This document shows positions 1 through 64,000 of a stretch of 64,000 nt of DNA, piece after piece. This DNA comes from Pegea sp. RAD2-039 (Eukaryota; Chordata; Thaliacea; Salpida; Salpidae). The notes under the pieces are model-generated. The model did not search any database, had not been told where the DNA came from, and saw only the letters and a program-made list of their open reading frames with translations. The first letter of the stretch is position 1, and each line of letters starts with the position of its first letter. The stretch is from NCBI GenBank assembly GCA_034620365.1, contig JAQGEQ010000071.1, positions 3,720,001-3,784,000 on the forward strand, read 5' to 3'. Both the position numbers and the translations under genes were made by a program.

Positions 1-116
1 GTTAATAGTCCCCCTTTTGATATAGCAAGTTTTCTGAGAGCAGATATATTAACTGGATTATATGAAAGTTCTTTTTTTATTTCTTCTTTTTTAGATTTTT
101 CTTTTGATTTCAACAT
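1..116 (-). CDS. TBC1D20: TBC1D20-like RabGAP, N-terminal exon (partial, runs off left edge)
   Basis: Minus-strand reading starts at an ATG at 116-114 and stays open to base 1 (38 codons plus 2 nt). A lysine-rich start is followed by the motif ALRKLAISKGGLLT. This matches the segment just before the TBC domain in TBC1D20, where an ALRRMAIS-GGLLT motif leads into the domain. Family knowledge: TBC1D20 is a GTPase-activating protein for Rab1/Rab18, acts at the ER and early secretory pathway, and carries a C-terminal membrane anchor. The TBC catalytic Arg and Gln fingers lie beyond the window, so activity cannot be judged. The start is taken at the only upstream ATG in frame. The identification rests on about 14 residues, so another TBC protein is possible. 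Confidence 0.7.
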   Translation of the reverse strand, partial: MLKSKEKSKKEEIKKELSYNPVNISALRKLAISKGGLL

Positions 117-3100
117 TTTTCAAACATAATAAAACCATAAAATTATAAATACAACTGTTTAATAGAAATACTTTGGAAATATTTATAAATATTATTCATA
201 ATAAACTATTAAACTTTAGTATAAAATAATCTTTCCTAACAGTTGATCTCATTTTAACATAGAATTATTTTATTAAATTTAAAAACATTTTAAAAAATCA
301 AGATCAAAAAAGCTCAAAGAAAATTGTCAAATTTAAAGATATCAAAAAATTCAAAACATATTTAAACATTCTTTTAAATTATTTTATATAAAATAATTAT
401 AAAGAATAAAATAATAAAAGAGTTTATAAATATGACAAATGACTTAATATCTAGATCTGATTGACATTTACGAAAATAGTTTTAATTAAAACATTCAAAA
501 TATATCAACATTTTAATCTGATACTTTTATATAAATGAATTTAAATTAATTAAAATACTGTAATTAAATTTATAAAAATGTTTATATTTATTTATAAAAA
601 TTTGCTTTAAATTATTAATAGAATAACAGTTTCTATTTAATATTTAGAAACAAATTTTAAAAAGCTAGATTTAAAGATGTTAAAGAATTACAAACTTGTT
701 TATCATTTTAATAGAATGATTAATAGCAAAAAAAACTTCTAAAACTTTCTTCTAAATTAGTAAGTAAAACAAAATGAAATCTCCAAAAAAAAACAAATAA
801 TCATCAAAAATAAATCATCAATCTACAAAAAAAAAAAGTTTCAAAAATTTGAAACCTATAACTAAATAACTAGTTTCTAAAATTTAAATCAAATAAACTA
901 GAGACAATTTTTAAGATAAATAATAGATAATCCTATTTATAAAACCATAAATAATAAATTATATAGTTAAAATATTTTGTAATATTAATATTACAATTTT
1001 CTTTATTAGGTAATTTTTATCATAAATAAATACTTTTTTGGAAATATGAGACATTCAGATTATTTAATAACAACAAGTATCTAAAGTTCATATTATATAC
1101 AAAAATTTATCAATCTTGAAATTTTGTCCATTCAATGCAAACACGTTATTATAACTAAAACGTCAGTTTTCATTTTGTGAAAAAGCCAAAAACGGCCAAA
1201 GATTTGATTATGTATTAAAGCTTTTTAAAAATTGTTAAGTTGTAGGTAACTTTTATAATGCACTTCATATGGTTTATAAAAATGAAAATTTAAGTTTTTA
1301 TCAGATATTTGTAAGTTTATAATGAGTTGTGCAAAGAAAATTTACTTTTAACATAAATATGGTTTTACTATAAAGTTACGCTGGGTGTAATGTACCACAC
1401 TGCTTTTAGTAGAGTTCAAAAACTACGAAAGCTGTTTTGAAATAAATGATTGCATAAAATTCTTAAGATAAATTTTAATAGCTTTTTAGTTGATAATCAT
1501 ACTTACTTGTACACATCAGTTATAATTAACAAAGTTTAATATTTATTATATTCAAAAATTATTTTTGGACACAAACATTTTTTATTTTTTTTTTGCTTTT
1601 TACTAAGTTCTATTATCTTTTGATAACCAAGAATTTAACTTTTTTATTACTTATTACTTACTTTGTTTGTTTAATGCGATTTTAGTCTACACAACTGAGC
1701 GTTTTTTCGTCATGTAAGCTAGCCTAAGTTTGTCATTATCTATTGAGAAAACATTGCTATCGAAATAGCAATGTCTAAAAAATTCGGAAATATATTTTTG
1801 GTCAGAAAAAATGAATTATCATAAAACATACAAAAATAATGTCAATTACTTTAGTAAATATTATCAAAGTTTGTTTCGATTAAACTACAATTAGAATTAA
1901 AATAAATTTACATATAAATATCGTAACAAAATTACCGTTTTACAAAAATCTATTGAAAAAAATTTAAAACAAAGAAAATTAATAAAGTTTATAGACTATC
2001 GAGTAATCTCTTAAAAAACTCTTAAAAATGTCTTTTACTAAAAATTATTACTGATTAAATAGCATAGATACTTAGCTGGAGCTAAAACTTATCTGTTTAC
2101 ATCTTATAGGAGGTACTTCAAAACTGGCTTCAGCACATTTCCAGTCTAAAGCAGAAGAACAAGCTTATGTATTTTGATTAAAAAGATATTAGAAACGGCA
2201 TCATGTCACGAGATATAGTTTGCATCTCTATTTGAAAATTCAGATTTTAAAATAGTTGTAAACATTTTCTGAACAATTCAAATATTTATTTTAGATACTC
2301 CAAAAAAATTTTCTCAGCTATATAAAGTTTTATTTTAAGTTTAGTCGGGAAAATCAAACAGAAAATTTAATAAAAATTTGATTTAATTCAACTTCAGTTA
2401 ACTTGTTTATTAACAGTTTAAATATTTTGAAAAACACTTTATGAAATATATTTATTTATTTTTATCATTTTTATTCATAGTCCATAAAAACAATTATTAA
2501 TACATTTTTCTCGTTATATTATTCCAACCTAAAATTAAGAGAAAGTAAAGCTTATACTTTTAAGTAATAATTATTTCTCAAAATCTATGAAAATCAAATT
2601 AGTCTAAATAGACAACCAACATTTTTTATCACCAAATATCTTCAGTTTTATTTATAAGAAGAGTGCTTGAAGTCCTTCATGTTTTATCATGTTTAAGTTC
2701 TTCTGATAAGAAATCAAAATCAGAATTATCGTCAAAAAATTATTCAAATCTTTGAGTAAAGATTAACTACTCACAAAATCTTTAAACTATTCAAATAAAA
2801 TATTATACAGAATGTAATAAATTATTTTATAAATACAGGTTGTCATTTGATCAAAAATTAAAAAGAAATCTTATATCAACAAGTTAAAATCTTCTTTTGT
2901 TTGACAAAGAGGTTTTCTCTCATCTAATGCTTTTCATAACTTCTTTGGGGATTTCTGGAAAGATTTTTCGTTTAGTTTAATGCGCTGATGTGATCAGTAA
3001 TGTCAAGTTTTGATTTTTATGGTTCGAAGCAGAACAATCGCCGCCAAATAAATTGCTTCTAGACTTTGACTAAGATAATAAATTAACTCGAAAACAAAGT

Positions 3101-6100
3101 TAATCAAACTTACTGAAAGTTTAATTTCAAATTGTTTGTCTTGATATTTCTTTTTACCTTAATATTGAAACGTTTTGTTATTTTGTAAGCTATTCACAAA
3201 TGAAAAAATAAATGCAAATTGAGAAAAGGACATTTTTGGCGAATTTGGATATTTAACAAGCGGGTTTTAGGGTAAATAAATTGTCATCAAATACAAAACG
3301 GGTAAAAATTGTCTTAAATTAAATTATTAATTAATTTTTCTTCTTTTTTTCAACAGCTACATTGAAAATAAGCTTTAATATTACGAGTCGTTTAGTAATT
3401 GTTAAAGAAAAACAAACAAAAAAGAACATCTCAATACCTGACATAAAATAAAACTTGAGCAAACATATAAATTTAATTACTGCAATTACTAAGTACACAA
3501 AATGTTTGAATAGTTTCAGACAAACTTTATTCTCCATATATATTAATTAAAGAGAATATTTTGAAATTTGTATTTGTTAATTGCTAACGATTTTGATTAG
3601 TACTGATAACAGTTTTGTCTTTTTTCAAAAATGGAATGTTTAAAGTATAATCTAGTAATTACAAAAATTATTATTTCTTTAACTGTTAATTTTTAATTTT
3701 CTAAAGTTGAATAACTTCTAGAAGGAAATTACTGAATCTTAAAGCATCTATTATCAAAATAGATTACCGCGTGATTCCATGACGTCACACTTGAACTCTT
3801 ACTTAATTAATTGCAATTTTTTCATCAAAAATTTACATACGACAAATTAGTCACCACCGTTGGGTTTTGTCCGAATAAATTTCTTTTATGAGCAACAATA
3901 GCAGAGATTTCAAGTATAAACAATAAATGAATCAGATTGTGATTAGAATAAACTTAAAATTCGACATCTAGCGGTTGAAATTTGAGCAGATGTTAATTGT
4001 TAGAAGCCGACATCTGTCATCAGCTAATGACAAAATGTTTCGATTTGAAATCAATTTGTTCCAGCGAAAAAGCTTTCAACAGTTTCAAGTGACAAACTCA
4101 AACAAAATATCTATCTTTGGTATTTGAACAGTTTTTACCAATGAATGTTCAAACATTTGAAAAATAAACAAATTAAATAATCAAATAAAAAAGCAAAAGT
4201 CTAATAATTTTATATATTTTACATAAGAGAATGTTTGTCTTAAAATAAAAGTGTAGGTAGAAATTTTACTGATTAAAAAGATTTGTTTTCAGTTTGATTT
4301 TGTTGTAATTTGTCAAATTTTCTCGGCAAAGTAAAGATCTGTTTATAGGTAAAATTTTTGTCACGTTTCAATTATGTTCGATTGTTGAAGATTAGAAATT
4401 ATAAAAATTCAGAAAATTATTTACAGTTTGAACCAGATGAAGTTTGAAGATGAAGGTATCTAATAATATCAAATAAAAATAAATAGCTATCGTATACATT
4501 ATACGTTTGTGTTATAGTTATTGTTTTGATGTTATTTGAAACAGATATTTCTCAGAATTAACTAAGTGTAAACAAAGAAAGAAAAAAAGATCGTAATGAA
4601 GATCTTAGACCTTTTTGCCAATAAAAACACTAAGAAAATAAAAATCTAAATTTAATAAAAGTTTTGATAGCTGTTCAGCTTCTTTATCAAAAAGCAATAA
4701 ATTGTAATAGTTCTGAGAAAAACTTTAATGAATAGTGATTATTTGCAAAGCCTATTAGCTGTTAGATACTGAATAAGCTTTATTGTAATTAGGATTCGTA
4801 TTTCGAGTTCAGGAAAAACTTTGATTAAGAGTAGGAAGTAAATTTGAGAATTACAGAAAGTTCCCACAGAAAAAATGATATTCAAAAAAAACTTCTCAAT
4901 ATTACAGTAACTGAACAAGCCTGAAACAGACATTTAGATGAAAATAAGGATAAGGTTACAAATGTTTGAAGTTACATTTGGAGGTCGAGTAACTGAAAAC
5001 TTGGTGAGAATTCTTTATGTTAAATTGGAAAAGATTTTGAAAATCGTGACCCACAAATCTTGTTAGAGTTCCGTCTTTACAAAAGGAAATACAGGCAGTT
5101 AAGATTTTGATGTTTTTATGAAAGCTTTCATCAGTTTTTAATTTGCACAAATATTTACAGCACTTTTTTTAGCTTGCTTTTTACTTCAGCTGTATTTTAT
5201 TTCTTATCTCTCAATCTTTATTTAGTTTTCAACTTTGAAACTATTGGCGAAAAAAACTACTTTAACGCCTAACCCGACAAATTATTTATTTTTTTAGCTG
5301 TCACTACATTTGCGGTGACATACATAGCTCAGAATAAAATGAGAGATATGTATCCTAATAAGTTCATCGTATCAGTTTTCGATCTTCATTTGAGCCTATC
5401 TCTAAACTTTTTGAAGTAACAAATAAATCTTTTATTTATTTGATTAACTTGCAATGAATATACAGCTTATCTGATTGTACTATTTCCTTGCTATTGTCCT
5501 AACTATCATTCTATCTTAAGTTTAAGAGGCGGGAAAAGTGATAAACACGAAGGGAAGTAAGAAGTGAAAGCAAAAAAGATACTTTCTGGTCATGCTTTAT
5601 TTTAAATTGCTTCTTGCAAGAAGTCACGAACTGAGAGATATTCAATTTAGAGATATAAATGATAAAACTAGAATGTTTCTGATCAGTGAGTTTAAGGAGT
5701 TTTTGAGAAAGCTGGGTATATGAAGTTAGTTTAGTGAATTATTAGTTAGTTTTTGAGTGATATTGTGTTACAATTAAAAAGAAAACGTTTTGCAGACTAT
5801 TTTTTGATACCAAATCAAGTTGAGCGTTTGTTTAATTAAGAAAGAAACAAACATGAAAAAATGTAATAGAATGGTTACAGAACTATCAAAAGATTAAATA
5901 TTTGCTTTTTAGTTTTAATGTTTTGATAACATTCAGTTACAATTTGTTTGTTGAATGAGGAAATTAGTTTGGCATTCTAAGAAACAGCCTTTTTATAAGA
6001 GTACAAGAAACAATGTTGCTTACTTGAGACAGAAACTTTTTGATTTATTAGTAGAAGCATGTCTTGAGTCCTTGCTAGATAATTTTCTCTAATCTCTAAT

Positions 6101-6700
6101 TTTACATTTTGTTTACGATTCAGAGAATTTAATTCTACAAAACAAACATTTTAGCAATTTTTCGTGTTCAACAGAGAATTTAGGCAAGGTAAAAGGATTA
6201 AACTCTTTGCTATAATAGCTAAAGTGAAAATTTTTGCTTTTTTTTTCAAGCTATTATTGGAAGCTTGGGCCTATCAACTTACAAAGTATTTTGAGATGTA
6301 ATTTTGTCACCTTTAAATACAAGGAGGTTTGTATTAAGTTGTGGGCGGGCACAGACTTCGCAATTGTCGTTTGATTATGTTAATTTGAACTTGATGTAAT
6401 TTAGCTACATCATTCTTAACTGCCTCTGTCATCTTATACATAGTTCTACTTTGTAAGCAAACTTTTAGATTTATTCTAATCGCGAAAATAGTTCTCTTTT
6501 TGTCGCAGTTGAAACCTTCGATTGTGACTATAACGTCATAATCGCTTAGAACTGTCGCAGTAGAGCGCGAAAAACGGAAATGAAGCACACGCCTGGGCCA
6601 CAATACTTTGCGACCATTTTAGTGTAGAAATATGAAATTCCAGAAAAACGTGATTCGAGAGAAAAGTAGAAAAAGAAGTGAAGATGATGATGGTACATCA
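117..6700. other. AT-rich intergenic DNA, no gene seen
   Basis: Very AT-rich with long A and T runs. All open frames are under 90 codons, biased to F/K/N/I/L, and show no recognisable domain. One isolated TGACGTCA occurs near 3780. Base composition becomes more GC-rich from about 6300 towards the DACH gene. I see no RNA gene or intact mobile element here. Confidence 0.6.
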
Positions 6701-6753
6701 TCTCGTCGCAGTCTCTTCTTACTTACGAACTAACAGCTTTGCAAAGTATCGCG

Positions 6754-6974
6754 TTGATGACGTCATTAGACAGTCAATTTGCTTAGATTTAGATTTAATG
6801 TGATGATGTCACTTCGATTTGTAAATGACGTCACGATCGCCATAGTTTCGACCAGCGATCGTGAATATGACGTCATTGTTTTTTGTTGCAGATAATTTTT
6901 GATAAAAATTTAGAAATTTTTTTTTGATTTTTGAAAATTTGAAACGAAGAAATTTTGGAGAGCGGAAATTGAAG
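6754..6974 (+). promoter_or_regulatory. Putative DACH 5' flank with a CRE/ATF palindrome cluster
   Basis: Perfect TGACGTCA sites lie at 6758-6765, 6826-6833 and 6868-6875, with a near copy (TGATGTCA) at about 6804. This is three perfect 8-mers in under 120 bp, directly upstream of the proposed first coding exon. TGACGTCA is the consensus full site for CREB/ATF-type bZIP factors. Whether any of these is a promoter element is inference; the same motif fills the whole gene. Confidence 0.45.
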
Positions 6975-9900
6975 ATGTCTCACGCGGTTATGATACATGG
7001 TAAATGGGAAAATGTCAACATGACGTCATCAGTACCAACTGCTTACAAAGTAAAGACTTTTCTTATTGCAAAGATCTTTTCATCTTTTTTTTTGTCTTTT
7101 TTTCGTCTTTTTTACGGCTAATTGACACGACAAAGCAACCCTCCGTCGCTCGCCCCTTCGAGTCGCTTCATTTCACTTGAAATCCTTGAATTCCCCCAAA
7201 AAATGCTCCCGAAAAAATCAGTCAAAAATTCTCGACAATATTTTGGCTTTTTTTGTTAATGGCCCGGAAATAAGCGTTTCTCAAATGAAAGCGATGACGT
7301 CATCACCGAATATTTTAAATCCTTCTCCGATTTAGTTCGATCTAAAAAAGATCATCAAAGTGATGACGTCATCATCTGTGCAATAAAATGGCGACTTGAT
7401 CATCAACTTCTATTCGAGATTCGATTTACTGCCTGTAATCTGAGCGTTTGTTCTTCGATCACATCGCAGCGTTACTTGGCAACAAAACTGCTCCTTCTTT
7501 TTCTGCTTGTCAATTATTTTCGGCATTGTCTAAAAATCGCCAAAAAATTTGCGACAAAAATTTTCTTTTTGGCAAAAATCGCTCGAAGCAAACAGCGTTC
7601 GACTCTGGGTTAGTTTGGCAAGGGTCTTGATGGTTAATTGTTGATGGCAGCGAGCAGTTAGCGACCAATAATTGGTTAGCAACTAGTTTAATTTGTTGCT
7701 AGCTCAAATCAGTTATTGGAAAGCAATTTCTATGGCAACAAATTGAGTCGTAAAAATTTCCAGCATTTTAATTGGTTGATGAAAACGAGTTTTCTTGCAA
7801 CTTTTCAAGATATTTGCATATCAGTAGACGGGGTTGTTTGTTCGAGACAAATAACAGGGTTTGGTGGTTGCCTAGCAACGTTGATGACTTCATCGTCAGC
7901 TGCGGGTCTCTTTTATTTGCTTATTTGAAGTCTATCAACTTTTTTATCTCTGACCAATTCCTCATTGACAGTGGACTAGACAAATTTGAGGTTTTTCTGA
8001 AATGGCCTACATATATTATTGCTTCAAAATGGCGCTGAAACTTTGAACATTTAAACCAAGGTCGATTTTAACATGTTGCTGATTTTAATCAAAACAAAAA
8101 AAATACTTGATTTTGTTAAGTCTTCTATGATCGCTTAAACAAGTTCTCGAACAAGTGATGACGTCACGATTAAATATCAAGTACAAGATTCAACCGGAAG
8201 ATGTGATCTTGTGAAAGTTCGTGACTTGATTTGTGGATCAGTTGATAACGGAAACACTGAATCGTCTATTGTTCGAAACTTCGACGAGACATGACTCATA
8301 TTCGATCGACAAATCGCGGTTTTCATCGCAAACGCCATAACTTAATTGTCATCAATTTAATGCTGAGCACATGTTGGAGGTGATTGGTTTCTGCATGCTC
8401 TGACTCTCCTTGTTTAGAGTAATACATTTGAAATAACTTTATTGGAGAAATGCAATCCACAAAAAACGTTTGTACGATTTTACAAAGTCATTATGTTGAT
8501 TATCTATTAGATCGGCATCTTATACTGTTGTTAGGATAAACATTTGTAGCTAAGTTTGCGGTTGAAATCTGATTTAAAGTAGTTTAACAGGAAGATACTT
8601 TTCGGGAGTGTTTTGTGTTCAGAATTTTTATAAATCACTTCATCTTCAAATATTGTATCAAATGAAGAACTTTAAATATCTGATCTTTATTTCATTTTAT
8701 ACCTAATGTAATGTTTATCGAAGAAAAGGGTTTGGTTAATGTCAAACCAGGTTCATAAAGTTACCTTCAATTTTCTAAAGATTTAGTCGCCTTCAAAGTA
8801 GTGTTGAATTTTATGAATAATTACACCTTCTTCTAATCTAATTTTCTTTTTTTTAGATGGACAGACCAGCATATAGCACTCCACCTCCAGTAGAAAATAC
8901 ACCGGCTAATAATGAATGTCATCTGGTGGAGTTACGTGGAGCAAAAGTAGCGAGCTTCCAGATAGGAACTGAACAATACATTTGTCTACCTCAAGTAATA
9001 ACTTACTACTCAATAATCTTTTTAGCTTTGTTCTTGAAAATCTTAAATCTTTAAATCGATGCAGTTCATCGATGCTTGTCTAGTTCAGCTTAAAACTTTC
9101 TTCTCATATTTAAATCAACTTTTCAATTTTCCACAAACATTTTTTGACTGATTTTTTTTTTCGCTTTTAATCATTTTCAAAAGCGATAAAAATTTGCGAA
9201 AATGGAGATAAAGAACAGAAGCTGCTGCTAATAATATAGAAAAGTCACCGCAGAGGCTTGTTTGTAAGCACAACAAATTACAAGCGACAAGATTATTTTA
9301 AGAAATGCATTTTACCTTTTTCTCTAATTATTTCTTTCTGATCTTCCAACTGAAGACTTTTGCCAAAAGCTCGTTTTAGTTCATAATCTGATTATTTGAG
9401 GGTGTCGTCTTTGGACTGTAGATTGCCATAAAAAGGACAAATCCTCAAATTGGTGGTCCAAAGACCTGAACCTTTCGAGCGTTGATGACGTCATAGTTTA
9501 TCTTTCAGGCATTTGATCTGTTCCTGAAACATTTAGTTGGAGGTCTTCATACGGTTTATACTAAATTGAAGCGTCTCAGTATTCAACCAGTTGTTTGTAA
9601 CGTCGAGCAAGTGAGTGGGGTCGCGTGTGACGTCATCAGAGGTGACGTCATCATCGTTTAATTGTAGGTCCGTATTTTACGTGGACGAGGAGCTATTCAA
9701 CCTGGAGTTAACCGATGTAAACTAATCACAAAAAAAGATTTTGAAATTCTTTATCAAGACTGCACAACTGCAAGGTGAGATTGTGACGTCATTGACTTCT
9801 GCTCACCTGTGTTCGAAACGCGCGCGTCAAGGGGGCGATTTTTTCTGCCAATTAGTTACTCGAAGCAAAAAGCTTTTTTGAGAAGAAAAAAAAACTTTGA

Positions 9901-12900
9901 AGTTGGTGATGACGTCATGGTTGGGTGATTCTGTCGTCGCCATAATTACAATCAAGTTGATCTCTCGTTGTCATGACGACGTGCTCCGTTAATCTGTCAC
10001 GCTTCATGATTTCCGATCCATCTTCATTCAGTTAGGCGCACGACTCGATGACGTCATCACCCGAAGTTGAATTCCATTTGGCGGGGATGTGATGACGTCA
10101 TCATTGACCAAAAGTGATTGCCGCATCTATCTGCGAGTGCTGACGTCATCATTTCGACTTCCTGTCTTGAATGTAACGTAATTCAGTTCTTATCAGCTTT
10201 TGACGATGTTATAGACTGCGCGAAACGTGACAAAGACCTGTAATCAGTAAATGGCGCGATGCTGATGACGTCATAAGGCGCAATGCATCAATAAGAAGGA
10301 TTAGAAGAAATGAAGAAGTTTGTGTTTGAAGTGACTCGTATGAACATGAAAAAAACTCTGTTTGTTAAATACGCCATCTAACGGCGAGCTCATAAAACGA
10401 TCGCTTAAAGTCGTCGCTTATGCAAATGAGGCGAGAAGTGAAAGAAGGGGTCAAACGAAGAAATTGTTCCATCTATTGGCGTTACTGGTTGATGACGTCA
10501 TTAGTTGTAACGTTTTAGGTTGTTGATTGCTAAGTAATTTCGATGGTTGTTTTGTAGCTAGTTATTAATTGATCTCTGTGGTTGCGAGGTGACGTCAGTC
10601 GTTTCTAAGTAATCTAAGTGGTTGCTTGGTGAGCTGAGTGGTTGCTAGGTTACGTCAGTTGTTTGATAATTTTTAATTTGGAGCTTTAGAAATTGTTTTG
10701 ATCAAAAATTAAAAATTTTGAATTTGAAAAAATAATTTTTTTTGGATTTTATTTTTTCCTTTTTTTTCCTTTGGGGTTAATTTTTCGTTTTTCTATGAAA
10801 CTGATCTCTTAAAAGTTTATTTTTATTACTGTTCAGAGCCAAAATTAAATTATTATGATAGTGAAACATTTAACATTCATCAATAATTCATTCTTTTTTC
10901 AATCTCTATAACATCATTTGCTGCTCAAATTGAAAAAAATGTCTTTTTTGCTTTTTGCCTGCCAGCTGAATGAAGAGATAATTTGTAAGTTGAGCAAGAC
11001 ATCAGCGTTCATTTTCATCTCTCTTCCAGTATTAGTGCCAAAAATTAGGTTTGAGAAGTTTTTTAGAAGATAATTAAAGCGATGAGGTTTTAAAAGCACC
11101 TGTTTAGCTGCTAATTACAAAATAACCTGATGAAGATTAGATGGTAGGGTTTAAGTGTAAATTTATGTTGGATCAAAAATAAGAATTTAACATCACAATA
11201 TTTCCAAATGATTTTTATAAATCCATGAAAATTATGACGCTATCAAACTAACGAGACATTTTTCGGAAAGCGACTTGGAAACCCTGGAAATCGCGTTTTA
11301 TGTAAATTTGCCGTTATCGCTTCTATTATGACATCACTTCTTATCAAGCAAACGGAGATAAGTTTTTTGACGTCATCATTGATTTCAAGGTTGAAATCGG
11401 TTCTTAGTGCAATGACGTCATACTTGCAGCTGGACAAAAGACGAAGCAATTGTGACGTCATGACTTCGATCGCAACAAAGAGGGCAACGAAAATCGAAAA
11501 ATCGATTCTCGTTTATTTGAGAATCGGCAAAAGTTTAAAAATAGAAAATTACGAAAAGATTTTCTTTAAATGAAGATGTTGTAGATAGGAACTGTATTTC
11601 CGTTTTCACGAATTATTCACTTCCGAAAAAGAATCTTTTTTTGGTTGAAAAATAAAATTGTAAAATTTTTATCAAAAAATAAATAAAATTTTACAATTTG
11701 TTAAAATACTTTCAATTATTTAATTTAAAAGTCAAAATATTTCTAGAAACATTAACAAGATTCAAATGAAGTTTTTCCTGAATTTTAAAACTATTTGCTT
11801 CCCTTAAAACAGTTGATCTAATTGAAGATGTCAACCTCTAAATTTTCTCTTTTTTGTCGCCAGTTTTTTTGTCATTTTTTTGACTTTTTTTCGACTACAT
11901 TTTGGCTTCTTTAAACTCTTCTTTTTTTCAATCTTCATATTTGTCTCAACTTTCAAGTTTGCTTCATTTTCTTCACCAATTTATAGATTTTACTTCTCGC
12001 TATTCTGACGTCATCAAACTTTTAATCGCTTGTTTGTTCACAGCCGACCAGGGAGACCCCCTAAACGTTATCCGATGTTACCACCATCAGAACTAGCATC
12101 ACACCATTCAAACATGACCTCACGACCAGGAAACGTAAGTACGAGGACCACTAGGTCACTTTTGTTGTTATTTCCGTTCTAATATTTGTCTAAATTGGAT
12201 ATTCTGTGAAAATTCCGTTCAAATCCGACCTTGACTTAATTTTCAGCCTCTTCTGCATCAAGCTGATCTTTTCCAACAACATAAAAGGATGCGTCTGGAA
12301 AACGATCCCCACAAAGATCGCAGAAGTGAGCAAAGTTTGAAATTTGAGATTCAAAGTAACTGTTGCTGTTCCACTTCGCTGATTTTTATCTCTTCCTAAT
12401 CTTGTACCCTCCCCTTTTTGGGGCGCCATCTTTTCTCCTGTAAAGAGCCGAAGATACATTCTTTTGCTGAACTTTTTTCATCTTCAAATACTTTTTCGCG
12501 CTTTCTATAAGCCCCTTTAACTCCCTTTACGCCCTTCCCTTGCTCGATGTCATAGATCACTGATTTTCATGGTGATGATCACGTCATAGTGGTTCATTAC
12601 TGTCGATGACGTCATCATTAATCAAAAACTTTTATAGCGAGTCCCTGCAAAGAAGAGATTAAGGAACTTCAGGGAGGAAATCATTCGAATGAACTTCCAT
12701 CAAATCAAGCAGCTCAAATTGCTTATTTTCAGGTACCCTGGTCCCGACCCTGACCCCGAGCCCTCGTTTAATCGTCTTTCTTTAAGGCGCTACGTCAATA
12801 CCAACAAGCAGCAAACATCCACAACAGTTTGGAAGTTCCAGCAGCTGCTTCTGCAGTTCAGCAACAAATTAATCCGTTTATGATGATGTCACATCAGCTT

Positions 12901-15900
12901 TTAAACCCTCAACAGCAAATGGCGATGTTCAATCATATTAACCAGGTAACCACGACAACCAGCCAGCCAGTCACGTGCTTATCTAGTCGTTCAGATCGCC
13001 CAATCACAACTTGCCAATGGAACATTTGCAGCAGCGGCGCAATTAGCAGCCAATGGTCAACACAATCATCTATCAACACAATCAATTCTACGAGTAGGTG
13101 ACGTCATCAGCGCGTTTATGACGTCATTTGTTTATTGTTTGTTGTCAGCATCACGAAGCAGCGAAACGGAACTCATCGCCTGGCAATGATAAAGAGTCTG
13201 ATGACGAAACTCCTACAAGTCCCAGGTGATGACGTCATATCCGTTTCTACCATTTTTTGAACCATTTTATTAAAACGACATTTTCGTTTTTTAAATAGTC
13301 GGGAATTTTCCGCCAATCCTGTGAACAATGGTCACGAAACTTCTGTCGACTATGACGTCACTGATCGGCGGTCTCGAACAAGTAGCTACGAATCCAGTAA
13401 TGACGTAACAAACCAGCTACCGCATATAATGACATCACAGCGAAAATCGTCGTTTGGTCCTGAAACTATTCACGAAGCGCCAATTGGCGTTACCAATAGC
13501 AACGGTGAGTTGATGATGTCATAAATTTCCTCATTTAATCACGTCATAAACACCACTACGGTGAAATATAGTGACGTCATCATTAACGCGATAAATCCAA
13601 GTATTTTAGTATGCGGCTATTTTGTTAAATTTAATGACATCATCACCGCGTTGATGACATCATTATTATGCAGATGACATGAAAAGTAATTTGGATAATT
13701 TGATCGAGTTACAATCACAAAATTGTAAAGAACAAGCTTCAACAGAGAAGTTGTTAAATAATATTCAAGATCTTCTGAAGGTTGCTGCTTCTAGTGCAAG
13801 TAATCAAGAAAAAAAAAACTTGAAAATAATTTGTAAGTTGATGACGTAATTACTGATGACGTAGTTGGTGTGTAGCGATCTGGTCGATAATTCTTTTGAG
13901 ACACTATAGTAAAACTTGGAACTTTTCGATGATGATGCAGTTCATCTTCATTGTGTTGATCCTTTGAATAATTAATTTTAGAATTTGAAAAAATTTGTAA
14001 AAGTAAATAAAAAGTAAATCTGAATAAAATTTGGCAAATTTTGACTTAAGTTACGTCATCAAATATTTTACAGCGGAATTAAAAATGATGATTGAAAAAG
14101 AAAGACTCCTTCGCGAACAATGCGAAAGAAAACTGATCGAAAGTGAAAAAAGCCGAGGTAAAGTCACAAGAGAATGACGTAGTTGATGACGTAGTTGATG
14201 ATTTAATTGATGACATAGTTGATGATGTAGTTGATGATGTAGTTGATGATGTAATTGATGACGTAGTTGATAATGTAGTTGATGATGTAGTTGATGAAGT
14301 AGTTGATGATGTATAATGTAGTTGATGATGTAGTTGATGACGTAGTTGATGATGTAGTTGATGATGTAGTTGATGACGTTGTTGATGATGTTGGTTGATG
14401 ACGTAGCTGATGACGTAGCTGATGATAGTGATGATGTAGTTGATGATGTAGTTGATGATGTGGTTGATGATGTAGTCGATGACGTAGTTGATGATGTAGT
14501 TGATGATGTAGTTGATGATGTAGTTGATGATGTAGTTGATGATGTAGTTGATGATGTAGTTGATGATGTAGTTGATGATGTAGTTGATGATGTAGTTGAT
14601 GATGTAGTTGATGATGTAGTTCATGGTGTAGTTGATGATGTAGTTGCTGATGTAGTTGATGATGTAGTTGATGATGTAGTTGATGATGTAGTTGATGATG
14701 TAGTTGATGATGTAGTTCATGGTGTAGTTGATGATGTAGTTGATGATGTAGTTGCTGATGTAGTTGATGATGTAGTTGATGACTTAGTTGATGATGCAGT
14801 TGATGGTGTAGTTGATAATGCAGTTGATGAAGTAGTTGATGATTTAGTTGATGATGTAGTTGATGACGTAGATAATGTAGTTGATGACGTAGTTGATGAT
14901 GTAGTTGATGATGTAGTTGATGATGTAGTCGATGATGTAGTTCATGGTGTAGTTGATGATGTAGTTGATGACGTAGTTGATGATGTAGTTGATGACGTAG
15001 TTGATGATGTAGTTGATGATGTAGTTGATGACGTAATTGATAATGTAGTTCATGGTGTAGTTCATGATGTAGTTCATGACGTAGTTGATGAAGTAGTTGA
15101 TGATGTAGTTGATGATGTAGTTGATGATGTAGTTGATGAAGTAGTTGATGATGTAGTTGATGATGTAGTTGATGATGTAGTTGATGATGTAGTTGATGAC
15201 TTAGTTGATGATGTAGTTGATGATGTAGTTGATAATGTAGTTGATGATGTAGTTGATGATGTGGTTGATGATGTAGTCGATGGTGTAGTTGATGACGTAG
15301 TTGATGATGCAATTGATGGTGTAGTTGATGACGTAGTTGATGATGTAGTTGATGATGCAGTTGATGATGTAGTTGATGATGTAGTTGATAATGTAGTTGA
15401 TGATGTAGTTGATGATGTAGTTGATGATGTAGTTGATGATGTAGTTGATGATGTAGTTGATGATGTAGTCGATGATGTAGTTGATGATGTAGTTGATGAT
15501 GTAGTTGATGATGTAGTTGATGATGTAGTTGATGATGTAGTTGATGATGTAGTTGATGAAGTAGTTGATGATGTAGTTGATGATGTAGTTGATGATGTAT
15601 GATGTAGTTGATGATGTAGTTGATGATGTAGTTGATGACTTAGTTGATGATGTAGTTGATGATGTAGTTGATAATGTAGTTGATGATGTAGTTGATGATG
15701 TAGTTGATGACGTGGTTGATGACGTAGTTGATGATGCAGTTGATGGTGTAGTTGATGATGCAGTTGATGAAGTAGTTGATGATGTAGTTGATGATGTAGT
15801 TGATGACGTAGTTGATGATGTAGTTGATGATGCAGTTGATGATGTAGTTGATGATGCAGTTGATGATGTAGTTGATGAAGTAGTTGATGACGTAGTTGAT

Positions 15901-16863
15901 GACGTAGTTGATGATGCAGTTGATGATGCAGTTGATGATGCAGTTGATGATGTAGTTGATGATGTTTTTCAAAAACTTCGATATACTTTGCAATTGTGTC
16001 TGAATCATTATTTGTAAATTTTGAAGAAAATAAAATTAAATAATCCAATTTTTTGTCTTTGATCTCAATTTTCTGATCTTCTCTTTTACTAACTATACCA
16101 CTTTCTTTGATACAACTCAACAAAACTGATGTTGTAATTGTTATTTCCTTATGATGTTATCAATCAACAGAGGAAGTAAATCGACAATGGAATAAACAGA
16201 AACAAGAAAATCGTCTCTTAACCACAAAAGTTCTTTCAATTACACAACTGCTCAATTTTGCTGAGATGAAGATAAATGCAAAATCAGCTTCAAAAGGTAT
16301 TGATGACGTCATCATCGCTTTCTTGTAACTTTTCTTGTTCAGACTCAAAATTTGTATCGGAAGCAACGACGGAAGCGATGACGACATCACCGCGTGCTAG
16401 TCCTCAGTCAATACCAGCTTCATCGCCAGAAGCAACCGAAACGACAGGAAGTCCGCCGACGATGACATCATCAAGTGGTAACAAATTGACTACTAGCAGT
16501 GATGACGTCATTTACACACGTGATGAAACGCCACTTGTTTCTACGATGATGTCATCACCTAGCAACACAGCTGGAAATATCAGTGCAATGCTAGCTGCTC
16601 AGCTAGTTGCTTCACGTGCACAAAGTAAGCATTAATGATGACGTCAGCACCACTTTTATAGTTTTGTCATAGGTACGGAAATGACGTCACCAAGTCCACC
16701 AATTGCCGCCAGTTGCCCAGATAATGGTTCTTCTCCAAAAATCAATTTTAATACTAATAACAATAGCCACGAGGTTGCTACGACAACTAACGCCCCTAGT
16801 AACTCTGATGAAGCTTCAATCGCCTTTCAAAATCGACCAATGACAAACCCTAGCTACTGGTGA
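6975..16863 (+). CDS. DACH1: Dachshund family transcriptional co-regulator (DACH), complete, 16 coding exons
   Basis: Exons: 6975-7049, 8857-8994, 9509-9610, 9668-9774, 12044-12134, 12247-12325, 12638-12732, 12787-12945, 12995-13093, 13149-13225, 13299-13504, 13674-13832, 14074-14157, 16171-16296, 16343-16624, 16673-16863. They join in frame to 689 residues. Residues about 35-141 form the Ski/Sno/Dac DACHbox-N (AYSTPPPVENTP, LRGAKVASF, ICLPQAFDLFLKHLVGGLH, GAIQPGVNRCKLIT), followed by RPGRPPKR. A variable Q/A/S-rich middle contains PFMMM. Residues about 425-530 are the DACHbox-C coiled coil (LLNNIQDLLKVA, ELKMMIEKERLLREQCERK). Family role: nuclear DNA-binding corepressor working with Eya/Six in eye, limb and muscle programs. 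Exon 1 is inferred: MSHAVMIHGK then a gtaaag donor, joining phase 0 to exon 2, whose ATG sits directly after an acceptor AG. The conserved PVENTP block is in exon 2, so translation could instead start there. The Ser/Thr-rich C-terminal tail looks lineage-specific. Confidence 0.93.
9775..12043 (+). promoter_or_regulatory. DACH intron 4, dense in TGACGTCA palindromes
   Basis: This 2.3-kb intron holds at least 11 perfect TGACGTCA sites, for example at 9784, 9910, 10049, 10093, 10141, 10266, 10493, 10590, 11368, 11413 and 11453. Many are extended to GATGACGTCATCA. The intron lies between the DACHbox-N exons and the rest of the gene, a common place for developmental enhancers. Enhancer function is inference, because the motif is equally dense in short introns. 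Confidence 0.4.
14172..15967 (+). repeat. Minisatellite of about 150 copies of a 12-bp unit (GTTGATGATGTA) in DACH intron 13
   Basis: Tandem units of GTTGATGATGTA fill almost all of intron 13 (14158-16170). Variants include GATGACGTA, GATGATGCA, GATGAAGTA, GATGACTTA and TTCATGGTG. Phase slips occur near 14305, 14872 and 15595. Longer blocks are themselves duplicated: the TTCATGGTG-bearing block recurs 96 bp apart (14620 and 14716), and a block marked by GATGACTTAG recurs about 439 bp apart (about 15199 and 15638). The unit length is a multiple of three and lacks stops in several frames, so long pseudo-ORFs appear on both strands. Reading on from exon 13 in its own frame meets TGA within seven codons, so the array is intronic, not coding. 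Confidence 0.97.
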
Positions 16864-17660
16864 ACGTGATGATATTACTATTTGCTCACAAATTTTTTTA
16901 TTTTCTTTCTTTTTCGTTTCTGTCGGTCTTGCTGCTAAACAAAGTCGCCATGACAACGCTAATAGCGTCATAATCATCAATGGTTTAAGTCTACACCCGT
17001 GACGTCATCATAACTACTAACTGATGGCATCATCTTATTTTGATGTAGTTAATGTGAATTATGTATTGACAACCAAAAAAACTCAGAAATTTACTGTGTT
17101 CTGTTTGGGGATTTCCCCAGAGCTGAAAGCTGCGTTAAATGGAGTTTAGGCCATAAAGCGTCGACGCCATTTTCGGCGGTTAACAAATGTTTGTAAAAAA
17201 TCGTTTTTTAGCTGCTAAACAGGGAATAGTCCCTGGTTTAAAAGCTGCTGTTGTTTCTGCTGCTGTTTTGTTGTTGTTGCTTTTTGTGTTGTTGGTATTT
17301 TAGTGATATTCCAGTTGTTAGCAGTTCTTGTGTCGAAAGCTGCTCATGCGTCATTAAAGACGTTTGTCTCTCGCGCCATTTGTCAATCTACCTCTGTACA
17401 AAATGCTCGAGTACAAAAATGACCAGTTTTATTTTTGGTTTAGGTTCCAACTTGTACATATTTTAAACTATCACCATTACTATTACGTCACCATCATTTA
17501 CGTCATTATCATCTACGTCATCATCATCCGCTTCTAACATTCAATTCAATCTAAGAACTTCTTTTCTGTGAAAGAAAATATTTCGATTAAGCCGATCAGT
17601 TAAACGACCATTTTCGTATAACTCAAATTTGAAAAGTGTTTCAATAAAATATTTTGGTTC
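16864..17660 (+). other. DACH 3' UTR and likely poly(A) signal
   Basis: No further open frame follows the DACH stop at 16861-16863. An AATAAA signal lies at 17643-17648 in an otherwise non-coding stretch that contains another TGACGTCA near 16999 and a pyrimidine/GTT-rich tract around 17250-17290. The end of the transcript is inferred from the first good AATAAA. Confidence 0.5.
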
Positions 17661-20600
17661 AAACAAATTAAAAGCTTCAATTATTTTTCTTATCTGTACT
17701 TGATGGAATTGATAAGATTAAAGTTTGCTAAATTTAAAAGAAATAAAACTGGTTTTAAAAAGCAGAAAGATCGATACAAACAAACAATTTTTGTTGGTTG
17801 TTTGTGGTTAATCACAAATAAAAATTCAGGAGGTTCTAATTTTTGCAAATATTTATTCAGTAAAATAGAAATCAAATAAAATAAAATATTTGAAGTCACG
17901 TGTTACAAAGAGTCGGTTGAAAACTTCGTGAGAATAAAAAAGAGTAAATAAATAAGAAATAAGTTAAAAAAAAGAGATTAAGTAAACTTTAAAAATAGTT
18001 TCTCATCACCTGTATCGCTGTTTAAATTCATTAATGATTAAACGACCAATTTCGTAGTAGCTCTGATTGTAATGTCACGAGTTGATGTGTGTATAAGTCA
18101 AATTGAGATGCAATTGAAGATAAAACTGTTGTCGTAAGTACATTTCGCACTAGACGAGATTGTGATAAAAACCGGAACCTTTAAGAAAGATTTCGTGACT
18201 TTTTATAAAGTTTACTAAAATGTATTTCGTTTTCTGAAGGAATTATCGCTCGCTGGCGTCTTCTGCTGGCTTCATCTTTAAAAACTTATCATTAAAAGAA
18301 TAACGAAATGTTAATAATTTACTTTTAACGTCGTCTGCTTTGTAATTATCAGATATTTTATTTGTTTTAAAGCTTGGGTTGTCATTAATGGTTTGTAGAT
18401 TTATTCAAAAACAGTAATTGTAATTTTGATATGTAAAATAATTTTTTTACAAATGTTTTACTTTATACAAATTTATTCCAATTTAGTTTAAACATTTATT
18501 TCAAAAGTTTTATTTAAGATAAATATTTCACTGAAAATTAATTAAAAAAACGTTTATTGATTCAATTAAATTATTTGTTTACTTACATTATATTTTTTGG
18601 AAATATTTTCTAAAACTCTATCATCACTTTTTAATAAATAAAAAGAATTTTTACGATTTATTATTTATTCTGCTTTGAAAATTTCTTTTATATTGGATTT
18701 ATTGATTTTCTTCTCAATAACTTTATGACTTCAATTTGTATTGTGATAAAATATTTGTTCGTATAAAAATCCTCGTGTAAAAATCTAGGCTAATTTAAAG
18801 TTTGGACATTTACGATTTTCAACTAAATCATCTTCAAATTTTATTATCTTGTCTTTCATTTTGATGCTATTTGAATTGGAGATACTTTGAAAGTTTTATT
18901 ACAAGTAATTTTTCATCTTTGTAATAAAACTTTATACAAATTAAATAAAAATTGTATCAATATCAGTTGCTTGTTTTCAAATTAACTTTTTATTTGTTCA
19001 AAAAGTAAAACATCTTTTTAGAAAAAGTAAGATTTCAGAAGAATTTAAAAAGAGATTGAAATATAGTAAATTCAAATGTAATTCAAACTGTTAGAAATTT
19101 ATTAAGACAATTTTGTTGAAGTAATATTTAAAAAATGAAAAATCACAAAACTTATGAGCAACTTCAATTTTAATGAATCAATCGAAAGTTTCCGAAACTT
19201 TGAACATCGATTCTAGTTTGTGAATCAGATCACCTGTTGGCTTATCCACAAGAATTTGTAACAATTCAGATCTGCGATTGGTTCATTAGTGTCACGTGAC
19301 TATACTCATTTACATAAATGCTTCTCGCGTACAATGACATCATCACTGCTTACGTCAGATGTTTTACTAAATTACTAATTTTCTCAAACATTTTACATAA
19401 AGTACAACTTATTAATCGATTGTTTTATGAAGCAGACTCATATATGATGTCCACCAATCTGTGACATCTGGATAATTCTTCTTCTAATTAACTTCGTAAA
19501 ACTGAAAATTTTGTAAATTTTGAGAAGATAACATGCTGACCAACTTCTTTTATGATTCATTAAGTAATTTGTATACTTGATTCCAACATTATATTATATT
19601 TTAGTTTAGTTTAAAAAGAGATTTTATTATAACTAAGCATAGATTATAATAGTTTGCAAGTTTACTTTTCAGCTTACAATGTCGACTCCAAGATGTGAGT
19701 TATATTCGCGTCTAACTACATAAAAAAACTCTTTTTGTAGAAAGCAATGTTATGAGTTTACTGAAAAGTGAATACCTTGGCTTCTAAATAAAGTTTAGGT
19801 TTATTACAGCAAGAAAAGATGACTTGTTTTACAAACAAATCTTTAAATGATGGTTGAGGGTGCAGCTACACACCCCAAATAATAGCTAGTGTTAACTATA
19901 TACCCATAAACCAATTCATACGGAAAAAAACTAAATAGATATGAAAACGAACAGTTAGCTGCAGCAATAAATATAAATTGAAAGCACCTATTCTACCTAT
20001 AATTATTAGTAAATTGTTGGTTTGATTTCTTAGTTTAAAAAGTATTTCTTTTATTTGTCAATCAGTTTAAATAATTGTTGTTTTATCAGCAACTGTAATA
20101 ATGCTTTTAAGAGATTTGTTTGTAAATAATTTAATTTGAACTATAACTCAACACTGCCACCTACTTTGACCAAACTGCATGCTATTGTATAAAGTTTACT
20201 ACACAGACTCATGCATCCTTATTTCAAACGATCCTGAAAGAACAAGATCTTCCTATTTGGTTATTAAGTAGGCAAAGACATAGATGGATGGAAAAGTGTT
20301 CAGGTAGCGCAGGGAATCGTTATGATGATTGACTAATGCTGCTAATTTTGTTACTCAGCAACAGTTTATTACAACAAATACAATATTTCGTAGACATGAT
20401 GTACATGGTAGGTATGTTGTAAAAAATTGTAATGATCATAAACCCATTACTCGAGTTTTGTGCTAAGCAACAGTTTGTTATTACAACTACAACCCTCTAG
20501 CAAAATAACAGCCTAAAAACCACATGAATTCATCTTTGTTCGGAACACCAAATTAGTTAAATCCTTATTTGCAAGATAGGTATCAGTGACGTTATACAGA

Positions 20601-20744
20601 CACTAGAGTAGTAAGCTGAAATTCTTTTCAGACCTAAATATTGAAGAAGAAACGTCAGAAGAATAAACGTTTGAGTTTAATCTCTACAATCTGAAGAGGT
20701 CCATATCAGAATCTCAATACATCTTTCAAGCAAAACTTAGAGAC
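17661..20744. other. AT-rich intergenic DNA, no gene seen
   Basis: Long A/T-rich stretch. Open frames are short and show no domain. Isolated less AT-rich patches near 18240 and 19230-19350 carry no recognisable feature. Confidence 0.55.
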
Positions 20745-20969
20745 ATGAGCAACATTATAATATGTTATAGAGCTAAGTTATCTAGCATCAAAACTACTCT
20801 TTATGAATACAGACTTTATTTGGTCGGTCACGTCTCCAGAATGAAGAATAACAGTTTATCTAAAACTGTATTTCATGGCAAATTCTTATCTAGCTGCAGA
20901 AAGAGAAGAGCTCTAAAAATGAGATACAAACATCTTGTGAGATCCTCGTTAAAAAGGCTGGGTTTATAA
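20745..20969 (+). mobile_element. Non-LTR retrotransposon (LINE) remnant, C-terminal end after the reverse transcriptase
   Basis: A 74-codon open frame contains YLVGHVSRM, then KTVFHGKF, and ends in MRYKHLVRSSLKRLGL. This pattern (R-hydrophobic-GHV-RM, basic linker, RYKD-LK-LGI) is characteristic of the segment just C-terminal to the reverse transcriptase in many LINE ORF2 proteins. No reverse transcriptase core is readable upstream and the frame is not continued, so this is a truncated, decayed copy. The family (CR1, RTE, Jockey or another) cannot be told from this piece. Confidence 0.65.
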
Positions 20970-21989
20970 ACTTTTAATTGTTTCAACTTACAGCGGATCT
21001 GCAGCTTGAATAGAATCATCGACAGTATCGTGCCTTTTACACATTGACTCATTTATTCAAGCAAGTGTCAATCAAAAGGATAAAAACCGTAATTCCATCT
21101 TTTTACTCTTCCTTCTGTTGCTCTTTTTAGTGTATCTTTACTTTTTCGTCTTCATGTCTTATGCTCTATTTTCGAGCCTTGAAACACTGCAAATAAAAAA
21201 GAGTTTTTTTTATTTGGTTACAAGAAATTAAGTTGATTTTACTAGCAGTTAATTTCTTTACAAAATAAATTTCATTCGTTGATAATTTATTTTTGTTTAA
21301 TTCTATTTTATATTTCCGCCTTTTTTCGCCCAAGGTCTGATTTTTTTATTATTTACATTTCTAGAAATTCCAATTAAACAAAATCAGAAGTTGCTGATCT
21401 AACGTTTCTAACTGAAATAAATCAAAAATTCTTTTTATCCACTCTCATAAAATTATCGAATAATCCCATTAAAGCCAAAAGAATCCTTTTTATCTTGCGA
21501 CGTTTGAGCTCTGACATGTCTCAGGAGATCCATCAGCTAAATAGTTTACTGGGGTTAGAAAATGTGTTTCATTTTTATTCCCAAGATTAGTTTTTCAAAC
21601 AAATAGTAAAGAAGGAAGTAAGGAATTATTTACAAATGAAATTTGCATGGTAATGTTAGTCATGACTACCAAATCAGCAAGTCATTTTTGGTTGTCAAGC
21701 TGACAGATGTTCTTTCCTTCGAAGAATTATCGACTTTAAAAGAAAATCGTAAAATATTTTCAGACATTTAGTACAGCTTGAAGATCGTATTTAAATGAAC
21801 ATCACTAGGACACAGCAGTTAGAATCAACAACGTTTTCAAGTGCTATCGAGTGGTTTATCATTTCTTTGGACTTTTGAAGAAGCTGATAGTTTGGTTACT
21901 AGATATGCAGAGCTCGGAAAAGTTTCCTATTTTGTAAAAATGTTAATTAGAAGAGATAACAAGTTGTGATGGATGAAAAAAAATATTTT

Positions 21990-22460
21990 AATATCTCAAT
22001 AAACTTATTCAACATTTCGATCAATTAATTTTTGATGTCACTAACAATGACACAAAATATTCCTTGAGAAATTTTAGCCCATTGTTGTGCGAGGGACTTT
22101 TTTAGATTTTCTATACTATCATGAGCTGTAACCTACGCTTTCTTCTCAAAGATGGACCACATACAAACTCATAGAGTTCAGGTCTGACGATAAAAGGAAC
22201 AACAATTTCTCTAAAACGGATAAATGTAACACTTATACCAATCCTAAGTTGTCATCTGTCCTGCTTCTTCTGTTTCTGTAAGTCCGTGAGTTTTCGCCTA
22301 TCGGTTATTTTCAAAGAAAGGAAAATTAAGGACTTTTTAAAGACGATTTTTTCAAACTTTTTGTAGAAGTCCTTGTCATCTTTTGTATGCCTCGCTTGGG
22401 TTTTCCTCATCCACTCCTAGTGGATTAGATTCAGTTTGATTTTGTAGAGTGTGAGTTCTC
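21990..22460 (-). mobile_element. Tc1/mariner-type transposase remnant
   Basis: On the minus strand, 22133-22069 reads HDSIENLKKSLAQQWAKIS. Just before it lies SDLNSM, a decayed form of the SPDLNPMDY motif near the catalytic end of Tc1/mariner (IS630) transposases. Further up, about 22400-22260, pieces such as AYKRQK and LTDLQKQKKQ resemble the linker after the N-terminal helix-turn-helix. Stops and frameshifts interrupt it everywhere, so it is a fossil. I could not define the terminal inverted repeats. Confidence 0.6.
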
Positions 22461-22772
22461 CTGGGTCGATCACCTGTTGACTTCAGTTCTTAGATGTGTT
22501 TATATTTATCACTAAAAGTCGGTTTTGTTGCTTTTAACAGCCTTACAGTCTGAGTTTGCCTTTCACGCGCAGTGTAGCTGACTAATAACCTCACGCTGGT
22601 TTATTCTTACAAACTATTTATAATATGGAATATTATATTTTGTGATTATACAAAGAGAATGAGATATGAGTAGATCAATTTAGTAAATAAGAAATATCCT
22701 GAATGTGAGCAATGCAACTTGATCGGGGGATTTCCCCCACTCGCATTCGATATCTTATGTTATTAATAAGTT

Positions 22773-23024
22773 TTAGGCTTTCAGTATTAAGTTGCTACTT
22801 TTCGCTGCAACTCTTTTCTGCAAAATGATTAGAACTTGATTAATAAGTTGGCTATCTGTTAAGTTATCTAATTTGTTGGAAAAGAAAATGCTCTTATAAG
22901 ATGTTTCAGTAATTTTTATCAAATCCCTAAACTTGGTTGTTTCTTGAGCGCTGACGTAAATAATGTTTTCTAACTTATGTTTGTGAAAAACTAACTTGTT
23001 TATGAATTCAAGAGAAACAACCAA
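22773..23024 (-). other. Unrecognised short open frame in a repeat-rich area
   Basis: An 83-codon minus-strand frame with mixed composition (INKLVFHKHKLENIIYVSA, TDSQLINQVLIILQKRV). It looks more protein-like than the surrounding AT-rich frames, but matches no family I know. It sits between a mariner fossil and an LTR element, so a piece of a decayed transposon is the simplest guess. Confidence 0.25.
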
Positions 23025-23828
23025 TCTTGGTGAGGCACAAACAAATACTTATTCAACTTCAAGGCTTGTTTCTCTTAAGAAAGAAGGGGTTTTTAAGTGA
23101 CGAATTTCTTCAGGAATAAAGCAAAGAGGGCCAACTAAGATTAATTCTTTAATAGTAACATAGCCAAGTTTGTCTTTTACCGCTTAGTTTATTTCGGATG
23201 TATGTTCTATTTTTAATCGTTTTGCTAAGGCATCTATCGTTGAAGTTATTTATGAAATAAATTCGCAGAAAAATTATTTACAGCCCTTCAGCTAATGCCT
23301 GTAAAAAGTCCATTTCGTTCAAAATAACTGAAAGTTAAAGAACCTTTTAATTTTGCTTTCGAGCTTTCTGTATAAACTGTTTGGTTTTGTTATTTAATAA
23401 CATCTCTTACAATATGTTCTACATATTTAATTTTCATGTCTCCTTTATATAAACAAATAAATTTTGCAACATGCAGTTTGCTCATCTAAAGACTTCATCA
23501 ACGGACTCTAGTGATTCTAGAATGTCTAACTGAGGTTGCAGTTAATGGATCAACGACCACATCGCTGTGACTAGTAACAGAACTAATCAAATCCGATTAG
23601 ATACAGAGTCGGTAGTTAGAATACGAATTGATGGCGATAACTTCAACTAAGTTGACTCAATTGTCTGATGATTGTGTGGATGAAGAGACTTGACTGGAAT
23701 AATTGAAATTAAAGTTATCTTTATAGTATTGTTCTTTTATGACTGTAAAAAATTAAAAGCTAAAAGTTCATGAAATATTAACAAAAAAATCCTGGTGTGT
23801 GTAACAATAATGACTCTTTATCTAGAGG

Positions 23829-24022
23829 TTTATTTAAATTTGTAAGAAAGCGACTAATAACAACGTTATTAATTGTTATTTAATGATTATTAATTGTTAG
23901 TTAAGTTCACTAACAATACACGCCACCCACAACACAGTCTATTACCGAATAACCCACGCTTATAAGAAAATGAAGAATGACACAATTACGTCAGCGGCAA
24001 AATACTTTACTATTATACCACA
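23829..24022 (-). repeat. 3' LTR fragment of the retroelement
   Basis: Starts with TG at 24022 on the minus strand, directly after a purine tract. It shares the CATTCTTCATTT block and TATA-like motif with the copy at 26550, and reaches AATAAA at 23834-23829. It may extend to about 23795. Confidence 0.55.
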
Positions 24023-24399
24023 TTCTCCTCAACCAAATAATTGAGTTGAACAATGAAGATCACTTGTTTCCTCATTATTGCCATCAACGACAATTAGTCC
24101 TGGAGGTAGCGTTTTGGAGGTAAACCTTTGAATGATCTGGTGGACCGCCAAACCTCCACGCCACCGTTTCTCCCGCTCTTCGGCCTGATGTTATCACTCC
24201 TGGTACCCGAACCATCAAAGTTCGTTGTCATTCCTCCATTAGAAACATCCTCTCTTCATCTTCTTCCTCTCTAGTCATGATGTTGTCATCGGGATTCTCA
24301 TTTATATCACTTGATGAAACCCGTCTGGGATTATCCTTTCTATTACATCGTCCTGAATGAATGTCAAAGTCCTGTTCATCAGCATTTGTGTATCAGATT

Positions 24400-24790
24400 A
24401 GTATCGTCAAAGAAACGCTGGATTCGCTGTCATGCTGATAGCGGACTCACGCGTACATCCGGTTAACTTCCAGCAGTCTACCCCCCTCTTTACATTATCA
24501 TCATCTTGATTATTGGCTAGAATAAGAACAGAAACTTTCAACATCTTTTCTTTTGTAGTCTGAAGCTTTCTTCTTGCTTCGTTAAATCTTTCTCTATCAT
24601 AACCATCAACAACGAAGATCAATTATATTAGTTATATAATAGAAAGCCTTCCACATAGACTTCTCACTGCCAATACATAAAGTTTCTACATCAAAACCTA
24701 TAGTCAGATGATTGGAAAAATTTGTTTCAATTTTATCTTGAACATCTAGAAACGCCCTGCTAGAGCTATCTTGTTAGGACTAGATGACCT
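24400..24790 (-). pseudogene. ARF-family small GTPase fragment, broken
   Basis: Minus strand. At about 24710-24680 the frame reads LTIGFDVETL, the switch I region of ARF GTPases (usually TIGFNVETV). After a gap and a frame shift it continues at 24622 with IFVVDGYDRERFNEARRKLQ and then ILANNQD, where intact ARFs have NKQD, the guanine-binding motif. The P-loop is not readable and the switch II WDVGG block is lost, so no functional GTPase can be made. It lies in the same orientation as gag, between gag and the 3' LTR. It could be a gene fragment captured by the retroelement, or a processed ARF pseudogene that landed there. Confidence 0.65.
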
Positions 24791-25439
24791 GCTGCATTTC
24801 GAATCGTAGTAATCCATTTCATATCTCCATCGTGATTCTCATTTCATCTCAAACTTTCTCATATACCGCCTCTCTCTCCTCTCATAGAGAACTAATGGAC
24901 CTTATCCAAAAATTTACAAACCCATCTTCATAAGCCAAAAAAAGTCCCTGCGCTCTCTGCAACGACTTGGAGCTTGTAAGGAGCTGAAGATCTATTAAAA
25001 GTTTCAAACGCTCCGGATCCGACTTTATTTGATCTCTTTCTAAACAATAACCTCAGAAACAAAGCTCTTCTACTATATATACCGCAATCAGTTTAAGGTC
25101 ATTTTTGTATCTCCAACAAACTTAAGAATTGTAGGTGGTACAGGGCTGTTCTTTCAAAGATTTGCATTCTGAATAAACGAAAAACGTCAAATGCAACAAT
25201 AAAAAGGATAGGCAGGAAGTTCCAACGCTACAAAGTTTGTTGTCCCATTTCTACTATCCTCTCTTCCGCCGTGGATGCAACAACTTCTACGGAATTCACT
25301 TTTACTCTTTGAAAATCGATCATATTTCTCCCGCCGCCGTTTGTGATTGCTTCCGTCTTGCTCTTCCTGGAAGCAAGAAATCTTAAAAGTCCCTGTACTT
25401 CATGCTCTTGGCTAGTCATTGCAGCTCTTTCAGTTCTTT

Positions 25440-26200
25440 ACCTTCCTGGCTGTTTCTTGGGAGAGTTTCCTTTTCTTCTTCTTTCCCCTTCTTTCGGCAT
25501 TTGAAACACGTACTTGAACCAGCTAGGCATCTTTTAAAACCATGAGGTTTGATACCTCCACATTTCAAACAAACTCTTTTCATGGCCGCTACTTTCGGTT
25601 TAGCTTGGTTCTCTTCTTTGAGTTCAATTGAATTTACTGCTTCTTCTGCAGCTTCAACCGAGCTACCAACCCAAAGTATTGATTGTTCTGTCGGGCATCT
25701 TCAAGTGTTATCAGTTGGTTAAAGGCTTCCTCCAATGTTGAAGTTTCGCGCTCTAACAACCACTACCTTATCTGGGTTAAAATAATTCATCTATAAATGA
25801 ATCCCTGATCATATCATCACTGTGTTCTGCTGTCATGAGATTCCTTACTAGATATATCAAAGTACATCGAAAGTCTTCTATAGTCTGGCTTGGCTTCTGC
25901 TTCTCCGTTCGTAGCAGATGACGCGCGAAAATTTCTTGCGGTTTCTTTACATATAATCGTTCCAAAGCCACTTCAGCTTCTACATAAGTCTGACATCTCT
26001 CAAAGTACTGGTACACCTTTTCGGTGGTGCTGTTAACCAGCGCTGCTAATTTCATCTCATCAGTCCAATTCAACCCACACTGGTTTGGGTAATTGGCAAA
26101 AGTTTTATTCCAGTAACGCCATTTGCTGGATGTCGACGGACTTTTTGGGTCAATAGACAGTTTGCTTGGTTTTAACAGTTCATTCTTTTTTTTATTAAAA
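25440..26200 (-). pseudogene. Retrotransposon gag, frameshifted
   Basis: Minus-strand frame from about 26200 contains WRYWNKTFANY, YVKKPQEIFARHLL, a TIEDF motif and MIRDSFIDEL, which is the capsid pattern of Ty3-like invertebrate and fish gag proteins. After a break at about 25770 it resumes with TLEEAF and LEDARQNNQ. A zinc-knuckle-like stretch follows near 25590-25470: CLKCGGIKPHGFKRC, then CFKCRKKGK, in place of the usual second knuckle. Gag would form the particle shell and bind element RNA. At least two frame breaks and stops show it is dead. Confidence 0.75.
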
Positions 26201-26388
26201 AAACTAACATATACTTATTCAAATCTATACTAGCTATAGCAAGAAGAAGCTATCTTAACTGTTTCTAAGATTTAACTGCACTAAGCTCCAATAACGCTAA
26301 AACAACTGGCAACAATTTGCCTAAGAAATGAATTATACAAATTGAATAAATTCTCATGATAATAACTCCTTAAGATTATTCTTTAAGT

Positions 26389-26550
26389 TTTATTCAGTTT
26401 GTTAAAGACAAATTTAGTTGAAGTAACAAAGGTAAGTGACAACGGTCCTCGCTACAAACAGCACCAAGTCTGCAGCAGGATGACCCAGATATATAAGGAA
26501 ATGAAGAATGACTCATTTACGTAAGCAGCAAAGTATTCTACTGTTACCCA
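26389..26550 (-). repeat. 5' LTR fragment of the retroelement
   Basis: Starts with TG at 26550 on the minus strand, carries the conserved CATTCTTCATTTCCTTATAT stretch, and reaches an AATAAA at 26394-26389. The matching copy is at 24022-23829. Sequence identity is clear only over roughly the first 100 bp, showing age. The 3' boundary of the LTR is uncertain. Confidence 0.55.
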
Positions 26551-27689
26551 ATTCAAATATATCACAACTGGTAAACATTTTCTGTTTTAGTTCTTTTATG
26601 TTATGATGTCTGCTAGATGGTGATAATGAGTTCATATATTTTATATGTACTAGTTATAAGTAAAACATCATCTTTCTGATTGCTTAATTATCAGCTTTTA
26701 ATCTTGTTTGCAAAATGTATAACGCATCTTTTATTTTTATCATGTACTAACTTCAATCAGTTAATGTCTTAGAGAAACGTGTTAAATGTTGTTAAAAAAT
26801 TGTCTGAAGCAACTACCTTATAACTTGCATAAGTTCTGCACAAAGTTTCTTGATTAAATAAGTTTTGTTGTAAAGTAAATTTTAGAACATTTATTACTAG
26901 GAAAAGTTTAAAATTATTTAAGTTTCATCTAAATGTTTATTTTAATTCTAAAATTAAAAGCTTTCCAAAAAAATATTAATATGATATATAAAAGAAAAAA
27001 AACATACTTTTATGCAAATAACAGCAAAGTTCTACTCTCATAATCAATCCTATGTCAAAGTCTGACTCTAAAGATTTACTTTTTGTACCTCCCATTTTAA
27101 ATTAAGCTCCTCAAAATATTCATTTAATACTTTGGACTTTAATTACATAAAAAAAATACTTTTATTGTTTTCAAAAATAATTATTAAAATTGATAATTTT
27201 ATTTTCTTAATAGTTATAGGAAAAACTTTAATTTTGGTTAATTAAAAACTAATTAATTCACTTAAATAGCAAACTATAAAATGTATTTGTGATATGTAAG
27301 AGAGCTTTTATCACACATAATGTACTTCAACAATATGTTTTTCATTTCAACCAGTACTTATATTGTTGAATTTCACGAGCTGATGATAGAAAATTTAACT
27401 GTTGTTTTTGAAGGTTCTGATAAGAAATATAAATTTTCAAATCTTCTCTAACAAAGTAGTCCCTTATTTAGGAGAAATATTAGTTCGTAAAATATGTTTT
27501 CAGTTTAAACGGTTTCAAAGGTGCTTTTTTGAACTGGGTAGTTTTGGTAAATCCTAAACAAATATATTATAAAGTTTTCTGGGTATTTTTTCTTTAGATC
27601 TAAAATATGTTCATTAAAAAAACTTAAAACATTTTCTTAAACAAAAATCAAAATCAATTTTAGTTGAAGTTGGTTTGTAGTTTAGGGAT

Positions 27690-27975
27690 ATGATTGAGGT
27701 GGTTTTGTTGGTTTAAATATAAAGAAATATTTTAGTAAGTTAAAGAATGAGTAGCTGTTCTAAACCTACTTAAACCTGATAAATTCTAAAATGAAGAAAG
27801 TTTCTATGATGATGGCTAAAAGAATGAACAGAAAATATTCATAATGTGGTTGTTGGGTAATTTAGTTCTTACATTTCTTATCTTAGTTATTTAGTTTGTA
27901 TTCAAAAAATTTAAAGTAAAAGTGATAATATCATCTATTTAAATATACCCATTACTATGCCCAGTAAATAAACGA
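27690..27975 (+). repeat. Interspersed repeat, copy 1
   Basis: Matches 29470-29815 over its length, sharing stretches such as AATATTTTAGTAAGTTAAAG, ATAATGTGGTTGTTGG and AATATCATCTATTTAAATAT in the same order. The copies are clearly diverged, with several indels. No open frame or terminal structure is evident. An unidentified AT-rich transposon family is likely. Confidence 0.75.
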
Positions 27976-29469
27976 AAAGAAAAAGTTTGTTTGTAATCTC
28001 TGCTATAATTCAACTGATGAAAATGGCTGTCTTAAACATCACCAGTTAGTCCAGGGTGGACAAAAAGTATTTGTTTCTTGCCTCTGTGGAAAATCTATTG
28101 GACAGAAAAGTATCTTCGATTGACATTTTAAGTAGATCCACCAAAAAATCTCATGAATGGATATCTGCAAAAAATCATTTAGCTAAAAAAGCAATTTACA
28201 AAGTTACATTTGGAGTTTGGACAAGAAGAAGAAAGCTTTCGCTTGTGTCGAATACTGAAAATCATTTAATTTCATTCGATTATATTGCTCATCAATTCCA
28301 AATTCATTTCACTTTTCATTATGAAGCTTGATTAATTTATATTATTATAAAAATTGATAAAAAATCTATTTTCTAGTTGATGAATATTTAAAAAAGAAAA
28401 TAAAGCAAAACGGTGAAAATAAATTAACTGGAATCCGAAATTTATTAAAATTTGATAAAAGCCCTCTCAAAACATTTAATTTTGAATTCAATTTGAAGAT
28501 GTGATCTTGAAATGACTTTATATAGTGATGAGAAAGCCTTAATGTAAAGCGTTTCTACCTTCATCAGTGAAGCTAGTGCCCTACTATATTGGATTTAGAT
28601 GTCTTTGCAATGTGATGAAGTCTATGGAACCTATTTTTTACCTTATTGTTTACAATTTTATAATTAAAATATAAATCGAAAACTGAGCTCCGTTTTTGTC
28701 GTTTGTTTTAAATAATTTGAGACAAAAATAGTCAAAAATACAGCATAAGAGTAAAATTTGAGAGAAGAATAAAAGATTAGTTGTTTTGATTAAAAATCTA
28801 TTTTACAAACAGCAACTACAAAAAAATTAAAAATTGGTTGAAAAGATAAAAGGTGTTTCTGCTGATAAGTTATGTAGATGAAATAAAACTTTACAAATAA
28901 AAAAACATTTGAATAAAAGTTGTATAATTAACACAATTAACTCAGTCAAAAGATAATAAAATCAGACAACACACAACAATTTTTCCACATTATCGCAGCA
29001 TTTGTCAAAAAAGAGTTCAGCGGTCTTCTCTTGATAAAATTTCAAATTTTAGAAATCGTAGCAAAAAATAATTAAATTTTCTATAGTTGGACAAACAAAT
29101 CTTTCTTTCGTTTAATTGCTAGTTTTTAAGCTGAAAATTTGTTACTTTTTAGCAAAAAATGCTTTATTAAACGATAACTTTAAATTGTGTCTTGGTAAAA
29201 ATTGTTATAATTTAAATATTTTTAAGACGATTTTGTTGTTAATATTTAATTTAGTTTAATATTTATTTGTTAATTTTTAGATAGTAATAAATATGGCAAA
29301 AAAAAATTTAAGAAATTTTTACTTACTACGATTTTTTGGTCGGAACCACCGTGGTTACATCATTAAGGTACTTGAAGTTACAATTATAGAGTATTATAAA
29401 GTCATTTAAATCTAGGAAATCTTTTTAATCGTAAAGAATAGTTATGCGGCCCAATAATTTATAAATATA

Positions 29470-29815
29470 ATTGAGATGATTTTGTTAATTTAAATATAAA
29501 TAAATATTTTAGTAAGTTAAAGAACGCGTTGTCATTTAAAAGCTACTTGAACCTGACAAATTCGAAAATCAAGAAAGTTTTAATGAAGAAAGATTAGAAA
29601 AATGAACAGAGAATCTACATAATGTGGTTGTTGGATAATTTATTTTTGTCATTTTGATATTTCTTACGTTAGTCATTTAATTTGTATTTGTACAAAAATA
29701 AAGGTAAATATTTTTAGTGTAACCGGTTTCTTTATAAACTTTAGAATTTAACTTTAATAATATCATCTATTTAAATATTATCATTACTATATTTAGTAAT
29801 TAAAAAAAATTAGAA
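29470..29815 (+). repeat. Interspersed repeat, copy 2
   Basis: Second copy of the repeat at 27690-27975, in direct orientation about 1.78 kb away. It carries about 60 bp of extra sequence in its second half, around the GTAACCGG stretch at 29720, which is either an insertion here or a loss in copy 1. Confidence 0.75.
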
Positions 29816-31643
29816 AACTAGTTTAATTTAGGAAAACTTATTAACTACTCCAAATTTACCTTTTTAATCATTTTATTTGATCATTCAGATGCCAAATAAG
29901 GTATTTTAAAAATCAAAGAAATTGGCTTAATAAAAGGAACAGTTGTTTGTTTGGAAATATATTTCTAATGTAAAAATTTAATTATTTTTTTAATTAGACG
30001 TTTTGTTATAACTAACAAATAATTATTATTATTATTATGGTTGTTAAATGATTTAACAGAAGTGTATAGCTTAAGAATAAATTGTTCAAATTAAAAAATT
30101 AGTTTTAGTTTCAGTCTAAATTATTTATTATTTTAATCATTTTTAGTTTTAAAAAAGAAACCAAACCAACATAAAAATACGTTTTGCGTAGAAATAAAAA
30201 TAATTTCTGATTCTTGTTTGATTTTTAAATTAGATTTTTAATCTTATTTTAACAGATATTTTAATGAAGCTATCTTAAGCGGGAAGTGGTAAGAGTAGAT
30301 TAACAAGATAAGGATCAAGATGATTTGTTTCTGTAATTTTTCTTTACTAGCTTGAAACAAACAAAATTAGAATCAACTTTCTACTTCAAAGTGAAATGTT
30401 TTCTTTTTACTGTCACTAGTTTTTGTTGATGTCTTGTGATTTGTTTTTAGAAGTTTTAATAAAATCTTTTTTCCTTTAATTTTTTGCGATGTCAATTTTA
30501 ATGTTTCAAAAACTTATCTGATAAAATAATTGTATTTGAATAAGATCTAAACAATGTTCAAAAAGCATATAGCTTCAAATAGTTACTTGTTAAGCTGTTT
30601 ATTTAAGAAGTTTGCTTCTAAGCTACATCTTAACTTTTCACTTTTAATCCTTGGCTTCTTATTTGGCAAGTTTCCAAGTTTGTCTCTCTGCATTTTTTGT
30701 CTACAAAAAGATTTCTTTCATTTTATGTCACACAAGGTCATTTTTTAACCAATCTGCAAGCTGATTGGTCAGCAAATAAAAGATTTGATTGAAAGTAATC
30801 TTTACTCTATCATTTCTTCAAATTGTTTGTTCTATTGTAGTCTAGTTTTCAATTTGTAAGTTAATATCCAAATTTTACATTTATTTTTCACATTTGAAAA
30901 CTTTTATTTTTTGTTAGTAATAGATAACTTGAGACTCACTTAGTATTGATTCAATAATTCTGCTAGCAACACCAAGTATTCATCTTGTTCCATTTCTACC
31001 TTGGTGTTGCTTGAAAACATTTTCAAATGTTCATTTAATCTTTGTAGCAGGTCATTTGTGTGATTTATTGGACTGTTTAATTTATTTTCTAACAAAGTTC
31101 CCTTAATTCAGATTTTGTGAATCGTTATTTAGTATCAAGTAAACCACAAAAGAAATTTAATTGGTTGAGCCAACACTACAACTGCATTGGTATGGTTAAT
31201 ATATGAACACTTTTTTCATGTTTGGTCTTTTTGAAAATCAAGAGTCAACCATGATCAATACTTTTTATATTGAATTGATACAAGGTAAGAATAAAGCTTT
31301 TTGGCTGTTTGTAAAAGTAATGTGACTAGTTTGAATATCATTTTGAAAAACTGAAGTTTTTAGTAAAAAACAGTTTAATTTAAAAATAATTTTAATGGAA
31401 AAAATATCAATCAATATAATTATTGATATATTATAATAATTAAGATATAAAATAATCAGTTTTTTCTCAAAATTTTTGCTAGAAAAAACTTTTTCCAAAT
31501 TGTCCTCCTATTTTTTAAAGAGCAGAAGCAACTGAATCTGCTCTTGGAGAGATTTTTATCTGTAATTCTGTTTAAAAACTAGAAATGTAAGATCTTTAAA
31601 ATCGTTTATTCTTATTTCAAGTTATTATTTACAACTTTATTCT

Positions 31644-31895
31644 TTATAATCTAGAAACAACTGAAAGTAAAGACATCAGAAGACTAGAAAAAAGATTTAG
31701 AGTTAAGAGTATATCTTTCAATTCTAAAAGATCGTTTAATTCTGATCTTAACAAATCAAGTCTTGTTGAAACTGAACGCAAAATTGATTTAATTAAAAAA
31801 TATTTTCTTCCAACTCTTTTTCGTGATAAGATCTGTTCTTGCTCCTTTGTAAACTCTTCATCAATATCATCCTCATCTTCTTTTATGGCAATCAT
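31644..31895 (-). other. Possible exon or small gene, acidic then helical, unrecognised
   Basis: An 83-codon minus-strand frame with an ATG at 31895. It has an acidic start (KEDEDDIDEEF), a basic segment (RKRVGRKYF) and a leucine-rich helical end. The frame stays open upstream for at least 20 codons (to about 31960), so it may be an internal or last exon. It would lie head to head with the gene at 32224. I do not recognise the family, and chance cannot be excluded. Confidence 0.3.
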
Positions 31896-32223
31896 TTGGT
31901 TAAGAACAAAATTAGTTGGAAAATTATCAAATATTTCAATGCTTTTGTATATGAAGTTGAAAATCTAATTAATTAAATTGAAGTTGACAAAAGATATTTT
32001 TATTTTGCTTTTTGTTTCAAGCATCAATAATAAATGATCTATTTAATAATAAAATATTGGAAATCTGATTTTTATTTTCTTTATCTTTAATTTTTCTTCT
32101 TATTATTTTCAGGATGTATTCAAGTTAATAGTTTTGTTAGTTCAAACCTTATTATTGTGTTTTTTGTTGGTTTTTGGTTATCTGTTAATTTGGAGTTAGT
32201 TCAGTAATTTTTAACAGTATCTC

Positions 32224-33469
32224 ATGTCTTTCGATTTTTTGTCCAGTAAGTTTTGTAATTATTTTCCGAATATGTTCTTAAACTACTTAATTTTCGATTA
32301 TTTTTTATTTTTATGTAAAATCTTTACAATTTAAATATTCAAATCATAATAATTTAACAAAAATTAAACTAATTTTTATGTAGTTGGTATTTATAAGTTT
32401 TGTTTAATAACTTTTAAACTTTACCAATAAATAATTACAAATTTATTTCTAATATTTACATTTTTATTTGACCTACAGACGATGACATTACCTTAACTGA
32501 TCATGCAGTTAGTCACAATGATACTGCTGATGAAAAAGTCAACAAATTTGTATTTTTGTCAGAATTTGTTGGAGATAACTTTAAAGATCTGACATATTGT
32601 TCACATATGTTTTGTGACAATAGAAGATGTACAAATGCAGTTCAAAAACCTGTAGATTATAAAAAAGTGTAAATTGATTTTCAAAATACTTTTGTAAATG
32701 TTGTTTTGATGACATCTAAAACTTGCTTCTTGCTTAGATATTGTCATCGTCATCAACATGATAATTCCAGACTACAACGGACTTTTGACAATACTTCCAG
32801 ATTGACAATAAGTATTAAAATATTTTCTAAATCTTTTGCAGATTCTTAGCTTATATTATTTGCAGACAACTGGAATGAAACTGCAAACCAATCTCAGAAG
32901 TCACCATGCCAACGCAAAAGATGCAGTGGCGATGGAAGTCAACTGGGACTAACACCTCTGTCTAATATTAAGTGATTATCATCAAACAATTTTCTCATCC
33001 ACAACTTTCATCGATGTTTTACAGAAAACAGCGTCTACAATTCAATTCTGATCTTCGATCTCTCCTAAAAAGTCCGATTATTCTGGTCAAAGGAGTCCTG
33101 ACCCCTCAGAACAAACCAAATCTTCTGTCCACCATTAGAAACAAGAACGTCGCGTCGCCGATGACTCGAAATTACGTTTTATCTCCGAACAGTGGAACCA
33201 TACTCACTTACCCCAAAGTTTCTGTGGCACAAAGACCTCTGAAGATCACGAAGACTCCACAGTTGTCGCCATACCAACGCGCACGACGTAGTGACGTCAC
33301 ACTGACTCCTCTTAAGGGCGTCGTCGACATGAAAGGTTTGCAGAATGAAGAAGTGAGAAGTGAAGCTAGTAACTACGATGCATCCTCCAATTGGATACGT
33401 AAGCAGTTTGTGACGTCATCACCGCGTCATGTGACTATTCATTTATTTGCAGAATATTTGAGAAATTAA
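32224..33469 (+). CDS. Unrecognised 260-residue protein rich in SP/TP sites, 6 exons
   Basis: Exons 32224-32245, 32479-32668, 32738-32811, 32866-32971, 33025-33398, 33453-33469 join in phase from ATG (MSFDFLS) to TAA. Residues about 45-80 are Cys/His-rich (YCSHMFCDNRRC, then YCHRHQH), spaced like a small zinc-binding unit. The rest is basic and probably disordered, with many proline-directed sites: KSPCQRKR, LTPL, KSPI, LTPQNK, ASPMT, LSPN, KTPQLSPYQR, LTPLKG. Such clusters are typical of CDK or MAPK substrates, so a regulated nuclear protein is a reasonable guess, but I cannot name it. Donor choices at 32668 (GTAAAT) and 32971 (GTGATT) were made to keep the frame. The last intron contains TGACGTCATCA. 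A poly(A) signal follows at 33572. Confidence 0.65.
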
Positions 33470-33571
33470 AAGTGATGAGATGTTTGCAAGTTTTCTTATC
33501 TCAACTTATTAAGTTTGTTTAAAAGTTTTGTTCTTGGAAAACACTTTTCACAGTTCTTTCAAATTATGATA

Positions 33572-33577
33572 AATAAA
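33572..33577 (+). terminator. Poly(A) signal AATAAA of the 32.2-33.5 kb gene
   Basis: AATAAA about 100 nt after the stop codon, followed by a GT-rich stretch at about 33600-33620. This spacing suits cleavage and polyadenylation. Confidence 0.6.
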
Positions 33578-33619
33578 ATTTGAGTTGAAAGTTATTGTAG
33601 ATCTGGTGGTGGTTGTTCA

Positions 33620-35938
33620 TTAAAAAGAAAAAAAAATTACTTTAATTATTTCAATATTTATTTAATAAATGAAATTAATTTTCAATTATCCTATTGCAAG
33701 ATTTCTTAGGACTAAAATCTTGTTTTGTTAAAATTCAGTTAAGAAAATGTCTTTTGCATCAATTTCTTCAATTCATTCTTAATATTCTTAATTATTTTTT
33801 GTGTCCAAAAATATTAAATTTCTAAACTCTACAAATAGTTCAAAGTTCATGCCAATGATGAAGTCTTTTGATATAAATTCAGATTTTTTCAAAATTTAAA
33901 ACTTCAATTTTTTTACAAAATCACAAAATACTTTTGAACTTATTTATGTCGACCTTTTAAACTTAACATTTAAATTCAGATTCTAATTTTGTTCTTAAAG
34001 ATTTTAGTCTCCCTAACATACATTGAATCATTCCTCTATAATTAGATGACTCAAAGTATGACACCTTTCTCATATTTTTCAACTATAAATTGTCTAACTC
34101 CATATATCCACGAATCCAAGTCAAGTGTTTAATCTTCTATTGTGTAAATCTCAAGACTTTGAAGATTATAATTTTTCTCAGTCAATCCTTCTTTCTCATC
34201 TACCTGTGACTATTTTGTTATTTTTTTTATAATCTGATTAAATCACCTGTAAATGTCCTCAATGGTAATATGATCTATCCTAACTTCTATCTAGCTAACT
34301 TTGAAAAGAATAGCATCCATCTATCTTCTATAAGCTTAGAGTACATGTGTAACGATCGGCTATCTCCAAACTTTTCCACTAAAAACTTTATCTAAATTCT
34401 GACCGATTCGATACTTAGCTTTCTTCCATTCAAATCTTCTTATCCCAATTGTATTAAAACTCCACTTTGCATTAAACACTTGCTGAATGAAAAGAATCTC
34501 TTATACAAAAGTCTAAGGTCGAAAACTCGTATAAAAAGACTAACAGCTTAAGTGTAAACGAGTGATTATCAATTGGCTACTGATCCGTTGTGTTCTAAAA
34601 ATCTGGTTTTAAATCTCATCTTGTCGACGAAAACACAGCCTACCTCGCTGTACTACGCCACCTATCAATCGAGGGAAGTATCGGAGGAGTAGTATCGAGG
34701 GAACCTTGTAGTTGCTCCGGGAGGTGCAAATGCTACGAGAGTCAACCTAATGAAAAAATCTATAATTCGTTGACCTTGATATCCGAGATCACTTAGTTGT
34801 GTCGCCGAAAAGTGGATTTAAAGATAAGTTTATTTCTAAAATTTAATTAGTTATAGTGACATTATCAGATGTTTAACCAATGGGGAAATTTAAATAGTCG
34901 ATGGTTGACTACTAAGCCTAAAGGCATATTTATATATGAAAGGCAGCCAAGTATTATAACAAATTAAACAAAAAATTATTTTGCATTTTATATTATCAAC
35001 TATATTGGCTTTAAGATGCTGCTGTCATAACCTTTTAGTTAGACGTAACTTTATTGAAAACTATTCTAAGCTAAATTTGCCATAAAATAATAGTTTTACG
35101 TGTACTACACAATTTGAAATGTTCAAAAGCTAATAATATATTTCTACAAACTTTCATTTTTTAACTTGAATTGAAGTAAGAATATATTTTCTAGTTTTTA
35201 AATATTATCGTTATAAATTCGATTAGAATTAAAATTTCAGCATAATAAGCTCACAAAACTATCAAAAAATTAATATCTCCCAATTTTAAACACTTAAAAA
35301 AAATTTTGTGACTGAAATTAAATAAAGAGTTAAATTAATTTAACTTAAAATTTGGTTGTTATAATCTATTTTATAAAACAATAAAAAATAAGGGTACTAC
35401 CCTGAAAAAAAACTGACTGTAAATGTTTGGCGGCGTTCAAATTTTAATTTTGATTTCTTTAAGGATGCTTTCGCATAAAATCGTTTCTATAATATACATT
35501 ATAAATCAATAAATTTGTGATATTACTAATAAATTTTAAATAAATTGTTTAAGACAAAGTTTGGTTATTTTCTGTTCTTTAAAATTTTAAATGAATTCAT
35601 GGATTAAACAAAATAAATGAATGTAATAGTAGTTTGTTTAAAATTTGTTAAAAGAAAAGATCAAAATGATTTTCAATAATACTAAATTGCAAATATTTAT
35701 TAAAATCACTTATTTTATTTTTATATATCTGTTTTTACAGACAATCACATAATTTATAAAAATGTTTTTTTTTATAACTGATAAACTTCTTTTATTAAAA
35801 GAAATTTTGCATCCTTAGTTTAATAATTTGAATTTATACAGTTAGCCTATTTTTGTTGATGAAAATAAAATATAGTTATAATTTTCATTAATGTTTTAAG
35901 ACATTTATGTTTATGTTGAATTATAGGTTTTAATAATA
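33620..35938. other. Intergenic DNA upstream of ANAPC1
   Basis: AT-rich and without a recognisable gene. A patch at about 34610-34760 is distinctly less AT-rich (GGAAGTATCGGAGGAG and similar) and resembles repeat-derived sequence, but I cannot identify it. A possible acceptor (TTATAG, about 35921-35926) just before the ANAPC1 start suggests a 5' UTR intron. Confidence 0.5.
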
Positions 35939-38900
35939 ATGATGATAGTCACTGTCGAACCAAAAGAGTATGTGCCATGTGGACAATTGGCTATTTCAAA
36001 GCACCCAGGTTTGTTTTATAAAATAACAATTATTTTAAACAATCTTTTCAAGTTAACTTTAAGTTATTTTATGTCTTAAGATCTTATTATTAGGCATTAA
36101 ATGTTTTCTTGAAATTAACTTCTTAGGTATAGGATCTTTAAACTTTCTTCAATAAAAAGCATTTGGCTAAAAATAGCATATTCTAACTTGTTGGTGTATT
36201 TTAGGTATTCTTAGTCTTTATATAAATAAGAATGATGTTGGTTTCAAAGGAGTCAGGAGTCTGTTAAGTACTTTTAGTCAAGTAACTTTGAATGATGCCC
36301 CTAAAGTAATTTTTTTCAACAACTTATCTTTTTTAGCTATATTTTGATTATTTATTGTAAGATTTTTAGATAACTGTTTTCTACTTTCAAATCATTTTTT
36401 GTTGTTTTTTAATTCAGGAAGAAACATATTGGAAGTTAAGAGTAAAAGATAATCTTACAGAAGAGTTGTTCTTCTCAGGACACACTCTTATATGGAGCCG
36501 TGCATCAGTAGTCTTAAAAGCTTACACAATTGAAGCACCAATTAAACAAGTAAGGAAAATTGAAGTAGCTTTTTCTATAATGTTGAGATTTTTCTTCCAG
36601 ATTCCATTATTGTATCGAAATCTATCACCTTCTTTAAAATTTTGTTTTAAAAATATGATTTAAGTAGTTTCGTTAACAAGTGATATATAAAACTGTCATT
36701 TTTTTCATTTATTTTTTGTTATTTTTATTGTTAATTCACAATTTATATTTTGTTTATACCTCTGCAGTGTTCATATTCTTTCTAAATGATGCTTAAGACC
36801 TTTTCATTATCTTTTAGCTCATCATATAGTTTTGTTTTTTCCGCTATAAGAGCTGCAGAATTTGTGACTCGCTGTCATGTGTTGAGTAAAATAAATAAAG
36901 TTAAATCAGATTAATATACAAACTTCAACTTTTGAAACAAATGTTGCAGGCTGTTTGGTCAAAGTTTGTTGTAAATGAACAAGACCCAAATTGCTTCCAT
37001 TTGAAAAAGAAGAAACAAGAAGATTGCCTGGCAGTTGTTGGTGTGTCAATTATAAGTGACGAAACATTGTTTACTTATGGAGATCAAGGTGAAGATTATG
37101 TGACTAGCTTACCATTCAAGGTGAATTTTGATTCAAACTTGTTGTTTTATCAGAAAAAAAACTGAATGTTTACAATTTGAGTTCTTTTATTTTTAACTTA
37201 TGTTTTATTGCTGAAAGTTATGAGTTAGTAAAAAAAGAATTATAAAAAAATAGTTATAAAATGAAGAACTTCTCTACATAGTAGCTTGTATTCTCTTGGC
37301 ACTAGAACATGATTTATTTATTCTATAAAATAAAAAAACCTTTTAATCCTATTACTGTCGTATAAGTATCTGAAGACTCGGCATAAATAAAATAATATAA
37401 AAATATTATAATGGATACTGACTAATAATAAAATCAATAGGCTGAAAGCAACTTGCTTTTTTTTGGTTGATAATATCTATATTTTTAGACCAGAAATTTT
37501 TGGAGTTTTCGTTTTGGATTATTATTTGAAAGAAAAGAATGTGATTTTGAAGTTTTTAAAAACTTAAAATCAGATAGTGTTGAAAATCATAATCTTACAA
37601 CAATCTTTTCACTTCAGCATCCCTTAAGGGAGTTTTATCCAATCATATCAAGGACACAAGGTTCATATCTAGTTAATTTCCTGAAAAATTACTTTAATTT
37701 CCTTTGGTGAAGCTAGTTAGTAATCCTTTCTTTTCAGACACATATCTCTTATCTTTTATAAATTCTAAACATTTTTAAATTAAAACTTTTTCAGATAATT
37801 TAATAAAACTATTAAAATATGAGATATAATTTTAGGTAGCGTACGTTACATGAATAAACCTCGAGATAGAATTGTTTATTGTGATGATGACATCATCATG
37901 ACTTGTGACACACAACAAGGAGGTCATACAGTTTGGAGAGCAAAAGAGATATCAGAAGAAGATTCAACAGCTCTTGATGTTCTTCATCAAATCACTCAAA
38001 ATCATGTTAGTCGAACATTTCCACTCCTAAAAATCTCTTCAACTTCATCTTAGGGTGGAATCAGTCTTCCACATCTACACATGAGTAGCAACTTACTATC
38101 GAATAGCGTCCATCAAAGTTCTGTTTTGAGTTCCACATCAAAAGCAGCTTCCAATAGTGCTGGAGGCCATTTTACGACCTCCTCAACTCACAAGACTCCT
38201 CGCCAATCAACTCTTTCACATGCTTCTCCCTATCAACGTAGCTTCACTCCCGCAAATTCACAACGGCAAAAGTATTTTTGAATTTTTCATTTGTAGCTAA
38301 CTACTAGCGGGTCGTAGATTTTTTTAACTAGTTTGTCACGTGATCATATAAGACCTTATGATTTGCTAAAAAATAATTTAGTTGAAAGATCTTTAATATG
38401 ATCCTTTTAACAAATATGGGATCACTTGACAGGCTGGCATCTTCGATCGCTTCTACTCCTGCTAGATCTTACGTCAATACACTCACTCCTAGAGCCATGT
38501 CCCGGAACTCAGTTCGAGAAATCTCAAAGATCAGTATGAGTGAAGCTCTCGCGGAACCTCTTCGACCTGAGATTTGCTTCCATCACGTGTGGTCAGAGAA
38601 CTCGATATCCGTGAAGACACAATTGGATGTAGGTTAGTAGAGATCTTCTCATCTCTTCAATCTATTTTCCAACATCTTCTTCAGGACAAGCAACAAAAGT
38701 CTTTCGAGTAAAAGATCTGTACAATCAAGACTTCTTGTGCTACTTCATCGCCACCTTATCACAACTTCGAGTGGTTCGATACTCTTTAGCTAGTTGCAGT
38801 TTCCAACTGATCTTTGGAGTTATCACTTGCATTCCAGCCAAAGATGCTCAGCCTCTTCACGTATAAAACGTCTTAGTTGATTTCTCAATCTCAAAGTTTA

Positions 38901-41900
38901 CTTGACAGAACCTCAAAATGTTTGCTGTGTTGGACTACTCGGGCTTTATTATCCTCTACAGCGGAAAGACTAAAGTAAGTTCACTGATTTTACTTCGATT
39001 TGAAACCACAGATGTCTGTAGATTCAGAAAGTCAACCTCACTGGACTACCTTCATTCTCAGCTGATACTTTTCCTCTAGGGACCCCATCTGCACGGATAA
39101 ACACGCCCCAACCAATCAGCACTCCTGCTCATTCAACCAGGATCAGGACAATCACTAATCTTGCGGATGTCAGCTGATTTTTCACTCATTTTTATCATTT
39201 AATCATTTTGAAATCCAGGAAAACTTCTTATCTCCTGTTCAAGAATTATGTCAAAGTGAATTAGAGAACATTAGTGTGAATACATCTGATGAATTCGGTT
39301 ACATCACTCATCATTCTCTTGCTGCTGGATCCACTTACAAACCGGCATCTCTTCCGGATGTTGCAGGATCTCATCTGATATTAGAGCTCAGTAATCGATC
39401 TTTACATCGAGTAGAGATCCCAGATCTTTGCTCCACAAATTTAGGTCTTTATCTCAACTTCTTGATTCTGATTTCTTAAATTTGTGTCTTCTTCAGTTGC
39501 AACGTGTTTCGATGCACTTCGCTTCGTGTTACCAAACGCATCTTTCATGAGAATCATCACCAAATGGTACACGTTGAGACACGCTCCCGGAGCACTTGAC
39601 GGGAACAAGTTAGAATGGAATCTATTCGTCACGTGTCTTCACGATTTCATTTACAACACAAACGTCACAATGGCATCGTCATTGTCGTACAAGGCCTCTA
39701 TGTTGGATTCTGTACAGGTTTCTCTCATTGCTTCCTGTCTCCACTCACTAAATCATTTACTTCTTCAGTTTGATTCACTTTCTTCTCCTGTCTGCACCAA
39801 AAAAGCCAGAAGTGACATCTTAGACGACTATCGTGACAACAGCGATGTAAACCCCCCCCTGTCTAGTTTTTATTCTAATTGATTTGAAATCTTTCCAGGA
39901 AGACTGGCTCCTAATGAAGAAGACTCTGTCTCAGGAGAAGCAGTTTTATGAAGATGTTGATCCTGATTTCATGGAAGATGAAACTTCTGGATTTTTCTTT
40001 CAATCTTTTGTAAATTTATCTCATCTTAAAGAAGCTTCTAACTTTTTTAAACTTTCAAAAGGATAATTCGTTACGAAGACGCGTCAGCTTTGAGAGCTCA
40101 TCGGGGGACACCAGTAACCTCACCTGTAACATGGTCCTCTCTGCTTTTTGTGCCCTACATGCCGTGTTTGAGGTTGATCTCATCTCTTCATCACCTCATT
40201 CAAAGTATTCTTTTATATCAGGAACAAAAACTGAATGTGTTGAACCAATCAAATGCTTCGTTTATGGCTCCGTTTTTATTCAAATTTGCCAACGATCTTG
40301 GCTTGTTTTGGTTCCAACAAACCTACATCGTCGCCAACCCCTCATTAACCCGAAAGTTTGTTTTGAAGAGCAAGTCTGGTGATGGAAACGATGAAGGTAG
40401 TTTTGTTGCTCATCAGATATTTCTTATTTTCTCATTTTCTTCAGATCATAATTCAAATCAAGAAAGTCTGATCCCGATTCAGATGAAGCCTTGTGTCTTC
40501 GAAAATCTTCTTCAACTAATGAAAGATGGAGCTTTAGACTCTCCTTTCATCTTCCTTTCTCAGATCACCACTAATATTGAACATATATTCAAAGTAATTT
40601 TCCAACTCATCTTCAATTTCAAACCAACTTTTATAAATCATAAAACTGTGATGACCCAATTATTTAATTTCTCTCTTTTTTTAACTTCTTTTTATGTTGT
40701 AGATCTACCAGTGTTTGTTTTCAACTTCAGAAGAACCAGTGTTGAAACCAGTGGTCAGCAAGTTCATCAGCAGGTAACCATCAGCAACCATCTCTTCAAA
40801 CCATCTCACTTCATCTTCTACCAGCGATAAAAGTCGCGAAATGAACCTTGTTGTCACGCCTCAAATGACTGCTGATGACCTGATGAAAGAAAAGTGTAAA
40901 TGTGTCCTCAATTACATGGTCCACAACCACATCAGTAGTGACACAATGCTGTCATGGCCAGTTGGTGTCCTACTTCCTGTCCAAGACTACCTTTTGAAGT
41001 ACGCCTCCGAGCCCTCTTTGATGTCTCCATCAGACGCTTTTACATTACTCGGTCAGTGGTATCTGTCCCATGACACTTTATCTCATGTCCAGGTTAATTA
41101 CCAGGTAGGGACGATCTTGTGGCCCAGACATTGGATAAAGCCAGTGACTGGCAACTAGCTGGTTTATCACCTAGTACCGATCCGATGAGGTACCAATGGG
41201 TGGACAGCGAATCTGGGGACTATGACAACGTCCACGAGGACTTCGATGTTTGCAAATTGGTCAAATTCCTCCAATCACAAGCTCGCAACATCGCCCAAAG
41301 CTCATCAGACTCCTCATCCTCTCAAACTGATCCTAAAGATGTCGAACCAGCTGATGACAACATCACAAGATTGCTCTTTCCTAAAGATCACCGAATGGAA
41401 GATGTTCAGAGGATGTTGGATTGTTCCAATTCAGTTCATCTTCATCTTACTCAAGACTCTCGCATGGAGTGAGATCATGGGACCTTTTTGATCTTCATAT
41501 GATCCTCATCTTTTGCAGTGATCAGGAATTCAATGAACACAAGCAACAAAAAGCGCTACAACTCGCCAACCGCACTATGGCGCTCGCGATTGGACGCGGA
41601 ATGGTAAACTTCCGGTAGGTGGACACTACTGTTGACCTTCAGATATTTACTTCCGGTTGTACCAGGACTGAAGTGCCATGTGTGGTCCGTGGAATCCAAG
41701 TTATGGATATGAAGCTGTCTGCTTGTTACATCGACCCATCTGCCAAGTTAGTTGGAATCGAATGTTGGGAGCGATGTTGAAACCGGATGTTGGTTTCAGT
41801 TCTACTTCATCTGCAAATGATCAAAGAGCAAATGTAGAAGTGGAAGTCTCAGATGATTTAACCGAGTGGGCACAGTTCCACAATGGGGTGGCTGCTGCGT

Positions 41901-44900
41901 TAGCAGTTCGATCAGATGATGAAGAAGCAAGTTGGATCCATTTGACTCGTCCCAATACCACAAACCTTAGTCCTTATGACCTGGACAAACGTGACCGGTT
42001 GAAGCAATCAGCAGAAGTGGCCAACAACGAACACGCAGGTACACACCACAACTTGTGGCCCACTTGTGTACGACTGATGTGTCGTAGGTACCATGCTGGG
42101 ATTGGGTCTCAACTTACATCTACACGACTTTCAAGCCCTCAACGTCCACAGCTATTTGAAACTGACCCATGACCTGACCACTATTGGAACTCTTTTAGGT
42201 GTAGCTGCTGACAAGTAAATGGTCGTTAAGTGCTTGTCCAGTGGTCACGTGTATGTGTACAGATGTGGGACATGTGACAGTGAAGTCTTGAAGATGTTGA
42301 CGGTTCATTTACCGGTGATGTTACCAACACAAGTCTCACAGATGGAGATACCCTACAAAGTCCAAACTGCTGCTCTTATCGGAGTCGGACTCTTGTATCT
42401 TGGATCCTCCAAGCACTTAGTGGCTGAGATGCTTCTCAAAGAAATCGGTCAACTGATCTCTCACATTCTTCTAGTCACGTGACATCTTATTTATAGATTG
42501 TTCCCCGATGGGTGAGAACGAAACTGCTCCTGATCGGGAAGCTTACTCCTTATCTGCCGGATTCGCTCTTGGATTGGTGGCGATTGGATCCGGAGATGAT
42601 AATCTCTACTTCGGGGATCTTAACATCTCTAATAAACTCTATCACTACATGACAGGATCACATCGAATCAAATATGAGTCTCGGAGGTAGGTTTCTGATC
42701 TTAAAGAATCTTGAATCAGCTCCTTGTAGCTCCCAGGAGCAAAGTTATCAGCAAGATTACGAGTTGAGTAAGGCTTCGGAGAAAGATGGACACTTGTTGG
42801 AAGGTGATAGATACAACACGGAGGTCACTGCTCCCGCTGCTATGATTGCTCTTGCTCTGATCTTCCTCAAATCTGGCAATCTGTAAGATCAATCATTGAG
42901 TTGCAGCATCACCATGATCTTTACTCACAGAGCTGTTGCTGAATGGTTCAACTCCCCAGAAACTCTCTTGCTCCTTGAAAAGATCAAACCTCAGCATCTG
43001 CTCCTTCAGACTCTTGTTCACTCCCTCATTATGTGGGATGACGTCAAACCAACTCGTGGATGGGTAGGGATCAACATCCATAAGTATCTTCTAATCTCAT
43101 CTCACTGATCTCTAGATAATTGATCACATTCCAAGCGTGTTGAAACAAAGACTTCCTACAGAAGATCACATCAGACCCTTTCTCTCTTCTTGCTTGGACT
43201 ACTACCGAAACGCTTCCGAGACCAGTTTGTCGCTGGATTATGATGACATGACTGTGGTCCACTCTTACCTCGCCATCATTTCCGGAGCATGTCTTTCTAT
43301 CGGATTCAGGTCTTATAATCTCTTCATTTGTATCGAAATGAAACTCGTTTGATGTTCAGATTTGCCGGAAGTCAACATCGAGAAGCTTTTCAAACTGTCC
43401 TCTTCTACGTTGACTTGTTGATCGAACTTACTTCAAGTGATGATAACAACAGCTCTCCTGTTTCTGATGTAACTTCATCTCTTACATCTGCATCTCATTT
43501 ACATATAATTGGTTGTTGCTAGGTGATTGGAAGACGATTCCACGAAACTTGTTTCTCAGCTTGTCTCATCGCTTTATCGATGATTGTAGCTGGAAGCGGC
43601 AACCTGCAAGCTCTACAAGTAACCACTGACTAATCAGTGACTGATTTGTTAATCTTTCAATATTCAGAGATGTAGAAGTATTCACTACAACATCAACAAC
43701 AGCGAAGTTTCTTATGGAGGACAAATGGCTGCTCATATGGCGCTGGGTTTCATCTTTTTAGGAAAATGCAAGTGAGTTGAGATCACTGAATCATCAGATC
43801 ATCTTCTCGACTTCTTCGATTCTCAGATACACTCTAAAGACGACCAATAAAGCAATAGCTGCTCTCCTGATGTCAGTCTTTCCTTGTTTTCCGGGTCGTG
43901 CAGATGATAATCGTTACCATCTTCAGGTTTCTTAATCACCTCTCGACTTTTAACTCATCAAACATCAACAGGCCTTACGTCATATGTACGTCATGGCAAC
44001 TGAGAGGCGTTTGCTGGTCCCGATTGACGTCGAAACAAAACGACCTTGTTACGCTCGACTGACTCTTCATTACATGCCATCTTTACTGAATCCAAGTGGG
44101 ACTCGCGTGTCTTTGTTTGCTCCTTGCATTCTTCCAGAGTTTAGGATGTTACAATCAGTGATTATAAGACTCACTGAGATCTTCATCTGATCTTGGATGT
44201 TTACAGATCACTGTAGATGATTCCAGACATTGGAGGATATCTTTAAATGTTCAACAGCAGATGAAGAAGCTTCAATCTCTAGTCGATGATGGTTTATATG
44301 TACAACGATATTCTAATTGCTTATCCTATATCAGAGATTCAAAGGTGAGGATCATTTTGAGGATCTTTTGAATGATTCAATGATCTTCAATCTTCAGGGT
44401 TATGCTAAATTCAATGATGAAAACTTTACGACACAAAAACAACCTTATCAATCAAGAAAACAGAATGTTGATGTCTTGCAACTTCTAACCACTCTATGTT
44501 CTCATGAAAAAAGTCAGTTCAAATAAAATGATGAAATTAGTTTGATAAATCATCAAAATCAATTTTGTTTTAGAAGACGACGTTTTTTTGAAGATAGTTC
44601 AATTGTTACGATCACAAAAAGTCCCTTCAAAGTTAACATTTATCTTCATGGAACTTTTTCAGGTGATGTCTTTTCACTTCATTTTCTTCAACTGATTTTA
44701 ACAAAATTATATTTTCAGATTTGTGAAAATCTAAATAATCAAATAGCGAGCCCTCTTGAAGTATTACAATTGATACTTGCTCAGAGTTATATGAATAAAT
44801 ATGTTGAGTCACCAAATATTATTTCATTAAACGAAATGATTTCAGTCAAAATAACCGCTTTTTTCGACCACTTTGAGTCAGGTTTTCTCTTTTATTGATT

Positions 44901-45252
44901 TCTTTTTATTTCAGATAATTAGAAATAGTTTTGAAGATAAAATGATTAGTTTCAACTAAATGGAAATGTTTTTTTCATCATTTATTTCTTTCTAGAGAAT
45001 CTTAATCTTATTCAATCAACTCTTTTCGACACAAGATCTGGCGGAGATTATTTTATAAAATCAAAAAATGAGATTATGGATTCGTTATCAACTGCGAGAT
45101 TATGTACTTTAGCAAGTTACATCGTTTATTCACGAATATATTTGAAGAAAAAAGTTAAAAAAGATGAAGATATCGACGCAAATATAAATGATGTCTTTGT
45201 GCCTCCAGAGTTAATTGCACAATTAGAAAAACTGCAAAAAATTCGTTTTTAG
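35939..45252 (+). CDS. ANAPC1: Anaphase-promoting complex subunit 1, complete, 40 coding exons
   Basis: Largest APC/C scaffold subunit (2038 residues here), nuclear, organising the ubiquitin ligase that degrades cyclin B and securin. Matches APC1 along its length: EYVPCGQ start; WSRASVVLKAYTI; TIFSLQHPL; a Ser/Pro-rich loop in exons 7-8 (SPYQRSFTP, TPARSY, LTPRA), equivalent to the CDK1-phosphorylated autoinhibitory loop, then RPEICFHHVWSE; EWNLFVTCL; RTMALAIGRGM; and the PC-repeat solenoid (WAQFHNGVAA, LGLGLN, AALIGVGLLYLG, YSLSAGFALGLVAIGSG, ISGACLSIGFRFAGS, AHMALGFIFLG), then RRLLVPIDVET. Exons: 35939-36008, 36205-36305, 36418-36549, 36950-37120, 37489-37660, 37836-38005, 38054-38271, 38433-38632, 38685-38860, 38909-38974, 39028-39168, 39219-39444, 39497-39717, 39769-39846, 39899-40009, 40062-40172, 40222-40396, 40445-40593, 40703-40773, 40825-41051, 41105-41468, 41519-41603, 41643-41746, 41800-42038, 42088-42214, 42263-42447, 42497-42686, 42730-42882, 42931-43063, 43116-43309, 43360-43468, 43523-43618, 43668-43771, 43827-43926, 43972-44157, 44207-44344, 44398-44512, 44574-44662, 44719-44881, 44996-45252. 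Two ATGs start the frame; the first is used. The least certain junction is 41746/41800. Confidence 0.95.
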
Positions 45253-45377
45253 GCCAATTTTGTTCGTAGGCCAATTTAGGTCAACAAAATTCTCGTTTAA
45301 AAATTTTTTACATAATTTGTTTTCAGCAAATTTTTTTCTAATGTTTTTCAGTTTGTGTTTTGCAAAAACAACTTTGA

Positions 45378-45383
45378 AATAAA
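45378..45383 (+). terminator. ANAPC1 poly(A) signal
   Basis: AATAAA 126 nt after the ANAPC1 stop, the first good signal downstream. Confidence 0.55.
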
Positions 45384-46775
45384 TCACTTGATGACATCCA
45401 CCACCAATTACAGCACTCCAATACTTTTCGATAAGATTTTATTTCGAGTAATATTGTTCAAAACTCACAGAAAGCCAATTTTTTCACTTTGAAATGATAT
45501 TTTCATCAAGTTTTATTTTTCATTCATTTACATGAAATTGTTTCCGACCGATTTTTAAAAACATTTTTTTTATAATTCTTTTTATCGAAAAAGAACTGAA
45601 CGTGAAGTGACTCACCGATCTTCATCTAAACTCCCCACTTTAGTCTGTAATTTGTTTTAAGGGGAATTAATTTTTGATCACGACTGACGGAAGAAACGAA
45701 ACAAGGAAAATAAAGATAGAGACAAATTAGTTGTGATTTCTTCAAAGTTTGTTTTATTGGAACAATTTGATCTCAATCAACTTCAAAAGCTGACCAAGAT
45801 GAGTTAATCTTGATTTAGTAGCTAAAAACATATTTTCTTCAAAATGGCATTAAAACCAGAATAAACCCTTTTTGATATCGACCACTTTTTACATAAAATG
45901 TTTAAAGACAATTATTTCAGTGTAACAAATAATACTTTTGTGAAAATAACTGAAAAGTTAAGTAAGGCTTTGCTAAAAATACATTTGAAAGCTCATTTGA
46001 CGAACATAAATTACGATATGTAGATTTTATTGATACTTGAAACAGCGAGAAACATTTACTAACCACATGCATAATAATTCAAGCAAATAAAAGTACATCT
46101 AGTAAAAACTAGATTTCAATTCTAGAGAAAACGTAGAAGAGACTTTAGTAAATGAAGATTGCGAAACCGTTTTAAAAAAAATTGATTTAATAGTAATCGG
46201 TGTAATAGAAATGACTTATTACTTGACAATTTTAAAATAGCTACAAATGAGCAGGTGTGCGTAGGAGGTTTTAGTTACATAAAGTAAATCTGGTAGATCT
46301 TAGCATGATTTATCTGCTTAGTTTTATCTCACTTCTAGTTAAGACTAACATGCTAACACTAAATTTGAACTTTTACAAATAAAATAGTAAACCAATTGAA
46401 GAGTAACACAGAAAACATTAAATTGTGTATATCAATGTGAAGCTCCTTTTTAGTTCGTTAATTTTTTTCAAAAATTGTTGATAAAAAATGTTAATAATTT
46501 GAACATCAAAATTTTTATCAGCTGTTTACAGGCATCAAAATTTGTTTATCTTTTGTTGGCTCATGAAAGAAAAACTTTATAATTTGTAAAATCTATATAC
46601 AATAAAAAAAATAGTTAATATAATCAAAGAAATAATCTAAAAGTAAAGGAACTTGCACCAGCCATTTGTATTTAACGTTTCTTTGTAAATAAAATGAAAA
46701 TTAGGGAAAGAATAATAATTTAAAGAAATGAGAATCTGTGATCTAAAAAGACTTTTCCTCATTTAACTAAATTGT
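45384..46775. other. Intergenic region between convergent ANAPC1 and AGFG
   Basis: AT-rich, with no gene-like open frame. It must hold the 3' UTR of AGFG (minus strand). A candidate minus-strand poly(A) signal (TTTATT on the plus strand) is near 46026, about 750 nt after the AGFG stop. Confidence 0.5.
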
Positions 46776-48347
46776 TCAAAAAAATGGGTTTGTTGTAGAT
46801 GGCTGTATGGTTGGTGCAAGAGACGGGTTCATAAACGGGTTGGTGGCCGGTGAATGGTTGGCACCACCAGAGCTTTGTAGTGGGACTAGATTTGTTTGTG
46901 ACGTCATGAACGGATTATTAGTGGAAGCTGGTGCTGTAGAACCTTGAAGTTGAAAGAAGGGATTTGAAGCTGGTGCAGCATTTGTGAAAGTATTTGTAGG
47001 TTGTTGAATACCAAAAGACTGATTTGGTACCATTCCAGTGTTCTGATTGAGTTGAGTTTGGATTCCAAAACCACTTGACATGGTTTGTAGTTGAGGTTGG
47101 TTCTGCATACCAAAAGCAGTGTTTGAGTGTTGCTGCATATTTAAACTGAACTGTGGATTCATTTGAGGATTTGATTGAAAAGGAGTCGAGTTTGATGATG
47201 GCATGTAAGCAAAGTTGCCAGCAAATTGCTGGTTGTTTGGTGCATACATGGACGGATTATTTGTGTATCCAGCAACATTTTGTGGTTGCTTTTGATTAGA
47301 ATTGCCTTCAGCTGAAACTCCAGTGCTGATTGGTTTATTTGAATATGATGAGTTGTTATCAAATGATGAATTACCAAACACAGAAGGCGTAGACGAAAAA
47401 ATTGATTGATTGGTAGATGGTTTGGTGTTGGAAACTGACGTCATAAACATCGAACCCCAAAGACCATTAGATGGTTGAGTGGTGTTGCTGCTGGTTGTTA
47501 CTTCTTCCATAGTAAAGAGATCTCGCAGGTCTGCGTATTTGTTTTTTGGTTCCGCTGGTGCTGGTGGTGCAGTGGTGGTTGTAGTAGCAGCTGGTAAAGA
47601 AACAAAGGAATTTTGGAATATGGTAGAAGCAGTAGCAGCAGCAGCTGCAGGTTGTAGCTGAGTTGAAGGGTCTGTTGGTGTGATTGAGTTAAAATCTCCA
47701 AATGAATCGAAAGGCGACGGAGTTGGTTTGAATTGAGAAAATGCGCTGCTAAAATCCGCAAATTCATTATTGGTTGAAGATGATTCAGTATTAAGATCAA
47801 AACTACTGAAACCTCCTAAAATATCTTCAACCACTGGTTGCTTGGTTGTTTGTGGTGCTTCAACAATTCTAGTAACTGGTGGTCTTGAGTTGGTTACAGA
47901 GGAAGTAACCACCTTATCAACTTCAACTTTTGACGCGGTGTTCTTCTCAACTTCTTCTGGAGGGACATACCATCTTTTTTTCTCATATTTTTCCTCTAAA
48001 AATGATCTCAGCTTGGAAATATCACCTCTACTTTCTGGTTTTGCTTTTGATCTTTCGTCATATTTTCCTAAATAAACTTTGGTGCAATATTCATTTCCTG
48101 TTTTTTGAATCAATGCTATTTCAGCTGAAGTAAAAGTTGCCATTGAGATGGACTTGACGCGATGCGGAGGATTAATTCCTCGTAATATTCCTCCGCACGA
48201 CGTACATACAAATGATCCAATAGTTACATCAACATATGTGGGGCCTCTCTGGTCACATTCAAAACATCTTTTATTTGTTTCAAGTTGTTGTAAAGATTTT
48301 AAAATCTTCAGATTATGATCTTCTTGTTTTCGACGTGATTGAGACAT
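46776..48347 (-). CDS. AGFG1: ArfGAP with FG repeats (AGFG/Hrb type), single exon
   Basis: An uninterrupted frame of 523 residues from MSQSRRKQEDHN (ATG at 48347). An in-frame ATG ten codons upstream (48377) is possible but less conserved. The N-terminal ArfGAP domain has the zinc finger C28-x2-C31-x16-C48-x2-C51, and Arg56 in CGGILRGINPP is the arginine finger. NPPHRVKSISMATFT and EKYEKKRWYVPPE are AGFG signatures. The long C-terminal half is disordered, rich in N/Q/S/T/P, with FG dipeptides (GFGIQ, AFGMQ, SFGIQ) and four NPF motifs in the last 75 residues, including the terminal NPFF. NPF motifs bind EH-domain proteins such as EPS15. Known role: cytoplasmic adaptor in clathrin-dependent endocytosis and recycling of VAMP7; AGFG1 was first found as a nucleoporin-like Rev cofactor. 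The absence of introns is unusual next to genes with dozens of them. AGFG1 or AGFG2 cannot be decided. Confidence 0.95.
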   Translation of the reverse strand: MSQSRRKQEDHNLKILKSLQQLETNKRCFECDQRGPTYVDVTIGSFVCTSCGGILRGINPPHRVKSISMATFTSAEIALIQKTGNEYCTKVYLGKYDERSKAKPESRGDISKLRSFLEEKYEKKRWYVPPEEVEKNTASKVEVDKVVTSSVTNSRPPVTRIVEAPQTTKQPVVEDILGGFSSFDLNTESSSTNNEFADFSSAFSQFKPTPSPFDSFGDFNSITPTDPSTQLQPAAAAATASTIFQNSFVSLPAATTTTTAPPAPAEPKNKYADLRDLFTMEEVTTSSNTTQPSNGLWGSMFMTSVSNTKPSTNQSIFSSTPSVFGNSSFDNNSSYSNKPISTGVSAEGNSNQKQPQNVAGYTNNPSMYAPNNQQFAGNFAYMPSSNSTPFQSNPQMNPQFSLNMQQHSNTAFGMQNQPQLQTMSSGFGIQTQLNQNTGMVPNQSFGIQQPTNTFTNAAPASNPFFQLQGSTAPASTNNPFMTSQTNLVPLQSSGGANHSPATNPFMNPSLAPTIQPSTTNPFF

Positions 48348-48377
48348 TGAATAAATCTTATTAAAATCTGAGAGCAA

Positions 48378-51300
48378 TTCAACAGAATGAAATTTAAAGT
48401 ATTTTCAAATAATACTAAAAAAATCTATTTTAGGAATATTGTAGACAATGAAATAAAAATTAGGAAGTATTTTTTAGATAAAAATGAAAAATATAAATGT
48501 TAAAAAATAAAGAAAATTTTTTACAGGATTGTTGTAAGACTATCATAAAATAAAACATATTGTTTTTTTTAAACAGTTTCTAAAAAATGTCATTTAATTA
48601 CTAAAATAAATTAAAATAAATATTTAACTGAAAAAAATGTCTTAAAATAATTGAAACATTTTAAAAATACCTTTAGTCTATTACATTTAAAATTCATCAC
48701 TTTAAATTAAACAAATATCAAAATTAAAATAAATATTTAATTATCAAACCACAAATCATAATTAAAAAAGTCGTTTTTAAAAATAAAATTGCTTTCATAA
48801 ATCAATAGTTAATAAATTAGATGAAAAGTATAAATATGTTATCCTATTTTAGCCTTACTTCTATATTATAATGCTAAACATACCATAATAAAACAAATCT
48901 TTATACAACTCAATTTATATTAAAAGCTTTAATTAAAAAGCAACACTATTTATACTGACAAATATATAAAAAAAGAAAATTATGAAGTTTAGATTTCTAT
49001 ATAGAATTATGATAATAAAGATTACATAAAAAAATTTGTTAGCAAAAAATGATCTAATGTAATTTTATGCAGACTTTGATCACATAAACTGATCATCAAA
49101 AATCTTATAAAATCATGCTAATATTATGAACAAAATTTAGGTTAAGCTAGATATAAATAAAATTATAAAAAAATATAAAAATAAAGTAGTTAATAAGGAA
49201 AATTTAACATTATAAATTTCGAAAATCAATCTTATAATTAAGTTATATATTTAAATATAATAATACTATTATATGGTTTAAATGGACAATTTCAAAAGTA
49301 TATAACACTTTTATTATCTAATAAGAAATAAAAGTAAATATATATAAATGTATAAACATAAAACCTGTCAAAAAACATGAAATACATAAATAATTAATGA
49401 TTTGAGTCTTTAATATGAGAGCAGAAGTTATCAGAATAATTATCATTACTTAAAAATTGCCAAATAAGGAAATAAATCTCTTGGTAAATGTTTGGTGCAA
49501 GATATTTTATATTAAAATTCAAAAATATTGAAAGAATAAGTGAAAAGCTTTTTATACAAAAAAATCAATATTTCAAATTATAATATTCATAATAAACATA
49601 CTTTGCAACATAATTTAAAATATAAGTAAGAAAAGTTACATAATTAGTCTCTCAACATAAACTAAAAATAATTTGAAATCATATTTCATTTTGATGTACT
49701 TTATTAAGCCATGTTTAAAAAAAAATTGTTAATTTTAATTAAACTTAAATTTAATAAGTTGAATAGAGAAAATAAATACATAAAAAATATCATTTAATTT
49801 ATAACAGTTTTAGTAAAAAACATCAATCCCAAAAGTTTTAAATAAATTATTTAAATAACACAATACTAGAATTATTTTATAACAACTGAGTACATCAAGA
49901 AGAATTACAAAAACATAAAAAACTTCAAAAAAAACAAACGCAAAAGCCACCCGCCCATGATAAGACTGAAAATTTCATTTACAGTTATCAAAAATTTATT
50001 TGGTCACTTGGTGTCGCTAAACTAAAAAAGGGACAATTCTAAAGATATCAATTACCATTTACTCCTTAAGATTAAGTATATAAATAATAATAGATCATTA
50101 ATGAATGTCGTACGTACATAGAGAAAAAACACCGTGTTTTTTCCATCTCTCTTTTCTATCCCTCATTCTTATTGTATCGTTTCGCATGTATATTTATTTT
50201 TCTTTCATGATTTCATCTATGCACACTCTTCTGACTTTAAAGCACTGCCAAAAAAGACTCTTTTTCATGATGCGCGTTTATCTATAACGTAATTTTGCAT
50301 ACTGTTCATTAAAGTTTTTCTGTAATTACATAAATCACAAAATGTAGAAATGATTACAAAATATTGATTTTAACCGTTTCTCTGAAACAGAAATTGAAAA
50401 TATTATAATTTCCTTACCACATGCAACTCTATGTGTATTTCTTATTTTATTTGATTTCTTTGTAGTAGTTTCTTCAGCAGGTGTCTTTTTTAATTGTGCG
50501 CGATTCCACGATGAAAATTGCCTACGTGAGAACATTTCAGTTTATTATAAAAATAAAATTATTCTTATTTTTTATTTTTAATGATCATTGAATGTAATCG
50601 ATAAAACAGCAAAATTTTCTGAATTTTAACGTCTACTAATGTATTATAAACAATATGATTTTAAACAAAGTAAATTAAAAAAGTCTTCCGAAAAAAGAAG
50701 ACAAAACAGCTCTAATACACCAAAGTTATAAACAGCTCTCGTAGTCTGAGGAGCTTGAACGAAATATAAATAGTTTTTTTTTTAAACTGTTTGATTAAAA
50801 AACTGACTATTAGCTGTAAAATGGATACACTTTTACAGGATTTTGTAGTAAAGCTTATAAATTTATAAGCTTATAAATTAAAAATACTTTTAAATTCAGC
50901 TGCTAATAGTATTAAGGTGTTTGTTTTTTTTAAACATATACTTGTTTTAGTGAAAAATACTTTTACTAATATTTTACGTTAAGTCGTTAACTCAGCATTC
51001 ATTTGCTTCTTTGTGCCTATCCAGCTGTCAACTTTGATTAGATTGCCTTTTACTAGCAAAGATACTCCGAATCTTGTGCAGGATTCAATCTTTTTTTAGT
51101 GAGTTGTTTGGATTAATAGAGGCATGCTTCGGCCGAGAACAGACATGCAGGATGTGCTTTGAGTGATGATATTAAAAACAAAGCAAACACAGTGAGATGC
51201 AAAAAAATTTTTTGGAGTTTTTTTTTGAAGCTGGTTTTTCTTCTCTATCTTTCATTTGTTTGCGGAGTAGAGAGCGCCATTGGAAGCGATCTGCTGCGAT

Positions 51301-53100
51301 AATCTCCCAATTGCTGAACATTTAAAAAGTTTTTTTTAATATTTTTCACCACTCAAGAATTTAAAAAAAGTAATTTTACACTTATTCTTTTTAAATCTGT
51401 TTAAATTTCATATGTAGTATTGCTATTTTGCATAGCTTCGGAATATTTTAATGTATTTAGCATTTTTGGTTTTCGTTTATAAGAGTATGTACAAAGTTCG
51501 AGTATCTTTTACAATCATAGATGGATATTTAAAGATTACATTAGTTCCAGCTTATATACAAATAAAATTATGCAGATAATGCAAACATACATTTACTTCA
51601 AATCTTTATAAAATAATTTTGTTTGTTAGTTTTAGAAACATTTAAAGAAAATCAAATAGTAACTGGTAATGATTTACCTAAAGTTTGTCATCCACAATAA
51701 ATCCTTCTGTATATTCTAAAGCTTCCAACACATTAGTATTCATTTTTATTGTGGTGATGTGTATAAGCTACTAATAAATTTGTAGATAACATTTTTGAAG
51801 TTTATTTATTCGTTGAACATCTTAGCTATATACTTTAGATATTCTAGTATAGTCTTTTTACTAATAAACTTACAACTTAATTTGTAAATTCTTTTATTAA
51901 ACCGTAGAATTTATTTATGATAATTGCAAAGAAACTAAAGAATTAAATTTATGAAAGAAATATCTTCTAAAAAAATAATTGTTTTTTTGAATATATTGTT
52001 TTATTTTATCTTAATTGTAAAAAGCTTTTGTTGAAAAGTTATATGAAAAATCCAGATGAATATTTAATGTTTTACATATGCACTTCAAGACAAAGATTGA
52101 ATAAATTTTTAATTTCTTTGTTATTAAAATAAATGTTCTTTCTCAACTGGCAAGTAGTGAACACAGATTTCAAGATGACATAAAGTCCCAGACTGGTTTA
52201 GTAATAAGAAATGAAAACCTAAAACAATTTTTTGAATAAAAATCAGAAAATAGTATTTACAATAAAACTTGTAAATAGTTTTCAAAGTAAAACTTATAAA
52301 AAGTTTTTTGAAAGAAATTTTTATTTTTTGACAGCAGTAATAAATAAAACAATTAATCTTTAAATTTTTATTCGGGTTTTTTGAATACATCTTTTTTTAA
52401 ACAAAATTTTCAGCTGGAAGTTTGAAGACACAAGTGAAACATGTATTCTCTTGTAGAACATTGTTCAATTTTTTTCATATTTGACGAACTTGTTCTTTAT
52501 CAGCAGAAGACTAAATAGAATTTTCGAGTAACAACATCTACTACTAGAGTAAAATTTTAATATAAACAGAATTAGAAAGATAAGCTTCAGTTGGCATCAA
52601 TTACTGTCGTGTTCCACACCTTATAACCAAAATTACTTTCAAGGAATTTAAGAAACAGTTAGATGGAATTTTTATTAAATTTGTTGAGCAACACTAATCT
52701 GCTAACAGCTAATAAACAGAGGTGAAAGCCTGAAGCAGAGGATCGTTTTATTCAGTTGTGTATATACGAATACAAGAAAGCACACTTTTGTGCGCCAAGG
52801 TTAATACAAAATTTCAACTCAAATTTTTTTGGGAAATGTAAAGCGTAAGCAGAAACAAAAACATAAAAAATGAAACTTGTTATAAAAAAGCATTAATAAC
52901 GTTCAACAAACGTCAAGCAACAACGTTAAACTAAGTCAACCGCACCGAATACTGATGATGTCTACTCGTTGTTTGTGGCGAATCACTACAAATGTGGTAT
53001 CTTGAAATTTCTTAAAATATACAGTTAAAGGTTGTTAAGAACCAATCAAGCAACAAATCTTTTCAAGCAACAAACAGTAAAACATGTTGACATTTAATTG
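48378..53100. other. Very AT-rich intergenic DNA, no gene seen
   Basis: 48.4-50.0 kb is almost pure A/T with no open frame of note. 50.1-53.1 kb has a few short open frames without domains and a less AT-rich patch at about 50980-51300 with no recognisable feature. Confidence 0.55.
50851..50872. repeat. 22-bp perfect palindrome, overlapping a second one
   Basis: Positions 50851-50872 read the same on both strands, with arms AAGCTTATAAA. An overlapping perfect palindrome centred on the second AAGCTT (50867-50872) reuses the right arm, giving a 14-bp periodic A/T palindrome. It could form a short cruciform. Function unknown. Confidence 0.8.
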
Positions 53101-53128
53101 AAGTTGACAATATAGCACAGTGCAAAAC

Positions 53129-53700
53129 ATGGCGGAACATACAGCCTGCCTTGGAAAAGATTCTAAAATGTTTAGCTTACATCTTGCACTGTTTCGTATA
53201 GAGGCAGATAGTGAAGTAATATCTAACCAAAATGTTTCTTTAAATGAATTTGTACTAAAATTTCTGAGATATAAAATAGTTGATGAGTTGAAAATGGTAT
53301 TACTTCAGCTTCAATTATCTTCATTGTGTTGTAAAGTTGGTGTGGAAAGGAGATATGAAGCATTTAACGGTGTTCGCAGTAAACAAAGTGTAAAAAGTTA
53401 ACTGAAAAAATAAGATATTTCTCAAGAACAAAAACAATACAATTGATGGTAGTAGCACCAAGCCATCCTAGTGGACGGAAGAAGTCGATCAGACAACTTC
53501 AAGTGACAACAACAAACACTGATGAAGCAGATGGGTTGCTGAATAGACTTGTTGCAGATGTACAAATAAGTAACTAAATTGTCACAGCAATAACCGAAAG
53601 TGAAGAATGTTTAAGAGAATTGGATGTCAGCAACAAAAAACCCTTTCGAAGTCGTGACGGAGGCGGTAACTTAAAGAGCTTAAACGGTGCTTTCAGGTAA
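53129..53700 (+). pseudogene. Broken open frame of about 190 codons, unrecognised
   Basis: Three adjoining open stretches look like one decayed coding sequence. First, ATG at 53129 (MAEHTACLGKDSKMF) to the stop at 53399-53401. Then a shifted frame from about 53395 (SHPSGRKKSIRQLQV, NTDEADGLLNRLVAD) to TAA at 53575-53577. Then the same frame after the stop (ITESEECLRELDVS) to TAA at 53698. Composition is balanced and unlike the surrounding AT-rich DNA. It has at least one frameshift and one stop. It lies antisense in what may be the CSDE1 3' UTR. A transposon-derived or processed gene remnant fits, but I recognise no domain. Confidence 0.4.
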
Positions 53701-53914
53701 AGAACGAAACAAAAAAAACAAAGCAGCTATTTAAGCTTCCGACAACCGCCGGTCAAATGAAACCAAAATTTCTACTGTATGTCAGATACAGAGTTCCAAT
53801 ATAATCACAAAACCAAAGAGATAATGCAAATGGCAGTAATAGAATTGTTCAAGTGCTCGCAAATAGGCAAATCAACATAACCAAAAATCAACAAAATAGA
53901 CGCCAACTGCATTT

Positions 53915-56900
53915 CTACTGTCCCTCACTAGATTGCGAATCATTCTTAGTAGGGGTCTTCTTACGACTCAAAGTAAAGCCCTGCATGAGATGAGTGAGTA
54001 ACTGACGTTTATCAACTTGTATCGACTACCTGTTGACATTCTAGAGGACCACGTGGATGCCGGATGACGCTGACTTGAGGCCGCGCAACCGCATCAGTTG
54101 AATTCCGCATGCGAAGTCGTTCAGGACGCTGATGCTTAGGTGGATGATCAGCGATGCGGACATTAGAAGCGGAAAACTTGCCTGAAAGTAGAAAGATGAG
54201 CGGACAGACATAAGTAGAGGGGCAACTGACCATTTCGTTGATTGTAAATCACCGCAAACTCGACTGCGCTGCCTGCAGCGATCTGTTGGGAAGATTCACG
54301 AACCTCAGACATGTGGAAGAAAAGCTTCCCGTTGCTAGGCTCGCCACCGGACACGTCGTAGTTGATGAATCCATACTAGAAGCATCGAAATATGAAAAAG
54401 TGCCCCTGTTGGCATCTTCACTCACTTCACCCTTAATACTGTCGATTGTAGCGCGGACTATCTCGCGATTGGCGCGAACAGCGACTGCTCTTTGTGCTCC
54501 ACTATTCGTCTCAGTGCTAACCTACAATCGAAGCGAGATGATCAGCTGGTTGCAGATGTCGAGGTGTATTTACCTGAAAGGTCACTTTGTCGCCAACTTG
54601 AATGTAATCGCGACGGTCCATCAGACTCAGAGGGCTATAAGCGATAGTTTTGATGCCAGTTTCTCCTGAAAGTGATTATGTAAATATCTAAGGATCAAGT
54701 AGAAGATTGGGAAAACCTGAAGGAATGTTTTCTTTGTATTCGATGAGTCCTTGATAAGTAAGCAGCGGGTTCACTGATCTCAAAGGTTTGAGGACTTTAC
54801 CTGAACACAATCATCTTATCATTGGAAGATGAAAGATGCAGGGACATACCCTTAATGATCTTCTCACTAATAACTTGATTTATTCCGAATACAGATTCAG
54901 ATGAGATTCGGACAGACATGGCGCAGGGTTTTTCATCTAAACAGGAATATCAAATAATCGATTCCAACAACACGAGACACTTACCTCGGATACCAGTATG
55001 ATAAGACACGGGAAGTCCCGGATGATACAAGTCTAATGGAGATTGTAGCTCACTATAGTGGAAGAAGATTTCGGAATTGTGTTCGAAGTCCTCGATGAAA
55101 CCAAATGTATCTTTTAATGTGCTTATCCAACCGTAAAAGCAAGTTGAAGAGAAACGCCTTTGCTGTTCGAACAACATCAATTTGATGGTTGTTAAAACTT
55201 CGATCGCGATACAAACCTCCTTGTGAACATCAACCGATTTGTTGGAAGGACTGACGACATGTTCTTCAGCAGCGGTATCGGGTGTGGTTGTATCTTTGCT
55301 TATTGATGTCTGTTGGTGTTTGGGCGAGTCTGAAGGACTTTTCTGCGTTTCTCTGTTATCAAAGAACAAAGAGATTAGTGAAGACCTCATTAAAAATATA
55401 TTAAAATCAAATCAGCAGTGAAAGTTGGGAAGTTGCCGCCGCCGCACAATCAATCAGTTAATAGCGGCTTTCAATTTAATCAACTTCTAAGGAGCTAACA
55501 AAGAGTTGGTTGAAATGACGAAATGTTATGAAGCGTGAAAAAGGTGTTTGTCAGAAACGCGACTACGTCACTCGCTTCGTGTCAGTCGAAGCATTGTGAT
55601 CGGAAATGAAGTTTCGTTTATCTACAGATTAATCTTTCCTGGCAAAATCGCGAAATGATTTGAAGGTGACGTGGTCTCTTCTACAAAACCTCAAATTCTA
55701 ATCGGGTTAATTGCAAACATGAAAACAGCCGAACGGTTTCGACCAATCAGATAAGCGTATTTTCACTTACTCATTCTTCTCATGAAAAGCCGAACCAGAT
55801 TGAAGGAAGACTGAATCATCCATATTAATCTTTGAAATGGTGACAGAGAGATCTTCTGCTAGAGATCACAAGCATTACACGATTACTCGTAGATGATGAT
55901 CGAACCTTCGATAAGAGGAGAGAGCTTCTCGCCGTTGTTGGTGACGCTCATCGACTGATTGAGCGAGCGACGTCGCGACAACAGCTGGATATCAACAGCG
56001 TTCTTCGAACCAGTTCTCTTCACTTCGCTTATTTTGAAATCGACCTGAAGATGAAACTGATCGTTGGAGAAGTACTTGCAGAAGTCGAGACTCACCGCGT
56101 CGCCTACACTTGGTGGATATGCTAATTGAGGGTAGTCCTTGAAGTCTTTGGTTAGGAAAGGAAGCCGAACTACATCGGAGCCCAAATCCATGCTCACGGC
56201 ATCTGAGTCATTTTTATTCCGCGAAAATACAATAAATCCCGAAGTGGTGGCGGAGATAGGACTAAGCGGAATTTCGACAGGATTATAACTGGAAGGAAAT
56301 ATTTGATGTAAATACGATTGAAGTGAAGACGTCATGAAAAATTGATCGGAAATGTTGATAGAGATGAAGAAGAAGAACATGTTGAAGTCGACCAACGTCA
56401 ATTTGGTTGGTAAAACATCAGGCAAATGTTGAAAAATTGGTGAAAAAACGGTTTAGTCGCCTCATGAAATATGCATCAAGTGAATTGAGTAGCTTCTTCT
56501 TCTTCAGGTAAAAAGGAGTTGACAGACAGATGAGATAGCAAGTTTTAGAAGCTAGTTGAAACTTTTTCAAATATCAGATCACTTCAGTGGTGAGATGACA
56601 ATTGTGAGTTTACTATTGACACAGCAAACAAAAGCAACAAAGACCAACCTTCTCGAAGTAGCTGTTCGGTTGGGGGCTGGTAAAGACTCGATTGTGCCGG
56701 TGAAGCGTTGTTCAGACACTGTATGAAAGATGACGGTATTCTTGGGTAATAGTTTAATTCTCGTAGCATGCATCCTGTGAAGATGAGATGAAATAGAAAG
56801 AAGATCACTTGAAGAGGTTCACCTTTGTTTCTCAGCTACGGGGTCAGGAAGAACAGTGAATTCGACTTCATCAGACATACGGACGTGATGATGAGGATCA

Positions 56901-59609
56901 AGAAGCTCACAGCAGTGAAAGAAGAGCCGCGAGTCGCGTTCGACACATTTGATGAATCCAAAGCCTTCTTTGACAGCAGCAACAATCCCCTGGAACATGG
57001 AAGAGATGAGATGAGTTCTGGATGTGATTGCCACTTACTCGTTCGCGCTTCTCTTTCAACAGCATCAATGTCTCATCCAGAAGAAGAGTAACACCAGCAG
57101 CTCGCATCTGACCATCTCGTTTATCAGTGATAGTGAAAAAAGATACCTGAAAGAAGCAAATGATCACATGATGAAGATCAGAGGATGAGACAGACTTGAT
57201 CGCCTCTGCACAGAGTGTGTAAGCAATTAGCAGCACGATCCTTTTCACCAAAATAAATCTCCTTCTTTTGGTCATCTTCAGTTACATACGAAACAATTCC
57301 AGCTAACATGAAGGAGGGCTGAGTAAGGGACCCATTCAGGGAACCGTTAGTTTTGGAATTATGATTGGGTGAGCTTGCATCACCAGCAGCGATGGAAGAC
57401 TGTAATCGAATCGAAATGATTTGATGTACAAATAAGGGTGAGATAGATAAATGAATTGTGAAAGTTGGGGTTTCAATTGAAGCGTAACCGTTAGAAGCGC
57501 TTGAAGTTCACCTCGTTATTTGCTTTATTAGGAGTTTTAGCAGGTAGAGGTTTTTCGATTGTACCACGATAAACGTCATGAGATCGTTCCTCAAGTTGTA
57601 CAGTTCCTTGCGGAAGTAATCTGATCTCTGTTGCTACATCCTTGTTCTACAAATTACGCGACAATATGGCTTAACTTCAAGCCTCAATTAATCGAGCTGA
57701 AAATTACATTTCTTTCATGGATGCTGAATTCTACGTGATCTCCGACGTTTAGATCTGGCACATTAGCAGTTACCTCACTATAGTGAAAGAATATCTACAA
57801 AAACATTCGAGTTTAAACAATTTGAGTATTTGTTTAGACAGCAAGCTTACCTCTTTGACTTTGTCAGCGCGTTCAATAAATCCAAATGACTCTTTCATAG
57901 CAGTGACGATTCCAAGAAAACGTTTCGGAGGTGCTCTTTCTACAAGAGTTATTTTACGTGCTCTCATTACTCCACTCCTACAACAAACAGTTATTGTCAA
58001 ACTATTCTCTATTTACAAGAATAGCTAAGTTGGCACGCTTGACTGAAGCTCATATTACTCAATCATACAGATATCAGAACTGTTAATTAAGCTGAGAAGT
58101 TAGTTTTGAAAAAGAACCTTTTTTCAGTGGCAATATTGAAAGAAACCTTGTCACCAGTGCACAACACCAAATTTGGATTTGTCAAATCTTGGCCGGAATA
58201 GGGTAAGAAAAAAAATTCCTAAAAACATATGTTTGCAAAGACTTGTTTGTAAACACTCAAAATACAACCAACCCCCGAACGCTCGTAAGATAAACTTCCA
58301 AGTCTTCCACTATTCATGACTGGCTCGCCTTTTTCATTTGGTTTGTACCCGTGACCAGCTACACCTGCCATACCACCAGGTATTCCACCCATAGCAGTAG
58401 TAGCACCAAGTAGTGATGTTATTGGTGGTGCTGGGCTAGTAACTTCACCGAGAACTCTTTCTTCACTGAGAATTTCAAACATTACAGTTCCCTTTTGTAA
58501 ACGGATGACTTGTATCGCGACAGGTTTTCCACTTCTACTGTCGATGGAAACTTCGAATTCGACCTCATCTACAAACCACCTGATCAGATGTTGGAATCAT
58601 CGACTGCTACTCACCGCTGACTCGGAGGTTTGGAGTTTCACCGTGATATTGACTGTAGTGGAAGAACAATCGACCTTCTCGATCAGCGCATTTTATAAAG
58701 CCGTAAGACACCAGCAGCTTCTCAACTATTCCAGTTTCACGGCTTCGATAACCATTTGAGGTTAAAGCAGGAGTTGAAACTGGTGAGACTAGAGTAGGTG
58801 ATGGGGATCCAGCAATTATTCGCTGATTTGAAGGCATAGTAAGCATAGCATGAGATTCGAAGCTAGTTGAACGCTAGAAAGGAGGTGAAAGGTCAGATAT
58901 GTAATGTAAAGCAGATGTAATCTACCTGTAGTGAGCGGTGATGGTTTAACGCAGAAGGTCGAGGACTCTGCGGGGAAACTCCGACACTCATTGTTCGAGT
59001 CAGTGGTCTTCGACTGGCAAGCTACAAAGAGGTTAGAAATCAGTAACAATTGAAACAAGACCAATAAGTTTAGCTACAAGTATTAAGATGGGAGTAAGCA
59101 TTAGAAGAAAATTTTACCGGTCTATCCCGAGCCTCTTGTTGAAGCCCAGATACAAACATAGCTTGTTGATCAGCAGCAGTAAGTTTATTAGTACCTTGAA
59201 AAAAAAAAGATAATTGAATATATCCGCGTTTTAATCATAAGATCATTAAAACTAATCTTGCAGACTAATTTTTTTATTTAACTCCAAAGCCGATACAATT
59301 AGTCTTATTTGCAATTAGCTGAAAAATAGAAGTAACTAACTGGCTTGTGGTCGAAATGGCGGAGCGCTTAGCAGGCTTGTTAATGGACTACTAATAGGCA
59401 AAGAAGATGCACTTGTAGAGATGCCATTCGAAGTGGACCACATATACGATCTAGAAGTATCAAGTTTGTGAGAAACTAAAAATCTTTAATTTTGGAATTA
59501 GATAAAGTTAAACTACAATATGATAATTTTTTTATAGTTCAAAAAGGATAGACTTGAGATTATAAAATTTAGTAGAAGAAAACTAGATAGCCAAAGCTTA
59601 CCTGTTCAT
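53915..59609 (-). CDS. CSDE1: CSDE1/Unr RNA-binding protein with multiple cold-shock domains, complete, 25 coding exons
   Basis: Cytoplasmic single-stranded-RNA binding protein that controls translation and mRNA decay; in flies Unr also acts in dosage compensation with SXL. 1134 residues. Five canonical cold-shock domains are visible by their RNP motifs: YGFIKC/LFFHYSQ (about 155-175), FGFIER/IFFHYSE (about 348), FGFIKC/LFFHCCE (about 545), FGFIED/IFFHYSE (about 855), YGFINY/LFFHMSE (about 1015). Non-canonical domains lie between them, as in Unr. [11 protein letters not shown] and a GF-SRKK end match the Unr C-terminus. Minus exons: 59609-59602, 59450-59341, 59194-59118, 59021-58926, 58873-58615, 58568-58273, 58218-58118, 57977-57851, 57794-57708, 57646-57512, 57399-57196, 57146-57039, 56989-56823, 56774-56649, 56288-55906, 55855-55771, 55352-55217, 55162-54985, 54936-54850, 54800-54717, 54665-54574, 54521-54426, 54375-54231, 54181-54030, 53980-53915. 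The 8-nt first coding exon is inferred from phase; ATG at 59443 is the fallback start. It is longer than vertebrate Unr (about 800 residues) through its N-terminus and Ser/Gly-rich linkers. Confidence 0.94.
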
Positions 59610-62325
59610 TTTCAAGCAGATAACTTAATTACTTTTATTGCAGGTTTCTTGAGAAGAAAGTTTATCAGCTGCTTGTGAGATATACAACTATCTATAAAAA
59701 ACATCCGTTAAGACATGAAAATGAGAGATCATTTAAATCTAACATAAGATGGGAAATAATAGCAGTCCACAATAAACAAGTAAATCTCAAGTTGTTTATA
59801 TAGTACTTTTGAATTATAATAATCTGATAAACATTAACACAGAGATGAGGATACTAAGCTTCTTTAAACACACCCTTATACTAATACTGCTTGACTAAAA
59901 GTCCCATAAAATAAGCTTGAATCAAAAACTCTAACATAAATCCTATACCAGCAACAATTGAAGGTTTTTTAAAGTATACTAAGACACAAAAACCTTAAGC
60001 ATTGGTATCTGATATTTACACTTAAATTATAAAAATGGAAAATAAGATAAGTAATATCAACCACCTAAAAAATTCATAGTCTAATAGTGATTTCATAAAA
60101 TGTTTAACCAATAAGATAATAGTCAGGGGACTAACCATCAAAAGAATAGTGTATAAATAAACAGCTGTATAAAACTTAAAACTGAAAAAAAAATTAGATG
60201 ATTAAAAAAACAGCTTTTTAAAATAATGTTAAGCTTGTGTGCTATAAAATGTTTTAATAATTTTTTGGAATAAAAAATGGTACCAACATTTTTTCTAAAT
60301 ATAAAATCAAGCCTTTATTCTAATAGTCAGATCATAAAAAATTCATCAAACAAATTTATATAATGAAAAATATGGCAGCTAAAATAATCTTGTAGATCTG
60401 CCAATCCGATATCTCAACAATATAAATCAAACTCTTATCAAGAGTAAATGGGTTACTACAATTGTACTAACCTATTTCTATAAACTCAAATAACAGTAAA
60501 AACTAAATATAGCAAACAGATTATTCTATAAAAACATGAAGTTCAGGGCTGGAGGAGACCTAAATAGTAACATACAAAGATGTTAAGGCTAAAAACTTTG
60601 AAGATATCTAAACTTTTTTTAAAAACTCAGTCTTTAAAGTTTTTTTTTTCTTTTATGGGATATTATTTACAAAACAGAATAAGAAAAACCTACAAAAACA
60701 TAAAAACAACCTTTAAACAGACTAATTGCAATATCAAAAATATAATGTGCAAAAAAAATGAAAATGTAAACACTAAAAAACTATTTAAATTTCAAAGCTC
60801 AATAAAGCAACAAAAACGTCTAACAATGTGATTTAGAAAGTTCAAGACCAGGCGACAATTTCTAACAAGATATATCTTGACTCGTTTAAAAAATTAAAAA
60901 ATAAATAAAAATATTGGCATATTTTGCTGCAGATCTACCGTTCACCAAACTAATTGAACTTCCAAGCCAATGCTTTTTTCTTATTAAAAAAACATTCTCA
61001 AACGAGAACAACATCTTTCAGTTAAGCAATATGCTTAGCACTTTGTTGTGCAAGAAAATGGACATCAAAAGGAAGCAACTCACCTTTCAATAGTTGTTGA
61101 AAACTTTGTAGAACTACTTAAGAATGCTAATGAAATCTGAAGTGGAAAGAATTGCTGCGACGTTACACATCAAACTAACACAATACTATCAGAATGAGAA
61201 GAAACTACTTTTAGCGAAAAAAACTTCAGCTTTCTATATTATACAGCCTTTTTATAGGCAAGTAATAAATTGTTTTGTGCGCGAAAATAAAAATAAGAAA
61301 TTCTTGCTTAAATGCTTTAGTAATCAGACTGACTTTAAAAAACTATTAGTTTCAACAAATAAAATATTATGTTACAATACGTACTAAAAATATTAAAAGC
61401 TAAAACTTAACTGTTTATCAGCCCAACTAAGTAATGTAGGTCAGGAATCAGTATATCAAAATTAAAAGTTATGACGTCATATAATTGTTAGCTATCTAAT
61501 GACTTTTTGAGATATGCGCACATTTGAAATAAAAAAGAGATTACAAATTATAATGTAAATACTTCCAATTCTTAATAAAAAAAATAAAAATAAAATACGT
61601 TACAAGGTAGACCTACTTTGAATAAATATTTTTATCTTTTTTACATTAATTTAAGTTTATTGGCATTACAAAACATTTTTAATTTAAACTTTAAAACTAA
61701 TGACTTATGTGAAAAAACACTTATTTACAAATTTAAGGTAAATTGTAAGAAATAAGGCTTACATAATAAATTTACATCATTATTTTAAAAATGGGAAATT
61801 ATATGTAAAGATGAAAAATGAGATGAACAGCGTAATATTTTACGTGCTAGCCGTATGCACTTTTTGTAAAAACTACTATTTCTTGTAATTTGTTAATAAT
61901 TTAATTAAAAATTTGTTATTTAAGCATTTTATATATTCTGAACATCATATTTAAAAATATCTCTATATTTATAATGATTATTTTTTTTAATTTTTCTTAA
62001 TTTTCTATATTTTGTGGTCCAAATTTTAGATATGTAAATAATGAAACCAAAAAAAGTTTAAAAGAGTTGATGTACTCTTTCAAAATGATATTTTAGTACT
62101 ATCTGCTATGAAAAGCATAGCCCATAATTTATAAAGAAAGTGGAAACTTAATATCAGTTTCAATAATATGAACTTATAATATTAAATGATAATGATTGTG
62201 AAAAACAAAATTGTGATTAATCCTTATTCCGGCTAAAATATCAGCTGTCAGTAAAACTTAGTTTATACAGTTATGTGATAAAATCATAAGCATATATAGG
62301 TATATCATGAAATAAATCTATTTGT
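59610..62325. other. AT-rich intergenic DNA, possible CSDE1 5' UTR, no gene seen
   Basis: Upstream of CSDE1 on the minus strand, so its 5' UTR and promoter should lie here, but I see no clear core motif. Open frames at 60580-60831 and 61124-61387 are lysine/phenylalanine/asparagine-rich and have no domain. A single perfect TGACGTCA lies near 61470. Confidence 0.5.
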
Positions 62326-62510
62326 TGTCCCGCTTGGTGGCAAAGCGGTTACTACATCTACCCTCTAGCTAGGAAGTACCGGGTTCGATCCCAGCTGGAG
62401 ACATATTTATAAACCCCTGAAAAAACCATAAAAAACTCATGAGAATGTGTGTTAGCGAGATGTGCTTTCTTTAGGCACCCCCTTCACATTTATATATATA
62501 AAAAAAAAGT
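62326..62510 (+). mobile_element. tRNA-derived SINE
   Basis: The 5' part (62326-62403) has a Pol III box A (TGGCAAAGCGG, 62338-62348) and box B (GGTTCGATCC, 62382-62391) at tRNA-like spacing. The would-be acceptor arms TGTCCCG and GGAGACA pair imperfectly, and the anticodon arm is not convincing. An unrelated stretch of about 100 bp follows (CTGAAAAAACC, AGGCACCCCC), then a TATATATA and A-run tail ending near 62510. Box A/B head, unrelated body and simple A-rich tail are the layout of a tRNA-headed SINE that relies on a LINE for movement. Target-site duplications are not obvious. Confidence 0.75.
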
Positions 62511-63921
62511 TTAAAAATGTTATACATTCGATCAAAGTTCGCATTATTTACAGCAATTAACATCAAGTACCAACATCTGATCAAACAATTCTTTAAGAAT
62601 AAGTTTTGAAATAAGAACTAATTAAATGATCATAATTTTGATAAAAGATTGATTAGACTGATACAAGCTATTAAATGTTGAACTGATTTTGAAAATTAAT
62701 TGAATAGTTTATTTCTTTCTATCAAATTGCTTGATCAAGTATTATAATCTAACTTTGATTAGTGTCATTTATAATTAGACTTAGGTTATAAAGAGTCAGA
62801 CTATACTATTTTGATTTAGTAAATATAACCAGTTACAACCCTATAACTGATGCAAAAAGCTCTTTAGTCATTATCCGGCGACTCTAATTCATGTGCTATA
62901 TTGGGGCTTGATTTAAGATCAGTAATACCATTGGATTATAGTATGACGTATTACTATTAACAGAAGTTCTACGCGCCTTTAATATAAAATTTATTTGTAA
63001 AAATATTAAAGTTGAAGAATGATCACTAAACATATATAAGTAAAAAAAGTAAACGGCGTTATATCTAAATAAATGTTAAGTACTTCTAGTAGATTATTAT
63101 AAGTTTATAGTTCAATACAAAGAAATAATTTGTTTTTTCTGTTGTAAAAATAAACTAATTAAACAATTTTTTACTAAAAGTTTTGTTGTTGATAATCAGC
63201 CTTTTATAAATACTACAAATTTTTAAACTTTATTGGGCGAAATAAACATACATTTCCGTAGCCACTAAAAAGCTAAAAACTCATCTCTTAGGACGCTGAC
63301 TTTATTTATCAACTTTTTCTAAAAATAATTGAAGCTGTACATGTAAAAGAAATGTTTTACTTGTAAATAAGAATGCGAGCTTCAGTTACCTAGTTGGTGA
63401 CCAGCAAACAGGCTCTTTATTTTTTGAGTAACAAATATCAGAGTTTAATAGTTGTAGAGCATATATTCAGTTATCTGGCTAGATGCTGCCAGTTACCAAT
63501 GCCATGAAAGTTGTACAGACGGTCATTTAGCTAAGTTAAAAAAACTAGTGGAAAAAATGAATAACATTTTTAAACTTAACAATTCCCGAAAATTTTAAAT
63601 GTAATACTGATTTCAACCCTGCACATAAATAAAAATAAATTTTGATACTACTTACTACCACTATAAAAAAGTTGATAATATATATTTTTTTTTTGTCATT
63701 TAGCATAATGCTCTAATCTTTAAAATCTGTTAAAAAGGTTATATAATAAGATACTTATAATAATAAAAGGATTTTCTTACATATTTTCAAGTTTTTTTTA
63801 ATTATATTTGATAAACTACAATTTGATAAAATTCATATTTCGGATATTAATAAATATAATTTTGTGTGTTTTTGAACTAGATTATAAAATATATTCTTGT
63901 AATCATTGAGCTTGATTAAAA
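62511..63921. other. AT-rich intergenic DNA, no gene seen
   Basis: No open frame with recognisable sequence. Slightly less AT-rich patches at about 62860-62980 and 63380-63540 show nothing identifiable. Confidence 0.5.
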
Positions 63922-64000
63922 ATGAGTTCAAGTTTCTCTAAAAAGAATAGCAGTCAAATGAAAAAGATGGTTCCTCAGCAGAAAGCCAGGTTGTATTTTC
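63922..64000 (+). CDS. Possible N-terminal exon of a gene cut by the right edge
   Basis: An ATG at 63922 opens a frame to the end of the window (26 codons), starting MSSSFSKKNSSQMKK and continuing with VPQQKARLYF. The Ser/Lys/Gln composition and change of base composition after kilobases of AT-rich DNA suggest a real start. It is too short to identify, and chance is possible. Confidence 0.35.
   Translation, partial: MSSSFSKKNSSQMKKMVPQQKARLYF

What the first reader, a model, noticed from the sequence alone, without database searches (positions are those of the whole stretch)
6758..17010. TGACGTCA (CRE/ATF palindrome) saturates the Dachshund locus
About 33 perfect TGACGTCA sites occur between 6758 and about 17006, often extended to GATGACGTCATCA. 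From base composition (about 37% GC) I estimate roughly 0.1 expected per 10 kb. They occur in the 5' flank, in introns of every size and in exons. The other 54 kb hold only about eight. Possible explanations are an exceptional bZIP-responsive array over a developmental gene, a spreading micro-repeat, or an isochore-like sequence habit of this genome that shows up where GC is higher.
Basis: partly seen in the sequence, partly recalled or inferred. Interest (0 to 1): 0.8.

Follow-up and report, generated by a model that had tools for sequence, protein, structure and literature searches.

The report
Genome-wide CREB-site word crowding certain genes
One eight-letter DNA word, the classic docking site of the CREB protein family, is packed into the gene dachshund and into some other genes of this small animal genome far more often than chance allows, so it is a genome-wide habit and not a special feature of dachshund.

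Summary
TGACGTCA occurs 40 times in the window, 33 of them at 6758-17007 (chance about 0.2), across a complete 15-exon Dachshund (DACH) gene. It is not specific to DACH. The 105.7-Mb genome has 27,792 copies; three palindromes of the same base composition have 694, 969 and 2,917. Copies are patchy: of 18 blindly placed samples 13 held none, 2 held one and 3 held 11-62. GC does not explain this: 25 GC-matched 1-kb bins of the window hold 5 sites, 8 DACH bins hold 30. In dense sequence the exact word is about 180-fold enriched, single-mismatch forms about 3-fold (mainly CpG-decay forms), so the exact word is kept or young. Most flanks are unrelated. The flanks read R-TGACGTCA-Y, and pairs favour 20-bp spacing. 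The genome has a clear CREB orthologue. Best reading: gene-scale clusters of CREB/ATF-type sites in introns, 5' flanks and low-constraint exon positions of a subset of genes, kept by selection for bZIP binding. A self-favouring word without organismal use, like the cyanobacterial palindrome HIP1, is a serious rival. Occupancy, species and conservation could not be tested.

The parts
6758..17007 (.). Cluster of 33 exact TGACGTCA palindromes (mean gap 320 bp)
8857..16863 (+). Dachshund (DACH) coding region, 15 exons, 664 aa, all 14 introns GT-AG, one open frame
   Evidence: model by eye from splice signals and frame; Ski_Sno_DHD domain; 1l8r
6758..8166 (.). Seven sites in the 5' flank / probable 5' UTR region: 6758, 6826, 6868, 7021, 7295, 7364, 8159
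9486..9493 (.). Site in the 514-bp intron 8995-9508
9628..9650 (.). Two sites (9628, 9643) in the 57-bp intron 9611-9667
9784..12013 (.). Twelve sites in the 2,269-bp intron: 9784, 9910, 10049, 10093, 10141, 10266, 10493, 10590, 11368, 11413, 11453, 12006
12607..12614 (.). Site in the 312-bp intron, inside a 209-bp piece that is 95% identical to contig C58:20100-20308
13099..13126 (.). Two sites 20 bp apart in the 55-bp intron 13094-13148; 31 bp identical to an intron-like stretch of a polybromo-like gene on C249
13230..13237 (.). Site in the 73-bp intron 13226-13298
13353..13360 (.). Exonic site coding Y-D-V-T
13572..13579 (.). Site in the 169-bp intron 13505-13673
14174..15965 (+). 12-bp tandem array, about 151 copies (unit ATGATGTAGTTG), in the 2,013-bp intron; no exact TGACGTCA in it but near-CRE units (GATGACGTAG)
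16304..16311 (.). Site in the 46-bp intron 16297-16342
16503..16510 (.). Exonic site coding S-D-D-V-I
16639..16646 (.). Site in the 48-bp intron 16625-16672
16682..16689 (.). Exonic site coding E-M-T-S-P
17000..17007 (.). Site 3' of the stop codon, probably 3' UTR

Best explanation
The DACH cluster is one of many gene-scale clusters of CREB/ATF-family bZIP binding sites (RTGACGTCAY, full extended form TGATGACGTCATCA) in this animal genome. Sites arise mostly in place, by point mutation, in introns, 5' flanks and weakly constrained exon positions of a subset of genes. They are retained by selection because a bZIP dimer (CREB, or another ATF/Jun/Fos-type protein) binds them; pairs about two helical turns apart are favoured, as expected if neighbouring dimers cooperate. 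The likely outcome is a bZIP-coated, active or inducible gene body. Shown: the word, its excess, patchiness, placement over the DACH gene body, flank preference, spacing preference, weak enrichment of single-mismatch forms, and presence of CREB and other bZIP genes. Inferred: origin by point mutation, binding, selection and any effect on expression.
For: 33 sites where 0.18 are expected. Genome: 27,792, against 969 for ACTGCAGT, 694 for AGTCGACT (same composition and central CpG) and 2,917 for TCAGCTGA; GATGACGTCATC 3,824 against 4 reversed; 5,280 pairs within 38 bp against 0 for the reversed control. Patchy: of 18 blindly placed samples 13 held 0, 2 held 1 and 3 held 11, 16, 62. Dense loci carry ankyrin and PARP domains (L016), a 5-phosphatase and SH3 domain (L015), bromodomains and BAH (L026). 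Flanks in five gene regions: -1 is A or G in 115 of 124 and +1 is T or C in 118 of 124, near-symmetric to transcription, so DNA-level recognition. Spacing of 20 bp: 10 of the first 56 listed pairs, all on C1 (p 1e-5 for one spacing, 3e-4 after 31 spacings); 37 distinct loci against 12 at 25 bp on contigs C1-C4 and C6. In 53.2 kb of dense sequence 151 exact words (0.82 expected) but only 60 single-mismatch words (19.4 expected), 27 of these the CpG transition TGATGTCA/TGACATCA. Flanks mostly unrelated. CREB orthologue (the 3 PDB hits are all CREB, best E 1.3e-19) and Jun-, Fos-, CREB3- and XBP1-like bZIPs read by eye.
Against: No binding, chromatin or expression data exist here. Dozens of sites per gene, exons included, exceed what gene control is known to need. 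The 20-bp preference could partly reflect ~50-bp introns or copying: two more spacing-20 pairs share 11 of 12 spacer bases with the DACH/C249 pair. Spacings of 28-57 bp could not be read as a set. Some single-mismatch forms besides CpG decay are raised too (TTACGTCA 11 against 1.9, CGACGTCA 5 against 0.75, TGGCGTCA 3 against 0.6). Sparse sequence also has a milder excess (9 against 0.95 in 161 kb). No relative was available, so conservation is untested. A word-level drive gives nearly the same picture. The dense set was largely chosen for density.
Confidence: 0.5

Rival explanations
1. A self-favouring word without organismal benefit: a biased conversion, repair or mutation process that recognises the 8-bp palindrome creates and keeps exact copies, as proposed for HIP1 in cyanobacteria and for DNA uptake sequences.
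For: Exact words far exceed single-mismatch words; mostly unrelated flanks; sites in exons in two reading frames (MTS and DDV); 263 per Mb and 10- to 40-fold over the three control palindromes here, close to the lower end of HIP1 at 300-2,700 per Mb and O/E 55-228 (PMC4390886 section 2.2). The genome carries several DNMT1-type ORFs without introns, loosely parallel to the methyltransferases tied to HIP1.
Against: Strong patchiness on the gene scale is not what a genome-wide mutational process predicts. The R/Y flank rule and 20-bp spacing fit protein binding. DNMT1-type enzymes are not known to read an 8-bp site (recalled).
Confidence: 0.25
2. A spreading micro-repeat or introner-like element: short DNA carrying the word is copied into introns.
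For: Short tandem arrays with the word in successive units (L015, C8, C14); a 31-bp match between a 55-bp DACH intron and a polybromo-like gene, with two more loci sharing 11 of 12 spacer bases; a 209-bp DACH intron piece at C58, 95% identical. Flank matches exceed the null at 9 of 12 (52 against 26) and 10 of 12 (12 against 3) too.
Against: Of 13 flank pairs matching at 11 or 12 of 12 among 318 arms (null 0.1), 7 are duplicates within one locus, 4 belong to the two known copies (C58, C249) and only 2 are others. Conservation falls to background about 4 bp outside the core, and copying does not explain exon sites.
Confidence: 0.12
3. A composition or isochore habit: the word appears wherever GC and CpG are high.
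For: Dense loci have higher GC and CpG o/e (0.96 with motifs masked) than sparse ones (0.71).
Against: GC-matched bins of the window: 5 sites in 25 against 30 in 8 for DACH; 14 outside bins with GC of at least 0.36 hold 2. AGTCGACT, same composition and CpG, is 40 times rarer. L014 is dense at 26% GC.
Confidence: 0.03
4. Meiotic recombination marks of the fission yeast M26 type (ATGACGT bound by Atf1-Pcr1): dense sites define recombination domains.
For: The extended core holds the M26 heptamer (recalled) on both strands, and the ATF/CREB protein Atf1 promotes recombination at CRE-like M26 sites in yeast (listing and abstract starts).
Against: Hotspot motifs are expected to be lost by conversion, not to accumulate (recalled); no recombination data here.
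Confidence: 0.1

Closest known systems
CRE (cAMP response element) and homotypic CREB/ATF site clusters in animals
   Same: Identical 8-bp palindrome, R/Y flank preference (that preference is recalled), CREB orthologue present in the genome
   Different: Known CREs sit mainly in promoters in small numbers (recalled); here tens of sites run through a whole gene, exons included, and 27,792 sites fill a 106-Mb genome
Highly iterated palindromes (HIP1, GCGATCGC) of cyanobacteria
   Same: 8-bp palindrome, hundreds per Mb, tens-fold excess; here in coding and non-coding DNA
   Different: Animal genome; strongly patchy by gene; flank and spacing rules of a bZIP site; no cognate 8-bp methyltransferase shown
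DNA uptake sequences of Neisseria and Pasteurellaceae
   Same: Exact short word in great excess, near-misses comparatively rare (the near-miss property of uptake sequences is recalled)
   Different: Those depend on transformation, which animals lack; not palindromic (recalled)
M26 recombination hotspot motif of Schizosaccharomyces pombe
   Same: ATGACGT core (recalled) bound by ATF/CREB proteins
   Different: Studied as single-site hotspots in yeast (recalled); no recombination evidence here
C. elegans pairing-centre and dosage-compensation motifs (recalled)
   Same: Short motif dispersed in clusters over gene regions
   Different: Those are chromosome-restricted and non-palindromic; here dense places were seen on at least five contigs (C1, C50, C100, C200, C249)

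Membership tests
CREB/ATF (CRE) binding-site cluster | Consensus TGACGTCA in statistical excess | tested here: met
   33 observed, 0.18 expected
CREB/ATF (CRE) binding-site cluster | Flank preference R on the left, Y on the right | tested here: met
   115 of 124 and 118 of 124; that this is the bZIP preference is recalled
CREB/ATF (CRE) binding-site cluster | A CREB/ATF-type protein encoded in the genome | tested here: met
   L031, best match CREB1
CREB/ATF (CRE) binding-site cluster | Occupancy in cells and effect on transcription | not testable with these tools
   no ChIP, ATAC or expression data
CREB/ATF (CRE) binding-site cluster | Conservation of the sites in relatives | not testable with these tools
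   the tool states that the genome has no relatives there
Highly iterated palindrome (HIP) | 8-bp palindrome at hundreds per Mb, tens-fold excess | tested here: met
   27,792 in 105.7 Mb = 263 per Mb, just under the 300-2,700 given for HIP1; 40-fold over AGTCGACT, 29-fold over ACTGCAGT, 9.5-fold over TCAGCTGA
Highly iterated palindrome (HIP) | High frequency throughout the genome | tested here: not met
   13 of 18 blind samples held none
Highly iterated palindrome (HIP) | Methyltransferase specific for an inner part of the word | tested here: inconclusive
   DNMT1-type ORFs found; their specificity is unknown
Mobile micro-repeat or introner | Copies share sequence beyond the word | tested here: not met
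   as a general rule; exceptions
M26-type recombination hotspot | Raised meiotic recombination at the sites | not testable with these tools
   no genetic map

The most novel reading that the evidence does not exclude
Probability: 0.22. Interest if true: 0.85.

Novelty: new variant of a known kind. Interest (0 to 1): 0.6.

Why it matters
If the sites are bound, this genome offers many natural CREB arrays inside gene bodies and a way to learn what whole-gene bZIP coating does. If they are not needed, it is a rare animal example of a short word driven to high copy number by something other than copying of DNA segments. Either way it warns that motif enrichment in this genome cannot be read as gene-specific regulation without a genome-wide baseline.

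Tried and rejected
DACH-specific array: rejected. GC or isochore effect: rejected. One search had counted 8 sites in 27 'other' bins, but 3 of those 8 were the cluster's own sites at 6758-6868; one search drops straddling bins (5 in 25). Repeat spread: tested by flank comparison and mostly rejected. RNA-level word: flank counts are nearly symmetric to transcription, with a mild excess of G at -2 (78 of 124) over C at +2 (55 of 124), so not favoured. Second word GTTGCTA (RFX/X-box-like, a recalled label): enriched in dense loci (36 against 4.6; sparse 28 against 16.9), but 12 of the 36 listed lie in one tandem-looking stretch of L016 (by eye), and distance to the nearest CRE is as random (median 247 against 212 bp), so no CREB-RFX pairing is claimed. 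Species: not identified. The COX1 search found nothing and the 18S search did not complete. Literature: searches with TGACGTCA or ATGACGTCAT plus overrepresentation, intron, sponge or CREB terms, CREB with Trichoplax, and highly iterated palindrome with eukaryot (only the listings and abstract starts seen) showed no report of such a genome-wide word; the library holds open-licence papers only. HIP paper PMC4390886: abstract and sections 2.2 and 2.6 seen. Uptake-sequence and M26 papers: listings with abstract starts only.
Full report
What is there. The window lies at C1:3720001-3784000 of an unnamed 105.7-Mb genome in 387 contigs. It holds 40 exact TGACGTCA, 33 of them at 6758-17007; shuffles give 0.6 for the whole window and a local Markov null gives 0.18 for the cluster with its tandem array removed. 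The cluster covers a complete dachshund gene: 15 coding exons, 664 aa, 14 GT-AG introns, one open frame (by eye). The Dachshund domain is called by Pfam (E 1.4e-38) and matches a solved Dachshund domain (1l8r, E 1.5e-50). Of the 33 sites, 7 lie 5' of the first coding exon, 22 in 9 of 14 introns, 3 in exons and 1 past the stop. Exons also hold 7 single-mismatch versions, most of them in the C-terminal half of the protein. The intron array at 14174-15965 is a 12-bp minisatellite of about 151 units that contains no exact TGACGTCA.

Genome-wide baseline. TGACGTCA occurs 27,792 times. Three palindromes of the same base composition occur 969 (ACTGCAGT), 694 (AGTCGACT, with central CpG) and 2,917 times (TCAGCTGA), so the excess is 9.5- to 40-fold, 40-fold against the CpG-bearing control. 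GATGACGTCATC occurs 3,824 times against 4 reversed. The mean is 263 per Mb; the DACH cluster is about 3,200 per Mb. I placed 18 samples at round coordinates without looking (eleven of 10 kb, seven of 4 kb): 13 held none, 2 held one, and three held 11, 16 and 62 (part of the 62 are short tandem arrays). L016 was chosen because one search showed hits there, L001-L004 came from those hits, and L026 came in through a match to DACH. Dense loci carry ankyrin and PARP domains (L016, tankyrase-like), a 5-phosphatase domain and an SH3 domain (L015, synaptojanin-like), and bromodomains and BAH (L026, polybromo-like) (the gene names are my reading). L013 and L014 were not named. So the word is genome-wide and patchy on the gene scale, and DACH is one dense gene among others.

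Not GC. Eight 1-kb bins inside the cluster (mean GC 0.364) hold 30 sites; 25 bins outside with at least the same minimum GC (mean 0.372) hold 5; 14 outside bins with GC of 0.36 or more hold 2; bins that straddle the edges or the array were dropped (4 of 64). CpG o/e with the motif masked is 0.96 in dense and 0.71 in sparse sequence, so dense genes are less CpG-depleted, but this cannot by itself make one word.

Anatomy of the word. Outside the core, conservation is TGA on the left and TCA on the right and falls to near background about 4 bp out (162 sites including tandem copies, both orientations pooled). In five gene regions (124 sites, identical contexts counted once) -1 is A or G in 115 and +1 is T or C in 118, nearly symmetric to transcription. 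In 53.2 kb of dense sequence there are 151 exact words (0.82 expected, about 180-fold) and 60 single-mismatch words (19.4 expected, about 3-fold); 27 of these are the CpG transition, 11 are TTACGTCA and 5 are CGACGTCA; most other changes are near expectation. The sparse set (161 kb) still has 9 exact words against 0.95. A neutral, ageing population of sites should show about as many one-step derivatives as exact copies (my inference), so the exact word is either actively kept or very young. Mostly unrelated flanks and sites in two coding frames argue that it is kept in place rather than inserted.

Spacing. 5,280 pairs lie within 38 bp genome-wide, with none for the reversed control. Of the first 56 listed pairs, all on C1, 10 are spaced 20 bp and 5 are spaced 30 bp. 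The 20-bp spacing occurs 466 times and the 25-bp spacing 251 times, many of the latter from one array on C14; on contigs where both capped lists are complete (C1-C4, C6) there are 37 distinct loci against 12. This is what cooperating dimers on one face of DNA would give, but small introns and a few copied pairs also contribute: the 20-bp pair in a 55-bp DACH intron shares 31 bp with a polybromo-like gene and 11 of 12 spacer bases with two loci on C3.

Copying. Among 318 flank arms, 13 pairs match at 11 or 12 of 12 positions (null 0.1): 7 are within one locus, 4 belong to the two pieces shared with C58 and C249, 2 are others. Weaker matches are also above the null (12 against 3 at 10 of 12; 52 against 26 at 9 of 12), partly because some arms run into a second site. 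Copying therefore adds sites but does not explain most of them.

Reader proteins. Twelve bZIP matches exist. I read five: a CREB orthologue (its 3 PDB hits are all CREB) and, by eye, Jun-, Fos-, CREB3- and XBP1-like basic regions. No expansion of the family is seen.

Explanation. The evidence fits gene-scale bZIP site clusters kept by selection (0.5). It does not exclude a word kept by a biased molecular process (0.25): density and excess approach the HIP1 class (HIP1 300-2,700 per Mb, O/E 55-228; PMC4390886), but patchiness, flank rule and spacing are not HIP-like. Copying explains a minority of sites (0.12 as the main cause). A link to recombination through the M26-like core is open (0.1).

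Limits. No relative, no species name, no expression or binding data; the dense set was largely selected for density; exon models were made by eye; place lists of the genome tool are capped at about the first 100 rows; the search for spacings of 28-57 bp and the 18S search did not complete.

Noticed in passing
window 14174-15965 and L015 about 7850-8950: The same 12-bp minisatellite unit (TAGTTGATGATG) forms long arrays in an intron of DACH and in a probable intron of an unrelated synaptojanin-like gene, in the same orientation relative to the gene in both.
   Followed up: partly
L027, L028, L029, L030 (C57, C57, C249, C32); further matches on C32, C52, C262, C49: Several DNMT1-type ORFs without introns (822-856 aa in the four read); L027 has methylase and BAH domains by Pfam (only copy tested), and L030 lacks the PCQ motif (motif recalled). 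They look like retrocopies or a small expanded family.
   Followed up: partly
L015 3420-3880: A 42-bp repeat lies in an open frame of a proline-rich stretch (repeat PPPLLPSRNDDVTM), most units carrying the word in apparently coding DNA.
   Followed up: partly
window 12430-12638 and L025 1501-1709: A 209-bp piece of a DACH intron is 95% identical to a place on contig C58, without the neighbouring exons.
   Followed up: partly
window 7867-7879, 10640-10659; L015 about 5300, 6550, 9030: X-box/RFX-like words such as GTTGCTAAGCAAC and GTTGCCTAGCAAC recur in dense loci (label recalled).
   Followed up: partly
window 25777-26214: ORF on the minus strand that reads like a retroelement gag protein (by eye, not tested).
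   Followed up: no
window 46776-48404 and 54953-55411: An ArfGAP-domain gene (AGFG-like; sites at 46899 and 47436) and a cold-shock-domain gene (CSDE1-like; none) near DACH, with far fewer TGACGTCA.
   Followed up: yes
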